A stretch of DNA of 64,000 bases, taken from positions 1 through 64,000 of the forward strand of contig LUQO01000039.1 in assembly GCA_001627865.1 (NCBI GenBank). Reading direction: 5' to 3'. A program made the translations under genes and the position numbers. Positions 1 through 64,000 of this stretch are shown here, piece by piece; within the stretch, counting starts at the first letter, position 1, and the number at the start of each line of letters is the position of its first letter. The notes below the pieces were generated by a model. That model was not told the origin of the DNA. It worked only from the letters and a program-made list of their open reading frames with translations, and ran no database searches. The stretch comes from SAR324 cluster bacterium REDSEA-S27_B3 (GTDB taxonomy: Bacteria; SAR324; NAC60-12).

Positions 1-478
1 ATATAAATTTTACAGGCCCCTTATTGACTCTCGGAGGACTACATTCACCTGTTTGTTGTTGAGTCATGATTGTTATATTTTGCCGATGAATGTGGGGTCC
101 TACAGTGGTCTGAACTGCAAGCGAATCATTTGGATGACTCTTAGCAAAAGACCAAATATCTTCAATGAGTTTTAAATGTAATGAGTCAGGTACTGCATAA
201 CTTAGTTTCCTGATTGGGCTTGCAGGCAATTGGGCAATCAGTCCAATTATAATTAAAATAAAAACTCCTTTCAGCCATTTCCTCTCCAACAAATTAACCA
301 GGATTGTACGTTTTTCTATTAGGATCAACGCACAGGACATCAGCAGGAGAGTCGAAGATATATCATCATAATGATGAATTGTGCTGTACATTCCAGGCCT
401 GCCTGAAAGTAAGTTGACTCCTATCGCTGGTGCTGCCAATACTCCATAGCGCCAAAAAATTAATGGAAGAAAACCCAA
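1..478 (-). pseudogene. 3' part of a DUF2079 membrane protein, displaced frame
   Basis: Reading the minus strand in the frame one base away from the upstream DUF2079 gene gives an uninterrupted frame from about base 478 to the window edge, with no start codon of its own near the join. It begins with the residues LGFLPLIFWRYG and continues through GVNLLSGRPGMY and IHHYDD. This is the character expected of the continuation of DUF2079 proteins, where a 'FLPL' segment is followed by a loop, 'NLLS' and 'MY..HY'. I infer that one base is missing near 470-485, in a stretch of short homopolymers. Whether that is a real mutation or a sequencing error cannot be decided here. The end of the gene lies outside the window. 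Confidence 0.6.
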
Positions 479-1416
479 AGGCCAGCTTTTCCAGTTATAT
501 CCTGAAATGGAGCAATTTGAGTATTCCCAAATACCTGATAATCACGAAAGTATGGCATTAAATGAAAAATCATAAGATAAGTAACACACAAACCAATAGT
601 GGTAAAAATAATACCTGTACGAAAGTTTTTCTGTAAAATTCTATACAAACCAAAACCTGTCAATACAACACCCATGTGTTCTTTCAACCCCAGTATAAAC
701 AACATTGTAATTGAGAATAAAAACCATCGCTTTTTTCCCATCAGGAAAAAACTTAATATGATAAAAGGAGGAGCTAATGAGGATGGAGAAAATTCAAAAA
801 ATCTGCTACTGACCGAAGGCTTGTAAAGCAACAGCATCCAAAGTCCAAACATACAGCTGATAGCAAAACAGTAGTCTTTTTCTGTTTTGTTATTGAGCCA
901 AAAATAAACAACCAGCGGAGCAGATAAATAAGACAGTGCTTTGGCAAAAGTCAGCCAATGAACTGTTGCTGTAATCCAGTAAAATGGTACAAATAGAGCT
1001 AAAGAGGGCGTGAAATGATCGGCTGTTGCAGGTACCTGAAGGAAAGAATTAAAATTCAAACCATTGGAAAGGTTAAACACAACACTGCTATAACTACCTA
1101 CATCAAAAACATTCCATTTGAATGAATAGAGACTGAGCAGAGTTTTTGCCAATACCATGAATATCAGCAAAACATACAGAATTTTAACTATTGAATGATT
1201 AAATGAAATTGAGCTGAAAGGTAACGGATCATTATTTAATATTAATTCTTTAAACAATAAAATCAGACCTATAAGTGCCGGTACAGCATATAAATCCGAG
1301 CCTCCTATTCCAAGCATCCATATGATCAGGCTGATACAAAACCAGCAATTACTCTTTCTCCAGGAAAGATTTTTTATTCTGTTCAAAACTGGCTCATTTT
1401 GATTCATTATTCTCAC
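460..1416 (-). CDS. DUF2079 family multi-pass membrane protein, N-terminal part
   Basis: An integral membrane protein of unknown activity. The 318 residues contain about eight hydrophobic segments. The family signature is visible: an FDVGSYSSVVFNL stretch at about residue 104, a histidine-containing ADHFTPSLALFVPFYW segment, and a later FEFSPSSLAPP then GLKEHMGVVL. The frame ends early at a TAA at 460 and the rest of the protein continues in another frame (previous feature). The start ATG lies inside the 3' end of the glycosyltransferase gene upstream (23-bp overlap), so the two are probably co-translated. Co-location with a polyprenyl-phosphate glycosyltransferase fits a role in envelope glycan or lipid-linked sugar handling, which is inference only. 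Confidence 0.7.
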   Translation of the reverse strand: MRIMNQNEPVLNRIKNLSWRKSNCWFCISLIIWMLGIGGSDLYAVPALIGLILLFKELILNNDPLPFSSISFNHSIVKILYVLLIFMVLAKTLLSLYSFKWNVFDVGSYSSVVFNLSNGLNFNSFLQVPATADHFTPSLALFVPFYWITATVHWLTFAKALSYLSAPLVVYFWLNNKTEKDYCFAISCMFGLWMLLLYKPSVSSRFFEFSPSSLAPPFIILSFFLMGKKRWFLFSITMLFILGLKEHMGVVLTGFGLYRILQKNFRTGIIFTTIGLCVTYLMIFHLMPYFRDYQVFGNTQIAPFQDITGKAGLWVFFH

Positions 1417-2395
1417 GGAAGTTAATCTTTTCCTGGATAATGTATCGAGGACGCTTCTTTACCTCAGTATAAATTTTTCCTATGTACTCACCCACAATTC
1501 CCAAAAACAGTAGCTGAACTCCTCCAAGCAAATAAAGAGGTGCAACCGTTGACGTCCAGCCCGGAATTGCTCCGCCAATGATTTTAACCACAATACTCCA
1601 AAACAACATTAGAAGTGCCAGTAAAGAAACTAAAAGACCAACACCTGAACATATACGAAGTGGAATCACACTAAAGGAAGTCAAACCGTCAATAGCAAAC
1701 TCGAACATTTTACGTAGAGGATATTTTGTTTCTCCTGCCAAACGTTCAGGTCGATCATAATATACAACACATGATGGGAACCCAACTATTGGGAAAGTTG
1801 CTCTGATAAAAAGGTTATTTTCATTGAAGTTTAAAAAAGCATTCAGCACTCTACGTGTAAACATACGAAAATCAGCATGATTGTTTATTATTTCTACACC
1901 GAGCTTTTTCATAAGCCAATAAAAAAAATCTGCCGTCTTACGTTTAAAAAGAGAATCAATCCCTCTTGATTTCCGAGCCGCATAAATTACATCATAACCC
2001 TCTTTCACCTTTTCAAGCATGGTTTCTATTAATTCCGGAGGATCCTGTAAATCTGCATCAAGAGAAACAATCACATCTCCTTGTGCTAATTCATAACCTG
2101 CTAATAAAGCAGCTTGATGCCCAAAATTCCTTGAGAAACGAACAACTTTAAATTGTTGATCTGCAATCGTTGCTTCTGTCAATAATGCCAAAGTGCGATC
2201 TTGCGAACCATCATCCACTAAAATAAATTCTATACTTTTGCAGTCATCTCCGGTACTCCACTCATTGGATAACTTTTTAAGTTTTTCCAGAGTCAAAGGA
2301 AGTGCTTCCTCTTCGTTGTAACAGGGAATTATGACAGAAAGCTTGAACCCATCATCGGTTTTTGTCTTTTGTAAAATGCTACTGTTTTGCATCAC
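1394..2395 (-). CDS. Polyisoprenyl-phosphate glycosyltransferase, GT2 family (DPM1/ArnC/GtrB-like)
   Basis: Transfers a sugar from a nucleotide donor to a polyisoprenyl phosphate at the inner membrane. The GT-A domain starts with SVIIPCYNEEEA (residues 20-31), has DDGS at 61-64 and the metal-binding DADLQDP at 113-119. About residues 215-240 carry the ETKYPLRKMFEFAIDG segment typical of the DPM1/GtrB/ArnC group. Two hydrophobic helices follow near the C-terminus, as in membrane-anchored members. The length of 333 residues is normal. It sits 2 bp after cutA and overlaps the DUF2079 gene by 23 bp, so it belongs to the recJ-cutA transcript. The sugar cannot be told from sequence. Confidence 0.88.
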   Translation of the reverse strand: MMQNSSILQKTKTDDGFKLSVIIPCYNEEEALPLTLEKLKKLSNEWSTGDDCKSIEFILVDDGSQDRTLALLTEATIADQQFKVVRFSRNFGHQAALLAGYELAQGDVIVSLDADLQDPPELIETMLEKVKEGYDVIYAARKSRGIDSLFKRKTADFFYWLMKKLGVEIINNHADFRMFTRRVLNAFLNFNENNLFIRATFPIVGFPSCVVYYDRPERLAGETKYPLRKMFEFAIDGLTSFSVIPLRICSGVGLLVSLLALLMLFWSIVVKIIGGAIPGWTSTVAPLYLLGGVQLLFLGIVGEYIGKIYTEVKKRPRYIIQEKINFRENNESK

Positions 2396-2397
2396 TT

Positions 2398-2730
2398 TTA
2401 AATTTGTTTTGTTTCCTCTTCTATCCAGTTTAAAAACTCCGGGTTACCTCCTTGTACAGGTAACTCCAAAACGCAAGGACATTCATAACTGTGATGACTT
2501 TTAACTGATTCAATTAGTTTTGTCATGAGCGACTTACGGGTTTTTGCAATCATGATAACCTCATTACCTTCTTCAAGATTCCCTTCCCATTTATATATAG
2601 AAGTCATGTTTTCAAGAAGATTGACACAAGCAGCCAGATTTCGTTCAACCAGAATTTTACCTATTTTCTTTGCTTCTTTAATTGAACCGGCTGTCATATA
2701 TACCCAGCAAAGTTTTTCTGTTGATTTCAT
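2398..2730 (-). CDS. cutA: CutA1 divalent-cation tolerance protein
   Basis: Small trimeric protein of the CutA1 family, linked in E. coli to copper and divalent-cation tolerance, though its molecular role is unsettled. The 110-residue product has the family hallmarks: an N-terminal strand followed by EAKKIGKILVERNLAACVN, then the YKWEG motif at about residue 46 and EVIMIAKTR, and the SYECPCVLELPV segment near residue 81. The start ATG overlaps the recJ stop codon by 4 bp (ATGA), implying translational coupling, and the next gene follows after 2 bp. The length matches the bacterial family. Confidence 0.9.
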   Translation of the reverse strand: MKSTEKLCWVYMTAGSIKEAKKIGKILVERNLAACVNLLENMTSIYKWEGNLEEGNEVIMIAKTRKSLMTKLIESVKSHHSYECPCVLELPVQGGNPEFLNWIEEETKQI

Positions 2731-4418
2731 TTTTGAGCATCCTTTATTGTTAGTTGAATTGATCGCTGTCCTCGGAATTCTTGAAATCCCAGGCTAACTG
2801 CTAATTGGGAAGGCAGATCATTGGTGAAGGACTCTGAGCGGTTCCAACCTATAACTTCAATATTTCCGTTTAATTTCCATTTGACGTGTTTCTGCTTAAT
2901 CCTTGTAAAAGGTTTCCTTGGAGTATTAACTGAAAAAATTGGTTCCGGATTACCTTCCCCGAAAGGTTGCAAAAGATTTAGTTGTTCCACAAACAGTTCA
3001 GTTAATTCAGGATAGTCTAGAGTTCCGTCCAACTGCAATTTTGGCACAAGAGAAGTTGGAAGTCGTTCGTTGCAAAACGTAAAAAAACGTTCCCGGAACT
3101 CAGCCAAGTGTCCCGGAATTAAGCTGCATCCAGCAGCAGCAGCATGCCCACCAAAGCGCACCAGAAATTCTGAACAATCAGAAAGCGCTTCTTTCAGATT
3201 TAGTTCAGGAATTGATCGTCCGGAACCTTTTAAATTCCCCTCACTTTCACTGAGAATTAACACCGGTTTGTAAAAACTCTCCACTAATCGAGTGGCAACA
3301 ATTCCATTAACTCCTTCATGAAACTCCGGAGAAGTCAAAATTAAAGCCGGATCATTCTTTTGTTCTTCTGCAAGTTTGAGTGCTGTTTCAATCATTTCAG
3401 ATTCTGTTTCCCGGCGTTCGAGATTTGTCGAAGCAAGAATTTTTGCCATCTTTTCTGCTTCCTCTCTGTCATCCGAGAGCAAAAACCGCACTGCCATGTC
3501 CGCGTCCTTCAAACGTCCGGCGGCATTCATTAAAGGCGCAAATTGGAAGGCAAGAGTTCTCGAGGTAATAGTTTCAACTTTTTTCAAAGTTTTCAGAACC
3601 TGAATTGCTAATCTGGGTTTTTCATTCATTACCTGCAGACCATGATAAGTAATTATTCTGTTCTCATCCAGCAATGGCACAACATCAGCCACCGTCCCCA
3701 GTGCCGCTAAATCCAGACAGTCGCGCAAATTAGGCTCAGGACGCCTGGAATTCCACCACTCCTGATTCCTTAAGGATTTTCTTAATGCCATTACTAATTT
3801 TAGCGCCACACCGCATCCGGAAATTTTCTTGAAAGAATACTGACATTCCGGATGATTTGGATTGACCACAATTCCTGGAGGAAGCAGACTTTTCTCTGCT
3901 AAATGATGGTCTGTTACTATCGTTTTAACGCCTGCTTCATGCAGTCTACTGATTTCTTTAGCCGCGGTAATTCCATTATCTACCGTGATTACCAAATCAG
4001 CTTTCATTTCCAGTAAAATGTCGGTGCTGGCCTCTGTCAAACCGTAGCCGTGCTTTAACCTGTTTGGTATAAAAAAATCTAAATTCGCTGCACCGCTTGA
4101 TCTTAAGAAATCCAGCAATAATGCCGTCGCTGTGATGCCGTCCACATCATAATCTCCTAAAATAATAATATGACTATTATTAAAGATCGCCTCCTGCAGC
4201 AGTTCTACAGCTTGCTGCATGTGGCGAAGTTGGAAGGGTTCTCGGAGATTATTCAGGCTGGGCTGCAAAAAAGACTTAATGTCTTCCTGTGTACCGAAGC
4301 CTCTACGAAGAAGTATGCCTGCAACAAGTGGATGGAAATCCCATTCGTCACACAAACGCTTTACTTCTTCTGAGTCCATGTTTGATGAGTGATTCCACTG
4401 TTTTTTAAGGAATTTCAA
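2727..4418 (-). CDS. recJ: Single-stranded-DNA-specific 5'-3' exonuclease RecJ
   Basis: Processive 5'-3' exonuclease on single-stranded DNA, acting in RecF-pathway recombination, mismatch repair and base-excision repair. It is a DHH-family metal phosphoesterase. The metal-binding motifs are clear: DYDVDG at residues 89-94, VDNG at 146-149, DHH at 170-172, and NPNHPECQY near 186 leading to SGCGVALKL. A DHHA1 domain follows (about 355-450, with GSGRSI and FGGHAAAAGCS) and then an OB-like C-terminal domain. The 563 residues match typical RecJ. It lies 7 bp after the exonuclease gene and overlaps cutA by 4 bp. With that exonuclease and recX upstream, this stretch is a DNA-repair cluster. Confidence 0.95.
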   Translation of the reverse strand: MKFLKKQWNHSSNMDSEEVKRLCDEWDFHPLVAGILLRRGFGTQEDIKSFLQPSLNNLREPFQLRHMQQAVELLQEAIFNNSHIIILGDYDVDGITATALLLDFLRSSGAANLDFFIPNRLKHGYGLTEASTDILLEMKADLVITVDNGITAAKEISRLHEAGVKTIVTDHHLAEKSLLPPGIVVNPNHPECQYSFKKISGCGVALKLVMALRKSLRNQEWWNSRRPEPNLRDCLDLAALGTVADVVPLLDENRIITYHGLQVMNEKPRLAIQVLKTLKKVETITSRTLAFQFAPLMNAAGRLKDADMAVRFLLSDDREEAEKMAKILASTNLERRETESEMIETALKLAEEQKNDPALILTSPEFHEGVNGIVATRLVESFYKPVLILSESEGNLKGSGRSIPELNLKEALSDCSEFLVRFGGHAAAAGCSLIPGHLAEFRERFFTFCNERLPTSLVPKLQLDGTLDYPELTELFVEQLNLLQPFGEGNPEPIFSVNTPRKPFTRIKQKHVKWKLNGNIEVIGWNRSESFTNDLPSQLAVSLGFQEFRGQRSIQLTIKDAQK

Positions 4419-4425
4419 TTTCTGC

Positions 4426-5187
4426 TCACTGCTTGTTGTTTTCAGAGCTCATGTTAGAATTTTTTAAATGAGATTCCGGCATATGCCAGATTATGTTTTC
4501 CGGAAGCAGATTTTCACGTTCGAGAAAATGGTACATCTCCAGGCAAATCCAGGCGTCAGTGGCCGCATAAAGACATTGTTTTGAATTAATTACTGGACGC
4601 TCCCAATTTGTCAACTGTGCTTTTTTAGTTATCCTGACACCGAAAAATATTGCCGCAAGATTTCTCAGCCCGCAGGTGACAATGCCCAGGCTGCTTGCAA
4701 TATCTGCCAGTTCAACAAAACCTGCTGCATTAAAATTACTTAACTTTTGTAAACCCCTGACATCATCCAGGATTGCAACACCTACTTTCAGGACGCCTGG
4801 ATCTTCAAGTAACAATACCAATTCTTCAGGAAATCCCAAATGATTTAAGCGGAACAGATAGGCTTCTTTTGGGGTAGAGAGCTGCAAAAGAGAAACAGAA
4901 TGCTGCACTCCTTTTTTGAAGGTAGGACGTGTTTCAGTATCAAAACCCAAAATCGGATACTGCCTCAAGGTTTTTATTGCAGCATTTACATCTTTGATGT
5001 CTGTGATCAAATGTATTTTTCCATCGAATGCACGAAGAGGAAGTGTCTTTATGTGTTCTTTATCAAGTCTTTCCGGAAAGCGATAGATTTTTTTGGATTC
5101 CGCAGCTTCAATTGTATGATCGCTGGGTTGATTGAATGTATCTGCGTCGGTAGTGCATGAATTAGTTTGCAAATCTTGTCTATGCAT
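4426..5187 (-). CDS. DEDD-type 3'-5' exonuclease, ribonuclease D-like
   Basis: A stand-alone 3'-5' exonuclease domain of the DEDDy class, related to the catalytic part of RNase D and the WRN exonuclease. Exo I is seen as GFDTETRP (residues 81-88), exo II as VGVAILDDVRGL (about 136-147), and exo III in the YAATDAWICLEMY segment near residue 207. The preceding N-terminal 75 residues are not recognisable. No HRDC domain is present, so it is not a full RNase D. It could act on DNA or RNA ends. Its position between recX and recJ, 7 bp before recJ, favours a DNA-repair role, but that is inference. Confidence 0.85.
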   Translation of the reverse strand: MHRQDLQTNSCTTDADTFNQPSDHTIEAAESKKIYRFPERLDKEHIKTLPLRAFDGKIHLITDIKDVNAAIKTLRQYPILGFDTETRPTFKKGVQHSVSLLQLSTPKEAYLFRLNHLGFPEELVLLLEDPGVLKVGVAILDDVRGLQKLSNFNAAGFVELADIASSLGIVTCGLRNLAAIFFGVRITKKAQLTNWERPVINSKQCLYAATDAWICLEMYHFLERENLLPENIIWHMPESHLKNSNMSSENNKQ

Positions 5188-5244
5188 TGAGACAATAAAA
5201 TTATATGAGATTTTGGTTGTAAATACCTGGCAATTATGAATGAA

Positions 5245-5919
5245 CTATACTGTATCAGAAATTGATTTCATATCCTGATATTCTTTAAGAGCTTTCTCGA
5301 TAGTTCCCCAGGAGAAGCCTTGCTGGTAAAGTTTTTGACTTAAAGCCGCGAGTGTATGGTTTTTCCCTTTTTTTTGTATTTTCTCCAAACACTCAATTGA
5401 TTTATTCAGCCACAGCTCCTGATTTCCGAATTCATTAAGCACCAGATTTGCCATTTCTCTTGAAATGCCTCGATCTAGAAGTTGGCTTAAAATCTTAAAG
5501 GGTCCCTGGGGCTTATTTTTTAATTTTGATTCAACAAATTGTCTGGCGAAACGCTCATCACTTTGTAACCCTTTTGTTTGCAGTTCCAATAGACACCGCT
5601 CAATTAATGAAGAAGAATTAATTGTTCCGGATTTTGAGAATCTCTGTTTAAGCTTTCTGCGCAATTCTGAAGCGGAATGCTCACGCATTGCAAGAAAACC
5701 GAGCACTTTGTTCCTAACCTGTGTATAGCAGGATTCTTGCTCCAGTAATTGCAGCTGTGTTTCAGTAAGTGGTTTGTTTAAAGGATGTCCTAAATCAACC
5801 CAAATTTCTGGAGCCAACTTCAATTGCCGTTTATCACTTAAGTTGAGTGTAACTGTACCGTCATTTGAATACCGGACTCCTTCTACACTTACTGATTGTT
5901 GAATGTCATATAATTCCAA
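5245..5919 (-). CDS. recX: RecX-family regulator of RecA
   Basis: RecX binds RecA filaments and limits recombinase activity. The 224-residue product shows the three-helix RecX repeats: residues about 72-105 hold a VLGFLAMREHSASELRRKL segment, about 115-150 hold ERCLLELQTKGLQSDERFA and FVESKLKNKPQGP, and about 190-215 hold LAALSQKLYQQGFSWGTIEKAL. The first 60 residues are an extension often seen in longer RecX proteins. recA is not in the window. The start codon lies only 14 bp from the predicted trmB start on the other strand, so promoters of the two genes must overlap coding or leader sequence. Confidence 0.85.
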   Translation of the reverse strand: MELYDIQQSVSVEGVRYSNDGTVTLNLSDKRQLKLAPEIWVDLGHPLNKPLTETQLQLLEQESCYTQVRNKVLGFLAMREHSASELRRKLKQRFSKSGTINSSSLIERCLLELQTKGLQSDERFARQFVESKLKNKPQGPFKILSQLLDRGISREMANLVLNEFGNQELWLNKSIECLEKIQKKGKNHTLAALSQKLYQQGFSWGTIEKALKEYQDMKSISDTV

Positions 5920-5933
5920 AAATTCCTACCTGA

Positions 5934-6607
5934 ATGAGATACCGCCCCAGAAACCTCCGAGATGAAAAACCGGAAGTTTTTAAAAATCTGGCAAAATACA
6001 ATCCATACATAGCCCGCAATTATGGGCTGAAAAAAGACTAGGGATAAGTGAATCTACCCTTTCCGGAAAAGTTCATATAGAAGTTGGCAGCGGATCCAGT
6101 CGCTACCTGATCGAATGGGCTCGTAATTATCCGCAAGACTTTTTCATCGGTCTTGAATTGCGTTACAAGCGCCTTGTACTTGCCGCGAAAAAAATCCAGA
6201 AACAAAATATTGGAAATATTCTTCTGATGCGAGAAAGAGGTGAATTTCTGGATGAATATTTGTCCCACAATAGTATTGATTGTTTGCACATCAATTTTCC
6301 TGATCCCTGGTCCAAAAAAGCGAAACGAAAGCATCGCATCTTAAGTACAGAATACCTGACTAAAATGCATCCATTTTTCCGTTCGGAAGGAAAATTGTGC
6401 TTTAAGACTGATCATCTGGAATATTTTCAAACAGTAACTGGTATCTTGAACAAACTTAATTCCTACACAATTGATCAATATACTGAGGATTTACATCAAA
6501 GCAAGTATGCTACAGGAAACATATTGACTGAGTTTGAGATGTTGTTCAAGTCGAAGGGGAACCCACCAATTGGATACCTGCGTGCAAAAGCACTAAGAGA
6601 AAAATGA
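5934..6607 (+). CDS. trmB: tRNA (guanine-N7-)-methyltransferase TrmB, frame broken at an A6 run
   Basis: TrmB makes m7G46 in tRNA using SAM. From the ATG at 5934 the frame runs 35 codons to a TAG at 6039. From about 6030 onward the rest of TrmB is found in the frame one base earlier. That part has KVHIEVGSGSSRYLIEWA (SAM-binding motif I), LELRYKRL, and the family signature HINFPDPWSKKAKRKHR, and it ends at 6607. The switch is at the run of six A at 6030-6035. With seven A the protein would read GLKKRLGISE and be one continuous product of about 224 residues. This is a deletion, a base-call error, or less likely slippage. Downstream it converges with a glycosyltransferase gene after 4 bp. Confidence 0.8.
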
Positions 6608-6611
6608 TGAT

Positions 6612-7385
6612 TCAGACTTTCCCCATTCTGTTCCGGTAAAATAAGTAAATTCGTAATAATTCAAATGGTGTTTGAAACATACTGAGCCAGGAAACTTTTG
6701 ACAATCCTTGATCATGCCACTGCGTCAAAGGCATTTCAAAAATAGACTCGATAGTTTTTTTACGACCAAAAAGTTCAATGCTGCGTGCAAACAATTCTAC
6801 ATCAAAAAACCAGCGTGATAAAAAATAATCCGAAAAAATCATTTTCGCAAATTCTACTCTAAAAATCTTGGCACCGCATTGAGTGTCATAAACAGGAATG
6901 TTAAGAATATTACTCACTATCGTAGCGAAAACTCTTCCAAAATAATGTCTATAAATTGAACGGCGTATTGAAGATCCTAACCGACGCATTCTGGATCCGC
7001 AAACTGCATTCAATTCATTGTTAGTTTGAAATTTTTCCAGGAATATCTTTATTTCTGTAAGAGGTGTTGCCAAATCAGCATCCCAATATCCTACAAACTG
7101 AAACTTAGAAGATTGAAGCAAGGTATTCATTCCTTGTCTAACCGCTTCTGCTTTTCCGTGATTTTCAGAAAGATTGATCACCTGGCTGCGCTCAGGATTA
7201 TTTTTTACAAAATCTGCTAGTACTTGCTGAGTCCCATCTGTGCTGCCATCATTTACAAAGAAAATATGCACGGAATCATTAGCATTTAGAAACTTGTTGA
7301 ATTCAGAAAGTTGAATACGATCCATCTCATTGTAGCATGGGACAACAATCCCTACAAAGTTCTGGGGTTGCTGATTCTCACTCAT
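6612..7385 (-). CDS. GT2 glycosyltransferase, ALG5/dolichyl-phosphate-glucosyltransferase-like
   Basis: A GT-A fold glycosyltransferase of the polyprenyl-phosphate hexose synthase group. It opens with GIVVPCYNEMDRI (residues 12-24), has FVNDGSTDGT near 43-52, and a metal site WDADLATP near 105. The segment ENHGKAEAVRQGM and later YDTQCGAKIFR are characteristic of the ALG5-like subgroup, which lacks the C-terminal membrane helices of DPM1/ArnC. Its start overlaps the end of the GT39 gene upstream by 8 bp, so the pair is translated together. This enzyme would make the lipid-linked sugar and the GT39 enzyme would use it, which is an inference from family and order. Confidence 0.85.
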   Translation of the reverse strand: MSENQQPQNFVGIVVPCYNEMDRIQLSEFNKFLNANDSVHIFFVNDGSTDGTQQVLADFVKNNPERSQVINLSENHGKAEAVRQGMNTLLQSSKFQFVGYWDADLATPLTEIKIFLEKFQTNNELNAVCGSRMRRLGSSIRRSIYRHYFGRVFATIVSNILNIPVYDTQCGAKIFRVEFAKMIFSDYFLSRWFFDVELFARSIELFGRKKTIESIFEMPLTQWHDQGLSKVSWLSMFQTPFELLRIYLFYRNRMGKV

Positions 7386-9567
7386 GTTTTATTCTTGTTG
7401 TTGTATGATAATTGAGCACTATCTGCCCATTTTGCTGTTTAATATTATTTAACTCAAGATCCATTGGATGATATTTATTCAACTTCAATGGAGGGACAGG
7501 ATGATTTTTAAACAAATTTGTCAGCCATGTTAAATCAAAGCCGTTAAGTAAAAATCGATTTACAACGACACGAATAAAATCCCTTTCCAGTACCAAATGA
7601 AAATCTGTATCAACTTCTAGTTCTCTTTCACCCAGTTTTCCGTATACTTGAAAATTTGTTAAGGATTGATCAGTGTGTACTTCAATATTTTCTACTTGTT
7701 GGAAGCGATCGAGTATCGTTTTTTCCATAGTATCTCCATCAACAAGCAATTGCATCGTAATACCTAAGTGTTCGTCAAATACAGGCCAGTTGTAAAATTT
7801 TGAAAGATGTATATTTGGTTTTGGGGACTTAATGGATATTCTCATTTCAGCGGTAACTAATTCCTTAAAAGGTACTTGTTCTGCAAATAAATTTACCTCA
7901 ATATGTTTTCCAGAATTATCCAGTTTACTTTTAATTGTAATGTTTTTAGCCTCAGCCCATCTGCTTTCAAGGATATCTTTCCACCAAGCATTCCATTCTG
8001 ATCCCCACCTTTCAGGTAAATTTTGTTCGTAATTTTGAAACTTAGATAAAACTGGGTTAATTTTATAAAATAGAAAGTTTCCTCCAGGACTTTGAAAAAT
8101 CGCATTCATTGAATATTCCGGAGCAAGAAATGAGCTCATTCTTGGAATGTCTATTTGCTTAGCACGGTCAAACAATACATAAAAATTTGTATAGGGTTCC
8201 TGAGAAATAAAGGCTTTCATATTTGCCAAATCATGGTCTTCATAATCATAATGTTGCCTTCTGTATTGTTCTCCAAAAAGATAGTAGCGCAACATCCAGC
8301 CAAGAGACTGTTCAAAAAGAAAACTGTTTTCTTGTGTAATATAAGGTTTCAATTCTTTTACAACTTCACGAGCTCCTTGATATGGTACATTTATTGAGCC
8401 CTCACCAATCTGCTTTATCCTCTTTGATGCAGGAATAAAAACTGCTCCTAAAACAATTACTATCAAGAAACTGACCTTTAGATTTACAGGAATTACCATT
8501 TTCCCACTCCAGCTATTAACATTAGTCAATTGAGCGAGTGTAATGCTTGCTGTCAAAATAAGAAAAGGGAATACCGGAAAAACATAATGAGGGCCTGTAT
8601 ATTTTCTGGCTATAAAAATCAGCAAAAAGAAAAAGAACAGCGTGAACAGATTAAAACCAAAATGCAGTTTATCGTTCAATTGAAGAGGTTTTTGCAGACG
8701 CCGCTGATTAAAGATTTTTACCAGAAAAATGATCATTGAAAGTAACATTAAAGCTATTACCCAATGCCAGCTCAAACCAATCACTTCTGCCATATCTCCC
8801 TTGAGTCTGGTTAGACGTTCATGATAAGAACCCACAAATTCAGTTTCTTGCCCTCCGGAGACAAAACTGGTTATGTATTTAAAAACTCTCAAACGATCAC
8901 TTGCCAAAAACAAGCTCCAGTACAAAACTGGAAGAAAGAACGTCATGAATCCCGGTATCATTTTTACAATTGATTTTGTTACAGAACGTAACACTTCCTG
9001 CCTGTTATGATGATGGAACTCTAAAATCAACAGCCAGAGAAGGTAAAAAGGACCAAAAGAAAGTACTGTTTGTTTCATTCCGAATGCGATGCCAATCAAT
9101 AAACCAGTCCAATAATAGTGTCGATGAAGCATTGTCCAAAACGAAAACATCACTACAGCCATGAAAAATGAATCTATATATCCCACAGTTGAAAGCGAAA
9201 CACTTCCCGGAGAAAGCGCAAAGAGAAGTGCTGCAAGAATTCCAGCGAAAGAATCATATAAATCCCTTCCCAGCAAATAGATAATCAACATTCCTAATAA
9301 TCCGCCTAGAAAACTGGGAATAGCAGCAACAGATTCAGAGACTCCAAACATGTAGAAAAAAAAAGCCTGAAGGTAAAAAAACAAAGGAGGTTTGTCGCTC
9401 ACATGGTTAACTTGCAGAAGCAAATCACCGTCAGCAATTGCGCGTCCAAGTGAAGCATAAAATGCAGTGTCCATAAACAGGGGGGCCAGATTATAGATCG
9501 ACAGGCGAAGGATGGCCCCAAGCAGCAATATTGCAATTATCCAGAAGACGGTACTATTATTGCCCAT
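7378..9567 (-). CDS. GT39-family (ArnT/PMT-like) membrane glycosyltransferase
   Basis: A 729-residue multi-pass membrane enzyme predicted to transfer a sugar from a polyprenyl-phosphate carrier to an envelope acceptor. The N-terminal half is a string of hydrophobic helices. The first periplasmic loop has MDTAFYASLGRAI (about 33-45) and then SDKPPLFFYLQAF (about 57-69), matching the acidic residue and KPPL motif of the PMT_2/ArnT family. Helices continue to about residue 400. The last 330 residues are soluble and unrecognised apart from being beta-rich in appearance. The start is an ATG at 9567, preceded by a 415-bp gene-free stretch. The acceptor substrate is unknown. Confidence 0.82.
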   Translation of the reverse strand: MGNNSTVFWIIAILLLGAILRLSIYNLAPLFMDTAFYASLGRAIADGDLLLQVNHVSDKPPLFFYLQAFFFYMFGVSESVAAIPSFLGGLLGMLIIYLLGRDLYDSFAGILAALLFALSPGSVSLSTVGYIDSFFMAVVMFSFWTMLHRHYYWTGLLIGIAFGMKQTVLSFGPFYLLWLLILEFHHHNRQEVLRSVTKSIVKMIPGFMTFFLPVLYWSLFLASDRLRVFKYITSFVSGGQETEFVGSYHERLTRLKGDMAEVIGLSWHWVIALMLLSMIIFLVKIFNQRRLQKPLQLNDKLHFGFNLFTLFFFFLLIFIARKYTGPHYVFPVFPFLILTASITLAQLTNVNSWSGKMVIPVNLKVSFLIVIVLGAVFIPASKRIKQIGEGSINVPYQGAREVVKELKPYITQENSFLFEQSLGWMLRYYLFGEQYRRQHYDYEDHDLANMKAFISQEPYTNFYVLFDRAKQIDIPRMSSFLAPEYSMNAIFQSPGGNFLFYKINPVLSKFQNYEQNLPERWGSEWNAWWKDILESRWAEAKNITIKSKLDNSGKHIEVNLFAEQVPFKELVTAEMRISIKSPKPNIHLSKFYNWPVFDEHLGITMQLLVDGDTMEKTILDRFQQVENIEVHTDQSLTNFQVYGKLGERELEVDTDFHLVLERDFIRVVVNRFLLNGFDLTWLTNLFKNHPVPPLKLNKYHPMDLELNNIKQQNGQIVLNYHTTTRIKHE

Positions 9568-9982
9568 TTTTATTTGTTAAAAATCAGTTATCTATGCTGT
9601 ACAGAACAATTTAATCCCGCGACAAATGATTGGTTAAACTTGCAAATGAATTATTCTATAATTTGATGCTTTCTTTTATAGCAAAGTAATAATTCAATTC
9701 TACTAAAGGGGAATTCCTGAAGCTTTCAGTCAGTAATTAGCTTAAAATATTTTCATCATGATAAAATAGCAAAGTCTGTGCTTTAAGTCATTAACTGATA
9801 AAAGTCCTTCGGAAGCCTTGTATCAGCAAACATAGACGTCTTGGAGAAAAAGACTTTGTATGATAATATCAAGACTCTTCAAACAGCTTTTCCATAATTA
9901 AAATAAAGATCACCACACATTATAGAAAAACAACCACAGACATGATGGGAAGCGCAATATCATCTTGTGAATTGAACTTGCT
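9568..9982. other. 415-bp divergent intergenic region
   Basis: Separates the minus-strand GT39 gene from the plus-strand PurD-like gene. It is AT-rich, carries no convincing reading frame and no RNA gene I can recognise. One good sigma70-like promoter candidate lies in it (9634-9662). A short imperfect hairpin (AAGTC near 9785 and again AAAGACTT near 9852) is visible but not compelling. The length is unusual for this compact window, so a regulatory RNA or operator is possible. Confidence 0.5.
9634..9662 (+). promoter_or_regulatory. Putative sigma70 promoter upstream of the PurD-like/men genes
   Basis: TTAAAC at 9634-9639 and a perfect TATAAT at 9657-9662 are separated by 17 bp. The -35 box matches the consensus at only three or four positions. 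It would give a leader of about 310 bases before the gene at 9983. No other site in the intergenic region looked better by eye. Confidence 0.35.
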
Positions 9983-11284
9983 ATGACTCCGCGTGTAATG
10001 GTGTTGGGAGTAGGAGCTTTTGCTCACGCAGTACAGTCCATCCTTCAGGAGGACGGTGCCGAAACCTCCTGTTACCTGACACGTCCATATAGTCACTACG
10101 GTCCAGGCCTTGTTGGTCAAACATGGAATACCGATGACTACCCCTCTCCTTTGCCTCTTATTGAACAATATCAGCCTGACCTGATAATTCCCCAGGCAGT
10201 TGCATGGGCAGAGCAACCGTGGGCTGAGGAACTGGTAAAGCAGGGCTGGCTCATTTTCAGTCCTGTCGGCGATGCAATGAATATAGAAGTCTCCCGGAAA
10301 TTGTCCTCCGAACTATGCAGGGAATATGGAATCCCTGTACCAGCCTTCCATCATGTGCAAAATCGCCTTGAAGCACGTCAGGTGATGAAGAATGATCCGC
10401 GTCCTTATGTTTTGAAAAATCCAATCTGTTCACCGTTCAGTCCCATTCATGCCATCATTTGTGAAAGCATTGAGGACACTATGGGATGGATAGAGCGGGT
10501 TGATTACGCAGAAGGCTTGTTTTTGCAGGAATATCTTGGAAAGGAGGAAGCCGGCCACTTTGTTTTCATCAGTGATGGAGAAATAAGCAGTTTAGTTACT
10601 AACCAGGAATACAAACGAGCGTTCACAGGTGATATGGGACCACTTGCGGGCGCACCTCTGGCGGGAATAGTTGAACAGGATCCGGAGGATCAATATGGGC
10701 TGGCAAAAAAATTAATTCATCCGCTAAAGCCATGGTTCAAGAAAACTGGCTATACCGGACCGCTTCAGGTAACCGCTATCCGAAAAGATGGAGTATGGCA
10801 CGCAATTGAATATAACATCCGGTTAGGCGTTACCACAACCGCGTTACTTTTAAGGATGTTGAAAAACCCAGTCAAGGTTCTGCTTGAGGTAGTCCGGAAT
10901 CAAAATCCTGTTCTTGATTGGAATCCTGACAATATTTTTGGCTGCACATTGACATTGGCAGGATACGGTTATCCCTACGTAGTTCCTTCAGTTCCAAAAT
11001 TACCAGTGGAAGTTTCATCGCAATTGGAGTGTGATTTATGGTGGAACGAGGTGGATCAAGAAGATGGTAAGCTTTACATGGCAAATCATCTGAATTTCGA
11101 AATGGGACACAGAATTGCTGACGTGAATGCCTGCTTTGTAAACTTGGAATCCGCGGTTAAGCAAATTGAAAATGAAATGCGAAAACTGCGCTGCCTTGGC
11201 AGTTATTACAGGCTGGACCTAAAAGAACTGTCATCAAAATATCTCGATTTGATGTCATCTGCAAAAAATCAGGCACAAAATTAA
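9983..11284 (+). CDS. PurD-like ATP-grasp ligase
   Basis: A 433-residue ATP-grasp protein resembling phosphoribosylamine-glycine ligase (GARS). Visible features are an N-terminal nucleotide-binding-like VMVLGVGAFAHAV segment, LIIPQAVAWAEQ, a SPVGDAMNIEVSRKLSSEL region equivalent to the GARS domain entry, PYVLKNP, and GYTGPLQVTAIR followed by EYNIRLG, which corresponds to the metal-binding EFNxRFGDPE of PurD. The conservation is weak and the usual GDPE is missing, so the substrate may differ from glycinamide synthesis. Its stop codon overlaps the menG start (TAATG at 11282-11286), tying it to menaquinone genes rather than to purine genes. Confidence 0.65.
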   Translation: MTPRVMVLGVGAFAHAVQSILQEDGAETSCYLTRPYSHYGPGLVGQTWNTDDYPSPLPLIEQYQPDLIIPQAVAWAEQPWAEELVKQGWLIFSPVGDAMNIEVSRKLSSELCREYGIPVPAFHHVQNRLEARQVMKNDPRPYVLKNPICSPFSPIHAIICESIEDTMGWIERVDYAEGLFLQEYLGKEEAGHFVFISDGEISSLVTNQEYKRAFTGDMGPLAGAPLAGIVEQDPEDQYGLAKKLIHPLKPWFKKTGYTGPLQVTAIRKDGVWHAIEYNIRLGVTTTALLLRMLKNPVKVLLEVVRNQNPVLDWNPDNIFGCTLTLAGYGYPYVVPSVPKLPVEVSSQLECDLWWNEVDQEDGKLYMANHLNFEMGHRIADVNACFVNLESAVKQIENEMRKLRCLGSYYRLDLKELSSKYLDLMSSAKNQAQN

Positions 11285-12006
11285 TGACATATACACTACC
11301 TAAGACTGAAGAAAAATCAGTTTATGTTGAGCAAATGTTTAATAAAATTGCTCAAAAATATGATCTTTTCAACGATATTATTACTTTTGGCATGCATCGT
11401 TACTGGAAAAAATTTTTGGTGTGTCAAACTGGTTTGGGGTCTGAAAATCGTTGTTTGGATTTGTGCTGTGGTACAGGTGATATCGCCCGTGAAATATTGC
11501 GACAACATCCATCATGCAAAGTATCCGGTCTTGATTTTTCAACAGAAATGCTTGGCATTGCTGAATCAAAAAACACAAAGGATGCCAGTATAAAGTATGT
11601 TCAGGGGGACGCAATGAATATTCCATTTACGGAAGCTTTTTTTGATGCAGTTACAGTTGGTTATGGCCTGCGAAATGTGCAAGATTTGAGAGGTTGTCTG
11701 CAGGAAATATTGCGGGTGCTTAGACCAGGCGGAGTGCTTGTCTCACTGGATGTTGGAAAAGTAAGTTTACCGCTGCTAGCAGAGCTTAATCACTTTTATT
11801 TTTTCCATGTTGTGCCTTTGATAGGAAAATTGTTAATGTCAGGTGAAAAGATGTTTCAATATTTGCCGCAATCTTCAGTTGAGTATCCCAACCAGGAATT
11901 CCTTAAAAACTTAATGACTGAAGCAGGATTTCAGAAGGTAGAATTTCACAATTTCGTTTTTGGTGCTTCTACGGTTCATGTTGCGTACAAATCAGCTAAG
12001 AATTGA
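11284..12006 (+). CDS. menG: Demethylmenaquinone methyltransferase (UbiE/MenG)
   Basis: SAM-dependent C-methyltransferase that converts demethylmenaquinone to menaquinone. The UbiE signature is present: FNKIAQKYDLFNDIITFGMH near residue 18, the SAM motif LDLCCGTGDIARE near 60, GLDFSTEML near 82, and the second family signature YGLRNVQDLRGCLQEILRVL near 125, followed by RPGG. The length of 240 is normal. It overlaps the preceding gene by one base and precedes menF by 15 bp. Because men genes are adjacent and no ubi genes are seen, the menaquinone role is more likely than ubiquinone. Confidence 0.92.
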   Translation: MTYTLPKTEEKSVYVEQMFNKIAQKYDLFNDIITFGMHRYWKKFLVCQTGLGSENRCLDLCCGTGDIAREILRQHPSCKVSGLDFSTEMLGIAESKNTKDASIKYVQGDAMNIPFTEAFFDAVTVGYGLRNVQDLRGCLQEILRVLRPGGVLVSLDVGKVSLPLLAELNHFYFFHVVPLIGKLLMSGEKMFQYLPQSSVEYPNQEFLKNLMTEAGFQKVEFHNFVFGASTVHVAYKSAKN

Positions 12007-12021
12007 AAACAACAGGAACCA

Positions 12022-13404
12022 GTGAAAACCAAAATATACCAATCTCTTGAAGAAGCTCGCTGTGCTCTCTTAAATCTAGTCAATGCATGGATTGAAGCAA
12101 AGAACAAATCTTCTGCTTACAATACCGAAATAATACGTTTTCAAGTTTCTTTAGAGCAGGCTCACCCACTGGAATGGTTAACTTTACAGGATTGTTCAGA
12201 AAAAATATTTTGGGAAAATCGCACACAAAAAGAACAGTTTGCAGGTATTGGAATCGCCTTTGAAATATCAGATGGGAAAGAGGGTTATGAAAATATTTTG
12301 CTGAGTGTAAATAAATTATTAGAGAATTCACCAGATTCCGTTCGTTTTTTTGGAGGAATGCGTTTTGACGCAAGTGTCCCAACTTCTCCGGAATGGGAAA
12401 AATGGAAAACAGCACATCTCACATTGCCTTTGGTTGAATTATGTATCGTTGATCAAAGTGTGACTCTTGCCTGCCACATACACACTGGAGCTAATGCTGA
12501 TTCAAAATTGAAGCAGCTGCAGAAAATGCTTGAATCAATGCGTACGGAAGACATAACAATTCCTGACAGTCCTCTGATTCAGCTTGAACGACACGATATC
12601 CCGGAATACAGACAATGGTGCAGTCTGGTTGAACAAGGACTTGAAAAGATCAATGCAGGCAATATTGACAAAGTAGTGCTGGCACGAACAGCGGTTTTCA
12701 ATTTAGCTCGGGACTATGACCCGACCGAATTACTGTTACAATTAAGACGTCAAGCCCCACAAGCATTTCATTATTGTTTTCAGCTGGATGCACATCACGC
12801 TTTTTTGGGAATCACTCCGGAACTGCTTTACAGACGTTCCGGAAGTCAAATTGAAAGTGAAGCGATTGCCGGCACACGTCCCCGTGGTTTTACACTTGAA
12901 GATGATCAACGACTGGCCGCAGAACTTCGGGAAAGTGAAAAAGAACAGCGTGAGCATTTAATGGTATTGGAAAGAATGGAGAGGCTGCTTCAGAAATATT
13001 GCAAAAAAACAGAGCGCCTTTCTTATTTGGAACCACTTAAATTGAGACATGTCCAGCATCTACAAAGCAAGATGCGTGGGACCTTAAGATCGGAAATTAG
13101 TGACTCAGATTTACTGCCTGCTTTTCACCCCACACCAGCTGTTTCCGGAACACCTGATCCGGAGGCTCGTGCTTTAATCAGAAAGCTTGAACCATTTGAT
13201 CGCGGTTGGTACGCCGGGCCTGTAGGATGGATAAGCCGTAAGCAGGCTGAATTTGCTGTGGGGATTAGATCAGGCCTGTTATGCGGTCGTATTTTAAGAA
13301 TCTACACTGGAGCAGGTATTGTTGATGGATCTGTTCCGGATGAAGAATGGCGAGAGATTGAAGTCAAACTACAAAGCTGGCAATATTTACTGGAACGAAC
13401 GTGA
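12022..13404 (+). CDS. menF: Isochorismate synthase MenF
   Basis: Converts chorismate to isochorismate, the first committed step of menaquinone synthesis. The chorismate-binding domain occupies roughly residues 195-455, with KVVLARTAVF, LGITPELLYRRSG, IESEAIAGTRPRG, HPTPAVSGTP and VGIRSG near the end; these are the conserved catalytic stretches of the MST family. The start is a GTG at 12022; an upstream ATG is not available. The end overlaps menD by 4 bp (GTGA). The N-terminal 190 residues are poorly conserved, as usual. A salicylate- or siderophore-type isochorismate synthase is excluded mainly by the menD neighbour. Confidence 0.92.
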   Translation: MKTKIYQSLEEARCALLNLVNAWIEAKNKSSAYNTEIIRFQVSLEQAHPLEWLTLQDCSEKIFWENRTQKEQFAGIGIAFEISDGKEGYENILLSVNKLLENSPDSVRFFGGMRFDASVPTSPEWEKWKTAHLTLPLVELCIVDQSVTLACHIHTGANADSKLKQLQKMLESMRTEDITIPDSPLIQLERHDIPEYRQWCSLVEQGLEKINAGNIDKVVLARTAVFNLARDYDPTELLLQLRRQAPQAFHYCFQLDAHHAFLGITPELLYRRSGSQIESEAIAGTRPRGFTLEDDQRLAAELRESEKEQREHLMVLERMERLLQKYCKKTERLSYLEPLKLRHVQHLQSKMRGTLRSEISDSDLLPAFHPTPAVSGTPDPEARALIRKLEPFDRGWYAGPVGWISRKQAEFAVGIRSGLLCGRILRIYTGAGIVDGSVPDEEWREIEVKLQSWQYLLERT

Positions 13405-15146
13405 ACTGGAATACATGCTGGGGCGAATGGATTGTGGAGGAGTTAGTGCGGCACGGCACAAGATGTTTTTGTATTTCACCAGGTTCACGCTCCACTCCAC
13501 TGACTTCTGCTGTTGCAAACAATCCGAAAGCTAAAGCTGTTATATTTTTTGACGAGCGTGCTGCTGGGTATTATGCCCTTGGTCATGCACGTGCTACCGG
13601 GATTCCTGCAGTATTGATCTGTACATCAGGAACTGCCGCAGCAAATTATTTACCTGCCGTTGTAGAAGCTTCCGTTGAACAAATCCCACTGCTGCTGATG
13701 ACTGCAGACCGACCGCCTGAACTTCAAGAAACTGGGGCGAATCAGGCTGTTAATCAAACACATCTTTTTGGTACACATGTCAGATGGTTTTTTGATCCTG
13801 GCTGTCCTGGACCGGAATTCACTGCCGAAACTTTACTTGCCTCCATAGATCATGCGATCTCAAAAACACACCTCCCTATGTCAGGACCGGTACACCTTAA
13901 TTTCCCTTTCCGCGAACCTTTCTTTGAAAATACTGATAACGGAAATATATTGGAATACAAGCTGATAGCCGGGAAAAAACCTTTTGTTCGATATTCTGCT
14001 CCCAGAAAAACACTCCCGGAAGAAGTAATACAGGATTTATTAGGGAACCGACCTGAATCAGGGATTTTGAGTATCGGACGTGTATCCAAGGACTCACATG
14101 ATTCTCTCAGAATGTTGGCAGCCAAGCTCGATTGGCCTGTATTTGCGGACATAACCTCAGGTCTTCGTCTTGGTGAAAATTGTCCCAACAGGATTACATA
14201 TTACGATCAGCTACTGCATGATGAGCTGACTACTTCCAGCTGGGAAATAGAAGCAATATGGCACATTGGTTTCCCGCCTACATCAAAACGCTGGCTGTCT
14301 CGCTGGGAACAGAAGCCTGCGCTTCAAATGGTATGGATCGCTGATCATGCTGAACGTCATGATCAGTCTCAGCAGTTTCGCTGGAAAATTGAAACAGAAA
14401 TTGAAGAATTTTGCAATCTTGCGGTAAATGGTTTGAAGCTTGAAGAAAATAACTCAAGGAAATCAAATAAAGAAAAATGGCTTTATGCATCTGATGCTGC
14501 AGAAAAATTGATTGATGAGCACTTGTACTCAAATGTTGAAAAAAATGCTATCAATGAGTTTGGTCTCGTAAGAAGGTTGACTGAAATCATCCCGGGATCT
14601 TTTGCGTTTTTTATCGGAAACAGTCTCCCAGTCAGGGCAGTAAATATGTTTGGATCCGGAAAAGGTGCGGAAGTTGCCACTGCTCTCAATCGAGGTGCCA
14701 GTGGAATTGACGGCCTAATTGCCTCAGCGTGCGGATTTGCCTCCGGACTGAATCGACCTGTCGTATTACTGATCGGTGATTTGTCTGCAATCCATGATCT
14801 TAATTCATTCAAACTGCTTACGGAAACTGTGGTACCAGTTTTGCTGGTAATAATCAATAATCAAGGTGGCGGAATATTTTCATTTCTGCCAATTTCTCAG
14901 CAGAAAAAAATGTTTGAAACGTATTACGGTACACCACACAACCTGAACTTCAGTTCAATTTCTGCAATGTTTGATCTGGAATATCACAAGCCAGAATCAA
15001 TTAAAGCTTTTGAGGAAGTTTTTTTAAAGGCATCTCAAAATAATAAATCGGCAGTAATCGAAGTAATTACAAAGCGTGATCAGAATCCGAAACAACTTGA
15101 GGCACTTAAACAGAAACTCATGAAATGTGCGTTTGTACCTGAATAA
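13401..15146 (+). CDS. menD: 2-succinyl-5-enolpyruvyl-6-hydroxy-3-cyclohexene-1-carboxylate synthase MenD
   Basis: Thiamine-diphosphate enzyme that joins isochorismate and 2-oxoglutarate. The N-terminal Pyr domain has CISPGSRSTPLTSAVANNP (about 23-41), FFDERAAGYYALGHA with the catalytic-type glutamate, and CTSGTAAANYLPAVVEA. TADRPPELQETGANQ follows. The C-terminal PP domain has NRGASGIDGLIASACGFA and LIGDLSAIHDLNS leading to INNQGGGIFSFLP, the ThDP and metal site. The length of 581 is typical. The start GTG overlaps the menF stop. Genes for the later steps (menC, menE, menB) are not in the window. Confidence 0.95.
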   Translation: MNWNTCWGEWIVEELVRHGTRCFCISPGSRSTPLTSAVANNPKAKAVIFFDERAAGYYALGHARATGIPAVLICTSGTAAANYLPAVVEASVEQIPLLLMTADRPPELQETGANQAVNQTHLFGTHVRWFFDPGCPGPEFTAETLLASIDHAISKTHLPMSGPVHLNFPFREPFFENTDNGNILEYKLIAGKKPFVRYSAPRKTLPEEVIQDLLGNRPESGILSIGRVSKDSHDSLRMLAAKLDWPVFADITSGLRLGENCPNRITYYDQLLHDELTTSSWEIEAIWHIGFPPTSKRWLSRWEQKPALQMVWIADHAERHDQSQQFRWKIETEIEEFCNLAVNGLKLEENNSRKSNKEKWLYASDAAEKLIDEHLYSNVEKNAINEFGLVRRLTEIIPGSFAFFIGNSLPVRAVNMFGSGKGAEVATALNRGASGIDGLIASACGFASGLNRPVVLLIGDLSAIHDLNSFKLLTETVVPVLLVIINNQGGGIFSFLPISQQKKMFETYYGTPHNLNFSSISAMFDLEYHKPESIKAFEEVFLKASQNNKSAVIEVITKRDQNPKQLEALKQKLMKCAFVPE

Positions 15147-15239
15147 TATGATGTTAATCAAAACACTAATTATTCAAACAGATAATTAAATCAATTATTC
15201 TTTCTTCATACCTACTCACTCTTGTTCCCCAAAATCACA

Positions 15240-16388
15240 ATGTCTGCCCGCTATGATTTGCCCCTGATTGGAGCAACTTTATTTTTACTCTCATGGGGAA
15301 CAGTTATGATCTACAGTACAGGCGGGGTCTTTGCCGAACTTCAATACAATGACGGACATTACTTTTTATACCGACACCTTATTCATGTGCTGGCAGGACT
15401 TGCCGCAATGGGTGTAGCTTTGACTGTTGACTACAAAAAATGGAAGCAGTTATCAATATGGCTCAGGGCGGGAATGCTTGTTCTGCTGATTCTTGTTTTA
15501 ATTCCTGAAATAGGACACGAAGTAAAAGGAGGACGCCGCTGGCTGCGTTATGGTTCATTGAGTATCCAGCCTGCTGAATTACTGAAGGTTGTTTTGATTA
15601 TTTATGTGGCATCGTATCTGGAAAGGAAACAAGAACTGCTGGCTTCTTTCTTTCGTGGTTTAACGCCAAATTTTATAGTCACAAGCATTTTTCTTTTTCT
15701 GGTCCTGCTGCAACCGGATTTTGGCAATGTAATTTTGATGGCAACAACAGTCCTGCTTATGCTGTACGTAGGTGGCGGCCGCCCAGTACACATTGCCAGT
15801 AGTCTGATAGGTGTGGGAATAATTGCCGGACTATTGATTGCCTCGCATACCTATCGTGTCCAGCGAATGCTGGCTTTTTTGAATCCATGGGATGATCCGC
15901 AAAATTCAGGGTTCCAAATTATCCAATCATTCATCGCCCTTGGCACAGGAGGATGGGTTGGCAGAGGTCTTGGCGAAAGCCTTCAAAAAAGGCTTTTCCT
16001 GCCTGATGCCCACACTGATTTCATTTTCGCCATTATTGGAGAAGAACTTGGGTTTTTGTGGATATTTGTTTTGATCATCCTCTTTTCTGTTTTTATTTGG
16101 CGGGGCTACTGGATTGCGTGGAATGTTCGGGATACATTTGGTAAACACTTGTCTTTTGGCGCTACAACAATTTTAAGCCTTCAAATTATTCTGAATCTTT
16201 TCGTCGTAGTGGGACTGCTCCCTACAAAGGGCTTACCGCTTCCTTTTATAAGTTACGGTGGAACTTCTCTTGTAGTTTCAATGTTTTTGACCGGGCTCTT
16301 GCTTAATATAAGTGCGCGTCTCAGGCCTGTTGAAGAAACTCCCGAAAAAGGTTTAGCCACTGCCACTAAGCCCCCACCTAATGTGTAA
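15240..16388 (+). CDS. ftsW: Septal peptidoglycan glycosyltransferase FtsW (SEDS family)
   Basis: Ten-helix SEDS protein that polymerises lipid II at the division septum. Diagnostic stretches are GRRWLRYGSLSIQPAELLK (about residue 98), FQIIQSFIALGTGGWVGRGL, LPDAHTDFIFAIIGEELGF, and PTKGLPLPFISYGGTSLV near the C-terminus. These fit FtsW better than RodA, notably the SIQPAE and DAHTDFIFAIIGEE versions. I chose the ATG at 15240; an in-frame TTG at 15222 would add six residues. No other mur/fts genes are nearby, which is unusual because ftsW normally sits in the dcw cluster. Its last 8 bp overlap the ankyrin gene. Confidence 0.88.
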   Translation: MSARYDLPLIGATLFLLSWGTVMIYSTGGVFAELQYNDGHYFLYRHLIHVLAGLAAMGVALTVDYKKWKQLSIWLRAGMLVLLILVLIPEIGHEVKGGRRWLRYGSLSIQPAELLKVVLIIYVASYLERKQELLASFFRGLTPNFIVTSIFLFLVLLQPDFGNVILMATTVLLMLYVGGGRPVHIASSLIGVGIIAGLLIASHTYRVQRMLAFLNPWDDPQNSGFQIIQSFIALGTGGWVGRGLGESLQKRLFLPDAHTDFIFAIIGEELGFLWIFVLIILFSVFIWRGYWIAWNVRDTFGKHLSFGATTILSLQIILNLFVVVGLLPTKGLPLPFISYGGTSLVVSMFLTGLLLNISARLRPVEETPEKGLATATKPPPNV

Positions 16389-19300
16389 AGTTTTTTGTTA
16401 TAATTTATTCCGGATAAGATTCACAAATTGGTTCCGTCCTTCCTTTCAGAAACCATTTATCCGGATAATATTCCTGCTGGCATTCAGCTGCTTTTTTCTC
16501 TCCATTTTTTCCCCGGGTCAGTCCATACAGCTCTCAACCAAAATTGTTTTTGCACAATCTGCTGAGAAAGAAACAGATACCAAGAAAAATCATCGACTGG
16601 AAAATTTCTTAATCAGCACCAAAGATCGTGATGACTGGACTAGACTGATGCTGGCAATTTTGAAAAGTGTGCCCGCAGTAGAGCGTATCTTATCTCAGGA
16701 TGTAAGTGTAAATGTACGTGGAACAAATAGATTCCACGGTGTAACTCCTTTAATGTTTGCATCCAGAATCGGAGCTGAGGTGATTGTAGAATTACTGGTA
16801 AAAAAAGGTGCCCGGCTGAATGATACAGATACTTTAGGCAAAACAGCTTTGATTGAAGCAGCAAAAATGGGTTATTTAAATATCGTCAGGTTCTTACTTC
16901 AACAGGGAGCAAATCCAAACGCTGAGACTAATCAAAAATGGACCGCATTAATGTATGCATCACACAGCGGACATGATGAAGTCCTGGAATATTTATTAAT
17001 ACATGGTGCAAATGCTGATTCGCAAAATAAATTGGGTATGTCACCAGTTATGTATGCTTCCCAGAACGGTCATATTAAAATTGTGCAAAAATTAATTAAT
17101 CGTGGTGCAAATGTTAATTTGACCTCGCTCAATGGGTCAACAGCATTGATGTGGGCAATCAGTTCCGGTCACGACAATATTGCTGAACTGCTGTTGAAAT
17201 CTGATGCAAAACCCCACTCTTTCGAAAATGAGTTTAAAAGATCACCATTGCTTCTGGCTGCAAAGCATGGAAGAGAATCCATCGTTAATAGTTTGTTATC
17301 TTCTGGAGCAGATTTGAAAGCTGTTGACAAAGATGGAGCAAACGCTCTGATACTGGCTCTTGAAAACAGCCATTTTGACACTGCTCTACTTCTGATTGAA
17401 AAAGGTATCCAGGTTAATAATCCGGACAAGAAAAAAGTTACTCCTCTTATGATCTCTGCCTCTAAGGGAGATTTTGACCTGACCAACCTGCTGATTGACA
17501 AAGGGGCGGAAATTAATGCCAGGGATTCCGCTGGTAAAACCGCATTGATGTATGCCGCCGCAAAAGGAGACATAAACATTGTAAAATTGTTGCTTCGGGA
17601 ACAGAGCAGACTTGATTTTCGTGACTATTTAGGCAGGACGGCATGGATGTATGCAGTTGAAAACCAAAGCCATTCAATGGTGAAATTTCTCAGCAAAAAG
17701 GAAATTGATAACCATGAAAATCTGTTTTTCGCGGTTTCAAACGGACACCTTGAAGCAGTTAAAATCCTGCTCAAATTAGGTGCAAAATTAAATGTCCGTG
17801 ATAAGCAAGGTTGGACACCATTGATGCGGGCAGCAAATAATGGACATACAAAAATTATGGCCATTCTGATCAAAAACGGGGCAACAATTAACAGGTTTGA
17901 TGAAGTAAGCCCCACTAAGTCCGGCTGGACCCCACTGATGCTTGCTGCTGGAGGCGGTCATATCGAAATTGTGAAGATTCTCATATCAAAAGGCGCCGAT
18001 CTGACAGATAGAGACAAGGATAAATGGAGCGCATTGACATGGGCTTCCTTCATGGGCCATATCGATGTTGTAAATTATTTGACACAAAATGACGCGATTA
18101 TTGACCAGCGCGGTTCTGACGGAGCAACCCCCCTGATTTGGGCAGCATCTCAGGGGCATACAAATGTAGTTCAGGCATTATTAAGCCAAGGAGCAAAGAT
18201 AAATATGAAAGATATCAATGGCAAAACTGCTTTGGCACATGCAGCACTACAAGGGTATTTTTCTACAGCAAAGACACTGATTAAATATGGAGCGGACTTA
18301 GATCGCAATTTGCTCTATGCAGCACGTAGAGGATACAACAAAATGGTAATATTTCTACTGAACGAAAATGCTGAAATTGATTATATTTCTGCAAACAGAG
18401 AAACTTCTCTGGCTCTTGCGATTCAGGAAAAGCATTTGGAAACAGCAAGAATTCTACTTGATCACGGAGCAAATACTGCTGTACAGAATGCACAGGGACA
18501 AACACCTTTGATGTCAGCGGTTTTAACGGGTGAAGCTAAAATTGTAAAACTCCTTCTTCAACATCAAAAACAGGCAAGTCCGATATCTGAGTTGGAAACT
18601 ACAGATTTTATCGGAAATACCCCGTTAATGGTATCTGCAGATAAGGGGTTTTTAGACATAACAAAAATGCTGCTTGATCGAAAAGTAAAAGTTGAAACCA
18701 AGAACCGCTGGGATGAAACAGCTTTGATACTGGCTTCTTCCAAAGGTTTTCGTGAAATTGTCACACTGCTGATCAAGCAAGGAGCAAATATACGCTCCAG
18801 AGATGTTGCTGAAAAAACAGCCTTGTTAAGAGCCGCTCAAAATGGACACCTGTTAATTGTTGAGATGCTTCTTGCACTGGGCGCGAATCTTCATTTTAAT
18901 GCTTTTGACCTTGGAGGTGAAGGAGGAACTCCTCTAATACAGGCAGCAAGAAATGGCCATAAAGATGTTGTGCAGATACTTCTGAACGCAGGCGCAAATA
19001 TCAATACAACTGAACTTATGTTTCATCATTCAGCTTTGATGGTCGCAGCACTAAATGGACACGTGAAGACGGTGGATCTCCTGCTGAATGCAGGTGCTGA
19101 TCCCATGTTAAAAGACACCTCAAAGCGTTCAGCCCTATTACTTGCTGCTTCAAATAACCATTTTTTAGTTGTAAAACAGCTGAGGGATGCCGGCCAAAAT
19201 GGGAATCAAGTTGATTCCAACGGTAACGGCATTTGGCACTTAATGGCAATGAGTGATGTTGATAAAGAATCCGGACAAATCAAACTCGACTTGCAGCAAA

Positions 19301-19539
19301 AAGATCAGGACACTACTGCGATAATGAAAGAGCTGATCTCGCTTGGAATACTGCTGGACACCTTTAACAATGAAGGTAAAACAGCTTTGATCATTGCGGC
19401 TAAACAAGGAAAGGCAAAGATAGTAAAAAACCTGCTCGAATTGGGTGCCTCAACTGAAATACTTACGCCGGAAGGAGAGAGTGCTTTGACGTTAGCGGAA
19501 GCAGCCGGACACAATGAAGTTATAAAACTGCTGCGCTGA
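16381..19539 (+). CDS. Large exported ankyrin-repeat protein
   Basis: A 1052-residue protein built almost entirely of ankyrin repeats. Residues about 25-60 contain a hydrophobic helix after a basic N-terminus and then an alanine-rich AQSAEKE cleavage-like region, so it is probably secreted across or anchored in the inner membrane. From about residue 110 to the end, roughly 25-28 repeats of 33 residues can be followed by the recurrent G-TPLM-AA--GH--IV--LL--GA pattern; several copies are degenerate. It starts within the last codons of ftsW, with an 8-bp overlap. Ankyrin arrays bind other proteins; a periplasmic binding or scaffold role is the most that can be said. No enzymatic domain is visible. 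Confidence 0.85.
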   Translation: MCKVFCYNLFRIRFTNWFRPSFQKPFIRIIFLLAFSCFFLSIFSPGQSIQLSTKIVFAQSAEKETDTKKNHRLENFLISTKDRDDWTRLMLAILKSVPAVERILSQDVSVNVRGTNRFHGVTPLMFASRIGAEVIVELLVKKGARLNDTDTLGKTALIEAAKMGYLNIVRFLLQQGANPNAETNQKWTALMYASHSGHDEVLEYLLIHGANADSQNKLGMSPVMYASQNGHIKIVQKLINRGANVNLTSLNGSTALMWAISSGHDNIAELLLKSDAKPHSFENEFKRSPLLLAAKHGRESIVNSLLSSGADLKAVDKDGANALILALENSHFDTALLLIEKGIQVNNPDKKKVTPLMISASKGDFDLTNLLIDKGAEINARDSAGKTALMYAAAKGDINIVKLLLREQSRLDFRDYLGRTAWMYAVENQSHSMVKFLSKKEIDNHENLFFAVSNGHLEAVKILLKLGAKLNVRDKQGWTPLMRAANNGHTKIMAILIKNGATINRFDEVSPTKSGWTPLMLAAGGGHIEIVKILISKGADLTDRDKDKWSALTWASFMGHIDVVNYLTQNDAIIDQRGSDGATPLIWAASQGHTNVVQALLSQGAKINMKDINGKTALAHAALQGYFSTAKTLIKYGADLDRNLLYAARRGYNKMVIFLLNENAEIDYISANRETSLALAIQEKHLETARILLDHGANTAVQNAQGQTPLMSAVLTGEAKIVKLLLQHQKQASPISELETTDFIGNTPLMVSADKGFLDITKMLLDRKVKVETKNRWDETALILASSKGFREIVTLLIKQGANIRSRDVAEKTALLRAAQNGHLLIVEMLLALGANLHFNAFDLGGEGGTPLIQAARNGHKDVVQILLNAGANINTTELMFHHSALMVAALNGHVKTVDLLLNAGADPMLKDTSKRSALLLAASNNHFLVVKQLRDAGQNGNQVDSNGNGIWHLMAMSDVDKESGQIKLDLQQKDQDTTAIMKELISLGILLDTFNNEGKTALIIAAKQGKAKIVKNLLELGASTEILTPEGESALTLAEAAGHNEVIKLLR

Positions 19540-19579
19540 TTATTACAGAAATAAATCGTTTCAGTATCTTTAAATAATT

Positions 19580-19813
19580 TCAGCTTCCTCTGTTCCAGTA
19601 GTTTATCACCAGCTTTTTTTCACGTTCGATGAATTCATCTTCATCAATTTTTCCCTCTGTTAAACCTGCTCTGAGATAATGTAATTTTGCAAGGAACTCT
19701 TCTTTTGAATTACAATGACTCCAGCCTTTATCCTTGATATGAACCAGTTTTTCATACTCCTCCGGAGAAACTTCCAGAGGGTTATCCAAAGCATGTGGTG
19801 TTAAAAGGATCAT
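19580..19813 (-). CDS. Small conserved-looking hypothetical protein
   Basis: A 77-residue soluble protein on the minus strand between two plus-strand genes. The sequence has an EVSPEEYEKLV segment near residue 14, and a C-terminal helix pattern LRAGLTEGKIDEDEFIERE that resembles the SHOCT/GvpG type of short acidic helix-turn-helix. I do not recognise a family with certainty. Codon use and a proper ATG start suggest it is real. Its stop lies 40 bp from the end of the ankyrin gene. Confidence 0.6.
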   Translation of the reverse strand: MILLTPHALDNPLEVSPEEYEKLVHIKDKGWSHCNSKEEFLAKLHYLRAGLTEGKIDEDEFIEREKKLVINYWNRGS

Positions 19814-19919
19814 AATATTTTCAGAAAATAAAAAAAAGTAGAAATGGCTGCGTTTGTGTAATAAGTTGAATTACATTTTTGCATTAACAATATTTGCTTG
19901 CAAGCCAACCAAAAAATTC

Positions 19920-21602
19920 ATGAGCAACAAAATCAGCTCCCAAATTCCTATTACAAAAATCAGAACCACTTTCTGGATAGGGAGTATTGTGTCCGGAGTC
20001 TTACTTGGCCTTAATGCTCCAGGATTTGGAACTCAATGGTTTGGTTTAGTCTCTTTTTTCCCATTGATCTTTACTTTGGAACAACTCCGGGAAAAATCAT
20101 GTGTCTCCTTAAGAAAGCACTGCTTGCTGTTTTTTTGTGTATGCTGGCTGACAGGTGGAATTGCCTCATTGATAGGCGGTAATTGGATCACAAACAGTAT
20201 CCATGTTTTTGGTCACATACCAATGATCTTTGCCTTGTTGATCACAGGTGCAGGCTATGGACTGGAAGTTGGTCTGCAGCTTTTTGTCTATTTCGGACTT
20301 CCTTTGCTTTGCATTAGAAAACTCGGCAGTTGGGACTTACCCCTGCGTCTGTCATTTGTGGCAGCAATTGATCCATGGTATCCGCGCTTGTTTCACTGGA
20401 ATTATGGCGGTTTAACTTTTTCTCAATTCCCGTTTATTGAACAAGCTGCGGATATTATCGGTTCATCCGGACTTCTTCTGTATAGTGCAGGGTTGTCCTT
20501 CCTGCTTTTAGGATGGTGGCGTTTAAAATCAGATAGCAAGAATTTTGTGCAAAGTGAAGCAACCAGAAGATTCCTCAAACGAGCCACTGCAGCATATATA
20601 TCATTATGTGCCGCAGGTTTGATCTACGGTGCATGGCGAGTTCAGGATCTTAAAACAAACGTTGATCTGCCAAAATCTGATTCACTAATAAATGTCATTG
20701 TTATTCAGCCTAATTTTTCTCTTCAGAATCTAGCATCAAATCCTGATCTTGCACATTCAAAACGTCAAGGAAATCTGGAAAGTTTGCTTGAGGATTCAGA
20801 ACAGGCCTTGTCAAAACTTTCGAATCAAACTGCTGAACCTACACTGCTGGTATGGCCTGAATCTGTTTTCCCTCATCCTTTTTTTAAGGTAAATGAAGCA
20901 AGCAGTAAAGTGATGCATTTTGCAAAAGAACATAATACTTCAATTTTATTTTCTACTGTGGACTGGAATAATACGGAGTCAGGTATAAAATATCATGGAG
21001 TCTCAGTGCTGGTCGGAGCAAACGGCAAAGTGCTAGGACGATACAATAAGATTTTCCTCATTCCATTTGGTGAGATGATTCCATTTTCAAACTTATTCCC
21101 CGGAATTGCTTCCTTGCTTCGTCACAACATTGCCAACATGTCCGAGTTTGAGCCGGGAAAGGAATACAGCGTTTTTTCCTTGTCAGAAAATGTTAAGTTG
21201 TCCGCGCCAATTTGCTTTGATGTATTCTCTCCAAATGTAGTACGTGGCATGTCTCTCAATGGCGCTAACCTGATAGTGAATCTGAGCAACCTGGCCTGGT
21301 TCGGACGTACCACTGCTTCGGACAACATGGCTGCAGTATTACGCTGGCGAGCCATAGAAAACAGAGTTCCGGTTGTCTTTGCTTCAAACAATGGGGAAAG
21401 TGTAATCATCGGCGCCGATGGAAAAAACATCAGCAGACAACTGGAGCTTTTTGAAAAAGGCGCGTTAATCTCCAAACTTCAACTTCAATCGCGATTCTCA
21501 TTCTTCCGTCAATATGTGGAGTGGATTCGCGGAGGTTTTGTTTGCATATTTATTGTGCTGGTTGTTATTGCACATGTTCGTGGGAAAATATTTCATAAAT
21601 AA
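19920..21602 (+). CDS. lnt: Apolipoprotein N-acyltransferase Lnt
   Basis: Inner-membrane enzyme that adds the third acyl chain to outer-membrane lipoproteins. The N-terminal 215 residues hold about six membrane helices. The periplasmic nitrilase domain follows, with the catalytic triad visible as LVWPESVFPH (Glu), GRYNKIFLIPFGEMIPF (Lys) and APICFDVFSP (Cys). In the last motif Asp replaces the usual Glu after the Cys-aromatic pair. A final hydrophobic helix closes the protein. The ATG at 19920 gives 560 residues and is preferred to the TTG at 19854 because the added peptide is not family-like. It indicates a diderm cell envelope. Confidence 0.92.
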   Translation: MSNKISSQIPITKIRTTFWIGSIVSGVLLGLNAPGFGTQWFGLVSFFPLIFTLEQLREKSCVSLRKHCLLFFCVCWLTGGIASLIGGNWITNSIHVFGHIPMIFALLITGAGYGLEVGLQLFVYFGLPLLCIRKLGSWDLPLRLSFVAAIDPWYPRLFHWNYGGLTFSQFPFIEQAADIIGSSGLLLYSAGLSFLLLGWWRLKSDSKNFVQSEATRRFLKRATAAYISLCAAGLIYGAWRVQDLKTNVDLPKSDSLINVIVIQPNFSLQNLASNPDLAHSKRQGNLESLLEDSEQALSKLSNQTAEPTLLVWPESVFPHPFFKVNEASSKVMHFAKEHNTSILFSTVDWNNTESGIKYHGVSVLVGANGKVLGRYNKIFLIPFGEMIPFSNLFPGIASLLRHNIANMSEFEPGKEYSVFSLSENVKLSAPICFDVFSPNVVRGMSLNGANLIVNLSNLAWFGRTTASDNMAAVLRWRAIENRVPVVFASNNGESVIIGADGKNISRQLELFEKGALISKLQLQSRFSFFRQYVEWIRGGFVCIFIVLVVIAHVRGKIFHK

Positions 21603-21641
21603 TTCCCCTTCAGACTATCACTATATTTTCAAGGAGAAATA

Positions 21642-22433
21642 ATGGATTTAGGACTTAAAGGTAAAGTCGCTATGGTTGCCGCCTCCAGTAAAGGACTCGG
21701 CTTTGGTATCGCAAAGGCACTGGCTGAAGAAGGTGCATTGCTGTCAATCGGCAGCCGTACCAAAGATGATATTGAGGCTGCGGCGGAACAACTGCGGAAA
21801 GAAACCGGAACGCAAGTATTAGCTTCGGTAATGGATTCATCAAATCCGGAATCAATACTAAATTGGACGGATGCCACACTCATGGAATATGGCGGGGTGG
21901 ACAAACTGGTGGTCAATGCCGGAGGACCACCTGCTGGTAAATTCGAGGATTTTTCAGATGAAGACTGGCAGTCCGCTTTTGAGTTAAACCTTTTCAGCGC
22001 TGTTCGTATGATACGGGCAGCCCTGCCATCGATGCGTGAACGCGGTGGCGGTTCAGTTTTGACAATCACTTCAATGGCTGTCAAGGAACCGATTGATGTG
22101 CTGATTCTCTCCAATGTAATGCGCTCCGGTGTAACCAGTTTGATAAAAAGCCTTTCCGCGCAGCTTGCGGCAGATAACATCCGTCTTAATAATCTTATGC
22201 CTGGTAGAATCAAAACAGATCGTATCAAGCACCTTGATTCACTGAATGCAAGCAAACAAGGAATTTCTATTGAGCAGCTTCAAAAAACAAATCAGTCTCT
22301 GATACCACTGGGCCGTTACGGTACAATTGAAGAATTTGGACGATGCGGCGCATTTTTGCTTTCTGATGCAGCAAGTTACGTCACAGGCTCAAGCCTTGCG
22401 GCAGATGGCGGTTTGCTTAAAACAGTGTGGTAA
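21642..22433 (+). CDS. Short-chain dehydrogenase/reductase, atypical active site
   Basis: A 263-residue Rossmann-fold SDR. The cofactor motif is ASSKGLGFGIAKAL (about 14-27) instead of the classical TGxxxGIG, NAGGPP occupies the NAG position near residue 90, and ITSMAV is the catalytic Ser strand. Where a YxxxK motif is expected, the sequence reads LILSNVMRSGV, so both the catalytic Tyr and Lys appear replaced. The C-terminus has the usual LMPGRIKTDR and LLSDAASYVTGSSLAADGG. The protein belongs to the 3-oxoacyl-ACP-reductase-like group in overall shape, but normal SDR chemistry is doubtful. A ribosome-binding AAGGAG lies just upstream. Confidence 0.85.
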   Translation: MDLGLKGKVAMVAASSKGLGFGIAKALAEEGALLSIGSRTKDDIEAAAEQLRKETGTQVLASVMDSSNPESILNWTDATLMEYGGVDKLVVNAGGPPAGKFEDFSDEDWQSAFELNLFSAVRMIRAALPSMRERGGGSVLTITSMAVKEPIDVLILSNVMRSGVTSLIKSLSAQLAADNIRLNNLMPGRIKTDRIKHLDSLNASKQGISIEQLQKTNQSLIPLGRYGTIEEFGRCGAFLLSDAASYVTGSSLAADGGLLKTVW

Positions 22434-22581
22434 TCCAAACTCAAGTTTCCCTCATTTCTGCCGATAATCTTGATCAAGAAGAATATGCCTATTCATTCCG
22501 GAACATTCTGAATATGGAAAGTTCAACTAAAATGAGAAGGATATTCCGATTCAATCAATTTGATCAAAAAATGAGGTGCAA

Positions 22582-23358
22582 ATGCCTGTCAATTACCTTA
22601 ATGTATATCTTTTCGCCATCTTTGGAGCCCTGTTAGCAACACTGATTGGAATTGTGGTCAGCTATTCCGGCATGTCCGAAACAAGCTTTCTTGTCACTCG
22701 AGGAATGGAAATCACAACCTATTATCTTGATAAAAATCGCCATGACCTTTATGTATATGGGCTGGTTTACAGTATAACATTTGGAATAGCCTTGCTGCTG
22801 TTTCTTGCGGCAATAGTCATTCCTACTAAAGAGCAAATCAAAAAACGTTCAGCAACTCCTCAAATAGCCGGAACAACCGGAACAGGAACAATTTTCACCG
22901 ATGAAACGTCTGCAGAGGAAGAAGAATCCAGTATTGATACTGAAGCTGTACCTGAGTCAGATCAATCTCTTGAAATTGAACTGGAACCTGATGTCGAGTC
23001 TTTTGTAGACGATGAAGACGATGAAGAGGAAGAGTCTGCTCTTACAGGAAGTACTGAAGATGAAGATTCAGATGTGATATATGGTACAGGAAGAATCACA
23101 GATCAGGCACATAGAACTTTCATTCTAAACAGCCCTGACAGCGCAGTAAAATTCCTGCTGCGTAAAGAACTGAACGGCAAACCTTTGAAATCAACACAAG
23201 ATGAAATCTATGAAAACTGGCAGGATCGTGGATTGTCCAGAGGCAAATTGCGAAAGCATTTTCTCAAGATAATGGAATGGGATAGTGTGCCCGAATTGGA
23301 AGTCAGCGAAATTTACGAGCAAGTTAAAGACAAAGTATATGAAATCAAACGAACCTGA
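22582..23358 (+). CDS. Membrane protein with acidic linker and C-terminal helical domain
   Basis: Unrecognised protein of 258 residues from the ATG at 22582; a GTG two codons earlier is possible. Two hydrophobic helices (about 8-28 and 55-80) flank a 25-residue loop. They are followed by a highly acidic low-complexity linker (about 105-165, rich in E, D and S). The C-terminal 85 residues look folded, with AVKFLLRKELNGKPLKST, DRGLSRGKLRKHFL and a final helix. A GAGG ribosome-binding site lies 5 bp before the ATG. It precedes a MoxR ATPase gene by 42 bp, so a MoxR-linked membrane role is possible. Confidence 0.7.
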   Translation: MPVNYLNVYLFAIFGALLATLIGIVVSYSGMSETSFLVTRGMEITTYYLDKNRHDLYVYGLVYSITFGIALLLFLAAIVIPTKEQIKKRSATPQIAGTTGTGTIFTDETSAEEEESSIDTEAVPESDQSLEIELEPDVESFVDDEDDEEEESALTGSTEDEDSDVIYGTGRITDQAHRTFILNSPDSAVKFLLRKELNGKPLKSTQDEIYENWQDRGLSRGKLRKHFLKIMEWDSVPELEVSEIYEQVKDKVYEIKRT

Positions 23359-23400
23359 ATCACACGAAGCATTGTTCATTCATAGAGGTAAAAACTATTA

Positions 23401-24312
23401 ATGAGTTCAAAGCTTTTCAAAGGAACCCCAACATATTTACTGGACCCGAAATTAAGTGAGGCTTTCCACATCGCGAGACTGCTGGAAAAACCACTTTTAC
23501 TCGAAGGTGAGCCTGGAACAGGAAAAACCAAACTTGCACAGGAGTTTGCCGCACAGCAAAACCTCCCACTTTTTGAAGTTCCAATCACATCAGAAAGTAA
23601 GGTTTCTTTGCTTGTATCAAGATTTGATGAAGTACAGCGCCTGATGGATGCGCAAGCTGCTGTGGCAAACGCGCAAATGAAACAGGCCGGAATTGAGATG
23701 CAAATTGATACAGGCGGACGCCATGTGGATAAACTTTCAGAGTATGTCCATTTGGGCCCGTTCGCACAGGCCTTCTCTACACCGGGATCGGTTCTGCTAC
23801 TGGATGAAATCGACAAGGCCCCACGGGAACTTCCTAACAATCTCTTGTTTTTACTTTCCGAACGACGGATTGTTGTTCCGGAAACACAGCAAACAATTTC
23901 ATGCAAGCCCGGAGAAATGCCGATCATTGTGATAACATCCAATCACGAACAGGATTTACCTGCTCCTTTTATACGGCGCTGCATATATGCCTATATTGAG
24001 TTTCCGCCTCCTGAAAGGATGAGAGAAATTGTCCGCATGCATCATCCTGGCGCAAATAAAAAAATTGTATCTGCTGCAATCGAAATTTTTTATCAGTTGC
24101 GTGAGCTTGACCTGACTCGTAAACCAAGTACCGGTGAAATTTTAGATTGGATTGGGTATTTGGTTCAGACAAAAGTGCTGGACTCAAAAGTAGTTGAAAA
24201 ACTGAAAGGGGCACACACACTGGTTAAACATCGGGACGACCGGGAACTTCTGCAAATTATTCAGGAAAAAGGAATTGAAGCTGCCACCAGCCGCAAATCA
24301 CCACGCTGGTAA
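23401..24312 (+). CDS. MoxR-family AAA+ ATPase
   Basis: AAA+ chaperone-like ATPase of the MoxR group, usually paired with a von Willebrand A (VWA) protein. Walker A is GEPGTGKTKLA (about residues 39-49), Walker B is LLLDEIDKAP (about 131-140), and sensor-1 is VITSNHEQDLP (about 177-187), followed by the arginine-finger-like FIRRC. Unlike typical MoxR loci, no VWA-domain partner is seen in the window. MoxR proteins are related to CobS and ChlI chelatase ATPases, but this gene is about 3 kb from cobS and lies on the other strand. It ends 28 bp before plsY. Confidence 0.87.
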   Translation: MSSKLFKGTPTYLLDPKLSEAFHIARLLEKPLLLEGEPGTGKTKLAQEFAAQQNLPLFEVPITSESKVSLLVSRFDEVQRLMDAQAAVANAQMKQAGIEMQIDTGGRHVDKLSEYVHLGPFAQAFSTPGSVLLLDEIDKAPRELPNNLLFLLSERRIVVPETQQTISCKPGEMPIIVITSNHEQDLPAPFIRRCIYAYIEFPPPERMREIVRMHHPGANKKIVSAAIEIFYQLRELDLTRKPSTGEILDWIGYLVQTKVLDSKVVEKLKGAHTLVKHRDDRELLQIIQEKGIEAATSRKSPRW

Positions 24313-24340
24313 ACTCTTCCTCTCTATTTCAAAAAAGATT

Positions 24341-24991
24341 ATGTATCTGATAGGTTTCTTTATACTTATCTTTCTGCTTGGAAGCATCCCATTCGGTTTA
24401 TTGATCAGCCGTTACTGGTTAAAAATTGACATTCGCCAGCAGGGAAGCGGTAACATCGGCATGACCAATGTGATGAGAGTTGGAGGGAAATTGCCGGGAT
24501 TGCTGACCTTTGTACTGGACTTTGGCAAAGGCAGCGCGGCTGTGCTGCTTGCAGATAAATTCACTCCGGCATTAAAAATTGATGCCGAAAATCAAATTGC
24601 CTTTCTCGGACTTGCAGGAGTTACAGTGGTCTGCGGACACGTCTTTTCAGTTTTTCTCCACTTCAAAGGCGGTAAAGGAATATCCACTTTATTCGGTGTT
24701 TTAGCTGTTTTGAATTTAACCACCGGTATCTGTGCTGCGTTTATCTGGGTTGGCATGTTTATCTGGAAACGTATATCAAGCCTTTCTGGGATCACCATGC
24801 TGGCAACACTTCCATTGTTGTTCCTGCTGATCCCCTTGTTAAAAAAAGAATCACCTGATTGGCCTGTGTTTTTCATGTTTCTTCTGTTATCATTTTTGCT
24901 GCTCTACAAGCATCGTGAAAATATTAATCGTCTGCTTAAAGGACAGGAAGGTAAACTCAGTGCCGGTGAAATCCCCGATGAACATAATTGA
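24341..24991 (+). CDS. plsY: Acyl-phosphate glycerol-3-phosphate acyltransferase PlsY
   Basis: Inner-membrane enzyme that transfers an acyl group from acyl-phosphate to glycerol-3-phosphate, the first step of phospholipid synthesis. The three conserved motifs are seen: LGSIPFGLLIS, GSGNIGMTNVMRVGGK, and HFKGGKGISTLFG. Five hydrophobic segments fit the known topology. The ATG at 24341 gives 216 residues; an earlier in-frame start at 24275 would overlap the MoxR gene and is less likely. A putative partner plsX is not in the window. Confidence 0.92.
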   Translation: MYLIGFFILIFLLGSIPFGLLISRYWLKIDIRQQGSGNIGMTNVMRVGGKLPGLLTFVLDFGKGSAAVLLADKFTPALKIDAENQIAFLGLAGVTVVCGHVFSVFLHFKGGKGISTLFGVLAVLNLTTGICAAFIWVGMFIWKRISSLSGITMLATLPLLFLLIPLLKKESPDWPVFFMFLLLSFLLLYKHRENINRLLKGQEGKLSAGEIPDEHN

Positions 24992-25003
24992 TACTTACCC
25001 CAG

Positions 25004-26128
25004 ATGAATCCACTCACACCTTTGATTTTCTTCTTCGGCAAAAGTATGTTCCGTCATGTCCTGCTGTTTGCCGGACTTGCTCTCATATCCTGGTTAATGG
25101 CACTTGGTGGAATTGGATGGGGAGGTTATTTTTTGTGGATTGCACTGATCTTGTTAGCCACCATTATTATCTGGAGAGCAGGAGATTTTTTCTCATCCGC
25201 GGCAACTTACATCCAGGAAAAACACGACATACCGCAATCCATTAAAGCGGCAGTGATAGATGCAATTGCCAGTTCATTTCCGGAATTTTGTGTAGCAGTA
25301 ATCGCAGTATTGATGATCGGACGAGCAGAGGTTGGTATTTCAAGCATTGTTGGATCAGCACTTTATAATGTGCTGGTAATCCCGGCAGCATCAGGATTGG
25401 TCGCCGCAAGTCCAATGGTCATCAGCAGGGAAGTGGTTTGGCGTGACAATATCTTTTATTTTGGTGTGGTTCTGTTGCTTGGTGCAATACTATGGATTTT
25501 CCCAAATGAGTGGGGTGCAGGTGTTGCGTTATTGTTCCTGCTTGCTTACCTGGGCTATGTTTTTCTGCTTCATCGAGACTTCAAGAAATCACGTAATCAG
25601 GAAAGGGAAGCTAATATCACAGAAAAAATAGTTGATGATGAAGATGATGAGCTGGAGCTGACATCCGAAAAAAATGCGTGGTTCTGGATTTTAATAATGA
25701 TGATTATCATGGGAGGAGCTTCTCACCTGCTTGTGGAGTCTTCACTTGCTCTTGGCGATATGTTGGGAATTGATGGAGTGATTATGGGGTTTGTGGTGAT
25801 TGCGGCAGGAACATCAGTTCCTGATACAGCTCTCTCAGTTATCAGCGCAAAAAAAGGACAGTATGATGCCGCAGTTTCAAACGTTTTTGGAAGCAATATT
25901 TTTGACATCTGCGTTTGTTTAAGTATTCCGATTTTGCTGGCTCTGGCAATGAGTGGAGAAACCACCAATATTAATCTGCCGCAAACAGGTTTGATCTGGA
26001 GCCTGATAGGTGCAACATTATTAGCAATTTTTTTCTTCTGGAGCAACAATTACACTCTCACCAAAATTAAAGCAGGAATGATGGGTATGCTGTACCTGCT
26101 CATTATTTTAGTCTCTTTCACATTTTAA
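25004..26128 (+). CDS. Calcium/cation:proton or sodium antiporter, CaCA family
   Basis: Ten-to-eleven-helix exchanger with two inverted Na_Ca_ex repeats. The first alpha repeat includes DAIASSFPEFCVAV followed by GSALYNVLVIPA, and the second includes AGTSVPDTALSVISAKKG then SNVFGSNIFDICVCL. These are the ion-binding regions of the CaCA family. Between the repeats is an acidic cytoplasmic loop (about 195-222, EKIVDDEDDELELTSE), which might sense calcium. The length of 374 fits the YrbG/CaxA-like branch. The ion specificity cannot be read from sequence. Starts 12 bp after plsY. Confidence 0.88.
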   Translation: MNPLTPLIFFFGKSMFRHVLLFAGLALISWLMALGGIGWGGYFLWIALILLATIIIWRAGDFFSSAATYIQEKHDIPQSIKAAVIDAIASSFPEFCVAVIAVLMIGRAEVGISSIVGSALYNVLVIPAASGLVAASPMVISREVVWRDNIFYFGVVLLLGAILWIFPNEWGAGVALLFLLAYLGYVFLLHRDFKKSRNQEREANITEKIVDDEDDELELTSEKNAWFWILIMMIIMGGASHLLVESSLALGDMLGIDGVIMGFVVIAAGTSVPDTALSVISAKKGQYDAAVSNVFGSNIFDICVCLSIPILLALAMSGETTNINLPQTGLIWSLIGATLLAIFFFWSNNYTLTKIKAGMMGMLYLLIILVSFTF

Positions 26129-26172
26129 TTTAGCTAAAATATGGTTCGTTCATAGAACCACAAAAGACAAAT

Positions 26173-26970
26173 TCACCAAATCCCAATCTTTAATCCCAGA
26201 AAAATATAAAAAACAACTTCTGTTAACTGTTGAGTAGCACCCATGCAATCGCCGGTAACGCCACCGAACTTCTTCCTGAAATAGGCCATCAAAAGCAGCC
26301 ACATTAGCAATGCAGAAAAAATTCCCATCCAGACATGATTCCAAATCAAAAGCAAAGGTAAAAAGCCAAAAAACAAATTGACGGCCAGGTCAACCTTTGA
26401 AACATCAGTCATAGCACTGGATTTACTGTCTGCTGAATCACTGACATACTCTAAAAAACGGAGCTGTGAGATTGCGAGAAAGCGGCTTAAAGCATGAGCT
26501 GAAATCCAAATCCAAGGCAAACTTTCTGTCTCAATTTGTAAAAGTGCAAAAAACTTGAGCAGAACCAAAAGCAAAATGCCCAGTGCCCCATAAGTCCCTA
26601 TCCGGGAATCTTTCATGATTCTCAGTTTTTCTTCCGGAGTACCACCGTGTCCAAAACCGTCGCAGGTATCAGCAAAACCGTCTTCGTGCAATGCTCCGGT
26701 AAGCAAAATTCCTACTGTCAGACCCAGCAAAACTGCAATCGGTTCAGGACCTTCGGAAGAGGATTGCCCTATAAGTGAACCGGAAATAAGCATTTGCGCC
26801 AACATCCATACAGAAACACTTACAGCACCAACAATCCATCCTACGAGAGAAAAGTAACGAGATGAAGGGGAAGTTTCGGCTGAAAACCAATGTGTGGGAA
26901 GGGGTATTCTGCTGTAAAACGTCAATGCCCCGGTAAAGCGCTGCAGTTCCTTTCTGAATTTATTTACCAT
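26173..26970 (-). CDS. cobS: Adenosylcobinamide-GDP ribazoletransferase CobS
   Basis: Membrane enzyme that attaches alpha-ribazole (phosphate) to adenosylcobinamide-GDP, the last assembly step of the nucleotide loop. Conserved stretches are FYSRIPLP near the N-terminus, GALHEDGFADTCDGFGHGG (the acidic catalytic region), and IMKDSRIGTYG. About six hydrophobic segments follow, and the C-terminus has GGVTGDCMGATQQLTE. I use the ATG at 26970 (265 residues); a TTG ten codons earlier would lie inside cobT. It overlaps the cobT 3' end by 11 bp, so the two are coupled. Confidence 0.92.
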   Translation of the reverse strand: MVNKFRKELQRFTGALTFYSRIPLPTHWFSAETSPSSRYFSLVGWIVGAVSVSVWMLAQMLISGSLIGQSSSEGPEPIAVLLGLTVGILLTGALHEDGFADTCDGFGHGGTPEEKLRIMKDSRIGTYGALGILLLVLLKFFALLQIETESLPWIWISAHALSRFLAISQLRFLEYVSDSADSKSSAMTDVSKVDLAVNLFFGFLPLLLIWNHVWMGIFSALLMWLLLMAYFRKKFGGVTGDCMGATQQLTEVVFYIFLGLKIGIW

Positions 26971-28006
26971 CAGTACGATCACTAACGCCGGCAGATTCAA
27001 AGGATGCCATTTGATTCAGAAAAGCAACAGCAGACTGCAAAATTGGGAAAGCCACTGCGGCACCTGTACCTTCACCCAGACGCATTCCTAATGATATAAG
27101 TGGTTCAGCCTGCAAAAATTTCAGCATTTCCGCGTGTCCCTGTTCATCAGACTGATGAGTAAAAACAGCATACTGCTGAATTCCCGGAACAATTTTGGAA
27201 GCAGCAAGAAAAGCCGCGGTTGCAATAAAACCGTCAATAAGCAATATTCTCTTCATGACAGCGGATTCCAGCATCGCGCCTACCATCATAGCAATTTCAA
27301 AACCTCCGAATGTGGCCAACACTTCAAGTGGATCTTTAATTTCCGCATGTTTTTCCAATGCTTTGCGGATTACATCCTCTTTCATTGCAAGTCCGGAATT
27401 ATCCAGTCCTGTCCCTTTTCCAACACAGTCTTCCAGGGGAAGTCCAGTGTATCGCTGCATCAAAGCTGCGGCAGAAGAGGTATTCCCAATTCCCATCTCA
27501 CCAAAACCGATCACATTGCAATCTGTCTCTGGAATCGTACGACATAACTCTGCTCCTGTCTCAATTGCCCGTTTACATTCTTCAGTACTCATTGCCGGCT
27601 CTTTATTGAAATTCTTTGTCCCTTCTCCTATTTTTGCCGAAATCAATTCCGGATGCTCAGGCAATTCACCTTTTACGCCTGCATCCACAACATGCAAACT
27701 GAGATTGTTCTGACGACAAAATACATTTATGGCTGCGCCGCCGTTTAGAAAATTGAGCACCATCTCCGCTGTGACCTCCTGTGGATATGGACTCACTCCT
27801 TCTTCTGTAATTCCGTGATCACCGGCAAAAACCAGAATTGTCGGACTATTAAGTTCTGGAGTGAGGCTGTTCTGAATTCTTCCGGCTTGCATTGCCAGTT
27901 TTTCCAGCCTGCCCAGTGATCCAGGAGGTTTTGTTTTGGTGTCAATTTTTTGCTGTAAATCGTCTTCAATTGACGAAGAAACAGGAGGAATTAAAAAATT
28001 TTTCAT
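26960..28006 (-). CDS. cobT: Nicotinate-nucleotide-dimethylbenzimidazole phosphoribosyltransferase CobT
   Basis: Activates the lower-ligand base, usually 5,6-dimethylbenzimidazole, to alpha-ribazole phosphate. Conserved regions are TKPPGSLGRLE near residue 25, FAGDHGITEEGVSPYPQEVT near 60, NGGAAINVFCRQ near 88, and GEMGIGNTSSAAAL near 170. FTHQSDEQGHAEML near 300 holds the conserved His/Glu region and LGEGTGAAVAFPI lies near the end. The ATG at 28006 matches the family N-terminus; a longer frame from 28069 begins within a small GACTC/GAGTC hairpin (28049-28067). It is followed by cobS. This cobT is the small Salmonella-type enzyme, not the chelatase subunit of the same name. Confidence 0.93.
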   Translation of the reverse strand: MKNFLIPPVSSSIEDDLQQKIDTKTKPPGSLGRLEKLAMQAGRIQNSLTPELNSPTILVFAGDHGITEEGVSPYPQEVTAEMVLNFLNGGAAINVFCRQNNLSLHVVDAGVKGELPEHPELISAKIGEGTKNFNKEPAMSTEECKRAIETGAELCRTIPETDCNVIGFGEMGIGNTSSAAALMQRYTGLPLEDCVGKGTGLDNSGLAMKEDVIRKALEKHAEIKDPLEVLATFGGFEIAMMVGAMLESAVMKRILLIDGFIATAAFLAASKIVPGIQQYAVFTHQSDEQGHAEMLKFLQAEPLISLGMRLGEGTGAAVAFPILQSAVAFLNQMASFESAGVSDRTDGK

Positions 28007-28082
28007 TGCAAATAATTCGTTCTTATCATTCTTAGTGTTGATCAATCTGACTCTAATAAAAAGAGTCATAATTTGACGTGAA

Positions 28083-28121
28083 AAATCCGGAATATGTTTT
28101 TATTCCATATACTACATCCGG
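28083..28121 (-). terminator. Putative terminator between arsC and cobT
   Basis: An imperfect hairpin on the minus strand pairs CCGGA/TCCGG at the base (28117-28121 with 28087-28091) and ATATG/CATAT above it, with a six-base bulge and a nine-base loop. It is followed on the minus strand by a run of five T. It would end transcription coming from arsC before cobT. The bulge weakens the call. Confidence 0.35.
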
Positions 28122-28143
28122 GCTCAATTTAACTGCACCTTTT

Positions 28144-28497
28144 TTATTCAAGCACTTCCAGTACATTTTCAGGAGGTCGTCCAATCACTGCCCCTTTGGG
28201 AGTAATTACTATCGGTCTTTCAATTAACACAGGATTATCAGCCATGATTGACAGCCACTGTTCCCGTGTAAGTTCGTCATCGGCAGAAATACCCAGTTCC
28301 TTTGCTTTATCTTCCTTGAATCTTACAAGCTGTCTAGGATGAATCTTCAATTTGCTGACGATCTCCTCCAATTCATCCTTGGATGGTGGATCTTTCAGGT
28401 ACTCAATAATAGTCGGCTCAATACCTTTGCTGTTAAGTATTTCAAGTGTTGTTCTGCATTTACTGCATTTGGGATTATGATAAATTGTGCATTTCAT
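28144..28497 (-). CDS. arsC: ArsC-family arsenate reductase (thioredoxin-fold)
   Basis: Glutaredoxin/GSH-type arsenate reductase fold. The 117 residues begin with TIYHNPKCSKCRTTLEIL, with the catalytic Cys in the N-terminal loop, and contain RFKEDKAKELGI and NPVLIERPIVITPKGAVIGRP, the signature with the Arg residues that bind oxyanion. This is the plain ArsC branch rather than the Spx or YfgD branches, judged from the R-P-IV segment. No arsR, arsB or acr3 gene is near, so a true arsenic role is unproven. It marks the left flank of the accessory island that splits the B12 locus. Confidence 0.88.
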   Translation of the reverse strand: MKCTIYHNPKCSKCRTTLEILNSKGIEPTIIEYLKDPPSKDELEEIVSKLKIHPRQLVRFKEDKAKELGISADDELTREQWLSIMADNPVLIERPIVITPKGAVIGRPPENVLEVLE

Positions 28498-28609
28498 GAT
28501 ATTACTTCAAATAATATATTTGATGGTTTGGATAAAAAGTTTTCATTCTCGCGAAGCTTGTCATCGACCTGTGGTTCCAAACATTTCACCGAAAACGGAG
28601 GAACTGAGT

Positions 28610-28708
28610 ATGAGGGATGACTTTGGTATTACTCACCATTTATTAATTTGTGTTGATCATCGAAATGCCCACTATTGTAAACAGACTCTAGGTGTTCTCG
28701 TAAGGTGA
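28610..28708 (+). pseudogene. Short fragment resembling the N-terminus of a (2Fe-2S) ferredoxin-fold protein
   Basis: A 32-codon frame with a good GGAGGA ribosome-binding site 8 bp upstream. Its start, ITHHLLICVDHRNAHYCKQ, is reminiscent of thioredoxin-like ferredoxins that open with H-HLLVC...R...C. It then runs into the 3' end of the DUF1989 gene on the other strand and stops. If the resemblance is right, this is the stub of a gene cut by the island boundary. The match is from memory of the pattern only and is short. Confidence 0.25.
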
Positions 28709-29317
28709 GTCACTAATAATGACACGAATAGGTGTTGGTTTGCCGTTGTTACACGGGTTATTTATTTGTGGGCAGTTAGAGATGACTGCCAGTGAATCCA
28801 TTTCAGCACGTAAAGAAACGTAATCACCAGCTTTTGAATGTTCTGCAATAAATACATCCGGCACCAGTTGTTGGTTTGCATCAACAGGTACGCTACAGAA
28901 AAAATTGATATTGGGGACGATATCCCGACGATCCATTCCATGTTCGGCTAGTGCGGATAAAAAATTCTCCCGGCAACCCGGACAATTTGTAACGCCGTAT
29001 AGCAACTCGTTGCTGGGCGCACTGCAGCAGCCAGCGAGTGTGTCGTGTCCACCGCAGCTGTCTTGGACAATCGTAAAAAGCGGTCGAGCCTCATCCGAAT
29101 ACAACGTATGCCCTCGGGTAAGTTTGAGATTGCGTGAGGCTTTCAACGTGTTGGGAGCGTGGTAGCGTTCTTCAGGTCGATGGGCGTTGTAACAAAGAAA
29201 ATCAACGCCTTGCTGACCTTCAATATCGATAATTGTCAGGTATTGCCCATTCGATACAAAACCAGACCAGGGTGCACCGGCTGCGATAATCGTATCAACT
29301 GTGGTGTTTATATTCAT
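28688..29317 (-). CDS. DUF1989 / urea-amidolyase-associated protein (UAAP2-like)
   Basis: A 209-residue DUF1989 protein. The family is found with urea carboxylase and urea amidolyase, and relatives act on amine or urea derivatives; the reaction is not established. Visible conserved features are GQQGVDFLCYNAHRPEERY near residue 34, SDEARPLFTIVQDSCGGHDT near 75, a cysteine-rich CCSAP then NCPGCRENF, NFFCSVPVD, and the C-terminal ISNCPQINNPCNNGKPTPIR that is typical of the UAAP2 branch. No urea carboxylase, amidolyase or transporter is nearby, so it is an orphan. It could be the last cassette of the adjoining array or its chromosomal neighbour; no attC-like site follows it. Confidence 0.8.
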   Translation of the reverse strand: MNINTTVDTIIAAGAPWSGFVSNGQYLTIIDIEGQQGVDFLCYNAHRPEERYHAPNTLKASRNLKLTRGHTLYSDEARPLFTIVQDSCGGHDTLAGCCSAPSNELLYGVTNCPGCRENFLSALAEHGMDRRDIVPNINFFCSVPVDANQQLVPDVFIAEHSKAGDYVSLRAEMDSLAVISNCPQINNPCNNGKPTPIRVIISDSPYENT

Positions 29318-29510
29318 TATTTTACTTTCTCATAAATTGTAATAAACACTCGATATTGGACGAAGGGCGACACTCACTTTCTTACAACGTAAGTCCGCTT
29401 CAGCTGCAAAGCAGTCTATATTCAGCCTGGATGAATTTAAACTCTTCAAAACAGCCCCCGCAGTTAAAGTTTAATACCTCTTACTATCATATCAGTTGAT
29501 CACATTTCAT

Positions 29511-29595
29511 TATATCGCCTCACATCAACGGCAGAAGAAAGCAGTGCGAAGAGCGAGCGGCGCTTTTAACTGACCGCTGAATTCTTTTGTTAGGC
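29511..29595 (-). repeat. attC-like recombination site downstream of the PRiA4-ORF3 cassette
   Basis: On the minus strand the R'' box GCCTAAC (29595-29589) overlaps the TAA stop of the upstream gene. The L boxes TCAGCGGTCAG and CTGCCGTTGA can pair with one G-T wobble and one extrahelical T, the asymmetry that orients attC sites. The R' box reads GCGATATAA, where GCGTTA would be expected, so the crossover triplet is altered to GAT. Confidence 0.65.
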
Positions 29596-30186
29596 ATTTT
29601 GGTTGACATACTGTAACAACATTTTGTTCGTTTCACTTAGACTGAAATACTCCGGATCGAAATCTACTCCAAGCCAATCAAGCATTTCTTCATGCTCTGA
29701 ATGTGCAGGGTCTCTGATCACTTCCATTAAATTTTCATAACCCCATATACCTCCACAATCTTCAGGTGGGCAAGCCCTTTTCCCTTTTATGCACTTCACA
29801 AGCTCAGAAGATGTGTCAAAAGATAGTATTTTTTCAAGAATAACTTTGTGACTCCATCCATCACCAAAATCATACTCGTAAATCATGCTCCCTTTTTCTT
29901 CTTTCAATATATCTGACAATCTGAATTTTCTCTCGTCTTTTAATGTTGGACCAAAATCAGATCCAAATTCATCATCGTCTATGCCATAAAGAACTCCATG
30001 CTTTTCGAATTGATGTAAATGGCAGTTCAGCCATCCCATAGAATACTGGATAGCCTCATGAAATACATTCAATCTAATATTACTGTGAACAACCAATCTC
30101 CTCCATATAGGAGGTTTTGAATCTTCCAATGTAATTTTAATTTGATACAGAGATCTCAAATGTTTAGTTCCCATTGTTTTTCTCAT
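29590..30186 (-). CDS. Plasmid pRiA4b ORF-3-like protein
   Basis: Member of the PRiA4_ORF3 family, common on plasmids and in integron cassettes and of unknown function. The 198 residues show the family hallmarks: YQIKITLEDSKPPIWRRL near residue 14, LHQFEKHGVLYG near 57, LSDILKEEKGSMIYEYDFGD near 89, then GWSHKVILEK and RACPPEDCGGIWGYE near 142, and DWLGVDFDPEYFS near the end. It is a full-length copy. Its TAA stop lies within the R'' box of the following attC, and a GTTAGGC R' box (30244-30238) lies 52 bp before its start, so the gene is bounded exactly like a cassette. Confidence 0.88.
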   Translation of the reverse strand: MRKTMGTKHLRSLYQIKITLEDSKPPIWRRLVVHSNIRLNVFHEAIQYSMGWLNCHLHQFEKHGVLYGIDDDEFGSDFGPTLKDERKFRLSDILKEEKGSMIYEYDFGDGWSHKVILEKILSFDTSSELVKCIKGKRACPPEDCGGIWGYENLMEVIRDPAHSEHEEMLDWLGVDFDPEYFSLSETNKMLLQYVNQNA

Positions 30187-30237
30187 CTACTAATTCCAAT
30201 ATATTCTACTCGCAACAACTACGCCGATTTTTTTAAT

Positions 30238-30330
30238 GCCTAACGACTAAATGAGCGTATTTTTGACCGCAATACAGGACTTTGAAAAAGAGAGGAAGCA
30301 ACAACCTTTTGAGCAACTTAGTATTGAAAA
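30238..30330 (-). repeat. attC-like site downstream of the SEC-C cassette (degenerate 5' arm)
   Basis: The R' box on the minus strand is canonical, GTTAGGC (30244-30238), preceded by an L'-like CGCTCATTTAG. The matching outer arm is degenerate: ACTAAGTTGCTC near 30322-30311 pairs only partly and no good RYYYAAC box was found. Another core-like GTTAGAC lies at 30344-30338 and could be an alternative boundary. Confidence 0.5.
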
Positions 30331-30433
30331 AAGTCGGTCTAACAATAAGCTTCATTATTTTGTCGGCTTTCACGCACACCTCAAATTTTGCTTTTGAATA
30401 CAAATCGTTGCATGATTTTGTGGAATAAGTATT

Positions 30434-31246
30434 TCACGCTTTCTTTAAGCAACATTTTTTATATTTCTTTCCACTCCCACATGGACAGGGATCGTTTCTG
30501 CCCACTTTAGCCTCTGTACGAATAAAAGAAGTATTGGAGGCTTGCCTATCATTGTCAAACATCCATTTAAAATTTAGTGGAGGTGTTGAGCGACTCTCTC
30601 GAATTCCTAGTATAATTTCTGCATCTTCGATATCTCCTTGAATACTGTAATCTACACATTCATGTTGAAATGCTTTCCTAATCACACCAATCGAATCAAC
30701 GGCCTGGAGATCTACAAGATAACTGATTAAAAACCCATTTAATGTCTGATCGTTCTGATGATATTTTTCCAACTGTTTTGTTAATATTTCGACACATTGT
30801 TCTTTACTCTCTGGATATTGATTACCAATTTTTTCTATACTTTTAGCTACGCAGATCTTAGCAAAAAGTCCATATCCTGCTGCAAGATAAGAAGATAACG
30901 AGGAAATAGCCTGTGGGCCAATCATACTAAAAACTTCTGGAAATTCTTCTCCTATCCAATCATCATCGTCATCATCAATTCGATATAATTGCTCCAGTAA
31001 TGGCTCAATTGCTTCAACAGATTGTAGTTGGCCTAAAGTCCGCCATGCATGCATTGGAGTCAACACTTCCAAATTCTCTGAGTCTGCCCAGTATAAAGCT
31101 TCATCAGTAAACATTCTGATTAATTCAGGAATATGCTCTTGAGATAATCCCAACTCTAGATAATTTGGCCAATTTACCGTAGACTTACGACAATCACCTT
31201 GGTTTAATAATTTACTAACGGGAAGATTATAATTATATTCATCCAT
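30434..31246 (-). CDS. HEAT-like protein with C-terminal SEC-C zinc motif
   Basis: A 270-residue protein. Residues about 60-215 form helical pairs resembling HEAT-like repeats (for example [20 protein letters not shown] and [20 protein letters not shown]). The last 20 residues carry the SEC-C motif [16 protein letters not shown], a zinc knuckle also found at the end of SecA and in many uncharacterised proteins, often as a nucleic-acid or protein contact. The function is unknown. It has clear low-GC codon use and lies between two attC-like sites, so I place it as a cassette gene. Confidence 0.8.
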
Positions 31247-31387
31247 AAGCTCTTTTGTGTTTGTTAGAATTTAATTGAATGAATACGTATTTTTCTACCA
31301 TGAAATGAGGACAAATTAAAACAAATTATGTTCTTTGAATTTTACAATAGGCAGGAAAGAAATGCAGATTAGGCATAAGGAAAAAAA

Positions 31388-31454
31388 TATCGCCCAAGCT
31401 TTGCGGCGTGAAAGGAGTGCAGCGTAGTGAACGTCCGAACGAGCGCCTTGTTTT
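31388..31454 (-). repeat. Degenerate attC-like site downstream of the NmrA-like cassette
   Basis: On the minus strand the site opens with AAAACAAGGCGCTC, recalling TAACAAGGCGCTG-type R'' and L'' boxes, and ends with GCAAAGCTTGGGCGATAT, recalling the AGCTTGGGCGTTA end of many attC sites. The core bases TAAC and GTTA are changed to AAAC and GATA. The inner arms pair poorly. Confidence 0.45.
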
Positions 31455-31516
31455 GCGTATTTTGAATTAACATTTTCACCACCAAGAACAAGATCAACCT
31501 TGAATCGATCTTTCAA

Positions 31517-32245
31517 CTACAACTGTGTTCTGTTGTAGATCACAGGCATTTGCCCCTTCCACTTGTTCCATGTGTCATCATCAGTGATCAGATCAGCCAT
31601 GAAGTGGCCAACGTTGATTCGACTGGTCAAACCCGCATCAAAGATCGCACTTCTGGTCGGTGAAGAATGCACCTCGTACTCGGTGACTTCGTTTTCATTG
31701 ATTAGATTGTCCGGACGAACCACAGCCCACTCGATCACCTCGTCGTTCTGGCCAATCTTGATCCGTAGATAGTCCGCAGCCTTCTCATTGTCCACATGCG
31801 GAGGCAGCAGCAGACGAAGGAGTCCAATGACGGACTGCTGGGCAAACGAAATCCGCTCTTGGAGATCCCGGTTGCTGTTGCCAGCTGTGTTCATGAGCAC
31901 AAACTTTGATGTCTCATCGGAATTGTTTGCCTTGATGGCATGGCACAATCTTCGCGTGGCATCGGTCACAAGCATACGCGGGTGACCGTAAATACCCTTC
32001 ATGCTCATGTTGTGTCCCAGACAAGAAGCCACCGCGTCACATCCATTTACGTGTTGAGCCATCTCGGCGTTGCTGAGGTCCAGGACGCTCGTGTGGATCA
32101 CGGACAAGCTATCTTGACTTTTGATGACTTCCGGCAGCTTGTCGGGTGATCGCACAATCGCATTGACGTTTTGTCCACGACTGAGCAGTTGCTCTACGAG
32201 CAACTGTCCCGTTGCGCCACTTGCTCCGACTACAAGGGTAGTCAT
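31517..32245 (-). CDS. NAD(P)-binding NmrA/SDR-a-like protein
   Basis: A 242-residue Rossmann-fold protein of the atypical/extended SDR type. The dinucleotide motif is VVGASGATGQLLVEQLL (residues 4-20), followed by GQNVNAIVRSPDKLP, and later GCDAVASCLGHN and FVLMNTAGN. It ends with a VRPDNLINE segment typical of NmrA-like or NAD(P)H-binding proteins. There is no YxxxK catalytic pair in an obvious place, so it may sense rather than use the cofactor. The gene is visibly more GC-rich than its neighbours, consistent with separate acquisition. It lies between two attC-like sites. Confidence 0.82.
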   Translation of the reverse strand: MTTLVVGASGATGQLLVEQLLSRGQNVNAIVRSPDKLPEVIKSQDSLSVIHTSVLDLSNAEMAQHVNGCDAVASCLGHNMSMKGIYGHPRMLVTDATRRLCHAIKANNSDETSKFVLMNTAGNSNRDLQERISFAQQSVIGLLRLLLPPHVDNEKAADYLRIKIGQNDEVIEWAVVRPDNLINENEVTEYEVHSSPTRSAIFDAGLTSRINVGHFMADLITDDDTWNKWKGQMPVIYNRTQL

Positions 32246-32283
32246 CTTATTCTTCCCTTAGTAAAGCTCATGATATTAACTTA

Positions 32284-32346
32284 TAACGCCCAACTCAGCG
32301 GGCAATTTGAGCACAGCGAAAATTGATCTGCTGCAGTTGCTTGTTA
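32284..32346 (-). repeat. attC recombination site (best conserved in the array)
   Basis: The 63-bp minus-strand element runs from TAACAAGC to GGGCGTTA. R'' TAAC pairs with R' GTTA. L'' CAACTGCAGC pairs with L' GCTGAGTTG with a single extrahelical G, the standard polarity mark of attC. A third stem, CAATTT with AAATTG, closes the centre. This combination is very hard to get by chance. Confidence 0.85.
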
Positions 32347-32399
32347 TTGCCGTAGTTGGTTGCAACAATTTGTTTGGCAATTAATAGAATCTATTTATC

Positions 32400-32549
32400 C
32401 TAAGTTTCTGTTTGGTCTTTCAGGACACCAGAATACTCTAGGTTCTTCTTCAAGTCTTCAAACTCTATTTTTAAACTGCCTACTAGTCCCCAAGCAATAA
32501 TCGCAAAAGACATGCCGATCATTCCAAAAACAAATCCTACCGTTTCTAT
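32400..32549 (-). CDS. Tiny single-helix membrane protein in a cassette
   Basis: A frame between two attC sites, too short for routine calling. Reading from an ATA at 32549 gives 49 residues: one hydrophobic helix (VGFVFGMIGMSFAIIAWGL) followed by a charged amphipathic tail (KIEFEDLKKNLE). A GAGGAG ribosome-binding site sits 8-13 bp before the ATA, exactly where an ATG would be expected. The first in-frame ATG is at 32522 and would start inside the helix. I think the original start was ATG and is now ATA, either used inefficiently or lost. Similar one-helix proteins are common in integron cassettes. Confidence 0.5.
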   Translation of the reverse strand: METVGFVFGMIGMSFAIIAWGLVGSLKIEFEDLKKNLEYSGVLKDQTET

Positions 32550-32569
32550 TTTAACACTCCTCTCTACTA

Positions 32570-32651
32570 GCTATAACGCCAGCGATAACCTGTGCATTTG
32601 TAGTGAGCAACGTGAAAGAATAATGCGTATGAGTTTACAGCCTTGTTATGC
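32570..32651 (-). repeat. attC recombination site downstream of higA
   Basis: The minus-strand element begins GCATAACAAGGCTG and ends CGCTGGCGTTATAGC. R'' GCATAAC pairs with R' GTTATAGC over TAAC/GTTA, and an inner stem GCATT/AATGC is visible. The L boxes pair imperfectly. The higA TAA stop is embedded in the R'' box, as expected for a gene cassette. Confidence 0.72.
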
Positions 32652-32936
32652 ACTACCCGCCACCAATGGTTGAACATGATGCTTTGGTTTATGAAGAGAT
32701 AAGTCATGTGTTGCTTGCAGGTTGAGCCAAAATTCCGGCGACGTTTTAAATGCCTCTGAAAGAAGCCAGGCTGTATTCGGTGACACACCTCTCTTACCCC
32801 TGACAATTTCATTTACTCGTTGTACAGGAATGCCGATATGTGCCGCCACTGCTTTTTGGGATAAACCCAGCGGCTCAATAAACTCTTTAAGTAATATAAC
32901 CCCAGGATGGGTTGCTGCTCGATTGGTTGGAATCAT
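32646..32936 (-). CDS. higA: HigA-family antitoxin (XRE helix-turn-helix)
   Basis: Antitoxin that neutralises HigB and represses the operon. The start at 32936 gives 96 residues with the family beginning THPGVILLKEFIEPLGLSQ, a helix-turn-helix in QKAVAAHIGIPVQRVNEIV (about 28-46) and the WLLSEAFKTSPEFWLNLQ tail typical of HigA/VapI. It follows higB by 19 bp, giving the toxin-first order characteristic of higBA loci. A longer frame starts upstream inside higB but has no family resemblance there. Confidence 0.9.
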   Translation of the reverse strand: MIPTNRAATHPGVILLKEFIEPLGLSQKAVAAHIGIPVQRVNEIVRGKRGVSPNTAWLLSEAFKTSPEFWLNLQATHDLSLHKPKHHVQPLVAGSA

Positions 32937-32955
32937 TTGCTGTCTCCAGAATTTA

Positions 32956-33246
32956 CTAATGGTAATCAATAATTTGAACATTATGGGCACACGAGTCTTG
33001 CCACCTGAACACGATGCGCCATTGATTGTTGACACGAATACTATGAAATCCTGCAAAATCGCCTTTTAATGCTTCCAATCGATTGCCTGGAGGGGATTTC
33101 AAATCTTCCAGCGACTGGGCTGCATTGAGCACATCTAATTTGTGAAGGGCTGATTCTTTGATTTGATTAGGTATTTGCCTTACACGACTACTCGAAATAC
33201 CATGAAATAAATCCGATGTTGCACGATTCCGGAACGAAACTATCAT
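32956..33246 (-). CDS. higB: HigB-family toxin (RelE superfamily mRNase)
   Basis: Ribosome-dependent mRNA interferase of the HigB/RelE fold. The 96 residues contain FRNRATSDLFHGI, KLDVLNAAQSLEDLKSPPGN, LEALKGDFAGFHSIRVN and NQWRIVFRW, then a final VQIIDYH, all family signatures including the basic and His residues at the active site. It is the most upstream gene of the cassette array. TA modules in integron arrays are thought to stabilise the array by addiction; that is established for large chromosomal integrons and inferred here. Confidence 0.9.
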   Translation of the reverse strand: MIVSFRNRATSDLFHGISSSRVRQIPNQIKESALHKLDVLNAAQSLEDLKSPPGNRLEALKGDFAGFHSIRVNNQWRIVFRWQDSCAHNVQIIDYH

Positions 33247-33471
33247 AAACCAAAATTAACACATTCCCGGATTCCGTGCAAGTATGTTTTTCCAAGGCCT
33301 TTTACACTATATTGGCATTGCCATTTTTTACATGTGAATTTATCCAAAAGAAAATAGGTCTACATATTCTCTGTCTTGTATAGAATATACTTGGCAGGTT
33401 TTTCATTTTCTGGTGTGGTAGCCGTATGAACCAGAATTTTAGGTCTTCATCATATTAATATAATTATTTTA

Positions 33472-34344
33472 TTAAAATTCAAAATCCATCTGAGCTGGTG
33501 CATTTGTTTCAACTGCAGGTGGTTTTCGCATTTCATGCGGAACGGATGGCAAATCATCTGTTTGAAAACAATCGCTCCGGACAATCTCCTCAAGAAGTTT
33601 TGCCTGTTCCGGATAACCTTCCACTGTCGCCTCAAGCACCCAGAGCAATTCCAGCAATTCTGTGGTGAATTGACTGCTCCAGCGTTGCGGTCGAATATCG
33701 TCCAAAGGCGATGATTTTCTGCCCGCTCCTTGTTTCATGCGGTACTTTAGCCAGGATTGCACTACCTTAAGTCCGGAGACCTCAAATTCATAGACCGTCT
33801 GAGAAACCGGTCGAAACTCACCTTCTCCAACATGCAGAGTTTGGGTAGAATCATTATAACGAAATTCTTCTGGATATCCTTCTTCAACTCCGGGAACCGC
33901 CTTTTCGCATTTTGCGCCTCCGGAGGGAACTTGACCATGAGGATCACCCTCCGGAACCAAACGCTCACCGTAAGTGTGCAGCCAAAGCATGCGCGCACCA
34001 ATTTTTCTTGCTTGCTCAAATAATCCTGAGTCTTTGGTGAGCGGCACCCTCAATTCACGGGTTTCCAGTTCATTCTCGAACCTCGCTGTAAAATCCGGAT
34101 GCGCCAGCACGCCGTAAACATACGAAACAAATTCTTCCGGAGTTATTTTTCGTTGATACATATTGCCTAAAAGCTCAAACAGTCCCGGCAAAATGTTGGC
34201 TTCATCAGCGTTGGAAGTACGATAGAGGGGAACTGTGTCTTTTGCTCCACGTCCGGAAAAATAATCAAGATCTGGGATATTTTCGCTAGATGTAAAAGCT
34301 GGTCCATCTCCTAGAGGTTTGGTCAAAAGACTCGACAAATACAA
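33472..34344 (-). CDS. Type ISP-like restriction-modification enzyme, C-terminal fragment
   Basis: The 290-residue frame is the direct continuation, in the same reading frame, of the gene upstream, from which it is cut off by a single TGA at 34393-34395. Starting just after that stop, the sequence reads GDYLRPVIWNAHSEKQ and then LYLSSLLTKPLGDGPA, matching the region where this enzyme family passes from methyltransferase to target-recognition domain. IPDLDYFSGRGAKDTVPLYR is another family stretch, and YRMKQGAGRKSSPLDDIRP lies further on. A TTG at 34344 is the only plausible internal start. On its own this piece would carry target recognition but no catalytic motif. Confidence 0.75.
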   Translation of the reverse strand: MYLSSLLTKPLGDGPAFTSSENIPDLDYFSGRGAKDTVPLYRTSNADEANILPGLFELLGNMYQRKITPEEFVSYVYGVLAHPDFTARFENELETRELRVPLTKDSGLFEQARKIGARMLWLHTYGERLVPEGDPHGQVPSGGAKCEKAVPGVEEGYPEEFRYNDSTQTLHVGEGEFRPVSQTVYEFEVSGLKVVQSWLKYRMKQGAGRKSSPLDDIRPQRWSSQFTTELLELLWVLEATVEGYPEQAKLLEEIVRSDCFQTDDLPSVPHEMRKPPAVETNAPAQMDFEF

Positions 34345-34392
34345 CTGCTTTTCGCTGTGAGCGTTCCAAATTACCGGCCGTAAATAATCTCC

Positions 34393-36801
34393 TCAACGAG
34401 TATCAGCAAATATCCATTGACGGTCAAATGATCGATATGAATATCTCTCTATTTTTGGTGGGGATGTATTTTTTGACAATTCACTTAATGGTATTTGAGA
34501 AGTACCTTCAAGCGAGTCGCACCTCTTGTCTATCTTTCTGTCTCTTGTTTCCTTGAATAATTCTCTCATTTTTTCGGAGTTGAGCAACTTTTGCCAACGA
34601 ACCCCCAATGTTCCAGGATCATGACAAATCGGCCAAGTTCGCTTTAATTGTATCCCGGAATGCTGCCAGGGCATGAGATCAGTCAAAAGCGGCCAATCGA
34701 AAAAATCTCCAGTTCCAGCCGGACGAAAAGCAGCATGCCATTCCTGTGGACAATCTTCCCAATTTAGTTCTGCAAAATTTTCTACTTTGTCCAAGGTTCG
34801 CAGTTTTTCCTCTCTTGTACCTTCGATGCTGGTGTAATAAATAACAGCTGGCGATTCAGGATTTGTTTTTTTAGAACGGACTGCCACGGCGATTGCTACC
34901 GGAGTCTGGATGTCAAATATATTTTCGTCCTGTCGTGTGCCGCGACCTTCACCACCAAGGTCAAGAATCCAAATTTGATCACACAGACGGCGCATGTGCT
35001 CCCGCATTCCGCAAAAAGCAACACCATCCAAAAAACTGGATGCAGTGATAAAACTGACAATGCCTGATCCCTTAGAAGTTTGATGTTCAAAAACTTTCCA
35101 CAAGGCCCAGCGCCAGAAATAAACATACAGATTGTAAAGATTCTTGACATGAAGTCCATACCCAGCCTCAGCTGCCGGATCTATAAAATCATGTAAAATT
35201 GCAGGAAGATTACGTGAAGCTCCTTCTGAAACGGGAATGATTTGACGACCTTCACCATCATCTCCCCAGCGCACCCAACCGCCGGTATGCGCTCTGTTTT
35301 CTTCCGTGATTGCCTCGTGGCGTCCATAAGGAGGATTCCCCAGACAAACGATAACAGGAATATTGCTTTTTACATGCAACGCCCTTTTATGTTGCTCTGC
35401 AATTACCTGCAAAAATGCCGGTGGTACCGGCGGTTTAGTATGTGGGCTTTCCAGAGTGTCTGTCAGATGTATGTTTGCTCCTGCTGTTGGCAGCTCAGCT
35501 CCACGGTCACGCAAAGCACGACTGACACGCAATTCACTGACTGCGTATGGACCGGTCATCAGTTCAAAGCCATACAGATTTTCAGCCAGCGAAGTGGCTT
35601 GTCCGGCAACAGCTCCTTCACCCTGTTCAGTTTTGATCCTATCCAGAGCATGTTCGATCACGCCCAGCAAATAGGTGCCTGTACCAACCGCGGGATCAAG
35701 GGTAATTACTTCGGAATCCGCAAACCCCATTTGCTTGCCAAAGCGATTGACGAGCAAATCGTCAATCAAACGCACTTGACAGCGTACTACCTCCACAGGC
35801 GTGTAGTAGGCTCCGGCCTTCCTGCGTAATTGTGGATCATAGACCGCAAGAAAATCCTCGTAAAAATTCAACCATGGATCCTCCAATTCCTGAAAAGCAT
35901 TGGTCGGTACTGCCGAGATCACACGAAGAAGCAATTTGATTGAAGCTGCGATTTCCTGATTTTCTCCGGAATCTGTCAACACCAGCAATGCGCGGGAAAG
36001 CAGGCTGTGTTCATTTCTCAAAACATTTTCCGCGTTTTGAAAAGTGAGCGGATCGGCTCCTTCAGTGCGCCCGAGTAATAGCGCAAAAGTCACTGTTTGC
36101 GCGTAAGCATCCGCAAATTGTTCATCTTCTGCTTGGGGGAAGAGCAATTGCCTCCAGTCCTTAGCCAGTTGAATAAGAGGCGAATCTGGATTTTTCAAAG
36201 CGTCTTTTACATCCTCCCGCAACATCCGGCACAGCGGAGCAAGCATTGTAGCGAAACCTTTGAGATCAATCTTGCCCTTGCGGTCAAAAGGCAGAATCGG
36301 TTCCCACAGCAAGAAATCGTGCAACAATGATTCAACTTTGACAGTATCTTCAAGTGTAACTGCGTTTTGACCATCGACAGCCACATCCCCTGTTAGTCGA
36401 ACAACACTGCCTACCAATTCACCGTTACGGTATAAGGCCCATTCATTGCCGTCAGAATAGAGAATATTTGGTATAACTTTGAAGCGGTTGAATTGTTCAC
36501 GGTCATGACCGGTGAAACGTGAGGCGAGAGCGCCTTTTCCGGGAGCCTTGAGTTCAGCGTATCCTGCCAGAATCTGGTTACGATTCAGGGCAAAGTCAGG
36601 AATCCCCATATTTTCAGAAAGGTGAGACTCCCCAACACAAACTATTTCCCAATTCAGAGCCCTCGCAAAATCCCCCATCAAGTTCGCAAAAGGAGTGATC
36701 AATTGTTCTTCCGGTTCACCCTGTGTAGGCTGTGACATTTTTTCTGTCACCTTTTCGGCAAAGTCTCTCAATGCATTGAAGATCAGGTTGCCTTGGCTCA
36801 T
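34393..36801 (-). CDS. Type ISP-like DNA methyltransferase/restriction protein, N-terminal part
   Basis: An adenine-N6 methyltransferase of the type IIG/ISP kind, 802 residues before an in-frame TGA. A possible nuclease-like N-terminal domain (about 25-150) has TPFANLM and GIPDFALN then GYAELKAPGKG, which looks like a PD-(D/E)xK site. The helical connector leads to RKAGAYYTPVEVVRCQV and the SAM motif DPAVGTGTYLL (about 360-385), and the catalytic NPPY is in CLGNPPYGRHEAI (about 485). Compared with classic type ISP enzymes it lacks the large helicase. Full length with the downstream fragment would be 1109 residues. It overlaps the vapC stop by 4 bp. Confidence 0.85.
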   Translation of the reverse strand: MSQGNLIFNALRDFAEKVTEKMSQPTQGEPEEQLITPFANLMGDFARALNWEIVCVGESHLSENMGIPDFALNRNQILAGYAELKAPGKGALASRFTGHDREQFNRFKVIPNILYSDGNEWALYRNGELVGSVVRLTGDVAVDGQNAVTLEDTVKVESLLHDFLLWEPILPFDRKGKIDLKGFATMLAPLCRMLREDVKDALKNPDSPLIQLAKDWRQLLFPQAEDEQFADAYAQTVTFALLLGRTEGADPLTFQNAENVLRNEHSLLSRALLVLTDSGENQEIAASIKLLLRVISAVPTNAFQELEDPWLNFYEDFLAVYDPQLRRKAGAYYTPVEVVRCQVRLIDDLLVNRFGKQMGFADSEVITLDPAVGTGTYLLGVIEHALDRIKTEQGEGAVAGQATSLAENLYGFELMTGPYAVSELRVSRALRDRGAELPTAGANIHLTDTLESPHTKPPVPPAFLQVIAEQHKRALHVKSNIPVIVCLGNPPYGRHEAITEENRAHTGGWVRWGDDGEGRQIIPVSEGASRNLPAILHDFIDPAAEAGYGLHVKNLYNLYVYFWRWALWKVFEHQTSKGSGIVSFITASSFLDGVAFCGMREHMRRLCDQIWILDLGGEGRGTRQDENIFDIQTPVAIAVAVRSKKTNPESPAVIYYTSIEGTREEKLRTLDKVENFAELNWEDCPQEWHAAFRPAGTGDFFDWPLLTDLMPWQHSGIQLKRTWPICHDPGTLGVRWQKLLNSEKMRELFKETRDRKIDKRCDSLEGTSQIPLSELSKNTSPPKIERYSYRSFDRQWIFADTR

Positions 36802-37229
36802 GCTTTTTTCACAAATTCAAAAGGGTTGTATAGTTCTACACCTGTATCAACATAATCATTTATATTTCTTGTAACCAAAACTAATCCATAGCTAAGCGCT
36901 GTAGCCGCAATTTGTTTGTCCAAAGCGTTTTCATGATGAGGCACTCTAAGACGTCCCCATATCTGAGACTCTGTTTCTGTAAAATCAAGAATGTGTTCGT
37001 CATAATTATTGACAATGCCCTCTAACCATTCTTCCAGTTTGTCTGCTTGCTGATGATCTCCACGATACCGAATAAGATCAACACCACGTCTTAGCTCCCC
37101 TAAAGTTATCACGCTGATAAACAAGTTTGCTTCATGCAAGGTAGCATTTTTAAAGAACTTCTTTACTCCGAAGTTTGCTTTTCCTTTTTTTCTCTGTTCA
37201 CTGATGACATTAGTGTCAATCAAATACAT
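36798..37229 (-). CDS. PIN-domain toxin (VapC/FitB family)
   Basis: Ribonuclease toxin of the PIN fold. From the ATG at 37229 the 143 residues begin MYLIDTNVISE, with the first catalytic Asp, then have a conserved Glu in ISVITLGELRRGV, and later the acidic pair region HHENALDKQIAATAL with the VTRNINDYVDTGVELYNPF end that marks VapC/FitB toxins. The start lies 14 bp inside the antitoxin gene, and the stop overlaps the start of the restriction-modification gene by 4 bp. The three genes should therefore be translated as one unit. An upstream in-frame start (37268) is inside the antitoxin and not preferred. Confidence 0.88.
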   Translation of the reverse strand: MYLIDTNVISEQRKKGKANFGVKKFFKNATLHEANLFISVITLGELRRGVDLIRYRGDHQQADKLEEWLEGIVNNYDEHILDFTETESQIWGRLRVPHHENALDKQIAATALSYGLVLVTRNINDYVDTGVELYNPFEFVKKA

Positions 37230-37449
37230 GGCGGGGTTGTTCGTTTTGAACACGTTCAAAGTCTTCATCGCGACCTATATTGGGCATATCGCTTAATACC
37301 TCAGCAAAACTTTTTTTCCTGGGTTTCAACAACACATTTTCCAAAATCATGCGATGTTCAGCTTCCGCACTCACACCATGTCGCCCTGCCCGACTTTTTA
37401 GAGCACTGACAATTTCTTCATCTAAATTCCTCACAATCAAATTTGCCAT
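37216..37449 (-). CDS. Ribbon-helix-helix antitoxin (FitA/VapB-like)
   Basis: A 77-residue antitoxin. The N-terminal 40 residues, MANLIVRNLDEEIVSALK then RAGRHGVSAEAEHRMIL, fit the FitA-like Arc/MetJ ribbon-helix-helix DNA-binding domain, and the remainder is the flexible toxin-binding tail. It is the first gene of the TA-restriction operon. An inverted repeat lies about 50 bp upstream of its start and may be the operator. Confidence 0.85.
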   Translation of the reverse strand: MANLIVRNLDEEIVSALKSRAGRHGVSAEAEHRMILENVLLKPRKKSFAEVLSDMPNIGRDEDFERVQNEQPRHVFD

Positions 37450-37500
37450 ATACTATTTCCGTTTACAGATTAGATTGAATATTCAAAATCATGATATCAT

Positions 37501-37531
37501 TGCTATCTGTCTAATGCAATCATTGATAGCA
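37501..37531. promoter_or_regulatory. Inverted repeat upstream of the FitA/VapB-like antitoxin
   Basis: TGCTATC at 37501-37507 and GATAGCA at 37525-37531 form a perfect 7-bp inverted repeat with a 17-bp spacer. A second partly palindromic ATGATATCAT lies at 37491-37500. Ribbon-helix-helix antitoxins bind such spaced repeats in their own promoters, so this is a reasonable autoregulatory operator. Confidence 0.35.
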
Positions 37532-37566
37532 TTTATTGCATGTTTTACTCGATGCAACAAGCTCGT

Positions 37567-37791
37567 TCAATAAACTTCATTATGACTTCTAATACTCACC
37601 AATAGAATCTGTTTTTCTTTGATTTCCAATTCAAGAGTGATCCTGTATTTCAGTGAAATGGCGACAGAATGAAGGCCTTTGAGGGTGCCACGCAAGGCAT
37701 GAAGGCGTAAAGAAGGGTGATAAGGATTTGCCCGTAACAACTCCAGGGTTTTCTGATAACGCTGAAGTAATTCCGGATGTTTTTTAAGAAC
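37567..37791 (-). pseudogene. 5'-truncated RelE/YafQ-type toxin fragment
   Basis: Frame of 74 codons with no start codon at its beginning; it is immediately preceded by stop codons TAG TAG. It reads LKKHPELLQRYQ, then HPSLRLHALRGTLKGLHS, VAISLKYRITLELE and IRSHNEVY at the end, the pattern of RelE/ParE-superfamily toxins related to YafQ. About 15-20 N-terminal residues and any antitoxin are missing. The break coincides with the end of cobN (stop at 37803), only about 10 bp away, suggesting that an insertion or deletion at the island's right edge removed the start. Confidence 0.65.
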
Positions 37792-37802
37792 CTACTATTT
37801 AT

Positions 37803-40800
37803 TTACTCCATCTCCCCTTGAATTTCCAAAATCGTGGATTCAAGGGCTTCCAATGTTTGTTCATCAGCATTTTCCCACATTTGTCTTTCATTAGCTTCAA
37901 GCAGCCGTTGAGAGGCATCACGCAAAGCCAGCGGATTATGTTCGCGGAAGAATTTTTGCTGTTCCGGATCAAGCAGAAGTTTATTTGCGAGGTCTTCGTA
38001 TTGATAATCGGCAACAATATCGCAGGTTGCATCGTAGCCAAACAAATAATCAACTGTGGCAGCCATTTCAAGCGCACCCTTGTAGCCATGTTCGCGCATT
38101 GCCTCCTGCCATTTCGGATTAAGAACACGGCTGCGGAAGACGCGGTTGAATTCTTCCTTGAGTGTTCGTACTTTGACTTTTTCGGGATTGCTGGAATCAC
38201 CGTGATAAACGGAAGGAGCATCCCCGCGTATTTCAGTTATGGCCGCCTGAAGACCACCCTGAAACTGAAAATAATCATCTGAATCAAGAATATCATGTTC
38301 ACGATTATCCTGATTCTGGTGTACAATTTCTACAGAACTCAAGCGGTCACGCAATAAGTTGATTTCCTCTGAACTTGTGCCGTCTGAATCATAAGCATGT
38401 CCGCCCCATTTTAAAAATACCTTGGTCAAGTCACCGCGGGTTTCCCAGTTGCCTGCGTCTATCAAAGGCAGGAGCCCAGTACCATAAGCCCCAGGTCCGG
38501 AACTGAAAACCCTCAATTCCGCCAGACGTCCTGCATCAGCAGTAGAAACTCCATTGTCCTGCAGACGCTGCTGATCAGCCAGCCATGCCGCACGCACTGG
38601 ATTCATTTCTTCAGGTTCATCAAGTTTTGCCAGCCTTTTCGGAACAGTTGAGAGTAAACGCATCACGTCACCAAAAGCGTCCCGGAACATTCCGGACACA
38701 CGTAGAACCACATCAACCCGCGGACGTCCCAAAACTGAAAGCGGGATAATTTCAAAATCAACCACTCTTCCTGAAACAGGTTCCCAAACTGGTTCGCATC
38801 CCCAAAGAGCCAGAGCCTGCGCGATATCATCTCCTCCTGTTCGCATGTTTGACGTGCCCCAAATCACTAGCGCTGTTGTTTTGGGGAATTCACCATGATC
38901 AGCACGGTAACGCTCAATCAGTTCCTCAGCCAAATCCTGCCCGCAGCGCCATGCTGTCTGGGTGGGAATCACACGAGGATCGACTGAATAAAAATTGCGC
39001 CCCGTCGGTAGAACATCAATCCTGCCACGAGTTGGCGCACCGGAAGGCCCCGGACTGACAAATCGTCCTTCCAGCGCAAGTGAAAGACTGCGTGTTTCAT
39101 CCACACAACGTTTGAACCTTGGCAGCAAAGTTTCATTAAGCCAGTTTCGGAGTTTTGCAGTGCCTTCGTTTTCTGTAAATTTTTTGCTGTTAATTTTGCT
39201 TTTGGAAGATAATTCGCTATCAACCCAGTCTCTTGATAATATCTCAATCTCGTCCCTTTCACTGATTAAAAGTGAGTCAAGATCAAAATCGGAATCCTTC
39301 CCCAAAAGTGCATGCAATAATCCCGGATGATCGACGGAAGACATCCGGAGCAGACTGAGCAGGAAATCAATTCGTTTTTCTCCTTCCGGAAGCTGTCCGA
39401 AAATATGCAAACCTGAACGGATCTGGCTTTCTTTCAATTCACAAAGATGATTGCTGAGGGCATTGAGAGGATCATCGTCCTGAGGCAATTCGGAACTCCA
39501 GTCAGCATTTTCCAGCAAATGTTCAATTTCGTGCTCAAGTTCATGGGCTCGTTCCGGATAAAGTGTTTCGCAGTGCGCGTGTTCTTCCAGCAGCCTTTCT
39601 GCCTTATCAAATTCCTCGTAAAGTCCTGCGCGTGTCAGAGGCGGCGTGAGATGATCTATAATAACCGCGGACGCACGGCGCTTGGCCTGTGTTCCTTCTC
39701 CGGGATCATTGACGATGAAAGGATACAAATTAGGCAGGGTGCCTAAGGCAATTTGTGGGAAATCATCCGGCCCCAATGCCACACTGCGTCCAGGCAGCCA
39801 TTCCAGATTGCCGTGTTTGCCGAAATGAATCACGGCATTTGCCTTGAAATCTTCTTTGATCCACTGATAAAAAGCCAGGTATTCAGGCGGAGGCGGCAAA
39901 GCAGGATCATGATAAATAGCCTGAGTCTGCAATCCATAACCACGCTGCGGCTGAATACCGATGAAAATGTTCCCGAAGCGCTTTCCGGCCACTGGTATCG
40001 GGTCAGACAATTGTTGCGGAACTTCCAGATTATTTGTCCATTGTTTGGACAAAGCATCCATGCTTGATTCCGGAAGAGTGGAAATCATACCAGACAAACG
40101 TTGGCGTGATATACCTTGGTCCGGAGCTTTACCATAACTCATTTCCTCGTCGTTTGTAATTCCGGCCTGCAGCATCCGGATCAGTTCATTTCCGTTTTCA
40201 GGAATGTTCTCCTCTGCACCTTTATCAGCTAAAGCATAACCTCGTTTTTCCAGATCCTTCAAAAAGGCAATCACACTGGCAGGTGTGTCCAGACCTACAC
40301 CGTTTCCGAGGCGGCTGTCTTTGTTTGGATAATTTGCCAGAATAATAGCCACACGTTTTTCTGAATTTTCCGTGCGTCGCATACGTACCCAGTTCACAGT
40401 GAGTTCAACCACATGCGAGATCTGTGTGTGATCCGGTGCAAGGCGCTTCAGTAGAAATTCCATTTCCGGATCATTTTCTTCTCCATATGAAAAAACTTCT
40501 TCCTGCTTGAATCCCACAACAGTGCTGAAAAGCCGTCCGTCAGTTTCCGGCAGCGCAACCGACATCGCCGCATTTGAAGCCGAAAACCCTCGCGGATTGC
40601 TCAGCCATGCCTTCCGATCTTCAGTGGAAGTGGGCACCTGAATTACAGGACAATTCAGTGTCTCCAAAAACGAAACACGCTCGTCCTTGTGACTACCGGA
40701 AGGTCCGCTGCCGATAGAAAAACTTTGCATGGTCAAAATCGCGTCGGGAGGCTCAACCTCAGCTTTTTTAAGCAATTCCTGCTGTGCCTCATGTTCTCTT

Positions 40801-41501
40801 AATGAATAGGCGTAAAATGCTGAAACTGCCAGCCCCTGCGCCTGTAAAGACTCAGTCAAAGCCTCAATTACTGCCATGTCCCCGGTTTGATGCAGCGCAC
40901 GATAAAATGTTAGCCACACCCTGCCAATCTCTGGACTGTTTTTTTTGTTTTTCGATTTGACCGGCACCCATCCAAAAGTCTGGACTTCCAATGCTTGCGG
41001 GAATCCTTCAGTTTTGTTTTCCAGCAGCATTTCCACAGCGTCAGCAGCATGCGTTATATTTTCCATACCGCCTTCTCGGAAATAAGAAAACATCCTGCGT
41101 ACAAGCCGTTCAGAATAATCATTGAACTGCATAAGCTCCGGATCCCACTCATCAGTCCCTGGAATCACCACAATACGTGTTTTGGCGCCATGGTTTTTGA
41201 TATGAAGGATTTCATCCAATAGATGATGGAAATAGCCATAGCCGCCATGCAAACGAAAAATCGCCAGTCTGGCTTTACATAAAACATGATCGGCGTAATC
41301 TTCTGCGGCCTTTGGATGCAACAGGTGGCTTGCCTGCATTAATCGCAGTTTTTTGCTATATCGGCTGCCCCAAACTTTTGCAATTCCAGCAAGTTCAGTA
41401 TCAGCTGTGCTGATGAATAAAATTTCAGCTGGAGTCTGGCGTACGGCCTCCAGCTTGCGTTCAAGATCCAGCTCTCCGGATTGTGTTGCGACTCTATGCA
41501 T
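37803..41501 (-). CDS. cobN: Cobaltochelatase-type protein CobN
   Basis: Large subunit of the ATP-dependent cobaltochelatase of the aerobic B12 pathway, related to BchH/ChlH. The 1232-residue protein shows LFISTADTELAGIAKVW at the start, an ADYADHVLCKARLAIFRLHGG region, VIHFGKHGNLEWLPGRSVAL near residue 555, LPTGRNFYSVDPRVIPT near 840, and VDVVLRVSGMFRDAFGD near 935. Length and order match CobN. Neither of its usual AAA+ partners (chelatase CobS and CobT) is present, although a MoxR ATPase lies 14 kb away. All other corrin genes here belong to the cobalt-early pathway, where CbiX inserts cobalt, so CobN's role is unclear. Confidence 0.93.
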   Translation of the reverse strand: MHRVATQSGELDLERKLEAVRQTPAEILFISTADTELAGIAKVWGSRYSKKLRLMQASHLLHPKAAEDYADHVLCKARLAIFRLHGGYGYFHHLLDEILHIKNHGAKTRIVVIPGTDEWDPELMQFNDYSERLVRRMFSYFREGGMENITHAADAVEMLLENKTEGFPQALEVQTFGWVPVKSKNKKNSPEIGRVWLTFYRALHQTGDMAVIEALTESLQAQGLAVSAFYAYSLREHEAQQELLKKAEVEPPDAILTMQSFSIGSGPSGSHKDERVSFLETLNCPVIQVPTSTEDRKAWLSNPRGFSASNAAMSVALPETDGRLFSTVVGFKQEEVFSYGEENDPEMEFLLKRLAPDHTQISHVVELTVNWVRMRRTENSEKRVAIILANYPNKDSRLGNGVGLDTPASVIAFLKDLEKRGYALADKGAEENIPENGNELIRMLQAGITNDEEMSYGKAPDQGISRQRLSGMISTLPESSMDALSKQWTNNLEVPQQLSDPIPVAGKRFGNIFIGIQPQRGYGLQTQAIYHDPALPPPPEYLAFYQWIKEDFKANAVIHFGKHGNLEWLPGRSVALGPDDFPQIALGTLPNLYPFIVNDPGEGTQAKRRASAVIIDHLTPPLTRAGLYEEFDKAERLLEEHAHCETLYPERAHELEHEIEHLLENADWSSELPQDDDPLNALSNHLCELKESQIRSGLHIFGQLPEGEKRIDFLLSLLRMSSVDHPGLLHALLGKDSDFDLDSLLISERDEIEILSRDWVDSELSSKSKINSKKFTENEGTAKLRNWLNETLLPRFKRCVDETRSLSLALEGRFVSPGPSGAPTRGRIDVLPTGRNFYSVDPRVIPTQTAWRCGQDLAEELIERYRADHGEFPKTTALVIWGTSNMRTGGDDIAQALALWGCEPVWEPVSGRVVDFEIIPLSVLGRPRVDVVLRVSGMFRDAFGDVMRLLSTVPKRLAKLDEPEEMNPVRAAWLADQQRLQDNGVSTADAGRLAELRVFSSGPGAYGTGLLPLIDAGNWETRGDLTKVFLKWGGHAYDSDGTSSEEINLLRDRLSSVEIVHQNQDNREHDILDSDDYFQFQGGLQAAITEIRGDAPSVYHGDSSNPEKVKVRTLKEEFNRVFRSRVLNPKWQEAMREHGYKGALEMAATVDYLFGYDATCDIVADYQYEDLANKLLLDPEQQKFFREHNPLALRDASQRLLEANERQMWENADEQTLEALESTILEIQGEME

Positions 41502-42023
41502 TCAAATTCCTGCTTTTGTACTTCTGCGTTCCATTAAAACCACATCCCTCCATTCACCTGTTCTTGGTCCATAAGTCATCAATGCGAGCTGCTTTCGTGT
41601 ACCGTTTTTGCAGAAACCATGTTTTTCATGCAAATGGATGCTGATTTTGTTTTCCGGAAATATCTGAGCCTGAAGTGTCCAAAAGCCTGAATCTTCTGAG
41701 GATCTGATGAGGTGTTCAAGCAAAATGGAACCGATACCTTTGTTTTGTGAAGTTCCGGAAACGTAAATGCTGACTTCAGCAACTCCGGAATAAACCTTTC
41801 GTGGAGAAACCTGTGAAAGCGCTGCCCATCCGAGAATAGTGTTTTGTTTTTCGGCGACCCATCTGCATTGCGGGAGATGTCCGGAATTCCATTTTTCCCA
41901 GTCCGGAACTTCTGCTTCAAAAGTAGCCTGCCCTGTTGCAATTCCTTCAGTGTATATTTTTAAAACAGCATCCGCGTCCGCTGGCTGCATGGCGCGCAGG
42001 TAAACACCATATGATTCTGGCAT
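41502..42023 (-). CDS. GNAT N-acetyltransferase (phosphinothricin-acetyltransferase-like)
   Basis: A 173-residue acetyltransferase. The pattern VYLRAMQPADADAVLKIY, TGQATFEAEVPDWEKW, and GWAALSQVSPRKVYSGVAEVS is that of the PAT/MNAT-like GNAT group. The acetyl-CoA motif is SQNKGIGSILLEHLI (about 112-126) and the C-terminal half has SIHLHEKHGFCKNGTRKQLA. Substrates of this subgroup are usually small amino acids or their analogues. It abuts cobN and the adenosyltransferase gene without a spare base on either side, so it is part of the same transcript. A B12-related substrate would be inference only. Confidence 0.85.
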   Translation of the reverse strand: MPESYGVYLRAMQPADADAVLKIYTEGIATGQATFEAEVPDWEKWNSGHLPQCRWVAEKQNTILGWAALSQVSPRKVYSGVAEVSIYVSGTSQNKGIGSILLEHLIRSSEDSGFWTLQAQIFPENKISIHLHEKHGFCKNGTRKQLALMTYGPRTGEWRDVVLMERRSTKAGI

Positions 42024-42629
42024 CTATTTCCATCTCCAGTCCGGCCTGCTTTTTCCCGGTTCCCACAATGTTTCTTTCTCACCTAATGTTTCTGTTACCC
42101 AGCGTCCTGCAACAAAAAGAAAATCTGAAAGGCGATTCAAGTACTTGATGACTTCAGGACTAACCATATCAACCTGGTTGAGTTTAATTACTTCACGCTC
42201 AGCTCTTCGGCAAACAGTACGGGAATGGTGCATGGAGGAATTAAGTGGTGTCCCACCCGGTAAAATAAAACTTTTCAACGGTTCTAGTTCATCATTCATC
42301 GCGTCAATTATTTCCTCCAGCCACGCCACATCTTCTTCCTGCAATTTGATCTGCCCTTCGTATTCATCTCCTGGAAGGGTTGCTAATTCTGATCCAATAT
42401 CAAAAAGTTTTTGCTGGATTGCTTCTAAAATCAATTTCAGTTTTAAACTCCGTTCAGAGGTTTTTTTCTGCGAGAGAAAACTTAGCACAAGCCCAATCAC
42501 ACTGTTAAGTTCATCCACGGTTCCGTATGCTTCAATGCGCGGATGATCTTTGGGAAGCCTCTTTCCTCCAACAAGTCCTGTTTGTCCGGAATCACCTGTT
42601 CTTGTGTAAACCTTAGTAATTTTTACCAT
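42024..42629 (-). CDS. Cob(I)alamin adenosyltransferase, PduO type
   Basis: Adenosylates cob(I)alamin or corrinoid precursors using ATP. The PduO/MMAB signature is complete: KVYTRTGDSGQTGLVGGKRL at the N-terminus (ATP-binding), VDELNSVIGL near residue 37, DIGSELATLPGD near 75, FILPGGTPLNSSMHHSRTVC near 120, RRAEREV and LNRLSDFLFVAGRWV near the end. The length of 201 is slightly above typical. The gene abuts the GNAT gene and starts 20 bp after the PaiB-like gene. Confidence 0.92.
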   Translation of the reverse strand: MVKITKVYTRTGDSGQTGLVGGKRLPKDHPRIEAYGTVDELNSVIGLVLSFLSQKKTSERSLKLKLILEAIQQKLFDIGSELATLPGDEYEGQIKLQEEDVAWLEEIIDAMNDELEPLKSFILPGGTPLNSSMHHSRTVCRRAEREVIKLNQVDMVSPEVIKYLNRLSDFLFVAGRWVTETLGEKETLWEPGKSRPDWRWK

Positions 42630-42649
42630 GATAATATAATTTATTTGAG

Positions 42650-43264
42650 CTATCCGGTTTTCATTTGCTTGGCGAGAATTTGATAATCTGGATTTTCGGA
42701 CTGCTCCAGGTTTCGTTTGAGACTGGCCTGATCTTCCGGGGATCTATTTTGACCAACTTTCTTTTTTCCCTCCCAGCATTCAACTTTCAATTCAAAACCT
42801 ATAATTGATTTGACCATGTTTCGAAGTTTTGCAATAGACCAGTCGACTCTCCAAGGAAATTTTGCACCTGCCTCGTGTTCAGTGGTCAATTTTTCCACCA
42901 GACTCATCAATTCATTCTCATTTTCAATTTTCCTCAGTTTCCCAATCCCATGAACAGCTGTGTAATTCCAGGTAGGAACATTGTCTTTTGCAGCATACCA
43001 ACGGGGTGAAATGTAACCGTTGGAACCTACAAAAACCGCAACCGCATTTTCTCCATTTTGAAGCGCTTTAGCATGCGGGTTCGCTTTTGACAAATGAATG
43101 TTGATAGAGTCATTTTCTTTATCATCAGTCAGGAGTTGCATAGGCAAGTGAGTAATTTCGGGAACTTGCCTGCCATTTGTCAGCAGCAGCCCGAACGGAT
43201 GTGCCCGCACAAAAGTCCTAATCTCAGCTGTTTCATTCATCTTGAAATGTGCTGGAATGTACAT
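42650..43264 (-). CDS. PaiB-family FMN-binding protein
   Basis: A split-barrel flavin-binding protein of the PaiB family (Bacillus PaiB is described as a negative regulator of sporulation and degradative-enzyme genes). The 204 residues begin MYIPAHFKMNETAEIRTFV, include HPFGLLLTNGRQVPEITHLP, NPHAKALQNGENAVAVFVG, SNGYISPRWYA and VPTWNYTAVHG, all diagnostic. The molecular function in Gram-negatives is unclear. It precedes the adenosyltransferase gene by 20 bp and may be the first gene of that transcript. B12 synthesis uses flavin enzymes, but no link is known to me. Confidence 0.88.
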   Translation of the reverse strand: MYIPAHFKMNETAEIRTFVRAHPFGLLLTNGRQVPEITHLPMQLLTDDKENDSINIHLSKANPHAKALQNGENAVAVFVGSNGYISPRWYAAKDNVPTWNYTAVHGIGKLRKIENENELMSLVEKLTTEHEAGAKFPWRVDWSIAKLRNMVKSIIGFELKVECWEGKKKVGQNRSPEDQASLKRNLEQSENPDYQILAKQMKTG

Positions 43265-43312
43265 AATTTCCTTTTATAATTTGGATTTAATTTAGAAATT
43301 AGCAGCCACTGA

Positions 43313-44089
43313 CTAATCCATCCATTTCAAGTATTTACGTAAAGATACTACTTCGCCTACTACAATCACTGCGGGAGGTTCAATACTGTTTTTTTCAATA
43401 TCATCAGCGCAGGTACTGAGTCTGGTTTCAAGTACGTGTTGATCCGGAAGACTTGCCTTTGTAATAACTGCAACAGGTTCTTCAGGTGAACGTCCGTGTT
43501 TCATCAATCGAGAAGCAATTTCACTAATATATTTAGTGGCCATATACATCACTATAACAGGTGATCCTTTGGCTATGGCCTCCCAGTTGTGCCGTTCCGG
43601 CAATTCTCCGGCTGTTCCCCGCCCTGCTATGAAAGTAACTGCGGAATTAAAGTCACGATGCGTTACCGGAATTCCAGCATAGGCCAGTCCTCCGATTCCT
43701 GCTGAAATTCCAGGGATGATTCTGAAAGGAATACCAGCCTTGACCAAAAACAAAGCTTCTTCTCCACCTCTCCCAAATACAAAAGGATCTCCGCCCTTCA
43801 GCCTCAAAACCCGCTTGCCCTGTTGTGCCAATTCAACAAGACGCAGAGAAATATCTTTCTGTTTTGCTGAAGGCTTTCCTCCTCGTTTTCCTGCATACTC
43901 AAGTTCACAATCCTCAGACACAAGTTCCAGGATTCTTTCTCCTACAAGTGCGTCATAGACAAGCACATCAGCCTGCCTGAGTGCGTTCAGTGCGTGAAGA
44001 GTAAGCAGTCCCACATCTCCTGGTCCTGTACCTGCTAACCAAACCCATCCTGGCTCAAACTCCGGTAATTCTTCAGGAAGTGAATCCAT
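43313..44089 (-). CDS. cobA: Uroporphyrinogen-III C-methyltransferase
   Basis: SUMT, which uses two SAM to convert uroporphyrinogen III to precorrin-2, the branch point for B12 and siroheme. The 258-residue protein has VWLAGTGPGDVGLLTLHAL (residues 16-34), VYDALVGERIL, RLKGGDPFVFGRGGEEA and IPFRIIPGISAGIGGLAYAGIPVTHR split by motif, then FIAGRGT and VMYMATKYIS, all hallmark stretches. There is no C-terminal uroporphyrinogen synthase or CysG dehydrogenase domain, so it is the simple type. It is divergent from cbiD across 111 bp, where promoters for both must lie. No cobalamin riboswitch is evident there. Confidence 0.92.
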   Translation of the reverse strand: MDSLPEELPEFEPGWVWLAGTGPGDVGLLTLHALNALRQADVLVYDALVGERILELVSEDCELEYAGKRGGKPSAKQKDISLRLVELAQQGKRVLRLKGGDPFVFGRGGEEALFLVKAGIPFRIIPGISAGIGGLAYAGIPVTHRDFNSAVTFIAGRGTAGELPERHNWEAIAKGSPVIVMYMATKYISEIASRLMKHGRSPEEPVAVITKASLPDQHVLETRLSTCADDIEKNSIEPPAVIVVGEVVSLRKYLKWMD

Positions 44090-44200
44090 TTTTTGGTCTG
44101 AAAAATTTTTAAATATACGTTAGAGTCAATGAATTAAACAATCATTCTTTTTTTGCAAGAATAGCAGGATAAACAGGATTATTACAGTTAAGATTTCAGC

Positions 44201-45295
44201 ATGAATCAAAAACCTTCCGGTAAACTACGACGAGGATGGACAACCGGGGCTTGTGCCGCCGCAGCAACTAAAGCAGCATATCAGGCAATGATAACCGGTA
44301 ATTTTTCAGATTCAGTAAGTATAGTTTTACCAAAAGGTGAAACTCCAGTATTTCAGCTTTTTCGCAAAGAAACAGGGTCTTGTTTTACCACTGCCAGTAT
44401 CATTAAAGACGCAGGTGATGACCCGGATGTAACACATGGAGCTGAAATTAGTGTCACAGTAAGGCACGGAATTCAGGGATCAGGAGTGGTTTTCGAAGCA
44501 GGTTCCGGAGTGGGGACTGTTACAAAAGCAGGGCTCAGGCTGGAAATTGGTGAGCCTGCAATTAATCCTGTTCCCCGGCAAATGATGCGCAGCGTTGTGG
44601 CTGAAATTGCAGAACAATATCATGATTCCGGAGATGTGGTGCTGACTGTTTCTGTTCCCAATGGTGAAGAATTAGCAAAAAAAACCTGGAATCCCAGACT
44701 TGGTATCGTAGGCGGTATCTCTATTCTAGGCACAACAGGAATTGTAATCCCCTATTCATGTTCCGCCTGGATTCATTCTATCCACCGCGGCATCGATGTG
44801 GCCCGGGCAAACTTCATGCGGCATGTTGCAGGATGCACCGGTTCCACTAGTGAAAAAGCCGTACAGGGAATCTACAATCTTCCTGATGAAGCAATGCTGG
44901 ACATGGGGGATTTTGTAGGAGGACTGCTTAAATATTTTCGAAAACATCCACTGCCAAAATTGACTATAGGAGGTGGATTCGGAAAATTGACAAAACTGGC
45001 GCAGGGCCATCTTGATTTACATTCAAGCCGGAGCCAGGTGGATTTTGCACAGTTAGCAGAGCAGCTCAAGCAGCTTGGTGCGTCATTTGAACTGTGTGAC
45101 AAGGCCAGGAGTGCAAATACCGCTAACGAAGTACTTAAACTGGCTAAGGATTCTAACCTGCCGCTTGCGGACAAAATTGCAGAAAAAGCCGGAGTGGTTG
45201 TAAAAAATGCTTTAGGAAATATAGAAACTGAGTTGATTATTCTGGTGATCGACAGCCAGGGAAAACTTGCGGGAAAATCAAAAGACAATGCCTGA
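44201..45295 (+). CDS. cbiD: Cobalt-precorrin-5B C1-methyltransferase CbiD
   Basis: Methylates C1 in the cobalt-early corrin pathway. The N-terminus KLRRGWTTGACAAAATKAAY (residues 8-27) is the family hallmark. Also present are IKDAGDDPDVTHGAEISVTV, GSGVGTVTKAGL, NPRLGIVGGISILGTTGIV, and VGGLLKYFRKHPLPKLTIGG; length 364. Together with CbiG and CbiX it shows that this organism uses the anaerobic-type, cobalt-early route. Its end overlaps the next gene by 8 bp. It is transcribed opposite to most of the locus. Confidence 0.94.
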   Translation: MNQKPSGKLRRGWTTGACAAAATKAAYQAMITGNFSDSVSIVLPKGETPVFQLFRKETGSCFTTASIIKDAGDDPDVTHGAEISVTVRHGIQGSGVVFEAGSGVGTVTKAGLRLEIGEPAINPVPRQMMRSVVAEIAEQYHDSGDVVLTVSVPNGEELAKKTWNPRLGIVGGISILGTTGIVIPYSCSAWIHSIHRGIDVARANFMRHVAGCTGSTSEKAVQGIYNLPDEAMLDMGDFVGGLLKYFRKHPLPKLTIGGGFGKLTKLAQGHLDLHSSRSQVDFAQLAEQLKQLGASFELCDKARSANTANEVLKLAKDSNLPLADKIAEKAGVVVKNALGNIETELIILVIDSQGKLAGKSKDNA

Positions 45296-46115
45296 AAAAC
45301 TTCTGATACTTGGAGGCACCAGTGAGGCTTATAAATTGGCAGAATTTCTGAATACACAACTTTCTCCGCAAAAAATAAACTTTGTCAGCTCACTTGCCGG
45401 CACTACAAACGAACCAAAGCCTCCGGCAGGAGAATTCCGTACTGGAGGCTTCGGAGGATTAAAAGGACTGAAAAATTTTCTGGTGCAGGAAAAGATTTCA
45501 CTGCTGGTTGATGCAACACACCCGTTTGCAGAAAAAATCAGCAAAAACGCTCATCTTGCCGCTACAGCATTAGGACTGCCTTTTTTGCGTTTAACCCGTC
45601 CTCCCTGGGTGAGACACAATGACGACCAGTGGATTGAGGTTTCAAGTGTGGAAAACGCGGTTAAATATCTGACTTATGTTTACAAAAAAACCGGAACGCT
45701 GTTTCCAATAAGATCGATTTTCCTGACAACAGGAAATAAAGAATTGGAATTATTTCGCAAGTTCACCAAATGCAAGTTTTTGATACGTACAGTGGAAGTT
45801 CCAGAGCTTGCTTCAAAATGGCCGGAAGCTGTGTTTTTGCAGGATCGTGGACCATTTACTTTAGAAAATGAAATTAAGCTGCTTAACCAGCATGAGATCT
45901 CACTGCTTGTCACTAAAAACAGCGGCGGTAATTCAACCTATGCCAAAATTGAAGCCGCAAGGAAATTGAAGATTCCGGTGTTGATGGTGAGACGTCCGGA
46001 AATGAATCCGGCACTGTTTTGCTGCACTGTTACTGAAGTAGCTGACTGGATAAACCAGCATTGCTCAAATAATGATAATTTGGCAGGGAAACCTGTTTCC
46101 GAAAATAGACAATAA
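45288..46115 (+). CDS. cbiJ: Cobalt-precorrin-6A reductase CbiJ/CobK
   Basis: NAD(P)H-dependent reductase of cobalt-precorrin-6A. The protein starts PEKLLILGGTSEAYKLAEFL, a Rossmann-like opening typical of CobK/CbiJ, and contains LLVDATHPFAEKISKNAHLA near residue 80, then RLTRPPW, FLTTGNKEL, RTVEVPE, and VTKNSGGNSTYAKIEAA near 210, the last a well-conserved family segment. I use the ATG at 45288 (275 residues); a frame starting at 45267 would lie inside cbiD. Coupled to cbiD by an 8-bp overlap. Confidence 0.9.
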   Translation: MPEKLLILGGTSEAYKLAEFLNTQLSPQKINFVSSLAGTTNEPKPPAGEFRTGGFGGLKGLKNFLVQEKISLLVDATHPFAEKISKNAHLAATALGLPFLRLTRPPWVRHNDDQWIEVSSVENAVKYLTYVYKKTGTLFPIRSIFLTTGNKELELFRKFTKCKFLIRTVEVPELASKWPEAVFLQDRGPFTLENEIKLLNQHEISLLVTKNSGGNSTYAKIEAARKLKIPVLMVRRPEMNPALFCCTVTEVADWINQHCSNNDNLAGKPVSENRQ

Positions 46116-46160
46116 AGTAAGGTTAATGGAGTTTTTGATTTTAGGAATCACCAGTGCAGA

Positions 46161-48626
46161 TTAAACACGCACCTTGAATACACGGCATAGTGCAGGCAAT
46201 AGCAGCAGGTCCGCAACAAGAGCAGAGAAAACAGCAATCACAGCAAGAATACTGAAACGTGAGACGCCTACATTGTTGACCGGAATGAAGAAAAGAAAAA
46301 TGGACATCAGTATCAGTGTGGTGAAGACAATTGCCTGTCCGACTTCACGAAGGGTGGAACTGATTGCTTCAGTGATGCTTGCTCCTCGCAGCAATGACAG
46401 CCGGTAATGAGTGAGAAAATGAATTGTGTCATCCACGGCAATCCCGATGATTATCGGCGCGGTCATGAGTGTGGTGGTATCCAGCTTATATCCAAACCAA
46501 CCCATAAGTCCGAACACAGTCAACATTGGGAAAGTATTTGGTAAAACAGCCACAAGCCCCAGTTTCAGCGAACCAAATATGCCCATCATGATCAGTGAAA
46601 TAATCAGGAAAGCCAACCCAAAGCTGCGGATCTGCGACCAGCTGATGGCATCAAATACTCTGGCCCATGCACCGACTCCTCCGGTGACTGTAGTTTTTAG
46701 TCTTGGATAGCGCTTTTTCAGCGGTGCAAGTATTCGTTCTATTTCAGGTTGTACCACATTCAGCAGTTCAACTGACTTTTTGGAGCCTAATGTTTTCAGT
46801 GAAACACTCATCCTGGCATTGGCGTAATCAATAGAAACCATCCGTTCAAGATCTTCATAGTCACCCCCCTCAATCAACAGGAGCAGCTGAGCTGTCAGTT
46901 CCGAATTATTCGGTATAATATAATCTTCATCCTGGTTCCCCATCAGTTTTCGATGTGTCTGTTTAAGTTGATTATTCATGGTCCAGTTGTATGTCACCAA
47001 TTCCGGGTAGCGTGCTTCAAGCCACAGCTTAATTGATTCCATAGTATTCAGCACCTCTGGATCTCTGAAAGCTCCTGCAGTCTCAGTTTCCAATAAAATT
47101 TCCATGTTTCCTGTACCTACAAATTCCTGATTCAGCAGGTTGATTGTCTGCCTTACAGGTGATTCAGGTGGATAAAATTCTGAAAATACTGTATCAATTT
47201 CAATTCGAGTCATACCAATAATCAGCAGAACTCCTCCCGTCATAAAACAGAGAATCACAATTTTTGGAGAAACTGCACTCAGCTTTTCAAGTCCCAAAAG
47301 CAAACGCTGCACTGCCCTCAGAATGAATGTTACCCGTGGAACTTTTACTTTTCTTGTTGGACGCGGTGGAAACCAGTTCAACAGTATCGGCAGCAGGATT
47401 ATTGTAAGTATAAACGCAAACAACACCCCGAGTCCGCCCAGCAGGCCCATCGTCTGAATCACACGCAGCTTGATGAAAAAAAGGGAAAAGACACCTATTG
47501 ATGTAGTCACACTTGTAAGCAGACATGCAAGAGCAGTTTTACTGAATACTGAACGCATCACTTGCTGATGCTCCTGCCCCTGCTGATGAAAATACAGGTA
47601 TCCGGACATCACATGAAGGACGTCTGCAATCGCAGCTACACTGACAAGACCGAAAGCGATGTAGAGTGAAAGATCGATCGGCCACCCTGTCCATCCAGCA
47701 AGTCCAAGCACACCTGCCATGCTGGAAACAAAGATCAGGACAGGCCAGGTTACAGCTCTTAATGAACCCAGCAGTATGCATGTCAGAACAAGGCTGAAGA
47801 TCAGCGCAAGAACCAGCGCCCGCTGATATTCAACTGCCCAGACATCATTCTGGTAAAAAGCGCCCCAACTGGGGTGCATGAATACCAGATCCTTGCGAAA
47901 CCGTTCCTCTCTGAGAAGGTTCCAGACTAACTTTTCAAACAAAGCATAATCTTCAAGTCCGTGTTCAACAAACTGAGGTTTCTGTTCTTCATGTTGGCTT
48001 GAAGTATTTTCATCAAAACCTTTCAGCAGCTCAGCATCATCTTCCACAATGGGAACCGCGTCGAGATTAGTTCGCAGAAAAAGCATTCCATACTTTTTAT
48101 TATCAGCAATCAATACTCGTGGATATTCAGGTTCATTAACTGCCTGCTGATGTAATAACCGGCTTTGATTCTGACTGGCAGGAAGATTTTCACCAATAAA
48201 GTCGCGGAAACGTATGCTGTCTCCATCAGCTTCAATATAAGTTGCATTTATCAGTGATTCCACTTCTGTGAGCAGGCCAAACGGATTTTCAGGATCATCT
48301 TCAGCGCGTGATGCTTTCTGATCAAGCACATCATGTATGTTTTGCAAAGCACCCAGGCTTCTTGCTGAAAACAGATCTCCGTCCACAGGCAGGTATGCCA
48401 TGCCAAGAATCACAGTGCCGCCAAACAGCTCCTTGATCCTGTCAAGTGAGATTTGAACAGGATCATCTTTGCCGAACATATCATCATTGGCCCAGGTGAA
48501 GGCAAAACGTGGAATTCCTGCCGCAAGGAATGCCATCAGTACGATGTACAAAAGCATCACCCACCAGCGCCATGGACGCAGCCTGTCAGGCAAGGTTTCA
48601 AAATAATGATTCAGCCTGTTAATCAT
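46161..48626 (-). CDS. RND-superfamily transporter (MMPL/HpnN-like)
   Basis: An 821-residue RND-type membrane protein with about 12 helices in two halves. The first half has one N-terminal helix, a large periplasmic loop (about 45-260) and five helices. The second half repeats this, with a loop at about 470-640. Recognisable helix motifs are IDLSLYIAFGLVSVAAIADV and MTAPIIIGIAVDDTIHFLTH, the latter carrying the acidic proton-relay residues of RND proteins. No membrane-fusion or outer-membrane partner is adjacent, so it is closer to the HpnN/MMPL lipid exporters than to drug pumps. It lies alone between B12 genes; its substrate is unknown. Confidence 0.85.
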   Translation of the reverse strand: MINRLNHYFETLPDRLRPWRWWVMLLYIVLMAFLAAGIPRFAFTWANDDMFGKDDPVQISLDRIKELFGGTVILGMAYLPVDGDLFSARSLGALQNIHDVLDQKASRAEDDPENPFGLLTEVESLINATYIEADGDSIRFRDFIGENLPASQNQSRLLHQQAVNEPEYPRVLIADNKKYGMLFLRTNLDAVPIVEDDAELLKGFDENTSSQHEEQKPQFVEHGLEDYALFEKLVWNLLREERFRKDLVFMHPSWGAFYQNDVWAVEYQRALVLALIFSLVLTCILLGSLRAVTWPVLIFVSSMAGVLGLAGWTGWPIDLSLYIAFGLVSVAAIADVLHVMSGYLYFHQQGQEHQQVMRSVFSKTALACLLTSVTTSIGVFSLFFIKLRVIQTMGLLGGLGVLFAFILTIILLPILLNWFPPRPTRKVKVPRVTFILRAVQRLLLGLEKLSAVSPKIVILCFMTGGVLLIIGMTRIEIDTVFSEFYPPESPVRQTINLLNQEFVGTGNMEILLETETAGAFRDPEVLNTMESIKLWLEARYPELVTYNWTMNNQLKQTHRKLMGNQDEDYIIPNNSELTAQLLLLIEGGDYEDLERMVSIDYANARMSVSLKTLGSKKSVELLNVVQPEIERILAPLKKRYPRLKTTVTGGVGAWARVFDAISWSQIRSFGLAFLIISLIMMGIFGSLKLGLVAVLPNTFPMLTVFGLMGWFGYKLDTTTLMTAPIIIGIAVDDTIHFLTHYRLSLLRGASITEAISSTLREVGQAIVFTTLILMSIFLFFIPVNNVGVSRFSILAVIAVFSALVADLLLLPALCRVFKVRV

Positions 48627-48689
48627 GGAACGGTTGTTTCAAAATTTTTCTGGCAACTTTTGTATACCTTTTACAGCATTACAATTAAG

Positions 48690-49487
48690 TCAGGTTTGTG
48701 GTGGGGATGCCGCTTTATTGTTTGAGGATTTTTTCTTTGGTCTCAAGACATGTGCATGTTCCGGATCATAAAGCGCGCTGTCCCGGAAATCATGTCGGCC
48801 AAATACTCTGCCTACCATAATTAGCGCAGTGCGGCTGATTTTGGAATCACGCACTTTCTGACGTATGTCCTCAAGCGTGCCGAAAATGAATTTCTGATCA
48901 GGACATGTCACACGATACGCAATTACAACCGGACAATCAGCTCCATAATGTGGAATAAGCGTGTCACACACATGTTTCAGATTACGCACTGATAAATGAA
49001 TTGCCAATGTAGCGCCGCTGGCACCAAGTTTTGCCAACTCCTCACCTTCCGGCATTGCTGAGGCATGCATGGTGGTTCGGGTGGCAATGATAGTCTGGCT
49101 GACTTCCGGCAAAGTCAGTTCCTGTTTCAGTTCTGCTGCTGCTGCTGCAAAGGATGGTACTCCCGGAGTTACATCATACGGAATATCAAGCTTATCAAGC
49201 ATCCGCATTTGTTCAGCTATTGCACCATAAATTGAGGGATCGCCGGAATGAACACGCGACACATCTTTTCCCTCCTCATGTGCTGTTTGTATTTCCTCTA
49301 CTATCTCCTTCAAATTCATCGGCGCCGTGTCTTTCACCAGCGCTCCTTCCGGAGCAAACGCTACTACTTCTCCTGGAACAAGCGAGCCCGCGTAAAGACA
49401 AACCTGACATTTTGTTATCAGGTTTCTCCCGCGAATGGTAATCAAGTCAGGCGCCCCTGGTCCTGCACCAATAAAATGCACAGTCAT
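48690..49487 (-). CDS. cbiF: Cobalt-precorrin-4 C11-methyltransferase CbiF/CobM
   Basis: SAM-dependent methylase of the tetrapyrrole methylase fold. It has HFIGAGPGAPDLITIRG (residues 4-20), YAGSLVPGEVV, DVSRVHSGDPSIYGAIAEQM near 95, YDVTPGVPSFAAAAAEL near 118, and the C11-specific ATRTTMHASAMPEGEELA segment near 145. The 265 residues include a basic C-terminal tail, KPKKKSSNNK, beyond the fold. The gene is transcribed with the rest of the cbi genes upstream, separated from the SMP-30 gene by about 150 bp. Confidence 0.93.
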   Translation of the reverse strand: MTVHFIGAGPGAPDLITIRGRNLITKCQVCLYAGSLVPGEVVAFAPEGALVKDTAPMNLKEIVEEIQTAHEEGKDVSRVHSGDPSIYGAIAEQMRMLDKLDIPYDVTPGVPSFAAAAAELKQELTLPEVSQTIIATRTTMHASAMPEGEELAKLGASGATLAIHLSVRNLKHVCDTLIPHYGADCPVVIAYRVTCPDQKFIFGTLEDIRQKVRDSKISRTALIMVGRVFGRHDFRDSALYDPEHAHVLRPKKKSSNNKAASPPQT

Positions 49488-49640
49488 CTGTTTCCAGTAC
49501 TATAATACGATCAAAATTTAGTTTTCAGATTTCAGCATCATCCAATTCAACAATGCTGGTTTTTTACAATAATAATCAGACTTTTATCTGTCACTGACAA
49601 TCAATGATTTTTTAGCTCCTTCATTGTTCTGAATTCAAAC

Positions 49641-50522
49641 TCAGGCAGCAAAACGAGGTTCAGGAATACCACAAACTCCAGGATTTACCGCAAACAGTCC
49701 TCCTGGATATTTTCCCTCTCCACTTTCCGATTCAGGAAATGTGGTAATGGCCGTAATGAAAAGTGTATCCAGTTTTGATCCTCCAAAGGCACACATGCTT
49801 GGCTTGGGAAACGGTAGCTGAATTTCCCTGTCAAGTTTACCTTCAGGAGTGTAACGTCCTACTTTCCAGCCGTAAACATGAGCCAGCCAATAACATCCAT
49901 CAGTATCTATACAGGCACCATCAGGTTTCCCTGACATGTTTTTTAGATTCAAAAATACCTGCTGATTCCAGATTGTTCCCTGATCCTTGTCATAGTCAAA
50001 CCGCCACACTGTCTCCCGCATCGTATCAGCAAAAAACATAAAACGTTCATCCGGGCTGAAGGCCAAACCGTTGGCAACACCCACAGGCAAGTTTTGTGAA
50101 ACACATTCTCCGTTTGGATGATAACAGTAGAGGTTTCCATCATACTGTCCCTGTATCCGTTTCAAGTCGTTCATGCTTCCCACCCAGAAACGTCCTGCGG
50201 GATCACAGCGTCCATCATTCAGTCGATTTCCTTTTTTACCCGTCTCAGGATCACAGTCTCTGGATTCCAGAATTTCGGTTGTAAAATCATAATTGTAAAA
50301 TCCATCGGACATCGCCATCAGCAGACCGCCTTGTTCTCGAATTGCAAGCGATCCTGCTTTGAGCGGCAAATTCCTGGTTACATTTTTCCCCGAAGAAGGA
50401 TCGTAACAATGTATTTTCTTTCCATCTATATCTGTCCAGTAAAGTACATTTTCCAGCACATCCCAGACAGGGCACTCACCCAGCAAGGTCCCGGAATCAA
50501 CAAGGTGCTCAACACTATTCAT
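49641..50522 (-). CDS. SMP-30/gluconolactonase/LRE family protein
   Basis: Six-bladed beta-propeller lactonase-like protein of 293 residues. The metal ligands can be seen: an early Glu in GTLLGECPVWD (residues 12-22), an Asn in RLNDGRCDPAGRFWVGSM near 103, an Asn in GVANGLAFSPDERFMFFADT near 150, and an Asp in GKPDGACIDTDGCYWLA near 205. These four ligands predict a functional Ca/Zn site and lactone hydrolase activity. The usual substrates are sugar lactones. Its position between cbiF and the cbiG-cbiH fusion is unexplained; it may be an insertion into the operon or a hitch-hiker. Confidence 0.9.
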   Translation of the reverse strand: MNSVEHLVDSGTLLGECPVWDVLENVLYWTDIDGKKIHCYDPSSGKNVTRNLPLKAGSLAIREQGGLLMAMSDGFYNYDFTTEILESRDCDPETGKKGNRLNDGRCDPAGRFWVGSMNDLKRIQGQYDGNLYCYHPNGECVSQNLPVGVANGLAFSPDERFMFFADTMRETVWRFDYDKDQGTIWNQQVFLNLKNMSGKPDGACIDTDGCYWLAHVYGWKVGRYTPEGKLDREIQLPFPKPSMCAFGGSKLDTLFITAITTFPESESGEGKYPGGLFAVNPGVCGIPEPRFAA

Positions 50523-50577
50523 ATTCGTTCAATGATAGAATCTTGAGAAAGACACCAAATTAACAATATGAACATGT

Positions 50578-52647
50578 TTAATGATCAAGAGAGGTTTGCT
50601 TATTAATGTTTCGGGAAACAGAATGAGTTTCTTCTGCCTCCTGTTTTTTGTGATAGCCGCGTGGAGTGTAAACTTTTTCCACTCCATTTGGCAGCTTCAA
50701 TATCCTTGATTGACTTGATCCTATCAGCACCAAAGTCAGCATGTCTGCTTCGGTCGGATCAAGGTTTTCTAGTGTTAAGATTTCAACCTTTTCCCCCTCG
50801 CGTCCAAGGTTTTTTGCCAGAATAACAGGAGTTTCCGGAGGACGGTGTTTCAGGAGTGTTTTTTGTGCATCAGCTAATTGTGTTGTTCTACGCTTCGAGA
50901 CTGGATTATAAAACGCAATCACAAAATCTCCTTCTGCTGCCGCAGAAATCCTTCGTTCAATTGTGTCCCAGGGAGTAAGTAAATCAGAAAGTGAGATACT
51001 GCAGAAGTCATGTCCAATAGGCGCTCCTGCAAGTGCGCCTGCGGCCTGCATGGCAGAAATTCCCGGTGTTGAAACAATCCGTATCCGCTGCCATTCTGCA
51101 CGCTTTTCAGCTTCCACTACTTTGCTTTCAAGCAGTTCAAATACAAGAGTGGCCATGGCATAAATTCCAGGATCACCGGATGATATTAAAGCCACTGATT
51201 TTCCCTGAGCAGCCAAATTCAACGCATGTCGTACCCGAGTTTCTTCCTGTCCCAACTCAAATTGGTGTAATATGCATTTTTGCTCTGGATGTTGTCTTTC
51301 GAGCAAATCCGAAATCAAGTCTAAATAAAGACCATATCCCACCCAGTCAGTGGCCTCTTTCAACATTTCTTCAGCTTCCGGAAGTCTCCATTTTGGTGAT
51401 CCCGGACCCGTGCCTACAATGTATAAAGTGCCTTGAGCCTTACCTGTATTTTTGGGATAAATCAATTCAGGAGACTCTGCAATAGCGCAGGTGGTGCGTT
51501 CGGATTTGATTTTCGGCACAATCAGTTTTCCGGATTTGCCTGCCGCGGCTAAAGCAGAACCTTCAGCAACACCATGACAGCCGACTTCCTGAAATACAAT
51601 TTCTGAAGGATTTTCAAGTTTTGGCGATTGTGCTTCCAAAGTCGAGGCATCAAAGAATCTTGCCGGACACTCGGTTGCTGTCTCCCCGCACAGATTATTT
51701 GACAAAGCATGAATAGCCGGTTCATCGGATTTGAGGTCAATTGAAACCACAGCGGCAACACTTTCGGCAGCAATTGTATTTTTCTGCAAAGCATTCCGGA
51801 CAAGTAAAATTAATTCTTCCGGATCAGTCCCGCGTTCGCACCCCACCCCCACGGCTATTGATTTTGGATGGTAAACCAGATGTTCCGAACTTCCGGAAAT
51901 TGCTGTTGTAGTCAGCGAAATTCTCAGTTTAGCATTTTCTGAAAACCGTAAACTGCTATCACGTATCCACTTAAAAAACCCCGGCATGTAATCCGGGGCT
52001 ACCATATTGTTTGACCCTGCAGAATTCGGGGATACCATTTTGTTTGACCCTGCAGAATTCGGGGATACCATTTTGTTTGACCCTGCAGAATTCGGGATTA
52101 CAGGTTTGCTCCTCGGAGAAGAATCAAGACAGGAATGATTTTCATTAGAAGAGAGCATCACAGACTCACCTGCCAGCATACTCACGCTAAATTCTTTCAC
52201 GTTCTGCGGATTTGCCAGAACAAAACCATCCGGAGGTTCGTCCAGCGCAATTCCAAACCGCAAATCTCCGGCAGTGGTGATGGCCGCGTTTATTCCTAAT
52301 AACTCAGCAATTTTCCGTGCAAGATCATTTGCCCCATGGTGTCCTCCAAGCAAAGGCGCTACAGCGCTGCCATCCTCCGCTACTGCAACCACAGCAGGTT
52401 CGCTGTGCTTATCATTGATTGATTTAGCAACTCCCCTAATTAAAACTGCCGATGCGCACACTCCCACAATTGCAACTCCATCTTGAAACAATTTGGACAA
52501 ATGTTCCATCGCGTCATTGAAAAAAACATCTGCTTCAGTAACACGTCCAGTCTTGCCGTGCAGTTCGGCGTCCAGTGATGTTGCTATTTTATTTGCTACT
52601 GGAAAAGCGCTGATCCCCAGAAAAAATACTGCAATATTTTGACTCAT
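50578..52647 (-). CDS. CbiG-CbiH(CobJ) fusion: cobalt-precorrin-5A hydrolase / precorrin-3B C17-methyltransferase
   Basis: A 689-residue bifunctional B12 enzyme. Residues 1-175 are the N-terminal and central CbiG domains (FFLGISAFPVANKIA, VGVCASAVLIRGVA, LLGGHHGANDLARKI). About 265-385 is the CbiG C-terminal/CobE domain (VGVGCERGTDPEELILLV, VSIDLKSDEPAIHALS, GVAEGSALAA). About 405-670 is the C17 methylase (YIVGTGPGSPKW, VALISSGDPGIYAMATLV, STPGISAMQAAGALAGAP, FVIAFYNPVSKRR). The linker between CbiG parts (about 184-217) consists of three copies of an 11-residue repeat. CbiG opens the ring lactone and releases acetaldehyde; CbiH contracts the ring. Overlaps cbiL by 4 bp. Confidence 0.93.
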   Translation of the reverse strand: MSQNIAVFFLGISAFPVANKIATSLDAELHGKTGRVTEADVFFNDAMEHLSKLFQDGVAIVGVCASAVLIRGVAKSINDKHSEPAVVAVAEDGSAVAPLLGGHHGANDLARKIAELLGINAAITTAGDLRFGIALDEPPDGFVLANPQNVKEFSVSMLAGESVMLSSNENHSCLDSSPRSKPVIPNSAGSNKMVSPNSAGSNKMVSPNSAGSNNMVAPDYMPGFFKWIRDSSLRFSENAKLRISLTTTAISGSSEHLVYHPKSIAVGVGCERGTDPEELILLVRNALQKNTIAAESVAAVVSIDLKSDEPAIHALSNNLCGETATECPARFFDASTLEAQSPKLENPSEIVFQEVGCHGVAEGSALAAAGKSGKLIVPKIKSERTTCAIAESPELIYPKNTGKAQGTLYIVGTGPGSPKWRLPEAEEMLKEATDWVGYGLYLDLISDLLERQHPEQKCILHQFELGQEETRVRHALNLAAQGKSVALISSGDPGIYAMATLVFELLESKVVEAEKRAEWQRIRIVSTPGISAMQAAGALAGAPIGHDFCSISLSDLLTPWDTIERRISAAAEGDFVIAFYNPVSKRRTTQLADAQKTLLKHRPPETPVILAKNLGREGEKVEILTLENLDPTEADMLTLVLIGSSQSRILKLPNGVEKVYTPRGYHKKQEAEETHSVSRNINKQTSLDH
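51998..52096. repeat. Three tandem 33-bp repeats inside the cbiG-cbiH gene
   Basis: Copies occupy 51998-52030, 52031-52063 and 52064-52096; the last two are identical and the first differs at three positions. On the coding strand each unit encodes an 11-residue PNSAGSNKMVS-like peptide, so frame is kept. The repeat sits in the hinge between CbiG domains, where a length change would be tolerated. Such perfect copies imply recent expansion by slippage. Confidence 0.9.
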
Positions 52648-53369
52648 CTTTCACCAGAATTGTCACGATCCTTAATTTTACGTACAAGAACCATTGAAAA
52701 ATAAGGAACTGTTTGGGAGTCGATTTTATCCAGTGGAATGATTTTCTGATTATTCATCGTGGCATGCTCAACATAGTGTGAATATTTTTCCAGTCTCAAA
52801 TTCCTCAGTATCCTCCTTATTTTAGGCAGATGCCTTCCTACTTTGATAATTGCTGCAGCATCCGTGTTTATCAGCCTTTGCTTGAGTTCGGCTTCTTCAA
52901 GAGGCGCAGGCAAAATTGTCAAAATTTCATTGCGGGATACAAGAGGTGTATGAAGTGTGGCCGCGCATGCCATAGGAGAGGACACTCCGGGAACAATTTC
53001 GGTTTTGAACCGTCCGGAAAGCCTTTCAAACAAAAACGTAAATGATCCATAAAAAAACGGATCGCCTTCGCAAATGACAGAAACAATTTTTCCAGCTTCC
53101 AATTCCAACTCCAGCAGCTTGGCAGCTTGATCGTAGGCATACTGTGCCGGTAAAGGAGAAACGGATATAGGAATTCTAAGCGGCAGTAACTGGGGATTGT
53201 TAAGCAATAACGGTCTTACAATTTCCAGCGCAATCCCATCTCCTGTTTCCGGAGCAGGATAGGCAACCACGTCAGCTTCATTTATCAAGCGGTTAGCTTT
53301 GAGTGTTAGCAATTCCGGATCACCTGGACCTACACCAATTCCGTATAGTGTTCCTTTTTGAATTACCAC
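52644..53369 (-). CDS. cbiL: Precorrin-2/cobalt-factor-2 C20-methyltransferase CbiL/CobI
   Basis: Tetrapyrrole methylase acting on C20. The protein has LYGIGVGPGDPELLTLKANR (residues 8-27), VVAYPAPETGDGIALEIV, VSVICEGDPFFYGSFTFLFE near 93, VPGVSSPMACAATLHTPLVS near 127, and AAIIKVGRHLPKIR near 170. The start is a GTG at 53369. Length is 241, normal. The end overlaps the start of the cbiG-cbiH gene by 4 bp. A gap of 85 bp separates it from the cbiE-cbiT gene upstream. Confidence 0.93.
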   Translation of the reverse strand: MVIQKGTLYGIGVGPGDPELLTLKANRLINEADVVAYPAPETGDGIALEIVRPLLLNNPQLLPLRIPISVSPLPAQYAYDQAAKLLELELEAGKIVSVICEGDPFFYGSFTFLFERLSGRFKTEIVPGVSSPMACAATLHTPLVSRNEILTILPAPLEEAELKQRLINTDAAAIIKVGRHLPKIRRILRNLRLEKYSHYVEHATMNNQKIIPLDKIDSQTVPYFSMVLVRKIKDRDNSGER

Positions 53370-53454
53370 AGAGAAACAGAGAGCACAGAAAGTTTAAAGT
53401 ATTCTTCTTCTGATTCCATTTTTCAAAAGAGGGGAATTAGGGTGGTAAAAAAAT

Positions 53455-54708
53455 TTAATATTCTTTAATTGCAGCGAGTTGAGTCACAGGACGAAATGGT
53501 TTCCAGCCTTGAAATTTGCCAATTGAATCCGCACGGGAAATACTAATCCTGGTTAAATCGCCTCCGTTTATTTTTTGCCAATTCAGCAATTGCTGTTCAG
53601 TTTCAAAAGTAACCGCGTGCGCCACCATGCGGCCTCCAGGGTTGAGAGCCTTCCAGCAGATTTCAAGCAGGTTTCCGGAGTTTTCCGTTGATGAAAGTCC
53701 TCCTCCAATAAAAATCGCATCAGGTGCAGGCAGATCCTCCAGAGCCTGAGGTGCGGTTCCGGAAACGATTTGCAGCATAGGCACGCCTAACTCACCGGCA
53801 TTTTGTTCAATCATCTTCAGGCGGGTCTTGGATTTTTCGACAGCCGCTGCCATGCAGCGTGGATGACTGCGCATCCATTCAATTGCAACCGAACCGCATC
53901 CTGCCCCCACGTCCCACAAAACCTGGTCAACAATCGGCATTAATTTTGATAATGCTACCGCCCTTACTTCACGTTTCGTCAACTGCCCGTCATGCACAAA
54001 TGTATCATCCGGAAGTCCCGGAATCCTGGCAATCACGTTTGCGTTCTTGTCCGGAATACATTCAATCGCCATGGCATTAAGTTCTGCTACTTGCTGATGA
54101 TTCCATGAATCAGCTTTTCCGGAAAATATCTTCTCTTTTGCTCCACCTAAATGTTCCAGCACCGTAATTTCACTCTTACCGAAGCCCCGTCTTCCAAGCA
54201 GTTTTGCCGCCTCTTTGGGAGTTCCGGAGTCCTTGCTGAGAACTGCCAGTTTTGCTCCGGACTGCACAAACGGATACAGCATTTCAAGCGGTCTGCCATG
54301 CAGAGTTAATGTTTCAATATCCGGAAGAGACCAACCGACCCGTGAACAGATCAGCGAAAAAGTGGATAAGGCGGGCTTGATCCACATTTCATCAATTGGG
54401 ATATGACGCAATAGCTTTGTTGCAATCCCGTAACACAACGGATCCCCACTCGCCATTACCGCTACTTTTTTACCACTCCCAGTTTTCTCAGGATGCCAAC
54501 TCACAATTTTCGAAACCGCTTCCCGTATCGGTGAAGACCAGACAATCCGTTCCCCTTCCCAGTCGGCCGGAATCATTTTAAGATGACGTTCTCCGCCAAG
54601 CACAATTTGCGATTCGTACAGCAATGCTTTCGCATCTGTTGCTAAATCATCCCAGCCGTCTTCGCTGATGCCGATAACTCTAAGCCATTTTTTTGAAACG
54701 TCAGGCAT
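53455..54708 (-). CDS. CbiE-CbiT (CobL-type) precorrin-6B/7 methyltransferase fusion
   Basis: Bifunctional enzyme for C5 and C15 methylation with C12 acetate decarboxylation. Residues 1-205 are CbiE (VIGISEDGWDDLATDA, IVLGGERHLKMIP, VAVMASGDPLCYGIATKLL, PALSTFSLICSRVGWSLPDI). Residues 220-417 are CbiT (DDTFVHDGQLTKREVRAVAL, LWDVGAGCGSVAIEWMR with the SAM-binding glycine loop, APDAIFIGGGLSSTE). The length of 417 is typical for CobL. It is flanked by cbiC about 100 bp upstream and cbiL 85 bp downstream. Both chelate-early and -late pathways use this form, so it is not diagnostic by itself. Confidence 0.93.
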   Translation of the reverse strand: MPDVSKKWLRVIGISEDGWDDLATDAKALLYESQIVLGGERHLKMIPADWEGERIVWSSPIREAVSKIVSWHPEKTGSGKKVAVMASGDPLCYGIATKLLRHIPIDEMWIKPALSTFSLICSRVGWSLPDIETLTLHGRPLEMLYPFVQSGAKLAVLSKDSGTPKEAAKLLGRRGFGKSEITVLEHLGGAKEKIFSGKADSWNHQQVAELNAMAIECIPDKNANVIARIPGLPDDTFVHDGQLTKREVRAVALSKLMPIVDQVLWDVGAGCGSVAIEWMRSHPRCMAAAVEKSKTRLKMIEQNAGELGVPMLQIVSGTAPQALEDLPAPDAIFIGGGLSSTENSGNLLEICWKALNPGGRMVAHAVTFETEQQLLNWQKINGGDLTRISISRADSIGKFQGWKPFRPVTQLAAIKEY

Positions 54709-54807
54709 TTTGTAAATGATTCACTGATTTACTGCGCGAGGAAAGTGCTCGTGCAAACTATATAAAACACGATGTTTCATAAAAACTTTGCAACAGATAG
54801 ATTTAAG

Positions 54808-55437
54808 TCAACCATCAACTGATAAAGCATTAACTGCCGCCGCTGCCATGGCGCTGCCTCCGCGCCGTCCTGTTAAGGTTAAAAATTGTACTGATCCTTT
54901 ACATCTCTTTATCAGCATATCTTTAGATTCTGCCGCGCCGACAAATCCTACAGGCAAACCAAAAATTACCGCGGGAGGTTCAGTCCCTTCTTCCAGAACT
55001 TCAAGCAAGCGAAACAATGCCGTGGGAGCGTTGCCGACTGCCACCACTGCTCCTGCAAGCCGAGGCCGCCAAAACTCAATGGCTGCAGCTGATCGTGTTG
55101 TTCCCATTTTTTTAGCCAGCGTCAAGCTTTCCGGATAATTATTCCAGCAAAGAACTTCATTATTTTCGGGTAATAAATAGCGAGTAACTCCTTCGGCCAC
55201 CATTTTTGTATCACACAAAACAGGAGCTCCCCGCATTAAGGCAGCTCTCCCCTCACTTGCCGCCTCAGTTGTGTAAACAACATCCTGCACTATATCTGTC
55301 ATTCCGCAAGCGTGAATCAGGCGAACAACTATATTTGCAATGTCCTGCGGAAGCTGTGATAAATTTGATTCCTTCCGGATAATGCTGAAGGATTGCCGGT
55401 AAATTAATTCAGGGTCGCGAAGATAAGCCACATTCAA
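54808..55437 (-). CDS. cbiC: Cobalt-precorrin-8 methylmutase CbiC/CobH
   Basis: Moves the C11 methyl to C12, giving cobyrinate. The family features are IYRQSFSIIRKESNL (residues 12-26), VVRLIHACGMTDIVQDVVYT with the catalytic His near 47, GAPVLCDTKMVAEGV, AIEFWRPRLAGAVVAVGNAPTALF split over 108-130, VIFGLPVGFVGAAESKDML, and TGRRGGSAMAAAAVNAL at the end. The start is a TTG whose next base completes the cbiX stop (4-bp TTGA overlap). Length is 209. Confidence 0.93.
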   Translation of the reverse strand: MNVAYLRDPELIYRQSFSIIRKESNLSQLPQDIANIVVRLIHACGMTDIVQDVVYTTEAASEGRAALMRGAPVLCDTKMVAEGVTRYLLPENNEVLCWNNYPESLTLAKKMGTTRSAAAIEFWRPRLAGAVVAVGNAPTALFRLLEVLEEGTEPPAVIFGLPVGFVGAAESKDMLIKRCKGSVQFLTLTGRRGGSAMAAAAVNALSVDG

Positions 55438-56453
55438 TGATTCCCTTGCTGGGAACTTTCCTGTTCAAGGGTTTTTGGTCCCAAAGGATGGTCGGCATGC
55501 GGATAAGGATGATGTCCATGATCATGGGTATGATCATGATCATGACTGTGCACATGATCATGCGAATGTGAATGACCGGTTCCGATACCTTCGACATGGT
55601 GATGATGACTTTCCTGAGGCAGTCCAACTTCGTTTTCAAAACCAAGAAACTGTTCCCGGTACTTGCAAAGCTGGCAATTCATGTTATTAACGCCATTCTT
55701 TATTTCTTCTACACGATCCGCGAATGTTTCCAGAACCAGTGGGTGGTCATTAAGATAGGACGCTTTGATGAACTGTATTTCAGGATGTCTGGCGGCTACT
55801 ACATCAGTATAGTGATAAATTCGCTTTACCAATATTCCGCTGAATAAAAAATATGGAAACACTATAATCCGTTTGTAGCCAAGGCGTGCGGCATGTTCCA
55901 GTCCCGGCTCCACCAACGGGAAAGTCACACCTGAATAAGCTGTTTCCGCCCAGCCAAGTCCAAGCCCTTCCCAGAGCATCCGGGTTACTTTGGAAACATT
56001 TGAATTTGCGTCCGGATCAGAGGCGCCTCTTCCGACTACAAGCAGCAAGGTTTCCTCAAGCGAGATATTGCCTTCCGCCTGCTTGATGGCTTCTTTCACT
56101 CGCTCGCCGGCGGCACGGATCAGTTTAAGATCAATCCCCAGTTCACGGGCGTAAGAAATAGACAATTCCGGATTCTGAGCCTGATAAGCATTCAGTACTG
56201 AAGGGATGTCGTTTTTGGCGTGGCCTGCGGCAAACAGCATTACCGGAACCGCCATAATCTTCCGGATGCCTTTATCGCGTAATGCATCAAGTCCGGACTT
56301 GATTACAGGTGTGGCGAACTCCAGGAAGCCCCAATCGATTTCATATTGGCGAAGCTGTTCCTTTAGTCCTTTAGCGAAAACACGAAATTCCTCAACAGCA
56401 TCTTCGTCCCTGCTTCCGTGTCCGCAGACCATTACACCGTATTTTTCTTTCAT
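55434..56453 (-). CDS. cbiX: Sirohydrochlorin cobaltochelatase CbiX, long form with His-rich tail
   Basis: Inserts cobalt into sirohydrochlorin. Two chelatase half-domains are fused: MVCGHGSRDEDAVEEF near the start with the active-site His, and VVGRGASDPDANSNVSKVTR near residue 137, equivalent in the second half; MLFAAGHAKNDIPSVL supplies another His. The C-terminal part has an MNCQLC motif at about 258, matching the MxCxxC [4Fe-4S] motif described for long CbiX, then a histidine-rich tail (about 280-325) with more than 20 His that should store or deliver cobalt. Length 339. It is the first gene of the minus-strand cbi run. Confidence 0.93.
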   Translation of the reverse strand: MKEKYGVMVCGHGSRDEDAVEEFRVFAKGLKEQLRQYEIDWGFLEFATPVIKSGLDALRDKGIRKIMAVPVMLFAAGHAKNDIPSVLNAYQAQNPELSISYARELGIDLKLIRAAGERVKEAIKQAEGNISLEETLLLVVGRGASDPDANSNVSKVTRMLWEGLGLGWAETAYSGVTFPLVEPGLEHAARLGYKRIIVFPYFLFSGILVKRIYHYTDVVAARHPEIQFIKASYLNDHPLVLETFADRVEEIKNGVNNMNCQLCKYREQFLGFENEVGLPQESHHHHVEGIGTGHSHSHDHVHSHDHDHTHDHGHHPYPHADHPLGPKTLEQESSQQGNH

Positions 56454-56586
56454 AAATTTAATTCAATTTCAGTAACTTTTGCTTCTAAGATTTTCGCATG
56501 ATTATGCATTGGTAACAAATAATTGTCCAATCTTTAGTTGTTTCCTTTCACTCCGAAGGGAAACTCACTAATAACAATACATTTTT

Positions 56587-57063
56587 TTAAAACTTCCCTA
56601 ACTGTCGCAAAGCATCATAAACCACTACTGCCACAGCTGATCCCAGATTTAAGCTCCTGACACCTCTCTCCCACATTGGCACCGTGAAACAGCGTTCCGG
56701 ATAGCGTTGCATCCATTGTTTTGGCAGACCAGTGGTTTCCTTGCCAAAAAACAGATAATCTCCTTCTTTTGGAGTTATATTAGTGTATGGTTTTTGATAG
56801 TGAACTGAAAGAAAATGTAATTTCTCAGGTGCAAGGGCTTCAAAAAATTTTTCAGCGTCTTTGAAATGTTCCCAACTTACAAACTGCCAGTAATCCAGTC
56901 CGGCACGCTTAAGTTGTTTGTCAGTTAATTCGAAGCCCAGTTTCCCCAGCAAAATCAAATGACATGTTGCTGCTGCACAAAGCCGGGCAATATTTCCGGT
57001 ATTAGGTGGAATTTGCGGTTCGTAAAGAACAATATTAAGTGGGGGTTTTTTGTGCAGTCTCAT
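56587..57063 (-). CDS. trmL: tRNA (cytidine/uridine-34-2'-O)-methyltransferase TrmL
   Basis: SPOUT-class methylase of the wobble nucleotide in tRNA-Leu. The 158-residue protein has the TrmL pattern: LYEPQIPPNTGNIARLCAA near residue 14, LILLGKLGFELTDKQLKRAG, LDYWQFVSW, FFGKETTGLPKQWM with the knot motif near 105, and VRSLNLGSAVAVVVYDALRQ at the C-terminus. It is separated from cbiX by 133 bp and divergent from the oxidoreductase gene. A full-length, normal copy. Confidence 0.93.
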   Translation of the reverse strand: MRLHKKPPLNIVLYEPQIPPNTGNIARLCAAATCHLILLGKLGFELTDKQLKRAGLDYWQFVSWEHFKDAEKFFEALAPEKLHFLSVHYQKPYTNITPKEGDYLFFGKETTGLPKQWMQRYPERCFTVPMWERGVRSLNLGSAVAVVVYDALRQLGKF

Positions 57064-57280
57064 CTCGGATAATCCATATATTCCGGAACTAATCTATCTT
57101 GGACAGTATATCAGAATAACTAAAGTATTTTTTTATTTGAAATTTGTATAATGAAGCTCAGTATGCAGTACCTAAATCATGTTTTCAAGACTTGCATGAA
57201 GACCTTTGGCTGAGTAATTTAGTAACAAAACATACCAAGAACTTCATTCATTCAATTTAGTTATAAGAAATTTTTTTCGC

Positions 57281-58558
57281 ATGAACACCTCAATTCTTGC
57301 TAGTGACTACAAGGATTTCCCTTACTGGTGGGACCGCACTCCACGACCAGTACTAGATGAAATTGAGCTCCCCGAAAAGGTGGAAGTGGCCATCATCGGC
57401 TCCGGCTACACCGGATTGCATGCAGCTCTCCAAACTGCACGTAACGGACGGGAGACACTCGTTCTTGAAGCACAGGAGGCTGGATGGGGAGGAAGTTCCC
57501 GCAATGGAGGACAAGTCAGCACAAGCATCAAGCTCAACTTAACGGAGTTATCCCGACGTTTTGGCCCGGAGAAGGCGCGGGTGATTTTGCAGGAAGGGGT
57601 AAACGCTCTGGAGTGGGTGGGGCGTTTCGTCCGTGAGGAAGGTATTGACTGCGACTTTGCACAGGTTGGGCGTTTTAACGGCGCACACACGCCCCGGCAA
57701 TTCCAGCGAATGAAGAGTCACCTTGAGCAGCGTCCGGAAGATTTTGACTCCGGGGTGTATCTTGTCCCCCCTGCAGAGCAGTCCGGGGAAATCGGCAGTA
57801 ATTGTTATCATGGCGGACTGGTGTATCCGCACCATGCTTCACTGGACCCGGCCCGTTACCATCAGGGACTGCTCGATCGTGCGCTGGCCAGCGGAGTGAA
57901 GATTAAGGATCGGTGTGCGGTAAGCAGGATCGAGCGGCAGGGAAATGGATTTTTGCTTTACACGGATTCCGGAACTGTGCAGGCCAAAGACGTGGTTGTG
58001 GGCACCAGCGGCTACACAGGATCTGTAACACCATGGCAGAAGCGGCGCGTGATTCCAATTGGAAGCTACATCATTGCCACAGAAGAACTGGAAGAGAGCC
58101 TGGTGGATCAGTTGATCCCGAAAAACCGGGTGATTACTGACACCCGCAAGCTGGTGGTTTATTACAGGGCCTCTCCGGACCGCAAGCGTATTCTGTTTGG
58201 AGGGAGGGTTTCTCTGAATGAAACCGATCCCAACAAATCCCTGATCCGAATTTTTCCGCAATTGGCATCCACCAAGGTCACTCACTCGTGGATGGGATTT
58301 GTGGGATACACATTTGACCATATGCCGCACACAGGAATCCGGGACGGAGTACACTACGCGATGGGATACTGTGGTTCAGGGATTTCGCTGTCCAGCTACT
58401 TTGGAGCAAAGCTTGGACAGAAACTGGCAGGACTTCCGGAAGGCAGGACCTCTTTTGATGATCTGCCGTTCCCCACTCGTCCAATGTACTCGGGGAATCC
58501 CTGGTTTCTCGCCCCCTCAATTCTTTATTACCAACTCCGCGACCGCTTTTTCAGTTGA
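57281..58558 (+). CDS. FAD-dependent oxidoreductase (DAO family, PuuB-like)
   Basis: A 425-residue flavoprotein of the DAO family. Residues about 30-65 hold EVAIIGSGYTGLHAALQTA with the GxGxxG FAD site, followed by VLEAQEAGWGGSSRNGGQV, the segment that in PuuB-like enzymes carries the flavin-binding SSRNGG. A central stretch is VVGTSGYTGSVTPWQKRRVI, and near the C-terminus HTGIRDGVHYAMGYCGSGIS is seen. Gamma-glutamylputrescine oxidase or a similar amine oxidase is the closest match. The gene is visibly GC-richer than its neighbours and stands alone, with no polyamine genes nearby, so it may have been acquired. Confidence 0.85.
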   Translation: MNTSILASDYKDFPYWWDRTPRPVLDEIELPEKVEVAIIGSGYTGLHAALQTARNGRETLVLEAQEAGWGGSSRNGGQVSTSIKLNLTELSRRFGPEKARVILQEGVNALEWVGRFVREEGIDCDFAQVGRFNGAHTPRQFQRMKSHLEQRPEDFDSGVYLVPPAEQSGEIGSNCYHGGLVYPHHASLDPARYHQGLLDRALASGVKIKDRCAVSRIERQGNGFLLYTDSGTVQAKDVVVGTSGYTGSVTPWQKRRVIPIGSYIIATEELEESLVDQLIPKNRVITDTRKLVVYYRASPDRKRILFGGRVSLNETDPNKSLIRIFPQLASTKVTHSWMGFVGYTFDHMPHTGIRDGVHYAMGYCGSGISLSSYFGAKLGQKLAGLPEGRTSFDDLPFPTRPMYSGNPWFLAPSILYYQLRDRFFS

Positions 58559-58681
58559 ACACGTAACGGTCGCATTAGAATGGAAGGGGTGATTTGATTT
58601 ACAAAAAATGCTGTTGATTGGTGTCGATGTAATTAAAAAACAGAATGCTTCTCTGAATTTTGGGTTTTTTCTTTGGCTTTG

Positions 58682-59728
58682 CTATTCCATTGCCAACTCA
58701 ATCAGGCGGTCCAGCAGTTCCGGATAAGGCAAGCCTGATGCTTCCCACAGTTTTGGGTACATGCTGATGTTTGTGAATCCGGGAAGGGTGTTGATTTCGT
58801 TGAGGATGAAAGAATTATCCTGGAGAAGGAAGAAATCAATTCTTGCCATGCCGCGGCATTCCGTAAGCTGAAAGGCGTCAACCGCTGCCTTCCGGATTTT
58901 CTGTGAAACCTCCAGATCCATTTCTGCTGGAACTATCAGGTCGGCCCCGTCTTTATCAACGTACTTTGCCTCATACGAATAAAACTCGTGCGTGGGGGCA
59001 ATTTCACCTAAAACAGCTGCTGCTTCCGGAGAATCATTGCCAAGCACAGAGCATTCGATTTCACGTCCGGAAACTGCTTCTTCAACCAGCACCTTGCGGT
59101 CCGCAGCAAAGGCCTGCCTCAATGCTTCTTCAAATTCTTCAGCTGTTCTGACTTTGGACACGCCGAGCGAAGAACCCTCCCTACAGGGTTTGACGAATAA
59201 AGTTTCTCCTAACTCACTAACCGCTTTTTCAAAAGCCAAATCTTCCGGTTTGCGCAGCAGTCTGTATTTAGTAACAGGAATACCGTGTTCTCTTAGCAGA
59301 CGTTTAGTGACATCCTTGTCCATGCAAATTGCCGAGCCGTAAACATCCGCACCAACATAAGGTTTTCCAAATAATTCAAGCAGTCCCTGCAATGCTCCGT
59401 CTTCACCAAGTTTTCCGTGAGTGATAGGAAAAAAAACATCAACTTCAGCCAGATTAACTGTTGACTGTTCTATCTCTGCTAGGTTCCTTTGCGGAAGCCT
59501 GGCAGGCAAGTTAGTTTCAAAACTGACTTTACGCACATCTTCCACATTTTTCAAAAAACTTTGATCATTGCCTAAAAACCATCCCCCGTTTTTGTCAATG
59601 CCGATCAGCAACACATTGTATTTTTCACGGCTCAATGCCGCCTGTATGTTAAATGCTGAAATCAGCGACACTTCATGTTCTCCGCTGGTTCCTCCGCAAA
59701 TGAGGCCGATTGTGATTTTCCCGGACAT
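58682..59728 (-). CDS. ddl: D-alanine-D-alanine ligase
   Basis: ATP-grasp enzyme that makes the D-Ala-D-Ala dipeptide for peptidoglycan. The 348-residue product has IGLICGGTSGEHEVSLISA (residues 7-25), VFFPITHGKLGEDGALQGLL near 101, LPYVGADVYGSAICMDKDV equivalent near 122, ETLFVKPCREGSSLGVSKV near 180, and FFLLQDNSFILNEINTLPGF near 300, with the Mg-binding Glu and Asn. I take the ATG at 59728; it lies inside the 3' end of the truncated aspS gene, and the 66-bp overlap is itself an anomaly. The murG/murC genes usually near ddl are absent. Confidence 0.92.
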   Translation of the reverse strand: MSGKITIGLICGGTSGEHEVSLISAFNIQAALSREKYNVLLIGIDKNGGWFLGNDQSFLKNVEDVRKVSFETNLPARLPQRNLAEIEQSTVNLAEVDVFFPITHGKLGEDGALQGLLELFGKPYVGADVYGSAICMDKDVTKRLLREHGIPVTKYRLLRKPEDLAFEKAVSELGETLFVKPCREGSSLGVSKVRTAEEFEEALRQAFAADRKVLVEEAVSGREIECSVLGNDSPEAAAVLGEIAPTHEFYSYEAKYVDKDGADLIVPAEMDLEVSQKIRKAAVDAFQLTECRGMARIDFFLLQDNSFILNEINTLPGFTNISMYPKLWEASGLPYPELLDRLIELAME

Positions 59729-61296
59729 TTTACTCTGCCTGCTGTGCACTTGCTTTCAATTTCTTCGCTGGACAAATTCAACAGACTGAACACTTTATGC
59801 TGAATATCTTTGCGATGAATCCGGATACTTCCACCGCCTAATTCCACACCGTTCAGTACCACGTCATAAGCACGGGAACGAATTTTTTCCGGAGAATCAT
59901 CTCTATACTTCTCCAGATCATCAATGTCAGGCATGGTGAAAGGATGATGGCTTGAGGAATAACTTTTCTCATCTTCACTGTACTCAAACAACGGGAAATC
60001 TGTCACCCATGTAAAACGAAAGTCGTTTTCGTTAATCAGGCCCCGGCTGCGTGCAATTTCCTTGCGTAAATTTCCAAGAGTGTCATACACAATTTTTTTC
60101 TTATCAGCACAAAACAGCACCAAATCCCCTTGCTTTAAACCTACTCTCTCTTGAAGCGCATTTTTTTGCTCATCCGTGAAAAATTTGCTGATGGGTGACT
60201 GCCAACCGTCCTGGTTACGTTTAATCCAGGCCATGCCTTTGGCGCCGTATATTTTTGAAAACTCAGTCAAGTCATCCAGTTCCTTGCGGGAAAATTCTGC
60301 TCCACCCGGAACACATATCGCTTTGACCATTCCTCCTTTATCTACCACTTCTTTGAAAACACGCAGTTCGCACTCTGAAGCAATGTCTGAAATATCCTTG
60401 AGCTTCAACTCAAATCTAATGTCCGGAGCATCTGAACCATAGGCTTCCATAGCCTGTTGATAGGTCAGGCGAGGAAAGGGTTTTTCAATCTCCAAGCCCA
60501 TTATTTCCTTGAACAATTCAGCCATCAAGCCCTCGGTCAGCTCAAAAATTTCTTCGGGATCAGTAAAACTTAATTCAAGATCAATTTGTGTAAATTCAGG
60601 TTGCCGGTTTCCGCGTAAATCCTCATCACGAAAACAGCGGGCTAGCTGCATATAGCGGTCATAACCACTGATCATCAGCAGCTGCTTAAACAGCTGAGGT
60701 GATTGCGGTAAAGCGTAAAACAAGCCCGGATTGACTCTTGATGGTACCAAATAATCACGCGCCCCTTCCGGAGTTGATTTGGTCAGAATTGGAGTTTCAA
60801 TTTCAAAAAAACGATGACTGACAAAATAGTTCCGGACTATTTGCAATGCCCTGGAGCGCAGCATTAAATTGTTTTGCAGATCAGCATCACGCAAATCAAG
60901 GAAACGATGAGTCAGCCTCAATTTTTCATCTACATTTTCACGATTTTCCAGAACATACGGCGGCGTTTTAGACTGGTTCAAGATGTCTAATTTTTCTACC
61001 AGGATTTCAATCTGACCTGTGGGCAGCTTTGGATTCACGTTTCCTTCCAGGCGGTGCTCGACCTTGCCTTGTACGGCAAGTACATATTCCCCGCGAATTG
61101 TGTCTGCCAGATTATGCGCGGATTCGCTGATTTCCATTTTGAAAACAACCTGTGTGATTCCTATATAATCCCGTAAATCAACAAATATCACACCGCCGTG
61201 GTCACGCCTGGTTTGACACCAGCCCATCAAAATAACTTCCTGCCCTATATTCTCTTCTCGCAAATCTCCGCAAAAATGCGTTCTTTTCCACTCCAT
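59662..61296 (-). CDS. aspS: Aspartyl-tRNA synthetase lacking its C-terminal motif 3 region
   Basis: Class II synthetase charging tRNA-Asp. From the ATG at 61296 it begins EWKRTHFCGDLREENIG, has the OB-fold anticodon domain, motif 1 near FLDLRDADLQNNLMLRSRAL, motif 2 in RCFRDEDLRGNRQPEFTQID, a GAD insert, and DFPLFEYSEDEKSYSSSHHP then FTMPDIDDL. After VELGGGSIRIHRKDIQHKVF and SLLNLSSEEIESK the expected end (the FGFLLEAL.. and GIALGLDRL motif 3, about 60-70 residues) is absent. Instead the frame runs 28 foreign codons into ddl. Motif 3 binds ATP, so as assembled this enzyme should be inactive. Confidence 0.9.
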   Translation of the reverse strand: MEWKRTHFCGDLREENIGQEVILMGWCQTRRDHGGVIFVDLRDYIGITQVVFKMEISESAHNLADTIRGEYVLAVQGKVEHRLEGNVNPKLPTGQIEILVEKLDILNQSKTPPYVLENRENVDEKLRLTHRFLDLRDADLQNNLMLRSRALQIVRNYFVSHRFFEIETPILTKSTPEGARDYLVPSRVNPGLFYALPQSPQLFKQLLMISGYDRYMQLARCFRDEDLRGNRQPEFTQIDLELSFTDPEEIFELTEGLMAELFKEIMGLEIEKPFPRLTYQQAMEAYGSDAPDIRFELKLKDISDIASECELRVFKEVVDKGGMVKAICVPGGAEFSRKELDDLTEFSKIYGAKGMAWIKRNQDGWQSPISKFFTDEQKNALQERVGLKQGDLVLFCADKKKIVYDTLGNLRKEIARSRGLINENDFRFTWVTDFPLFEYSEDEKSYSSSHHPFTMPDIDDLEKYRDDSPEKIRSRAYDVVLNGVELGGGSIRIHRKDIQHKVFSLLNLSSEEIESKCTAGRVKCPGKSQSASFAEEPAENMKCR

Positions 61297-61576
61297 TTTG
61301 TTAAATCTATAATTATTTCTTACTGAATTGTTATTTATAAAATTGCATTTTAAGCTACCACAGGTTTTATCCAATCAACAGAAATATATGCTTTAGAAAG
61401 CATTTTCCGGGATAGCATTACAAATTGTATAATATCACCGGAATTCACAGGGATAACTTATAGGTTTCAGACTTATTCAGACAAAATGGAACACGTGATA
61501 ATGTGTCCCATGAATACAGTCCGCATGGCCACTGTTAATCTTTTTATGGAGAAATGGAGGGAATGGACTGAAGTAA

Positions 61577-61879
61577 TCAAACCTGCATACGCATCACTTC
61601 TTCATAAGCGCTTACAAGTTTGTTACGGATCTGCAGCATTAAACGCATAGAGAGGTCTGCTTTTTCCAGGGCAAGCATGGTTCCATGAATATCTTTATTA
61701 TCTGTAACCAACAACTCAATCTGTTTTGCTTCCGCGTTCAATTGCTGCTGATTAACATCCTGAAGAAGCTTTTCAAATGTCCTGCTTAAATTGCCATTAT
61801 CAAGGGCTTGTTTTTGATCTTCAATCCCAGTCTTCAGCCCAGGAACATGAGGAGCAATCGATGGCAGTTTTATATTCAT
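61577..61879 (-). CDS. fliE: Flagellar hook-basal body protein FliE
   Basis: Links the MS ring to the proximal rod. The 100 residues match FliE in length and pattern: SRTFEKLLQDVNQQQLNAE near residue 33, MLALEKADLSMRLMLQIRNK near 66 (the most conserved part), and a C-terminal LVSAYEEVMRMQV. It follows flgC by 65 bp in the standard flgB-flgC-fliE order. The genes that normally follow (fliF, fliG) are missing here; instead a 280-bp stretch and aspS follow. Confidence 0.9.
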   Translation of the reverse strand: MNIKLPSIAPHVPGLKTGIEDQKQALDNGNLSRTFEKLLQDVNQQQLNAEAKQIELLVTDNKDIHGTMLALEKADLSMRLMLQIRNKLVSAYEEVMRMQV

Positions 61880-61944
61880 AATTAATTACCTTTAACTATT
61901 TTTTTGGTGTGCGGTATTTTCTACAGAACTATCAATGAAAATCT

Positions 61945-62394
61945 TCAGACATTACGTCCCATATTGAGAGCAGACTCTGCCATATTCTTAGTTGCTTTAA
62001 ATGCAGCAGTATTTGCTTCATAGGAACGTGATGCTTCCATCAAACTGACCATTTCTTCCATCATATTTACGTTCGGCATGGCCACATAGCCCTCTTCATT
62101 TGCGTCCGGATGCCCTGGTTCATAACGTAAAATTGGTGCTCTGTTGTCCTGCGATATCCCCACCACCTTGACTTCTGTAGCGGTGTCCAAAGAGCGTTCC
62201 TGAGATCGCAATTCTTCTTCAAAGGTACGGTCATTGGAAACTGCCGCAAGAGTAACAATTCGCCTGCGATACGGACCACCCTCAGGAGTACGTGTTGTAT
62301 TTGCATTGGCAATGTTTTCGGAAATGGTGTTTACACGATGCCTTTGTGCTGCCATTCCGGAAACACTGACATTAAAAGAAGAAATAAAACTCAT
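61945..62394 (-). CDS. flgC: Flagellar proximal rod protein FlgC
   Basis: Component of the flagellar rod. The N-terminal motif SFNVSVSGMAAQRHRVNTIS and ENIANANTTRTPEGGPYRR near residue 25 is the rod-protein signature, and the C-terminal region VAMPNVNMMEEMVSLMEASR with YEANTAAFKATKNMAE is the conserved coiled-coil end. Length is 149. Its start overlaps the flgB stop by 4 bp. Confidence 0.95.
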   Translation of the reverse strand: MSFISSFNVSVSGMAAQRHRVNTISENIANANTTRTPEGGPYRRRIVTLAAVSNDRTFEEELRSQERSLDTATEVKVVGISQDNRAPILRYEPGHPDANEEGYVAMPNVNMMEEMVSLMEASRSYEANTAAFKATKNMAESALNMGRNV

Positions 62395-62801
62395 CCGCGC
62401 CCTTCTGTTATTGCTGTTTTAAGCATCCGGAACTGGTGTGTCAGCATCCGTATGCTTGCATTATACATCAATTGGTTTTCTGCCATTTTTGCCATTTCGC
62501 GATCTAAATCCACAGTGTTTCCATCAAAATCAGGATAAGGTGAAGCACTGTGAATACGCTGCCCTTCTACAAGTTCAAGAGGAGGCGTGTTGCGGCCATC
62601 AAAGTGTCTTGCATCAGTTGTCTTGAGCAGCCCCGGTTCCTCTGCGTGAAGCGCCTTCTCCAGACTTTTCTCAAAAACCATGTCCTCAGCTTTAAAACCG
62701 GGAGTGTCCTTGTTGGCAATATTGGAAGTAAGCAGATCCTGACGCTTTGTGCGTAAATCAAGGGTCTTATGCAATAATGTGAAAATGCTGCTGTCAAACA
62801 T
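62391..62801 (-). CDS. flgB: Flagellar proximal rod protein FlgB
   Basis: First rod protein. The 136 residues begin MFDSSIFTLLHKTLDLR and contain the rod signature LTSNIANKDTPGFKAEDM near residue 24; the C-terminus has NTVDLDREMAKMAENQLMY, the matching coiled-coil half. Start ATG at 62801. It is the first gene of the flgB-flgC-fliE transcript and is divergent from argH, with 169 bp between starts. Confidence 0.94.
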   Translation of the reverse strand: MFDSSIFTLLHKTLDLRTKRQDLLTSNIANKDTPGFKAEDMVFEKSLEKALHAEEPGLLKTTDARHFDGRNTPPLELVEGQRIHSASPYPDFDGNTVDLDREMAKMAENQLMYNASIRMLTHQFRMLKTAITEGRG

Positions 62802-62970
62802 TCCTAAACTGAAATCACTAATGGTGAACTGTTATTACAAAAAACATTGTAATGAAGATGCAATCTCAGGGCCACTTGAGGTATGGATGCCATAGTCGTA
62901 ATCATTGTGATATGCTTGCATTTTTCCTGATTCAGCTTATGATTAACAACCAAAGAATCAGTCAAGAGAA

Positions 62971-64000
62971 ATGATAGACAAAAAACAATCACAAATCTGG
63001 GGAAGTCACCTCAACAAGCAGCCTAATGAACAAAATGTGCTTTTTTGTGCAGGACGTGATGTGCAGGAATTACCAATGGCTGATCACATACTGCTTCCTT
63101 ATGATATCTGGACCAACCGTGCCCACTGCATAATGCTGCACAAGCAGGGAATTATTACTGACGAGCACCTGCAAAGCATTTTGGCCGGCCTTAACCAGCT
63201 AGAAAAACATGTTGATGAAGGTAATTTCTTGCTTGATCCAAACAAGGAAGATGTACACATCAATGTCGAGTCTTTTGTGACTGAACAGCAAGGTACAGAC
63301 GCAGGAGGCAGGATGCATATCGGCAGAAGCAGAAATGATCAATCGGCCTGTGACATGCGGCTGTATCTGCGAAGCACATGTTTAAACATGTTTTTTTCAG
63401 TGAAAAATATGGCATCTGCTTTATTGGTTCAGGCAGAAAAAAACGCAGAGAGTGTTATGCCCGGATTCACACACTGCCAGCCGGCAATGGTTACATCATG
63501 GGGTCACTGGCTTTGTGCTTATGCTCAGGGACTTTGCAGAGATCTGGAACGATTATCTTTTTCACTTTCTCTTATCAATCGCAATCCACTGGGCGCTGCC
63601 GCTGCTTTCGGGACATCATGGCCTATTGACCGAGTATTAACTACGAAGCTGCTTGCTTTTGAAAAGATAGAAACCAACACACTGGATTGTATTGTTGCAC
63701 GCTGGGAAAACGAGGCTCAGCTCGCCCAAGCAATAACTATGCTGATGAATCATCTCAGCATCATTGCACAGGATCTTATTTTTTTGAGTCATCCTTACGC
63801 TGGGATGATCCGGATTGATGATGATTATGTAACCGGTTCCTCTATCATGCCGCAGAAGAAAAATCCGGATTTTGCTGAAGTAATTAAATCCAAAGCATCA
63901 CTTGCGCAGGGAATGTTGTCCGGTTTGCTTGGTATCCAAAAGGGGGGTATGAGCGGCTATAACCGAGACTCACAAGTAAGCAAATATCTGATCATGGATC
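62971..64000 (+). CDS. argH: Argininosuccinate lyase, 5' part (runs off the window)
   Basis: Splits argininosuccinate to arginine and fumarate. The frame opens at the ATG at 62971 (AAGAGAA ribosome-binding site just upstream) and remains open to the window end, 343 codons. Features are DKKQSQIWGSHLNK, YDIWTNRAHCIMLHKQG, DVHINVESFVTEQQGTDAGG and RMHIGRSRNDQSACDMRLYL with the catalytic HIGRSRNDQ. FTHCQPAMVTSWGHWLCAYA carries a catalytic His, and the superfamily signature GSSIMPQKKNPDFAEVIKSK is near the end. The N-terminus is longer than in many ArgH by a few residues. The 3' part is outside the window. Confidence 0.92.
   Translation, partial: MIDKKQSQIWGSHLNKQPNEQNVLFCAGRDVQELPMADHILLPYDIWTNRAHCIMLHKQGIITDEHLQSILAGLNQLEKHVDEGNFLLDPNKEDVHINVESFVTEQQGTDAGGRMHIGRSRNDQSACDMRLYLRSTCLNMFFSVKNMASALLVQAEKNAESVMPGFTHCQPAMVTSWGHWLCAYAQGLCRDLERLSFSLSLINRNPLGAAAAFGTSWPIDRVLTTKLLAFEKIETNTLDCIVARWENEAQLAQAITMLMNHLSIIAQDLIFLSHPYAGMIRIDDDYVTGSSIMPQKKNPDFAEVIKSKASLAQGMLSGLLGIQKGGMSGYNRDSQVSKYLIMD

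What the first reader, a model, noticed from the sequence alone, without database searches (positions are those of the whole stretch)
16381..19539. Very large exported ankyrin array translated from within ftsW
Seen: N-terminal export-like helix and about 25-28 ankyrin repeats, start 8 bp inside ftsW. Ankyrin proteins of this size in free-living bacteria are unusual, and coupling to a cell-division glycosyltransferase suggests a periplasmic scaffold acting at the septum or envelope. That role is inference.
Basis: partly seen in the sequence, partly recalled or inferred. Interest (0 to 1): 0.5.

Follow-up and report, generated by a model that had tools for sequence, protein, structure and literature searches.

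The report
Giant exported ankyrin protein behind ftsW
In one family of uncultured ocean bacteria (SAR324), the gene for the cell-division wall builder FtsW is followed directly by a gene for a very long, probably exported, spring-shaped ankyrin protein; the pairing has outlasted rearrangement of much of its surroundings, so the ankyrin protein may be a division or envelope factor not described before.

Summary
Window 16381-19539 is a real 1052-aa gene whose start overlaps the last 8 nt of ftsW. It encodes a signal-peptide-like leader and 28 ankyrin repeats. The neighbour is FtsW, not RodA, by curated cut-offs. Contig titles of close relatives place it in SAR324. In the 31 genomes held for its family, an orthologue lies directly downstream of ftsW in 20 of 24 assessable genomes (5 of 8 genera). 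In g2 and g7 most other neighbours differ but the pair remains. The other four (three genera) have ftsW without it. In 12 sister-lineage loci ftsW has no ankyrin neighbour; in the five typed the next gene is MurG-type. None of 63 other ankyrin loci shows FtsW/RodA in the stretch fetched.

The array is under purifying selection (dN/dS 0.22 in one pair; leader 0.93), has no cysteine in 990 residues (about 11 expected) and keeps repeat order well in the genus, less beyond it. Export is likely but unproven. The proposed role, a periplasmic partner of FtsW or the septal wall machinery, is inference; another envelope role is not excluded. My searches listed no paper on such a pair. New variant of a known kind: exported ankyrin encoded beside an envelope enzyme.

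The parts
15222..16388 (+). ftsW, 388 aa from TTG (an in-frame ATG at 15240 is an alternative start)
   Evidence: Pfam FTSW_RODA_SPOVE E=3.5e-103; NCBIfam TIGR02614 ftsW 392.3 bits over cut-off 337.5, RodA model 294.6 below its cut-off 336.7; best PDB matches are FtsW chains 25hr and 8bh1, E 6e-72 and 9e-72
16381..16388 (+). 8-nt overlap of the ankyrin start codon with the end of ftsW (ATGTGTAA)
   Evidence: a -8 ATG is present in 11 of the 13 g1 junctions measured (from 12 genomes; the other two are +25)
16381..19539 (+). exported-type ankyrin protein, 1052 aa, 28 repeats
16381..16554 (+). leader, residues 1-58: positively charged region, hydrophobic stretch, VFA-Q cleavage-like site (signal peptide, predicted by eye and hydropathy)
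   Evidence: dN/dS 0.93 in residues 1-62 against 0.22 in the array, one species pair
16594..16740 (+). N-terminal cap, residues 72-120, with W86, G114 and F118 invariant in 18 of 18
16729..19536 (+). ankyrin array, residues 117-1052
18898..18927 (+). conserved insert between repeats, residues 840-849 (NAFDLGGEGG); N840, D843, G846, G848 and G849 invariant in 18 of 18: candidate binding site (inference)
19580..19813 (-). small convergent gene (77 aa, unknown family) after the ankyrin gene
   Evidence: found at the 3' side of the ankyrin gene in g1, g4, g7 and g8 loci, 56-82% identity to the window's; not found in the three g2 loci, of which one ends inside ank and one 1.1 kb after it; no Pfam family over its cut-off

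Best explanation
A two-gene unit, ftsW then ank, in one family of SAR324. The ankyrin protein is exported (predicted) and forms a 28-repeat superhelical solenoid in the periplasm (predicted). The most likely mechanism, inferred, is that it binds FtsW, its partner FtsI, or another protein of the septal wall-building complex from the periplasmic side, and stabilises, positions or regulates septal peptidoglycan synthesis. Being made from the same transcript just after FtsW (inferred from the spacing) would keep the two matched in amount. It adds to an ordinary division set; the one candidate gap that I looked into (FtsQ) proved not to be one. Shown: the gene, the repeats, the identity of FtsW, the conserved adjacency, purifying selection, repeat order kept in the genus, and presence of RodA, FtsZ and an FtsQ-like protein. 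Less firmly: FtsI by exclusion and FtsA by eye. Inferred: export, periplasmic residence, contact with FtsW/FtsI, function.
For: Adjacency: orthologue directly downstream of ftsW on the same strand in 20 of 20 genomes where the gene and its 5' side are assembled (13 g1, 3 g2, 2 g4, 1 g7, 1 g8), -8 to +25 nt from its stop in the 19 measured. In the g7 and g2 stretches held no menF, menD, lnt, SDR, hyp or MoxR match lies beside the pair. FtsW identity. One change of the ank label on the FtsW tree. Leader: [AV]-[FY]-A at the same columns in 12 of 12 g1 sequences, AFA in g7, SFA in g8. Cysteine: 0 of 990 in the window protein, at most 2 in any of 18 orthologues, 11.3 expected from 28 window genes. 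dN/dS 0.22 for the array. Repeat order: best match at the same place for 28 of 28 repeats in two g1 relatives, 18 of 27 in g8, 13 of 26 in g4, 13 of 27 in g7, against 1 in 28 by chance. Binding-face positions more conserved than convex-face ones (0.576 against 0.527 over 25 repeats, p=0.007; position sets recalled from DARPin practice). RodA, FtsZ, an FtsQ-like protein in 12 of 13 genomes, two class B transpeptidases, one beside MreC.
Against: Genera g3, g5 and g6 (4 genomes) have FtsW with no ankyrin neighbour and no full-length orthologue elsewhere. Other gene pairs of the region survive at the same distance (menF-menD and hyp-PlsY-CaCA in g2, hyp-PlsY in g7), so adjacency alone is moderate evidence. 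Rate comparison did not single out FtsW: partial correlation ank-FtsW given RodA 0.74, ank-RodA given FtsW 0.56. The leader is the most hydrophobic stretch in only 13 of 18 orthologues (one tie, four lower), and in g8 and g4 it is weak. Three of the 28 control genes also lack cysteine, a 729-aa one among them. The genome holds two more ankyrin proteins with export-like or membrane-anchored N-termini away from the division genes mapped here. In g2 repeat order is barely kept (6 of 26; 4 of 26 by the sliding test). The ank+ group on the FtsW tree is weakly supported (78/49). The structure model rests on 18 sequences, pTM 0.55.
Confidence: 0.4

Rival explanations
1. A general periplasmic or membrane-attached scaffold that only shares a transcript with ftsW. 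Its partners lie elsewhere in the envelope, and adjacency is inherited because the two genes overlap or nearly touch and are not easily parted.
For: Overlapping or nearly touching genes; other pairs survive as long; other export-type ankyrin proteins exist in the genome away from division genes; four family members do without it.
Against: In g2 and g7 the genes do not overlap (gaps of about 8-20 nt) and stay together while other neighbours differ.
Confidence: 0.31
2. An inhibitor or guardian of a cell-wall enzyme other than FtsW, working like Bdellovibrio Bd3460, which covers the active site of periplasmic DD-endopeptidases.
For: Bd3460 is an exported ankyrin protein, downstream of and co-transcribed with its target's gene, that protects the cell's own wall (PMC4686830: abstract, part 1 of 2 of Results and one passage seen).
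Against: No wall hydrolase among the typed neighbours; the only constant upstream neighbour is ftsW. 28 repeats against six in Bd3460.
Confidence: 0.13
3. A surface or secreted ankyrin protein used on other cells (predation, host or particle contact).
For: Many bacterial ankyrin proteins act on host cells (statement in PMC4686830); NCBIfam ankyrin effector models hit the repeats, all far below their cut-offs.
Against: Repeat order kept in two g1 relatives and purifying selection, constant link to a housekeeping division gene, and no Pfam domain beyond the repeats.
Confidence: 0.09
4. A cytoplasmic ankyrin protein; the hydrophobic N-terminus is accidental.
For: The leader is unconstrained in sequence (dN/dS 0.93), weak in g4 and g8, and not the most hydrophobic stretch in 5 of 18 orthologues, one of them a tie; no dedicated signal-peptide predictor was available.
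Against: Ala at the cleavage-like site is kept in 12 of 12 g1 sequences and a net charge of +2 to +7 precedes the hydrophobic stretch in all 12; cysteine is absent.
Confidence: 0.07

Closest known systems
Bdellovibrio Bd3460 (exported ankyrin inhibitor of the peptidoglycan endopeptidases Bd3459 and Bd0816; PMC4686830)
   Same: Signal peptide plus ankyrin repeats; encoded downstream of a peptidoglycan enzyme; periplasmic
   Different: Six repeats, 23 kDa, target is a hydrolase; here 28 repeats beside a glycosyltransferase, target unknown
Pseudomonas aeruginosa AnkB and the ankyrin protein of the Leptospira katE operon (seen as a passage and a reference title in PMC10294975)
   Same: AnkB is a periplasmic ankyrin-like protein needed for full KatB activity; in Leptospira an ankyrin gene shares an operon with katE
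   Different: Partner is a catalase; none among the typed neighbours here
Long eukaryotic ankyrin solenoids (ankyrin-B 24 repeats, PDB 4rlv; NOMPC, PDB 5vkq)
   Same: Among the best fold matches of the model (ranks 1 and 3): long superhelical array
   Different: Cytoplasmic eukaryotic proteins (recalled); 24-26% identity, expected for any ankyrin array
ftsW-murG arrangement of the dcw cluster
   Same: A gene directly after ftsW, nearly or actually overlapping (E. coli; five sister-lineage loci)
   Different: Here the place of murG is taken by the ankyrin gene

Membership tests
FtsW (SEDS glycosyltransferase of division) | Score over the curated FtsW equivalog cut-off, and below that of RodA | tested here: met
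   TIGR02614 392.3 bits (cut-off 337.5); RodA model 294.6 (cut-off 336.7); the other SEDS gene of the genome scores as RodA
FtsW (SEDS glycosyltransferase of division) | Conserved HTDF motif (that its Asp is catalytic is recalled, not from a call) | tested here: met
   AHTDFIFA aligned with AHTDFVFA of the solved FtsW chains 25hr and 8bh1
Ankyrin repeat proteins | Tandem 33-residue repeats over the Pfam cut-off, helix-turn-helix pairs in a solenoid | tested here: met
   Pfam Ank_2 589 bits; AlphaFold2 mean pLDDT 86, 28 helix pairs by my count
Exported (Sec signal peptide) proteins | Charged, hydrophobic and cleavage regions at the N-terminus | tested here: inconclusive
   Pattern present in g1, g2 and g7, weak in g4 and, by the hydropathy measure, in g8; no signal-peptide program on hand; cleavage and location not tested
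Bd3460-type self-protection ankyrins | Encoded beside a DD-endopeptidase gene | tested here: not met
   Neighbours are ftsW, a 77-aa gene and lnt
Bd3460-type self-protection ankyrins | Binds and inhibits a wall hydrolase | not testable with these tools
   needs biochemistry
AnkB-type catalase ankyrins | Encoded beside a catalase (adjacency of ankB and katB recalled; operon with katE in Leptospira) | tested here: not met
   no catalase among the neighbours typed

The most novel reading that the evidence does not exclude
A lineage-specific divisome component: a 28-repeat ankyrin spring in the periplasm that is made together with FtsW, binds the FtsW-FtsI synthase (perhaps through the invariant insert at residues 840-849 and the tryptophans W86, W516, W549 and W554) and tunes or mechanically couples septal wall synthesis. 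It would be the first ankyrin protein of a bacterial divisome that I know of.
Probability: 0.25. Interest if true: 0.75.

Novelty: new variant of a known kind. Interest (0 to 1): 0.5.

Why it matters
FtsW is a widespread polymerase of the bacterial septum (established knowledge). A giant repeat protein tied genetically to FtsW in a marine clade would add a new kind of part to the divisome and suggest that exported ankyrins act as custom partners of envelope enzymes (catalase, endopeptidase, now possibly a SEDS polymerase). It can be tested by expressing the pair in a laboratory strain of E. coli.

Tried and rejected
RNA families: no Rfam match at the gathering score in the window. Promoter and terminator scans near chance (13 found, 11.5 expected; 4 found, 4.4 expected). 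Shine-Dalgarno absence before ank (1 of 18 with an SD-like motif) proves nothing about coupling, because most control genes lack one too (19 of 95). FtsQ: Pfam found it in only 4 of 31 family genomes, which suggested that the ankyrin protein might replace FtsQ; a search with the open frame of one relative that holds a partial FtsQ match found a relative in 12 of 13 genomes, some over the first two thirds only, so that idea was dropped. SPOR domains occur in 31 of 31. Rate covariation with FtsW against RodA: not decisive. Wider pairing: of the 80 best loci kept (of 86), the 63 beyond the close group show no FtsW/RodA match in the stretch fetched; many stretches are short, and two titles (a Deltaproteobacterium, an uncultured proteobacterium) do not exclude SAR324. 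NCBIfam hits to MzaA and Dot/Icm ankyrin effectors are repeat similarity only, all below cut-off. Literature: searches (25 of 100 papers listed; 9 of 11; 3 of 3; 6 of 6; 15 of 3,033; 15 of 17) listed no paper whose title or abstract start speaks of an FtsW-linked or divisome ankyrin; the library lacks most subscription journals. The Babela paper that holds both words lists FtsW among genes lost (passages).

Rows left out of counts: 7 of 31 family genomes could not be assessed (G002, G006, G008, G010, G027, G029, G030: gene missing or contig ends at it). Alignment A1 left out partial or broken copies (G001 second contig, G005, G006, G008, G028). The junction of G005 could not be measured: its ftsW and ank frames are broken, as are other genes of that stretch, so assembly error is likely; it was counted as paired because both lie side by side. 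One of the two G001 contigs lacks menD before ftsW. The FtsW tree left out G005, G006 and G008, and has long branches. Of the 21 same-order and same-class genomes, 12 loci were examined (4 of 10 same-order; 8 of 11 same-class), and the next gene was typed in 5 of the 12.

Full report
What is there. The ORF at 16381-19539 is real and 1052 aa long. Its ATG overlaps the last 8 nt of ftsW (ATGTGTAA) and no other ATG/GTG/TTG of that frame lies near. Pfam finds ankyrin repeats throughout. A repeat HMM counts 27-28 units in the unbroken full-length g1 orthologues and 22-29 in the other genera. The AlphaFold2 model of the window protein (mean pLDDT 86, pTM 0.55, 18-sequence alignment) shows, by my count, 28 helix pairs after a short cap, with a low-confidence leader. 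The best solved folds are long ankyrin solenoids such as ankyrin-B and NOMPC.

The neighbour. The upstream gene is FtsW by NCBIfam cut-offs, and the other SEDS gene of the genome is RodA. Two class B transpeptidases lie on other contigs than ftsW, one beside MreC (so PBP2), the other FtsI by exclusion. FtsZ lies on the contig of the latter, with an FtsA-like ORF, recognised by eye, before it. An FtsQ-like protein is found in 12 of 13 genomes searched. So the organism seems to have an ordinary division and elongation set whose dcw cluster is broken up.

Who it is. A search of named bacterial and archaeal contigs gave 17 close loci, titled SAR324 cluster, Lambdaproteobacteria, Deltaproteobacteria, Proteobacteria or uncultured proteobacterium; the window's own record is unnamed, so SAR324 is inferred from these relatives. 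Sixteen of the 17 show FtsW in the fetched stretch; the seventeenth contig begins inside the ankyrin gene. None of the 63 other loci kept does.

Conservation of the pair. The family holds 31 genomes. Of 24 that can be assessed, 20 have the ankyrin gene directly after ftsW on the same strand (13 g1, 3 g2, 2 g4, 1 g7, 1 g8) and 4 do not (G018, G020, G021, G026). Distances from the ftsW stop are -8 in 11 of 13 g1 junctions measured and +25 in the other two, -4 in g4, +1 in g8, about +8 to +20 in g7 and g2. In g1 the pair sits between menFD and lnt where contigs reach; one of two G001 contigs lacks menD there. In g4 and g8 menFD is elsewhere while lnt, hyp, MoxR and PlsY still follow. In the g7 and g2 stretches held (15.1, 7.7 and 12.7 kb) none of these genes lies beside the pair. 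As a control, some other pairs also survive: menF-menD and hyp-PlsY-CaCA in g2, hyp-PlsY in g7. In the ank-less genera a conserved gene about 0.1-0.65 kb after ftsW (4 of 4 loci) is a helix-turn-helix protein in the two typed. In 12 sister-lineage loci ftsW has no ankyrin neighbour, and in the 5 typed the next gene is MurG-type. On an FtsW tree the ank label needs a single change, with weak support for the ank+ grouping (78/49).

Export. Ala at the cleavage-like site is kept in 12 of 12 g1 sequences while the leader drifts, and in these 12 a net charge of +2 to +7 precedes the hydrophobic stretch. Against this, the leader is the most hydrophobic stretch of the protein in only 13 of 18 orthologues (one tie, four lower), g4 lacks the charge, and in g8 the measure did not pick the leader. 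In the closest pair (G009, G007) dN/dS is 0.93 in residues 1-62, 0.22 in the array and 0.04 in ftsW. The window protein has no cysteine after the leader, against 11.3 expected from 28 window genes, of which three also have none; no orthologue has more than two. Two other ankyrin proteins of the genome carry export-like or membrane-anchored N-termini, by eye, and 0-1 cysteines. This supports, and does not prove, a periplasmic place.

The array. In two g1 relatives each repeat matches best the repeat at the same place (28 of 28); in g8 18 of 27, g4 13 of 26, g7 13 of 27, g2 6 of 26, against 1 in 28 by chance; a sliding test independent of the repeat grid gives 27 of 28, 18 of 28, 13 of 27, 11 of 28 and 4 of 26 (g1 by one relative). 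Binding-face positions are a little more conserved than the convex face. Invariant residues include W86, F118, W516, W549, W554, N840, D843, G846, G848 and G849: first candidates for a binding site.

How it may work. Some bacterial ankyrin proteins act on the product of a neighbouring gene. Bd3460 lies over the active site of a wall endopeptidase whose gene is co-transcribed with its own (PMC4686830: abstract, part 1 of Results and one passage). Ankyrin proteins interact with and promote catalase in other bacteria, AnkB among them (passages and a reference title in PMC10294975). By analogy the best reading is that this protein partners FtsW or the FtsW-FtsI synthase in the periplasm, made with it from one transcript. 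That step is inference. The main rival is a general envelope scaffold that only shares a transcript. Absence from three genera shows that FtsW of this family can work without it.

Novelty. The listings of six paper searches (some cut) show nothing on an FtsW-linked or divisome ankyrin protein. It does not meet the gene-context tests of the Bd3460 or AnkB kinds. I rate it a new variant of a known kind, with a bolder reading (a new divisome part) at 0.25.

Noticed in passing
window 19580-19813 (-): A 77-aa convergent gene follows the ankyrin gene in g1, g4, g7 and g8 loci (56-82% identity); only a sub-threshold GvpG Pfam hit. Its constancy next to the pair is unexplained.
   Followed up: partly
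L184:1763-3067 (G000:C25) and L185:1009-2376 (G000:C42): Two further ankyrin proteins of the same genome, one with a signal-peptide-like start, one with a single membrane helix before the repeats (by eye): exported ankyrins may be common in this lineage.
   Followed up: partly
L088:9362-10447 (-), G018: In an ank-less genus a MurG-type glycosyltransferase gene lies about 1.2 kb after ftsW on the other strand, with a relative at the same place in G020.
   Followed up: partly
G000:C34:175754-176038: A second FtsZ-like match (324-aa open frame) besides the one on C47.
   Followed up: no
window 34393-36801 (-): 802-aa protein with an N6 DNA methylase domain and only the first 95 of 342 positions of the Type ISP specificity domain: a restriction-modification enzyme that looks cut short or split.
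   Followed up: no
window 37803-41501 and 50578-52647 (-): CobN-type chelatase and a CbiG/tetrapyrrole methylase fusion: probably a cobalamin gene cluster.
   Followed up: no
window 22576-23358 (+): 260-aa conserved protein with two hydrophobic stretches by eye and no family over cut-off; its C-terminal half recurs in other open frames of these genomes.
   Followed up: no
L042 (G005): ank, ftsW and several neighbours are each split into pieces, probably assembly errors in that genome.
   Followed up: no

Follow-up and report, generated by a model that had tools for sequence, protein, structure and literature searches.

Within the window, i.e., the 64,000-nucleotide stretch of DNA that we analysed as a whole, the minus strand between 29.5 and 33.3 kb carries five cassettes with six ORFs in total, all oriented alike (33246-29510), and five attC sites (A to E), one at the end of each cassette. 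Cassette borders were placed at the G|TT (or G|AT) of every R' box. The array is part of a larger foreign insert, whose extent rests on the size of the corresponding gap in genomes of the same genus.

28498-37802, minus strand: foreign insert between cobN and arsC, 9.3 kb
33246-32577, minus strand: cassette 1, HigBA, closed by attC_A; upstream start undefined
33246-32956, minus strand: HigB toxin (Pfam HigB-like_toxin, 4.6e-21)
32936-32646, minus strand: HigA antitoxin (Pfam HTH_3; NCBIfam antidote_HigA, 3.1e-25)
32651-32571, minus strand: attC_A, 81 nt; R'' GCATAAC, R' GTTATAG; AAC/GTT core intact in both R boxes
32576-32287, minus strand: cassette 2, 290 bp; ORF of about 51 aa with its stop at 32400, closed by attC_B
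32349-32281, minus strand: attC_B, 69 nt; R'' CAATAAC, R' GTTATAA; best preserved of the five
32286-31391, minus strand: cassette 3, 896 bp; NAD(P)-binding (NmrA-like) protein, closed by attC_C
32245-31517, minus strand: NAD(P)-binding (NmrA-like) protein, 242 aa (Pfam NAD_binding_10, 2.7e-25)
31456-31385, minus strand: attC_C, 72 nt; R'' GCAAAAC, R' GATATTT
31390-30244, minus strand: cassette 4, 1147 bp; HEAT/SEC-C protein, closed by attC_D
31246-30434, minus strand: HEAT/SEC-C protein, 270 aa; HEAT-like repeats and a C-terminal SEC-C zinc motif (Pfam SEC-C, 2.7e-10)
30368-30238, minus strand: attC_D, 131 nt; R'' degraded (GCCGAC), R' GTTAGGC intact
30243-29516, minus strand: cassette 5, 728 bp; PRiA4_ORF3-family protein, closed by attC_E
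30186-29590, minus strand: PRiA4_ORF3-family protein, 198 aa (Pfam PRiA4_ORF3, 1.2e-67)
29595-29510, minus strand: attC_E, 86 nt; R'' GCCTAAC intact, R' GATATAA

An earlier note on this DNA, made from the sequence alone, had described five minus-strand genes separated by attC-like elements. The arrangement is present, and the sites are supported by a trained score and, in part, by a covariance model, but the genes number six ORFs in five cassettes. The two sites that the note had singled out, B and E, do have pairing L boxes and an extrahelical base, although they are two of five. Stop codons embedded in R'' boxes, also reported there, occur in HigA (GCATAAC) and PRiA4 (GCCTAAC) and in none of the other four genes. 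Pfam and NCBIfam matches agree with the proposed cargo of SEC-C, PRiA4-ORF3, NmrA-like and HigBA proteins; to call all of it of unknown benefit goes too far, as the type of HigBA is known. In the PDB, the cassette 4 protein matched the SEC-C motif of SecA/YchJ and alphaRep. The ORF of cassette 2, with an uncertain start codon (GTG, or ATA after GAGAGGAG) and one likely membrane helix as judged by eye, gave no family match in the searches run on the window, NCBIfam and PADLOC among them.

An L''/L' stem with an extrahelical L'' base at the usual place was found at all five sites in a window-wide scan, the weakest being that of A (7.1) and the strongest that of B (17.1). In attC_B, L'' CAACT[G]CAGC pairs with L' GCTGAGTTG, with the extrahelical base present; the corresponding pairs are AATGA[A]GC with GCTCATT in attC_D and AT[T]CAGCGG[T]CAG with CTGCCGTTGAT in attC_E. 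The full 7-bp consensus (R'' RYYYAAC, R' GTTRRRY) is realized at both boxes in none of the five sites. Sites A and B possess both the AAC and the GTT core, and their R boxes pair over 4-5 positions. Three of the five sites have a damaged R box: R' reads GAT instead of GTT at the crossover in C and E, which in C is a T to A change at the base following the cut, and R'' reads GAC in D. Alignment of attC_C with five attC sites, including those of the relatives G027 and G017, revealed damage to its inner stem as well. Judged by these sequences, A and B alone look able to recombine, given an IntI.

The trained score combined R-box matrices from 23 attC sites outside the window (from pTBH13, an Aliivibrio plasmid, a cyanobacterial plasmid, aadA2, a Pseudoalteromonas site, and two phylum relatives) with a stem score allowing one or two extrahelical bases, and replaced an earlier crude structural scan that had proved unspecific. 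Scores were 31.2 for A, 36.5 for B, 24.6 for C, 32.2 for D, and 31.8 for E. On both strands of the 64 kb only four sites exceeded 30 (B, D, E, and A), all on the minus strand and within 3.2 kb, and the best remaining match on either strand reached 26.8. In 15.4 Mb of simulated sequence, seven matches scored at least 30, two at least 31.8, and none at least 32.2, the score of attC_D; the simulation was a first-order Markov model of the window dinucleotides, and the true genomic background is possibly somewhat heavier. The score of attC_C is weak by itself because 3.8 such matches are expected per window.

The covariance model, independent of the trained score, was built in this analysis from 29 attC sites, none from the window, aligned with MAFFT after their loops had been cut to 35 + 35 nt. 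Across the 64 kb it identified B (34.1 bits, E = 1e-5), A (21.1 bits, E = 0.013), and C (17.2 bits, E = 0.11), and no other match in the window up to E = 5. These matches lie in the 29.3-32.7 kb interval for which the earlier note had expected attC hits. With filters off, attC_E was found at 10.8 bits (E = 0.56) with a different choice of R', while attC_D stayed undetected. In the whole 3.3-Mb genome, the model matched only the array and two sites on contig C45, both of which belonged to its training set. Rfam at gathering thresholds gave no match in the window. Because the covariance model finds A to C, E weakly, and D not at all, we consider attC_A, attC_B, and attC_C safe, and attC_D and attC_E likely, but degraded.

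Several of the sites and cassettes have counterparts elsewhere. A nucleotide search of the array against 72,556 plasmids aligned the attC_A stretch with DNA of Pseudoalteromonas CF6-2 (80% identity over 77 bp) and the attC_C stretch with an attC of pTBH13 (78% identity over 83 bp); attC_C, weak by score alone, is thus homologous to known attC sites, and attC_A also aligned with attC sites of pTBH13. Among 84,980 species genomes, a gammaproteobacterial MAG (L079) holds the best relative of the PRiA4 gene, and cassette 5 shows 81% DNA identity to it over 659 bp. The similarity begins at CGTTAGGC, in R' of attC_D, and stops at GCCTAA, within R'' of attC_E. Such breaks at the R boxes are predicted by movement as an integron cassette, and for cassette 5 they indicate a mobile unit that runs from the TT of one R' box to the G of the next. 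An acidobacterial PRiA4 gene (L094) is likewise flanked by two strong attC sites, HigBA is a cassette in pTBH13 as well, and a distant relative (22% identity) of the cassette 3 protein lies between two attC sites in G038. A search for the cassette gene order at other loci found none that shares it, and phage and E. coli genomes contained nothing similar to the array.

The contig of the array (C33) carries no recognizable integrase: a TIGR02249 search of the genome gave no IntI match on it, and tblastn with six IntI proteins found nothing above noise in the window or in the other 7.2 kb of the contig. In this 88%-complete assembly, the sole recognizable intI is a frameshifted remnant on contig C45, spread over two frames and without its C-terminal part; an intact copy may lie in the part that the assembly lacks. 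The remnant adjoins two attC-closed cassettes in the right orientation, one BrnT/BrnA-like and the other for a cation-efflux-like protein, both named by eye from sequence. Searching the plasmids with an IntI returned almost exclusively class 1 integrons. Of the 52 phylum genomes, 10 encode an IntI that scores above the family cut-off and is full-length or nearly so; three of these 10 belong to the same genus. Among the 41 genomes of the order, the covariance model found attC sites in 10, and the arrays detected include those of the same-genus members G017 and G018. Intact IntI with attC arrays is present in the same genus, family, and phylum. In G016, G017, and G018, the intact intI adjoins a radical-SAM (spore-photoproduct-lyase-like) gene, and in G011 and G025 a C-terminal intI remnant and one attC remain beside that gene; the array genome has nothing integron-like at this location. 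As relatives show intact intI, remnants, or none, integrons are native to this bacterial group and often decay.

Taken together, we are highly confident that the array is a cluster of attC sites lacking an integrase (CALIN), i.e., five co-oriented integron cassettes that each end in an attC and lack an integrase in cis. The defining cluster of at least two attC sites is present with three sites by the covariance model in 1.3 kb and five by the combined score in 3.2 kb; a complete integron has a functional intI and attI in cis, and the contig is without intI. The same classification in the earlier note is thereby upheld. The genome-wide intI search that it had proposed yielded only the truncated C45 remnant beside two attC sites of its own, and the outcome it had named as contrary, the same gene order without attC sites in other genomes, was not encountered. 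The note was also right to place the array as an insertion in the B12 locus, as cobN and arsC adjoin in relatives, and the inserted DNA comprises more than the array. The gap between the two genes measures 9305 bp in the array genome, versus 87-304 bp in five of the six same-genus genomes with both genes and 2.0 kb in the sixth (G017). Besides the cassette array, the insert contains a DUF1989 gene, a type IIG restriction-modification gene that is split and broken (PADLOC match REase_MTase_IIG), VapBC (VapC with an NCBIfam match), and a RelE-like remnant. The DUF1989 gene was considered as a sixth cassette and dropped because no attC follows it.

CALINs are an already known kind of integron leftover, and since the array is one more integrase-less cassette array of this well-known kind, it adds one ordinary case. 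As in the IntegronFinder definition, neighboring attC sites (at least two) and co-oriented small genes of mixed function occur with no intI nearby. In complete genomes, 2961 CALINs were counted with a mean of almost 6 attC sites each (PMC9024848), compared with five here; no categorical difference separates our array from these, although damage is visible in three of its five attC sites. Plasmid pTBH13 of Thiolapillus brandeum (L041) resembles it in having C-type attC sites (78% identity) and a HigBA cassette, with most cassettes co-oriented and without an annotated integrase, but is a plasmid with at least nine well-preserved attC sites and other cargo. The complete integron of the relative G028, from the same bacterial family, has attC-bounded cassettes in one orientation, too; it differs in an intact IntI 1 kb from the first attC and in mostly longer attC sites (119-131 nt). 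In decayed sedentary integrons of Xanthomonas, intI is inactivated but cassette arrays remain, and other loci carry CALINs too (PMC12444791). The inactivated intI and the leftover cassette arrays are alike in our genome, whereas Xanthomonas belongs to another phylum and its integron platform is located at ilvD.

The cassettes would have been placed by an IntI acting in trans or by one since lost from the locus, presumably through cutting of the folded attC bottom strand at G|TT. The array is most likely cargo that an IntI once moved and that is now largely fixed, because the only recognizable intI of the genome is broken and three of the five attC sites (C, D, and E) have a damaged R box. We tentatively propose, at somewhat less than even chances, that it is the relic of a complete integron at this site whose intI-attI end was lost on the HigBA side, either by deletion or by replacement with the restriction-modification region. 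The core-intact sites A and B are at the HigBA end and the damaged sites C to E at the far end, a gradient that would follow from the HigBA end having been the young one, next to attI. Decay is also documented elsewhere in the genus: G011 and G025 keep C-terminal remnants of intI next to an attC. However, the array contig retains no trace of intI, and both these remnants and the intact intI of G016-G018 adjoin the radical-SAM gene and not the cob cluster.

It is also conceivable, at slightly lower odds, that the CALIN arose by off-target insertion into secondary (attG-type) sites of resident DNA by an IntI encoded elsewhere, e.g., the one now broken on C45. In that case, C and E would owe their GAT R' boxes to halves of target sites and not to mutation of GTT boxes. 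Off-target insertion has been proposed as one route to CALINs (PMC8618304), the genome does harbor a separate second integron remnant, and both GAT boxes read GATAT, which fits the reported consensus of secondary IntI sites, GWTMW (PMC4618277). Yet GATAT is a single substitution away from GTTAT, the start of R' in A and B, and the inner-stem damage of attC_C speaks for decay. No empty target site was found among relatives because they are without the surrounding insert. We regard it as unlikely that the GAT boxes are natural scars of IntI insertion at attG-like sites (neither attC nor attI) and that the CALIN goes back to off-target seeding by an integrase whose gene, at another place in the genome, is now dead.

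It is likewise improbable that a different mobile element brought in the array, the restriction-modification genes, and VapBC as one block. All of these genes are contained in one 9.3-kb insert at one site, and plasmid-borne arrays of like kind exist, pTBH13 among them. But the insert borders showed no transposase, phage integrase, or terminal repeats, and a search there for direct or inverted repeats and target duplications gave nothing convincing. That the array is not an integron product at all, i.e., an ordinary gene cluster with chance hairpins, might be suspected from the weakness of D and E in the covariance model, but is next to impossible given the independent covariance-model matches, the five co-oriented sites behind genes, the homology to known attC sites, and, as refutation, the homology of the PRiA4 cassette that breaks at the R' box.

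For a CALIN, the array is most informative in its context. One small phylum, and even one genus, displays an intact integron, a broken intI with leftover attC sites, and a bare array, which makes the array of this little-studied phylum a useful case in a series of integron decay. The PRiA4_ORF3 cassette is common to different phyla, with borders exactly at the recombination boxes; this cross-phylum sharing shows that PRiA4_ORF3, a family whose function is unknown, is truly carried by cassettes. Should the GAT boxes be insertion scars, they would offer a means to separate off-target seeding from decay, also in other genomes.

With no Pc at hand, expression of the cassettes would depend on read-through of the cob operon or on promoters that the cassettes carry themselves, for instance the HigBA promoter. 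A promoter scan remained at chance level; the cassette genes are co-directional with cobN and with arsC-cobT-cobS.

The genome that carries the window holds a second integron remnant on another of its contigs (C45), in which intI is frameshifted and truncated at the C-terminus. One of the cassettes is BrnTA-like and one cation-efflux-like, and each has a strong attC end.

Integron sequences in other loci
L006 11461-14056 (G000:C45 69460-72055): integron remnant, intI and two attC-closed cassettes
L182 4106-4010 and L183 6090-6186 (same-genus relatives G011 and G025): lone attC and adjoining C-terminal intI remnant
L041 6395-12882: attC array of plasmid pTBH13, Thiolapillus brandeum, at least nine attC sites

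The lone attC sites of G011 and G025 are orthologous to each other and, with the intI remnant, adjoin a radical-SAM gene, where other members of the genus have an intact intI. The pTBH13 array has no annotated integrase and is a CALIN carried on a plasmid.

Within the window array, GAT replaces GTT alike in two attC R' boxes (29516-29510 and 31391-31385), which may reflect either decay or an off-target insertion scar. The membrane ORF of cassette 2 (about 51 aa, 32560-32400) lacks an ATG at the expected place and may start with ATA or GTG.

Other genes of the insert
33472-36801: type IIG restriction-modification gene, two ORFs, split between about 34344 and 34393
37560-37760: RelE-like toxin remnant, directly after cobN

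The restriction-modification gene is probably broken. The RelE-like remnant also follows cobN in G011 (locus L109), and in the relative G017 the cobN-arsC gap measures 2.0 kb; DNA may have inserted between these two genes more than once. Elsewhere in the window, a 1052-aa ORF (16381-19539) consists of repeated ankyrin-like units, as judged by eye.
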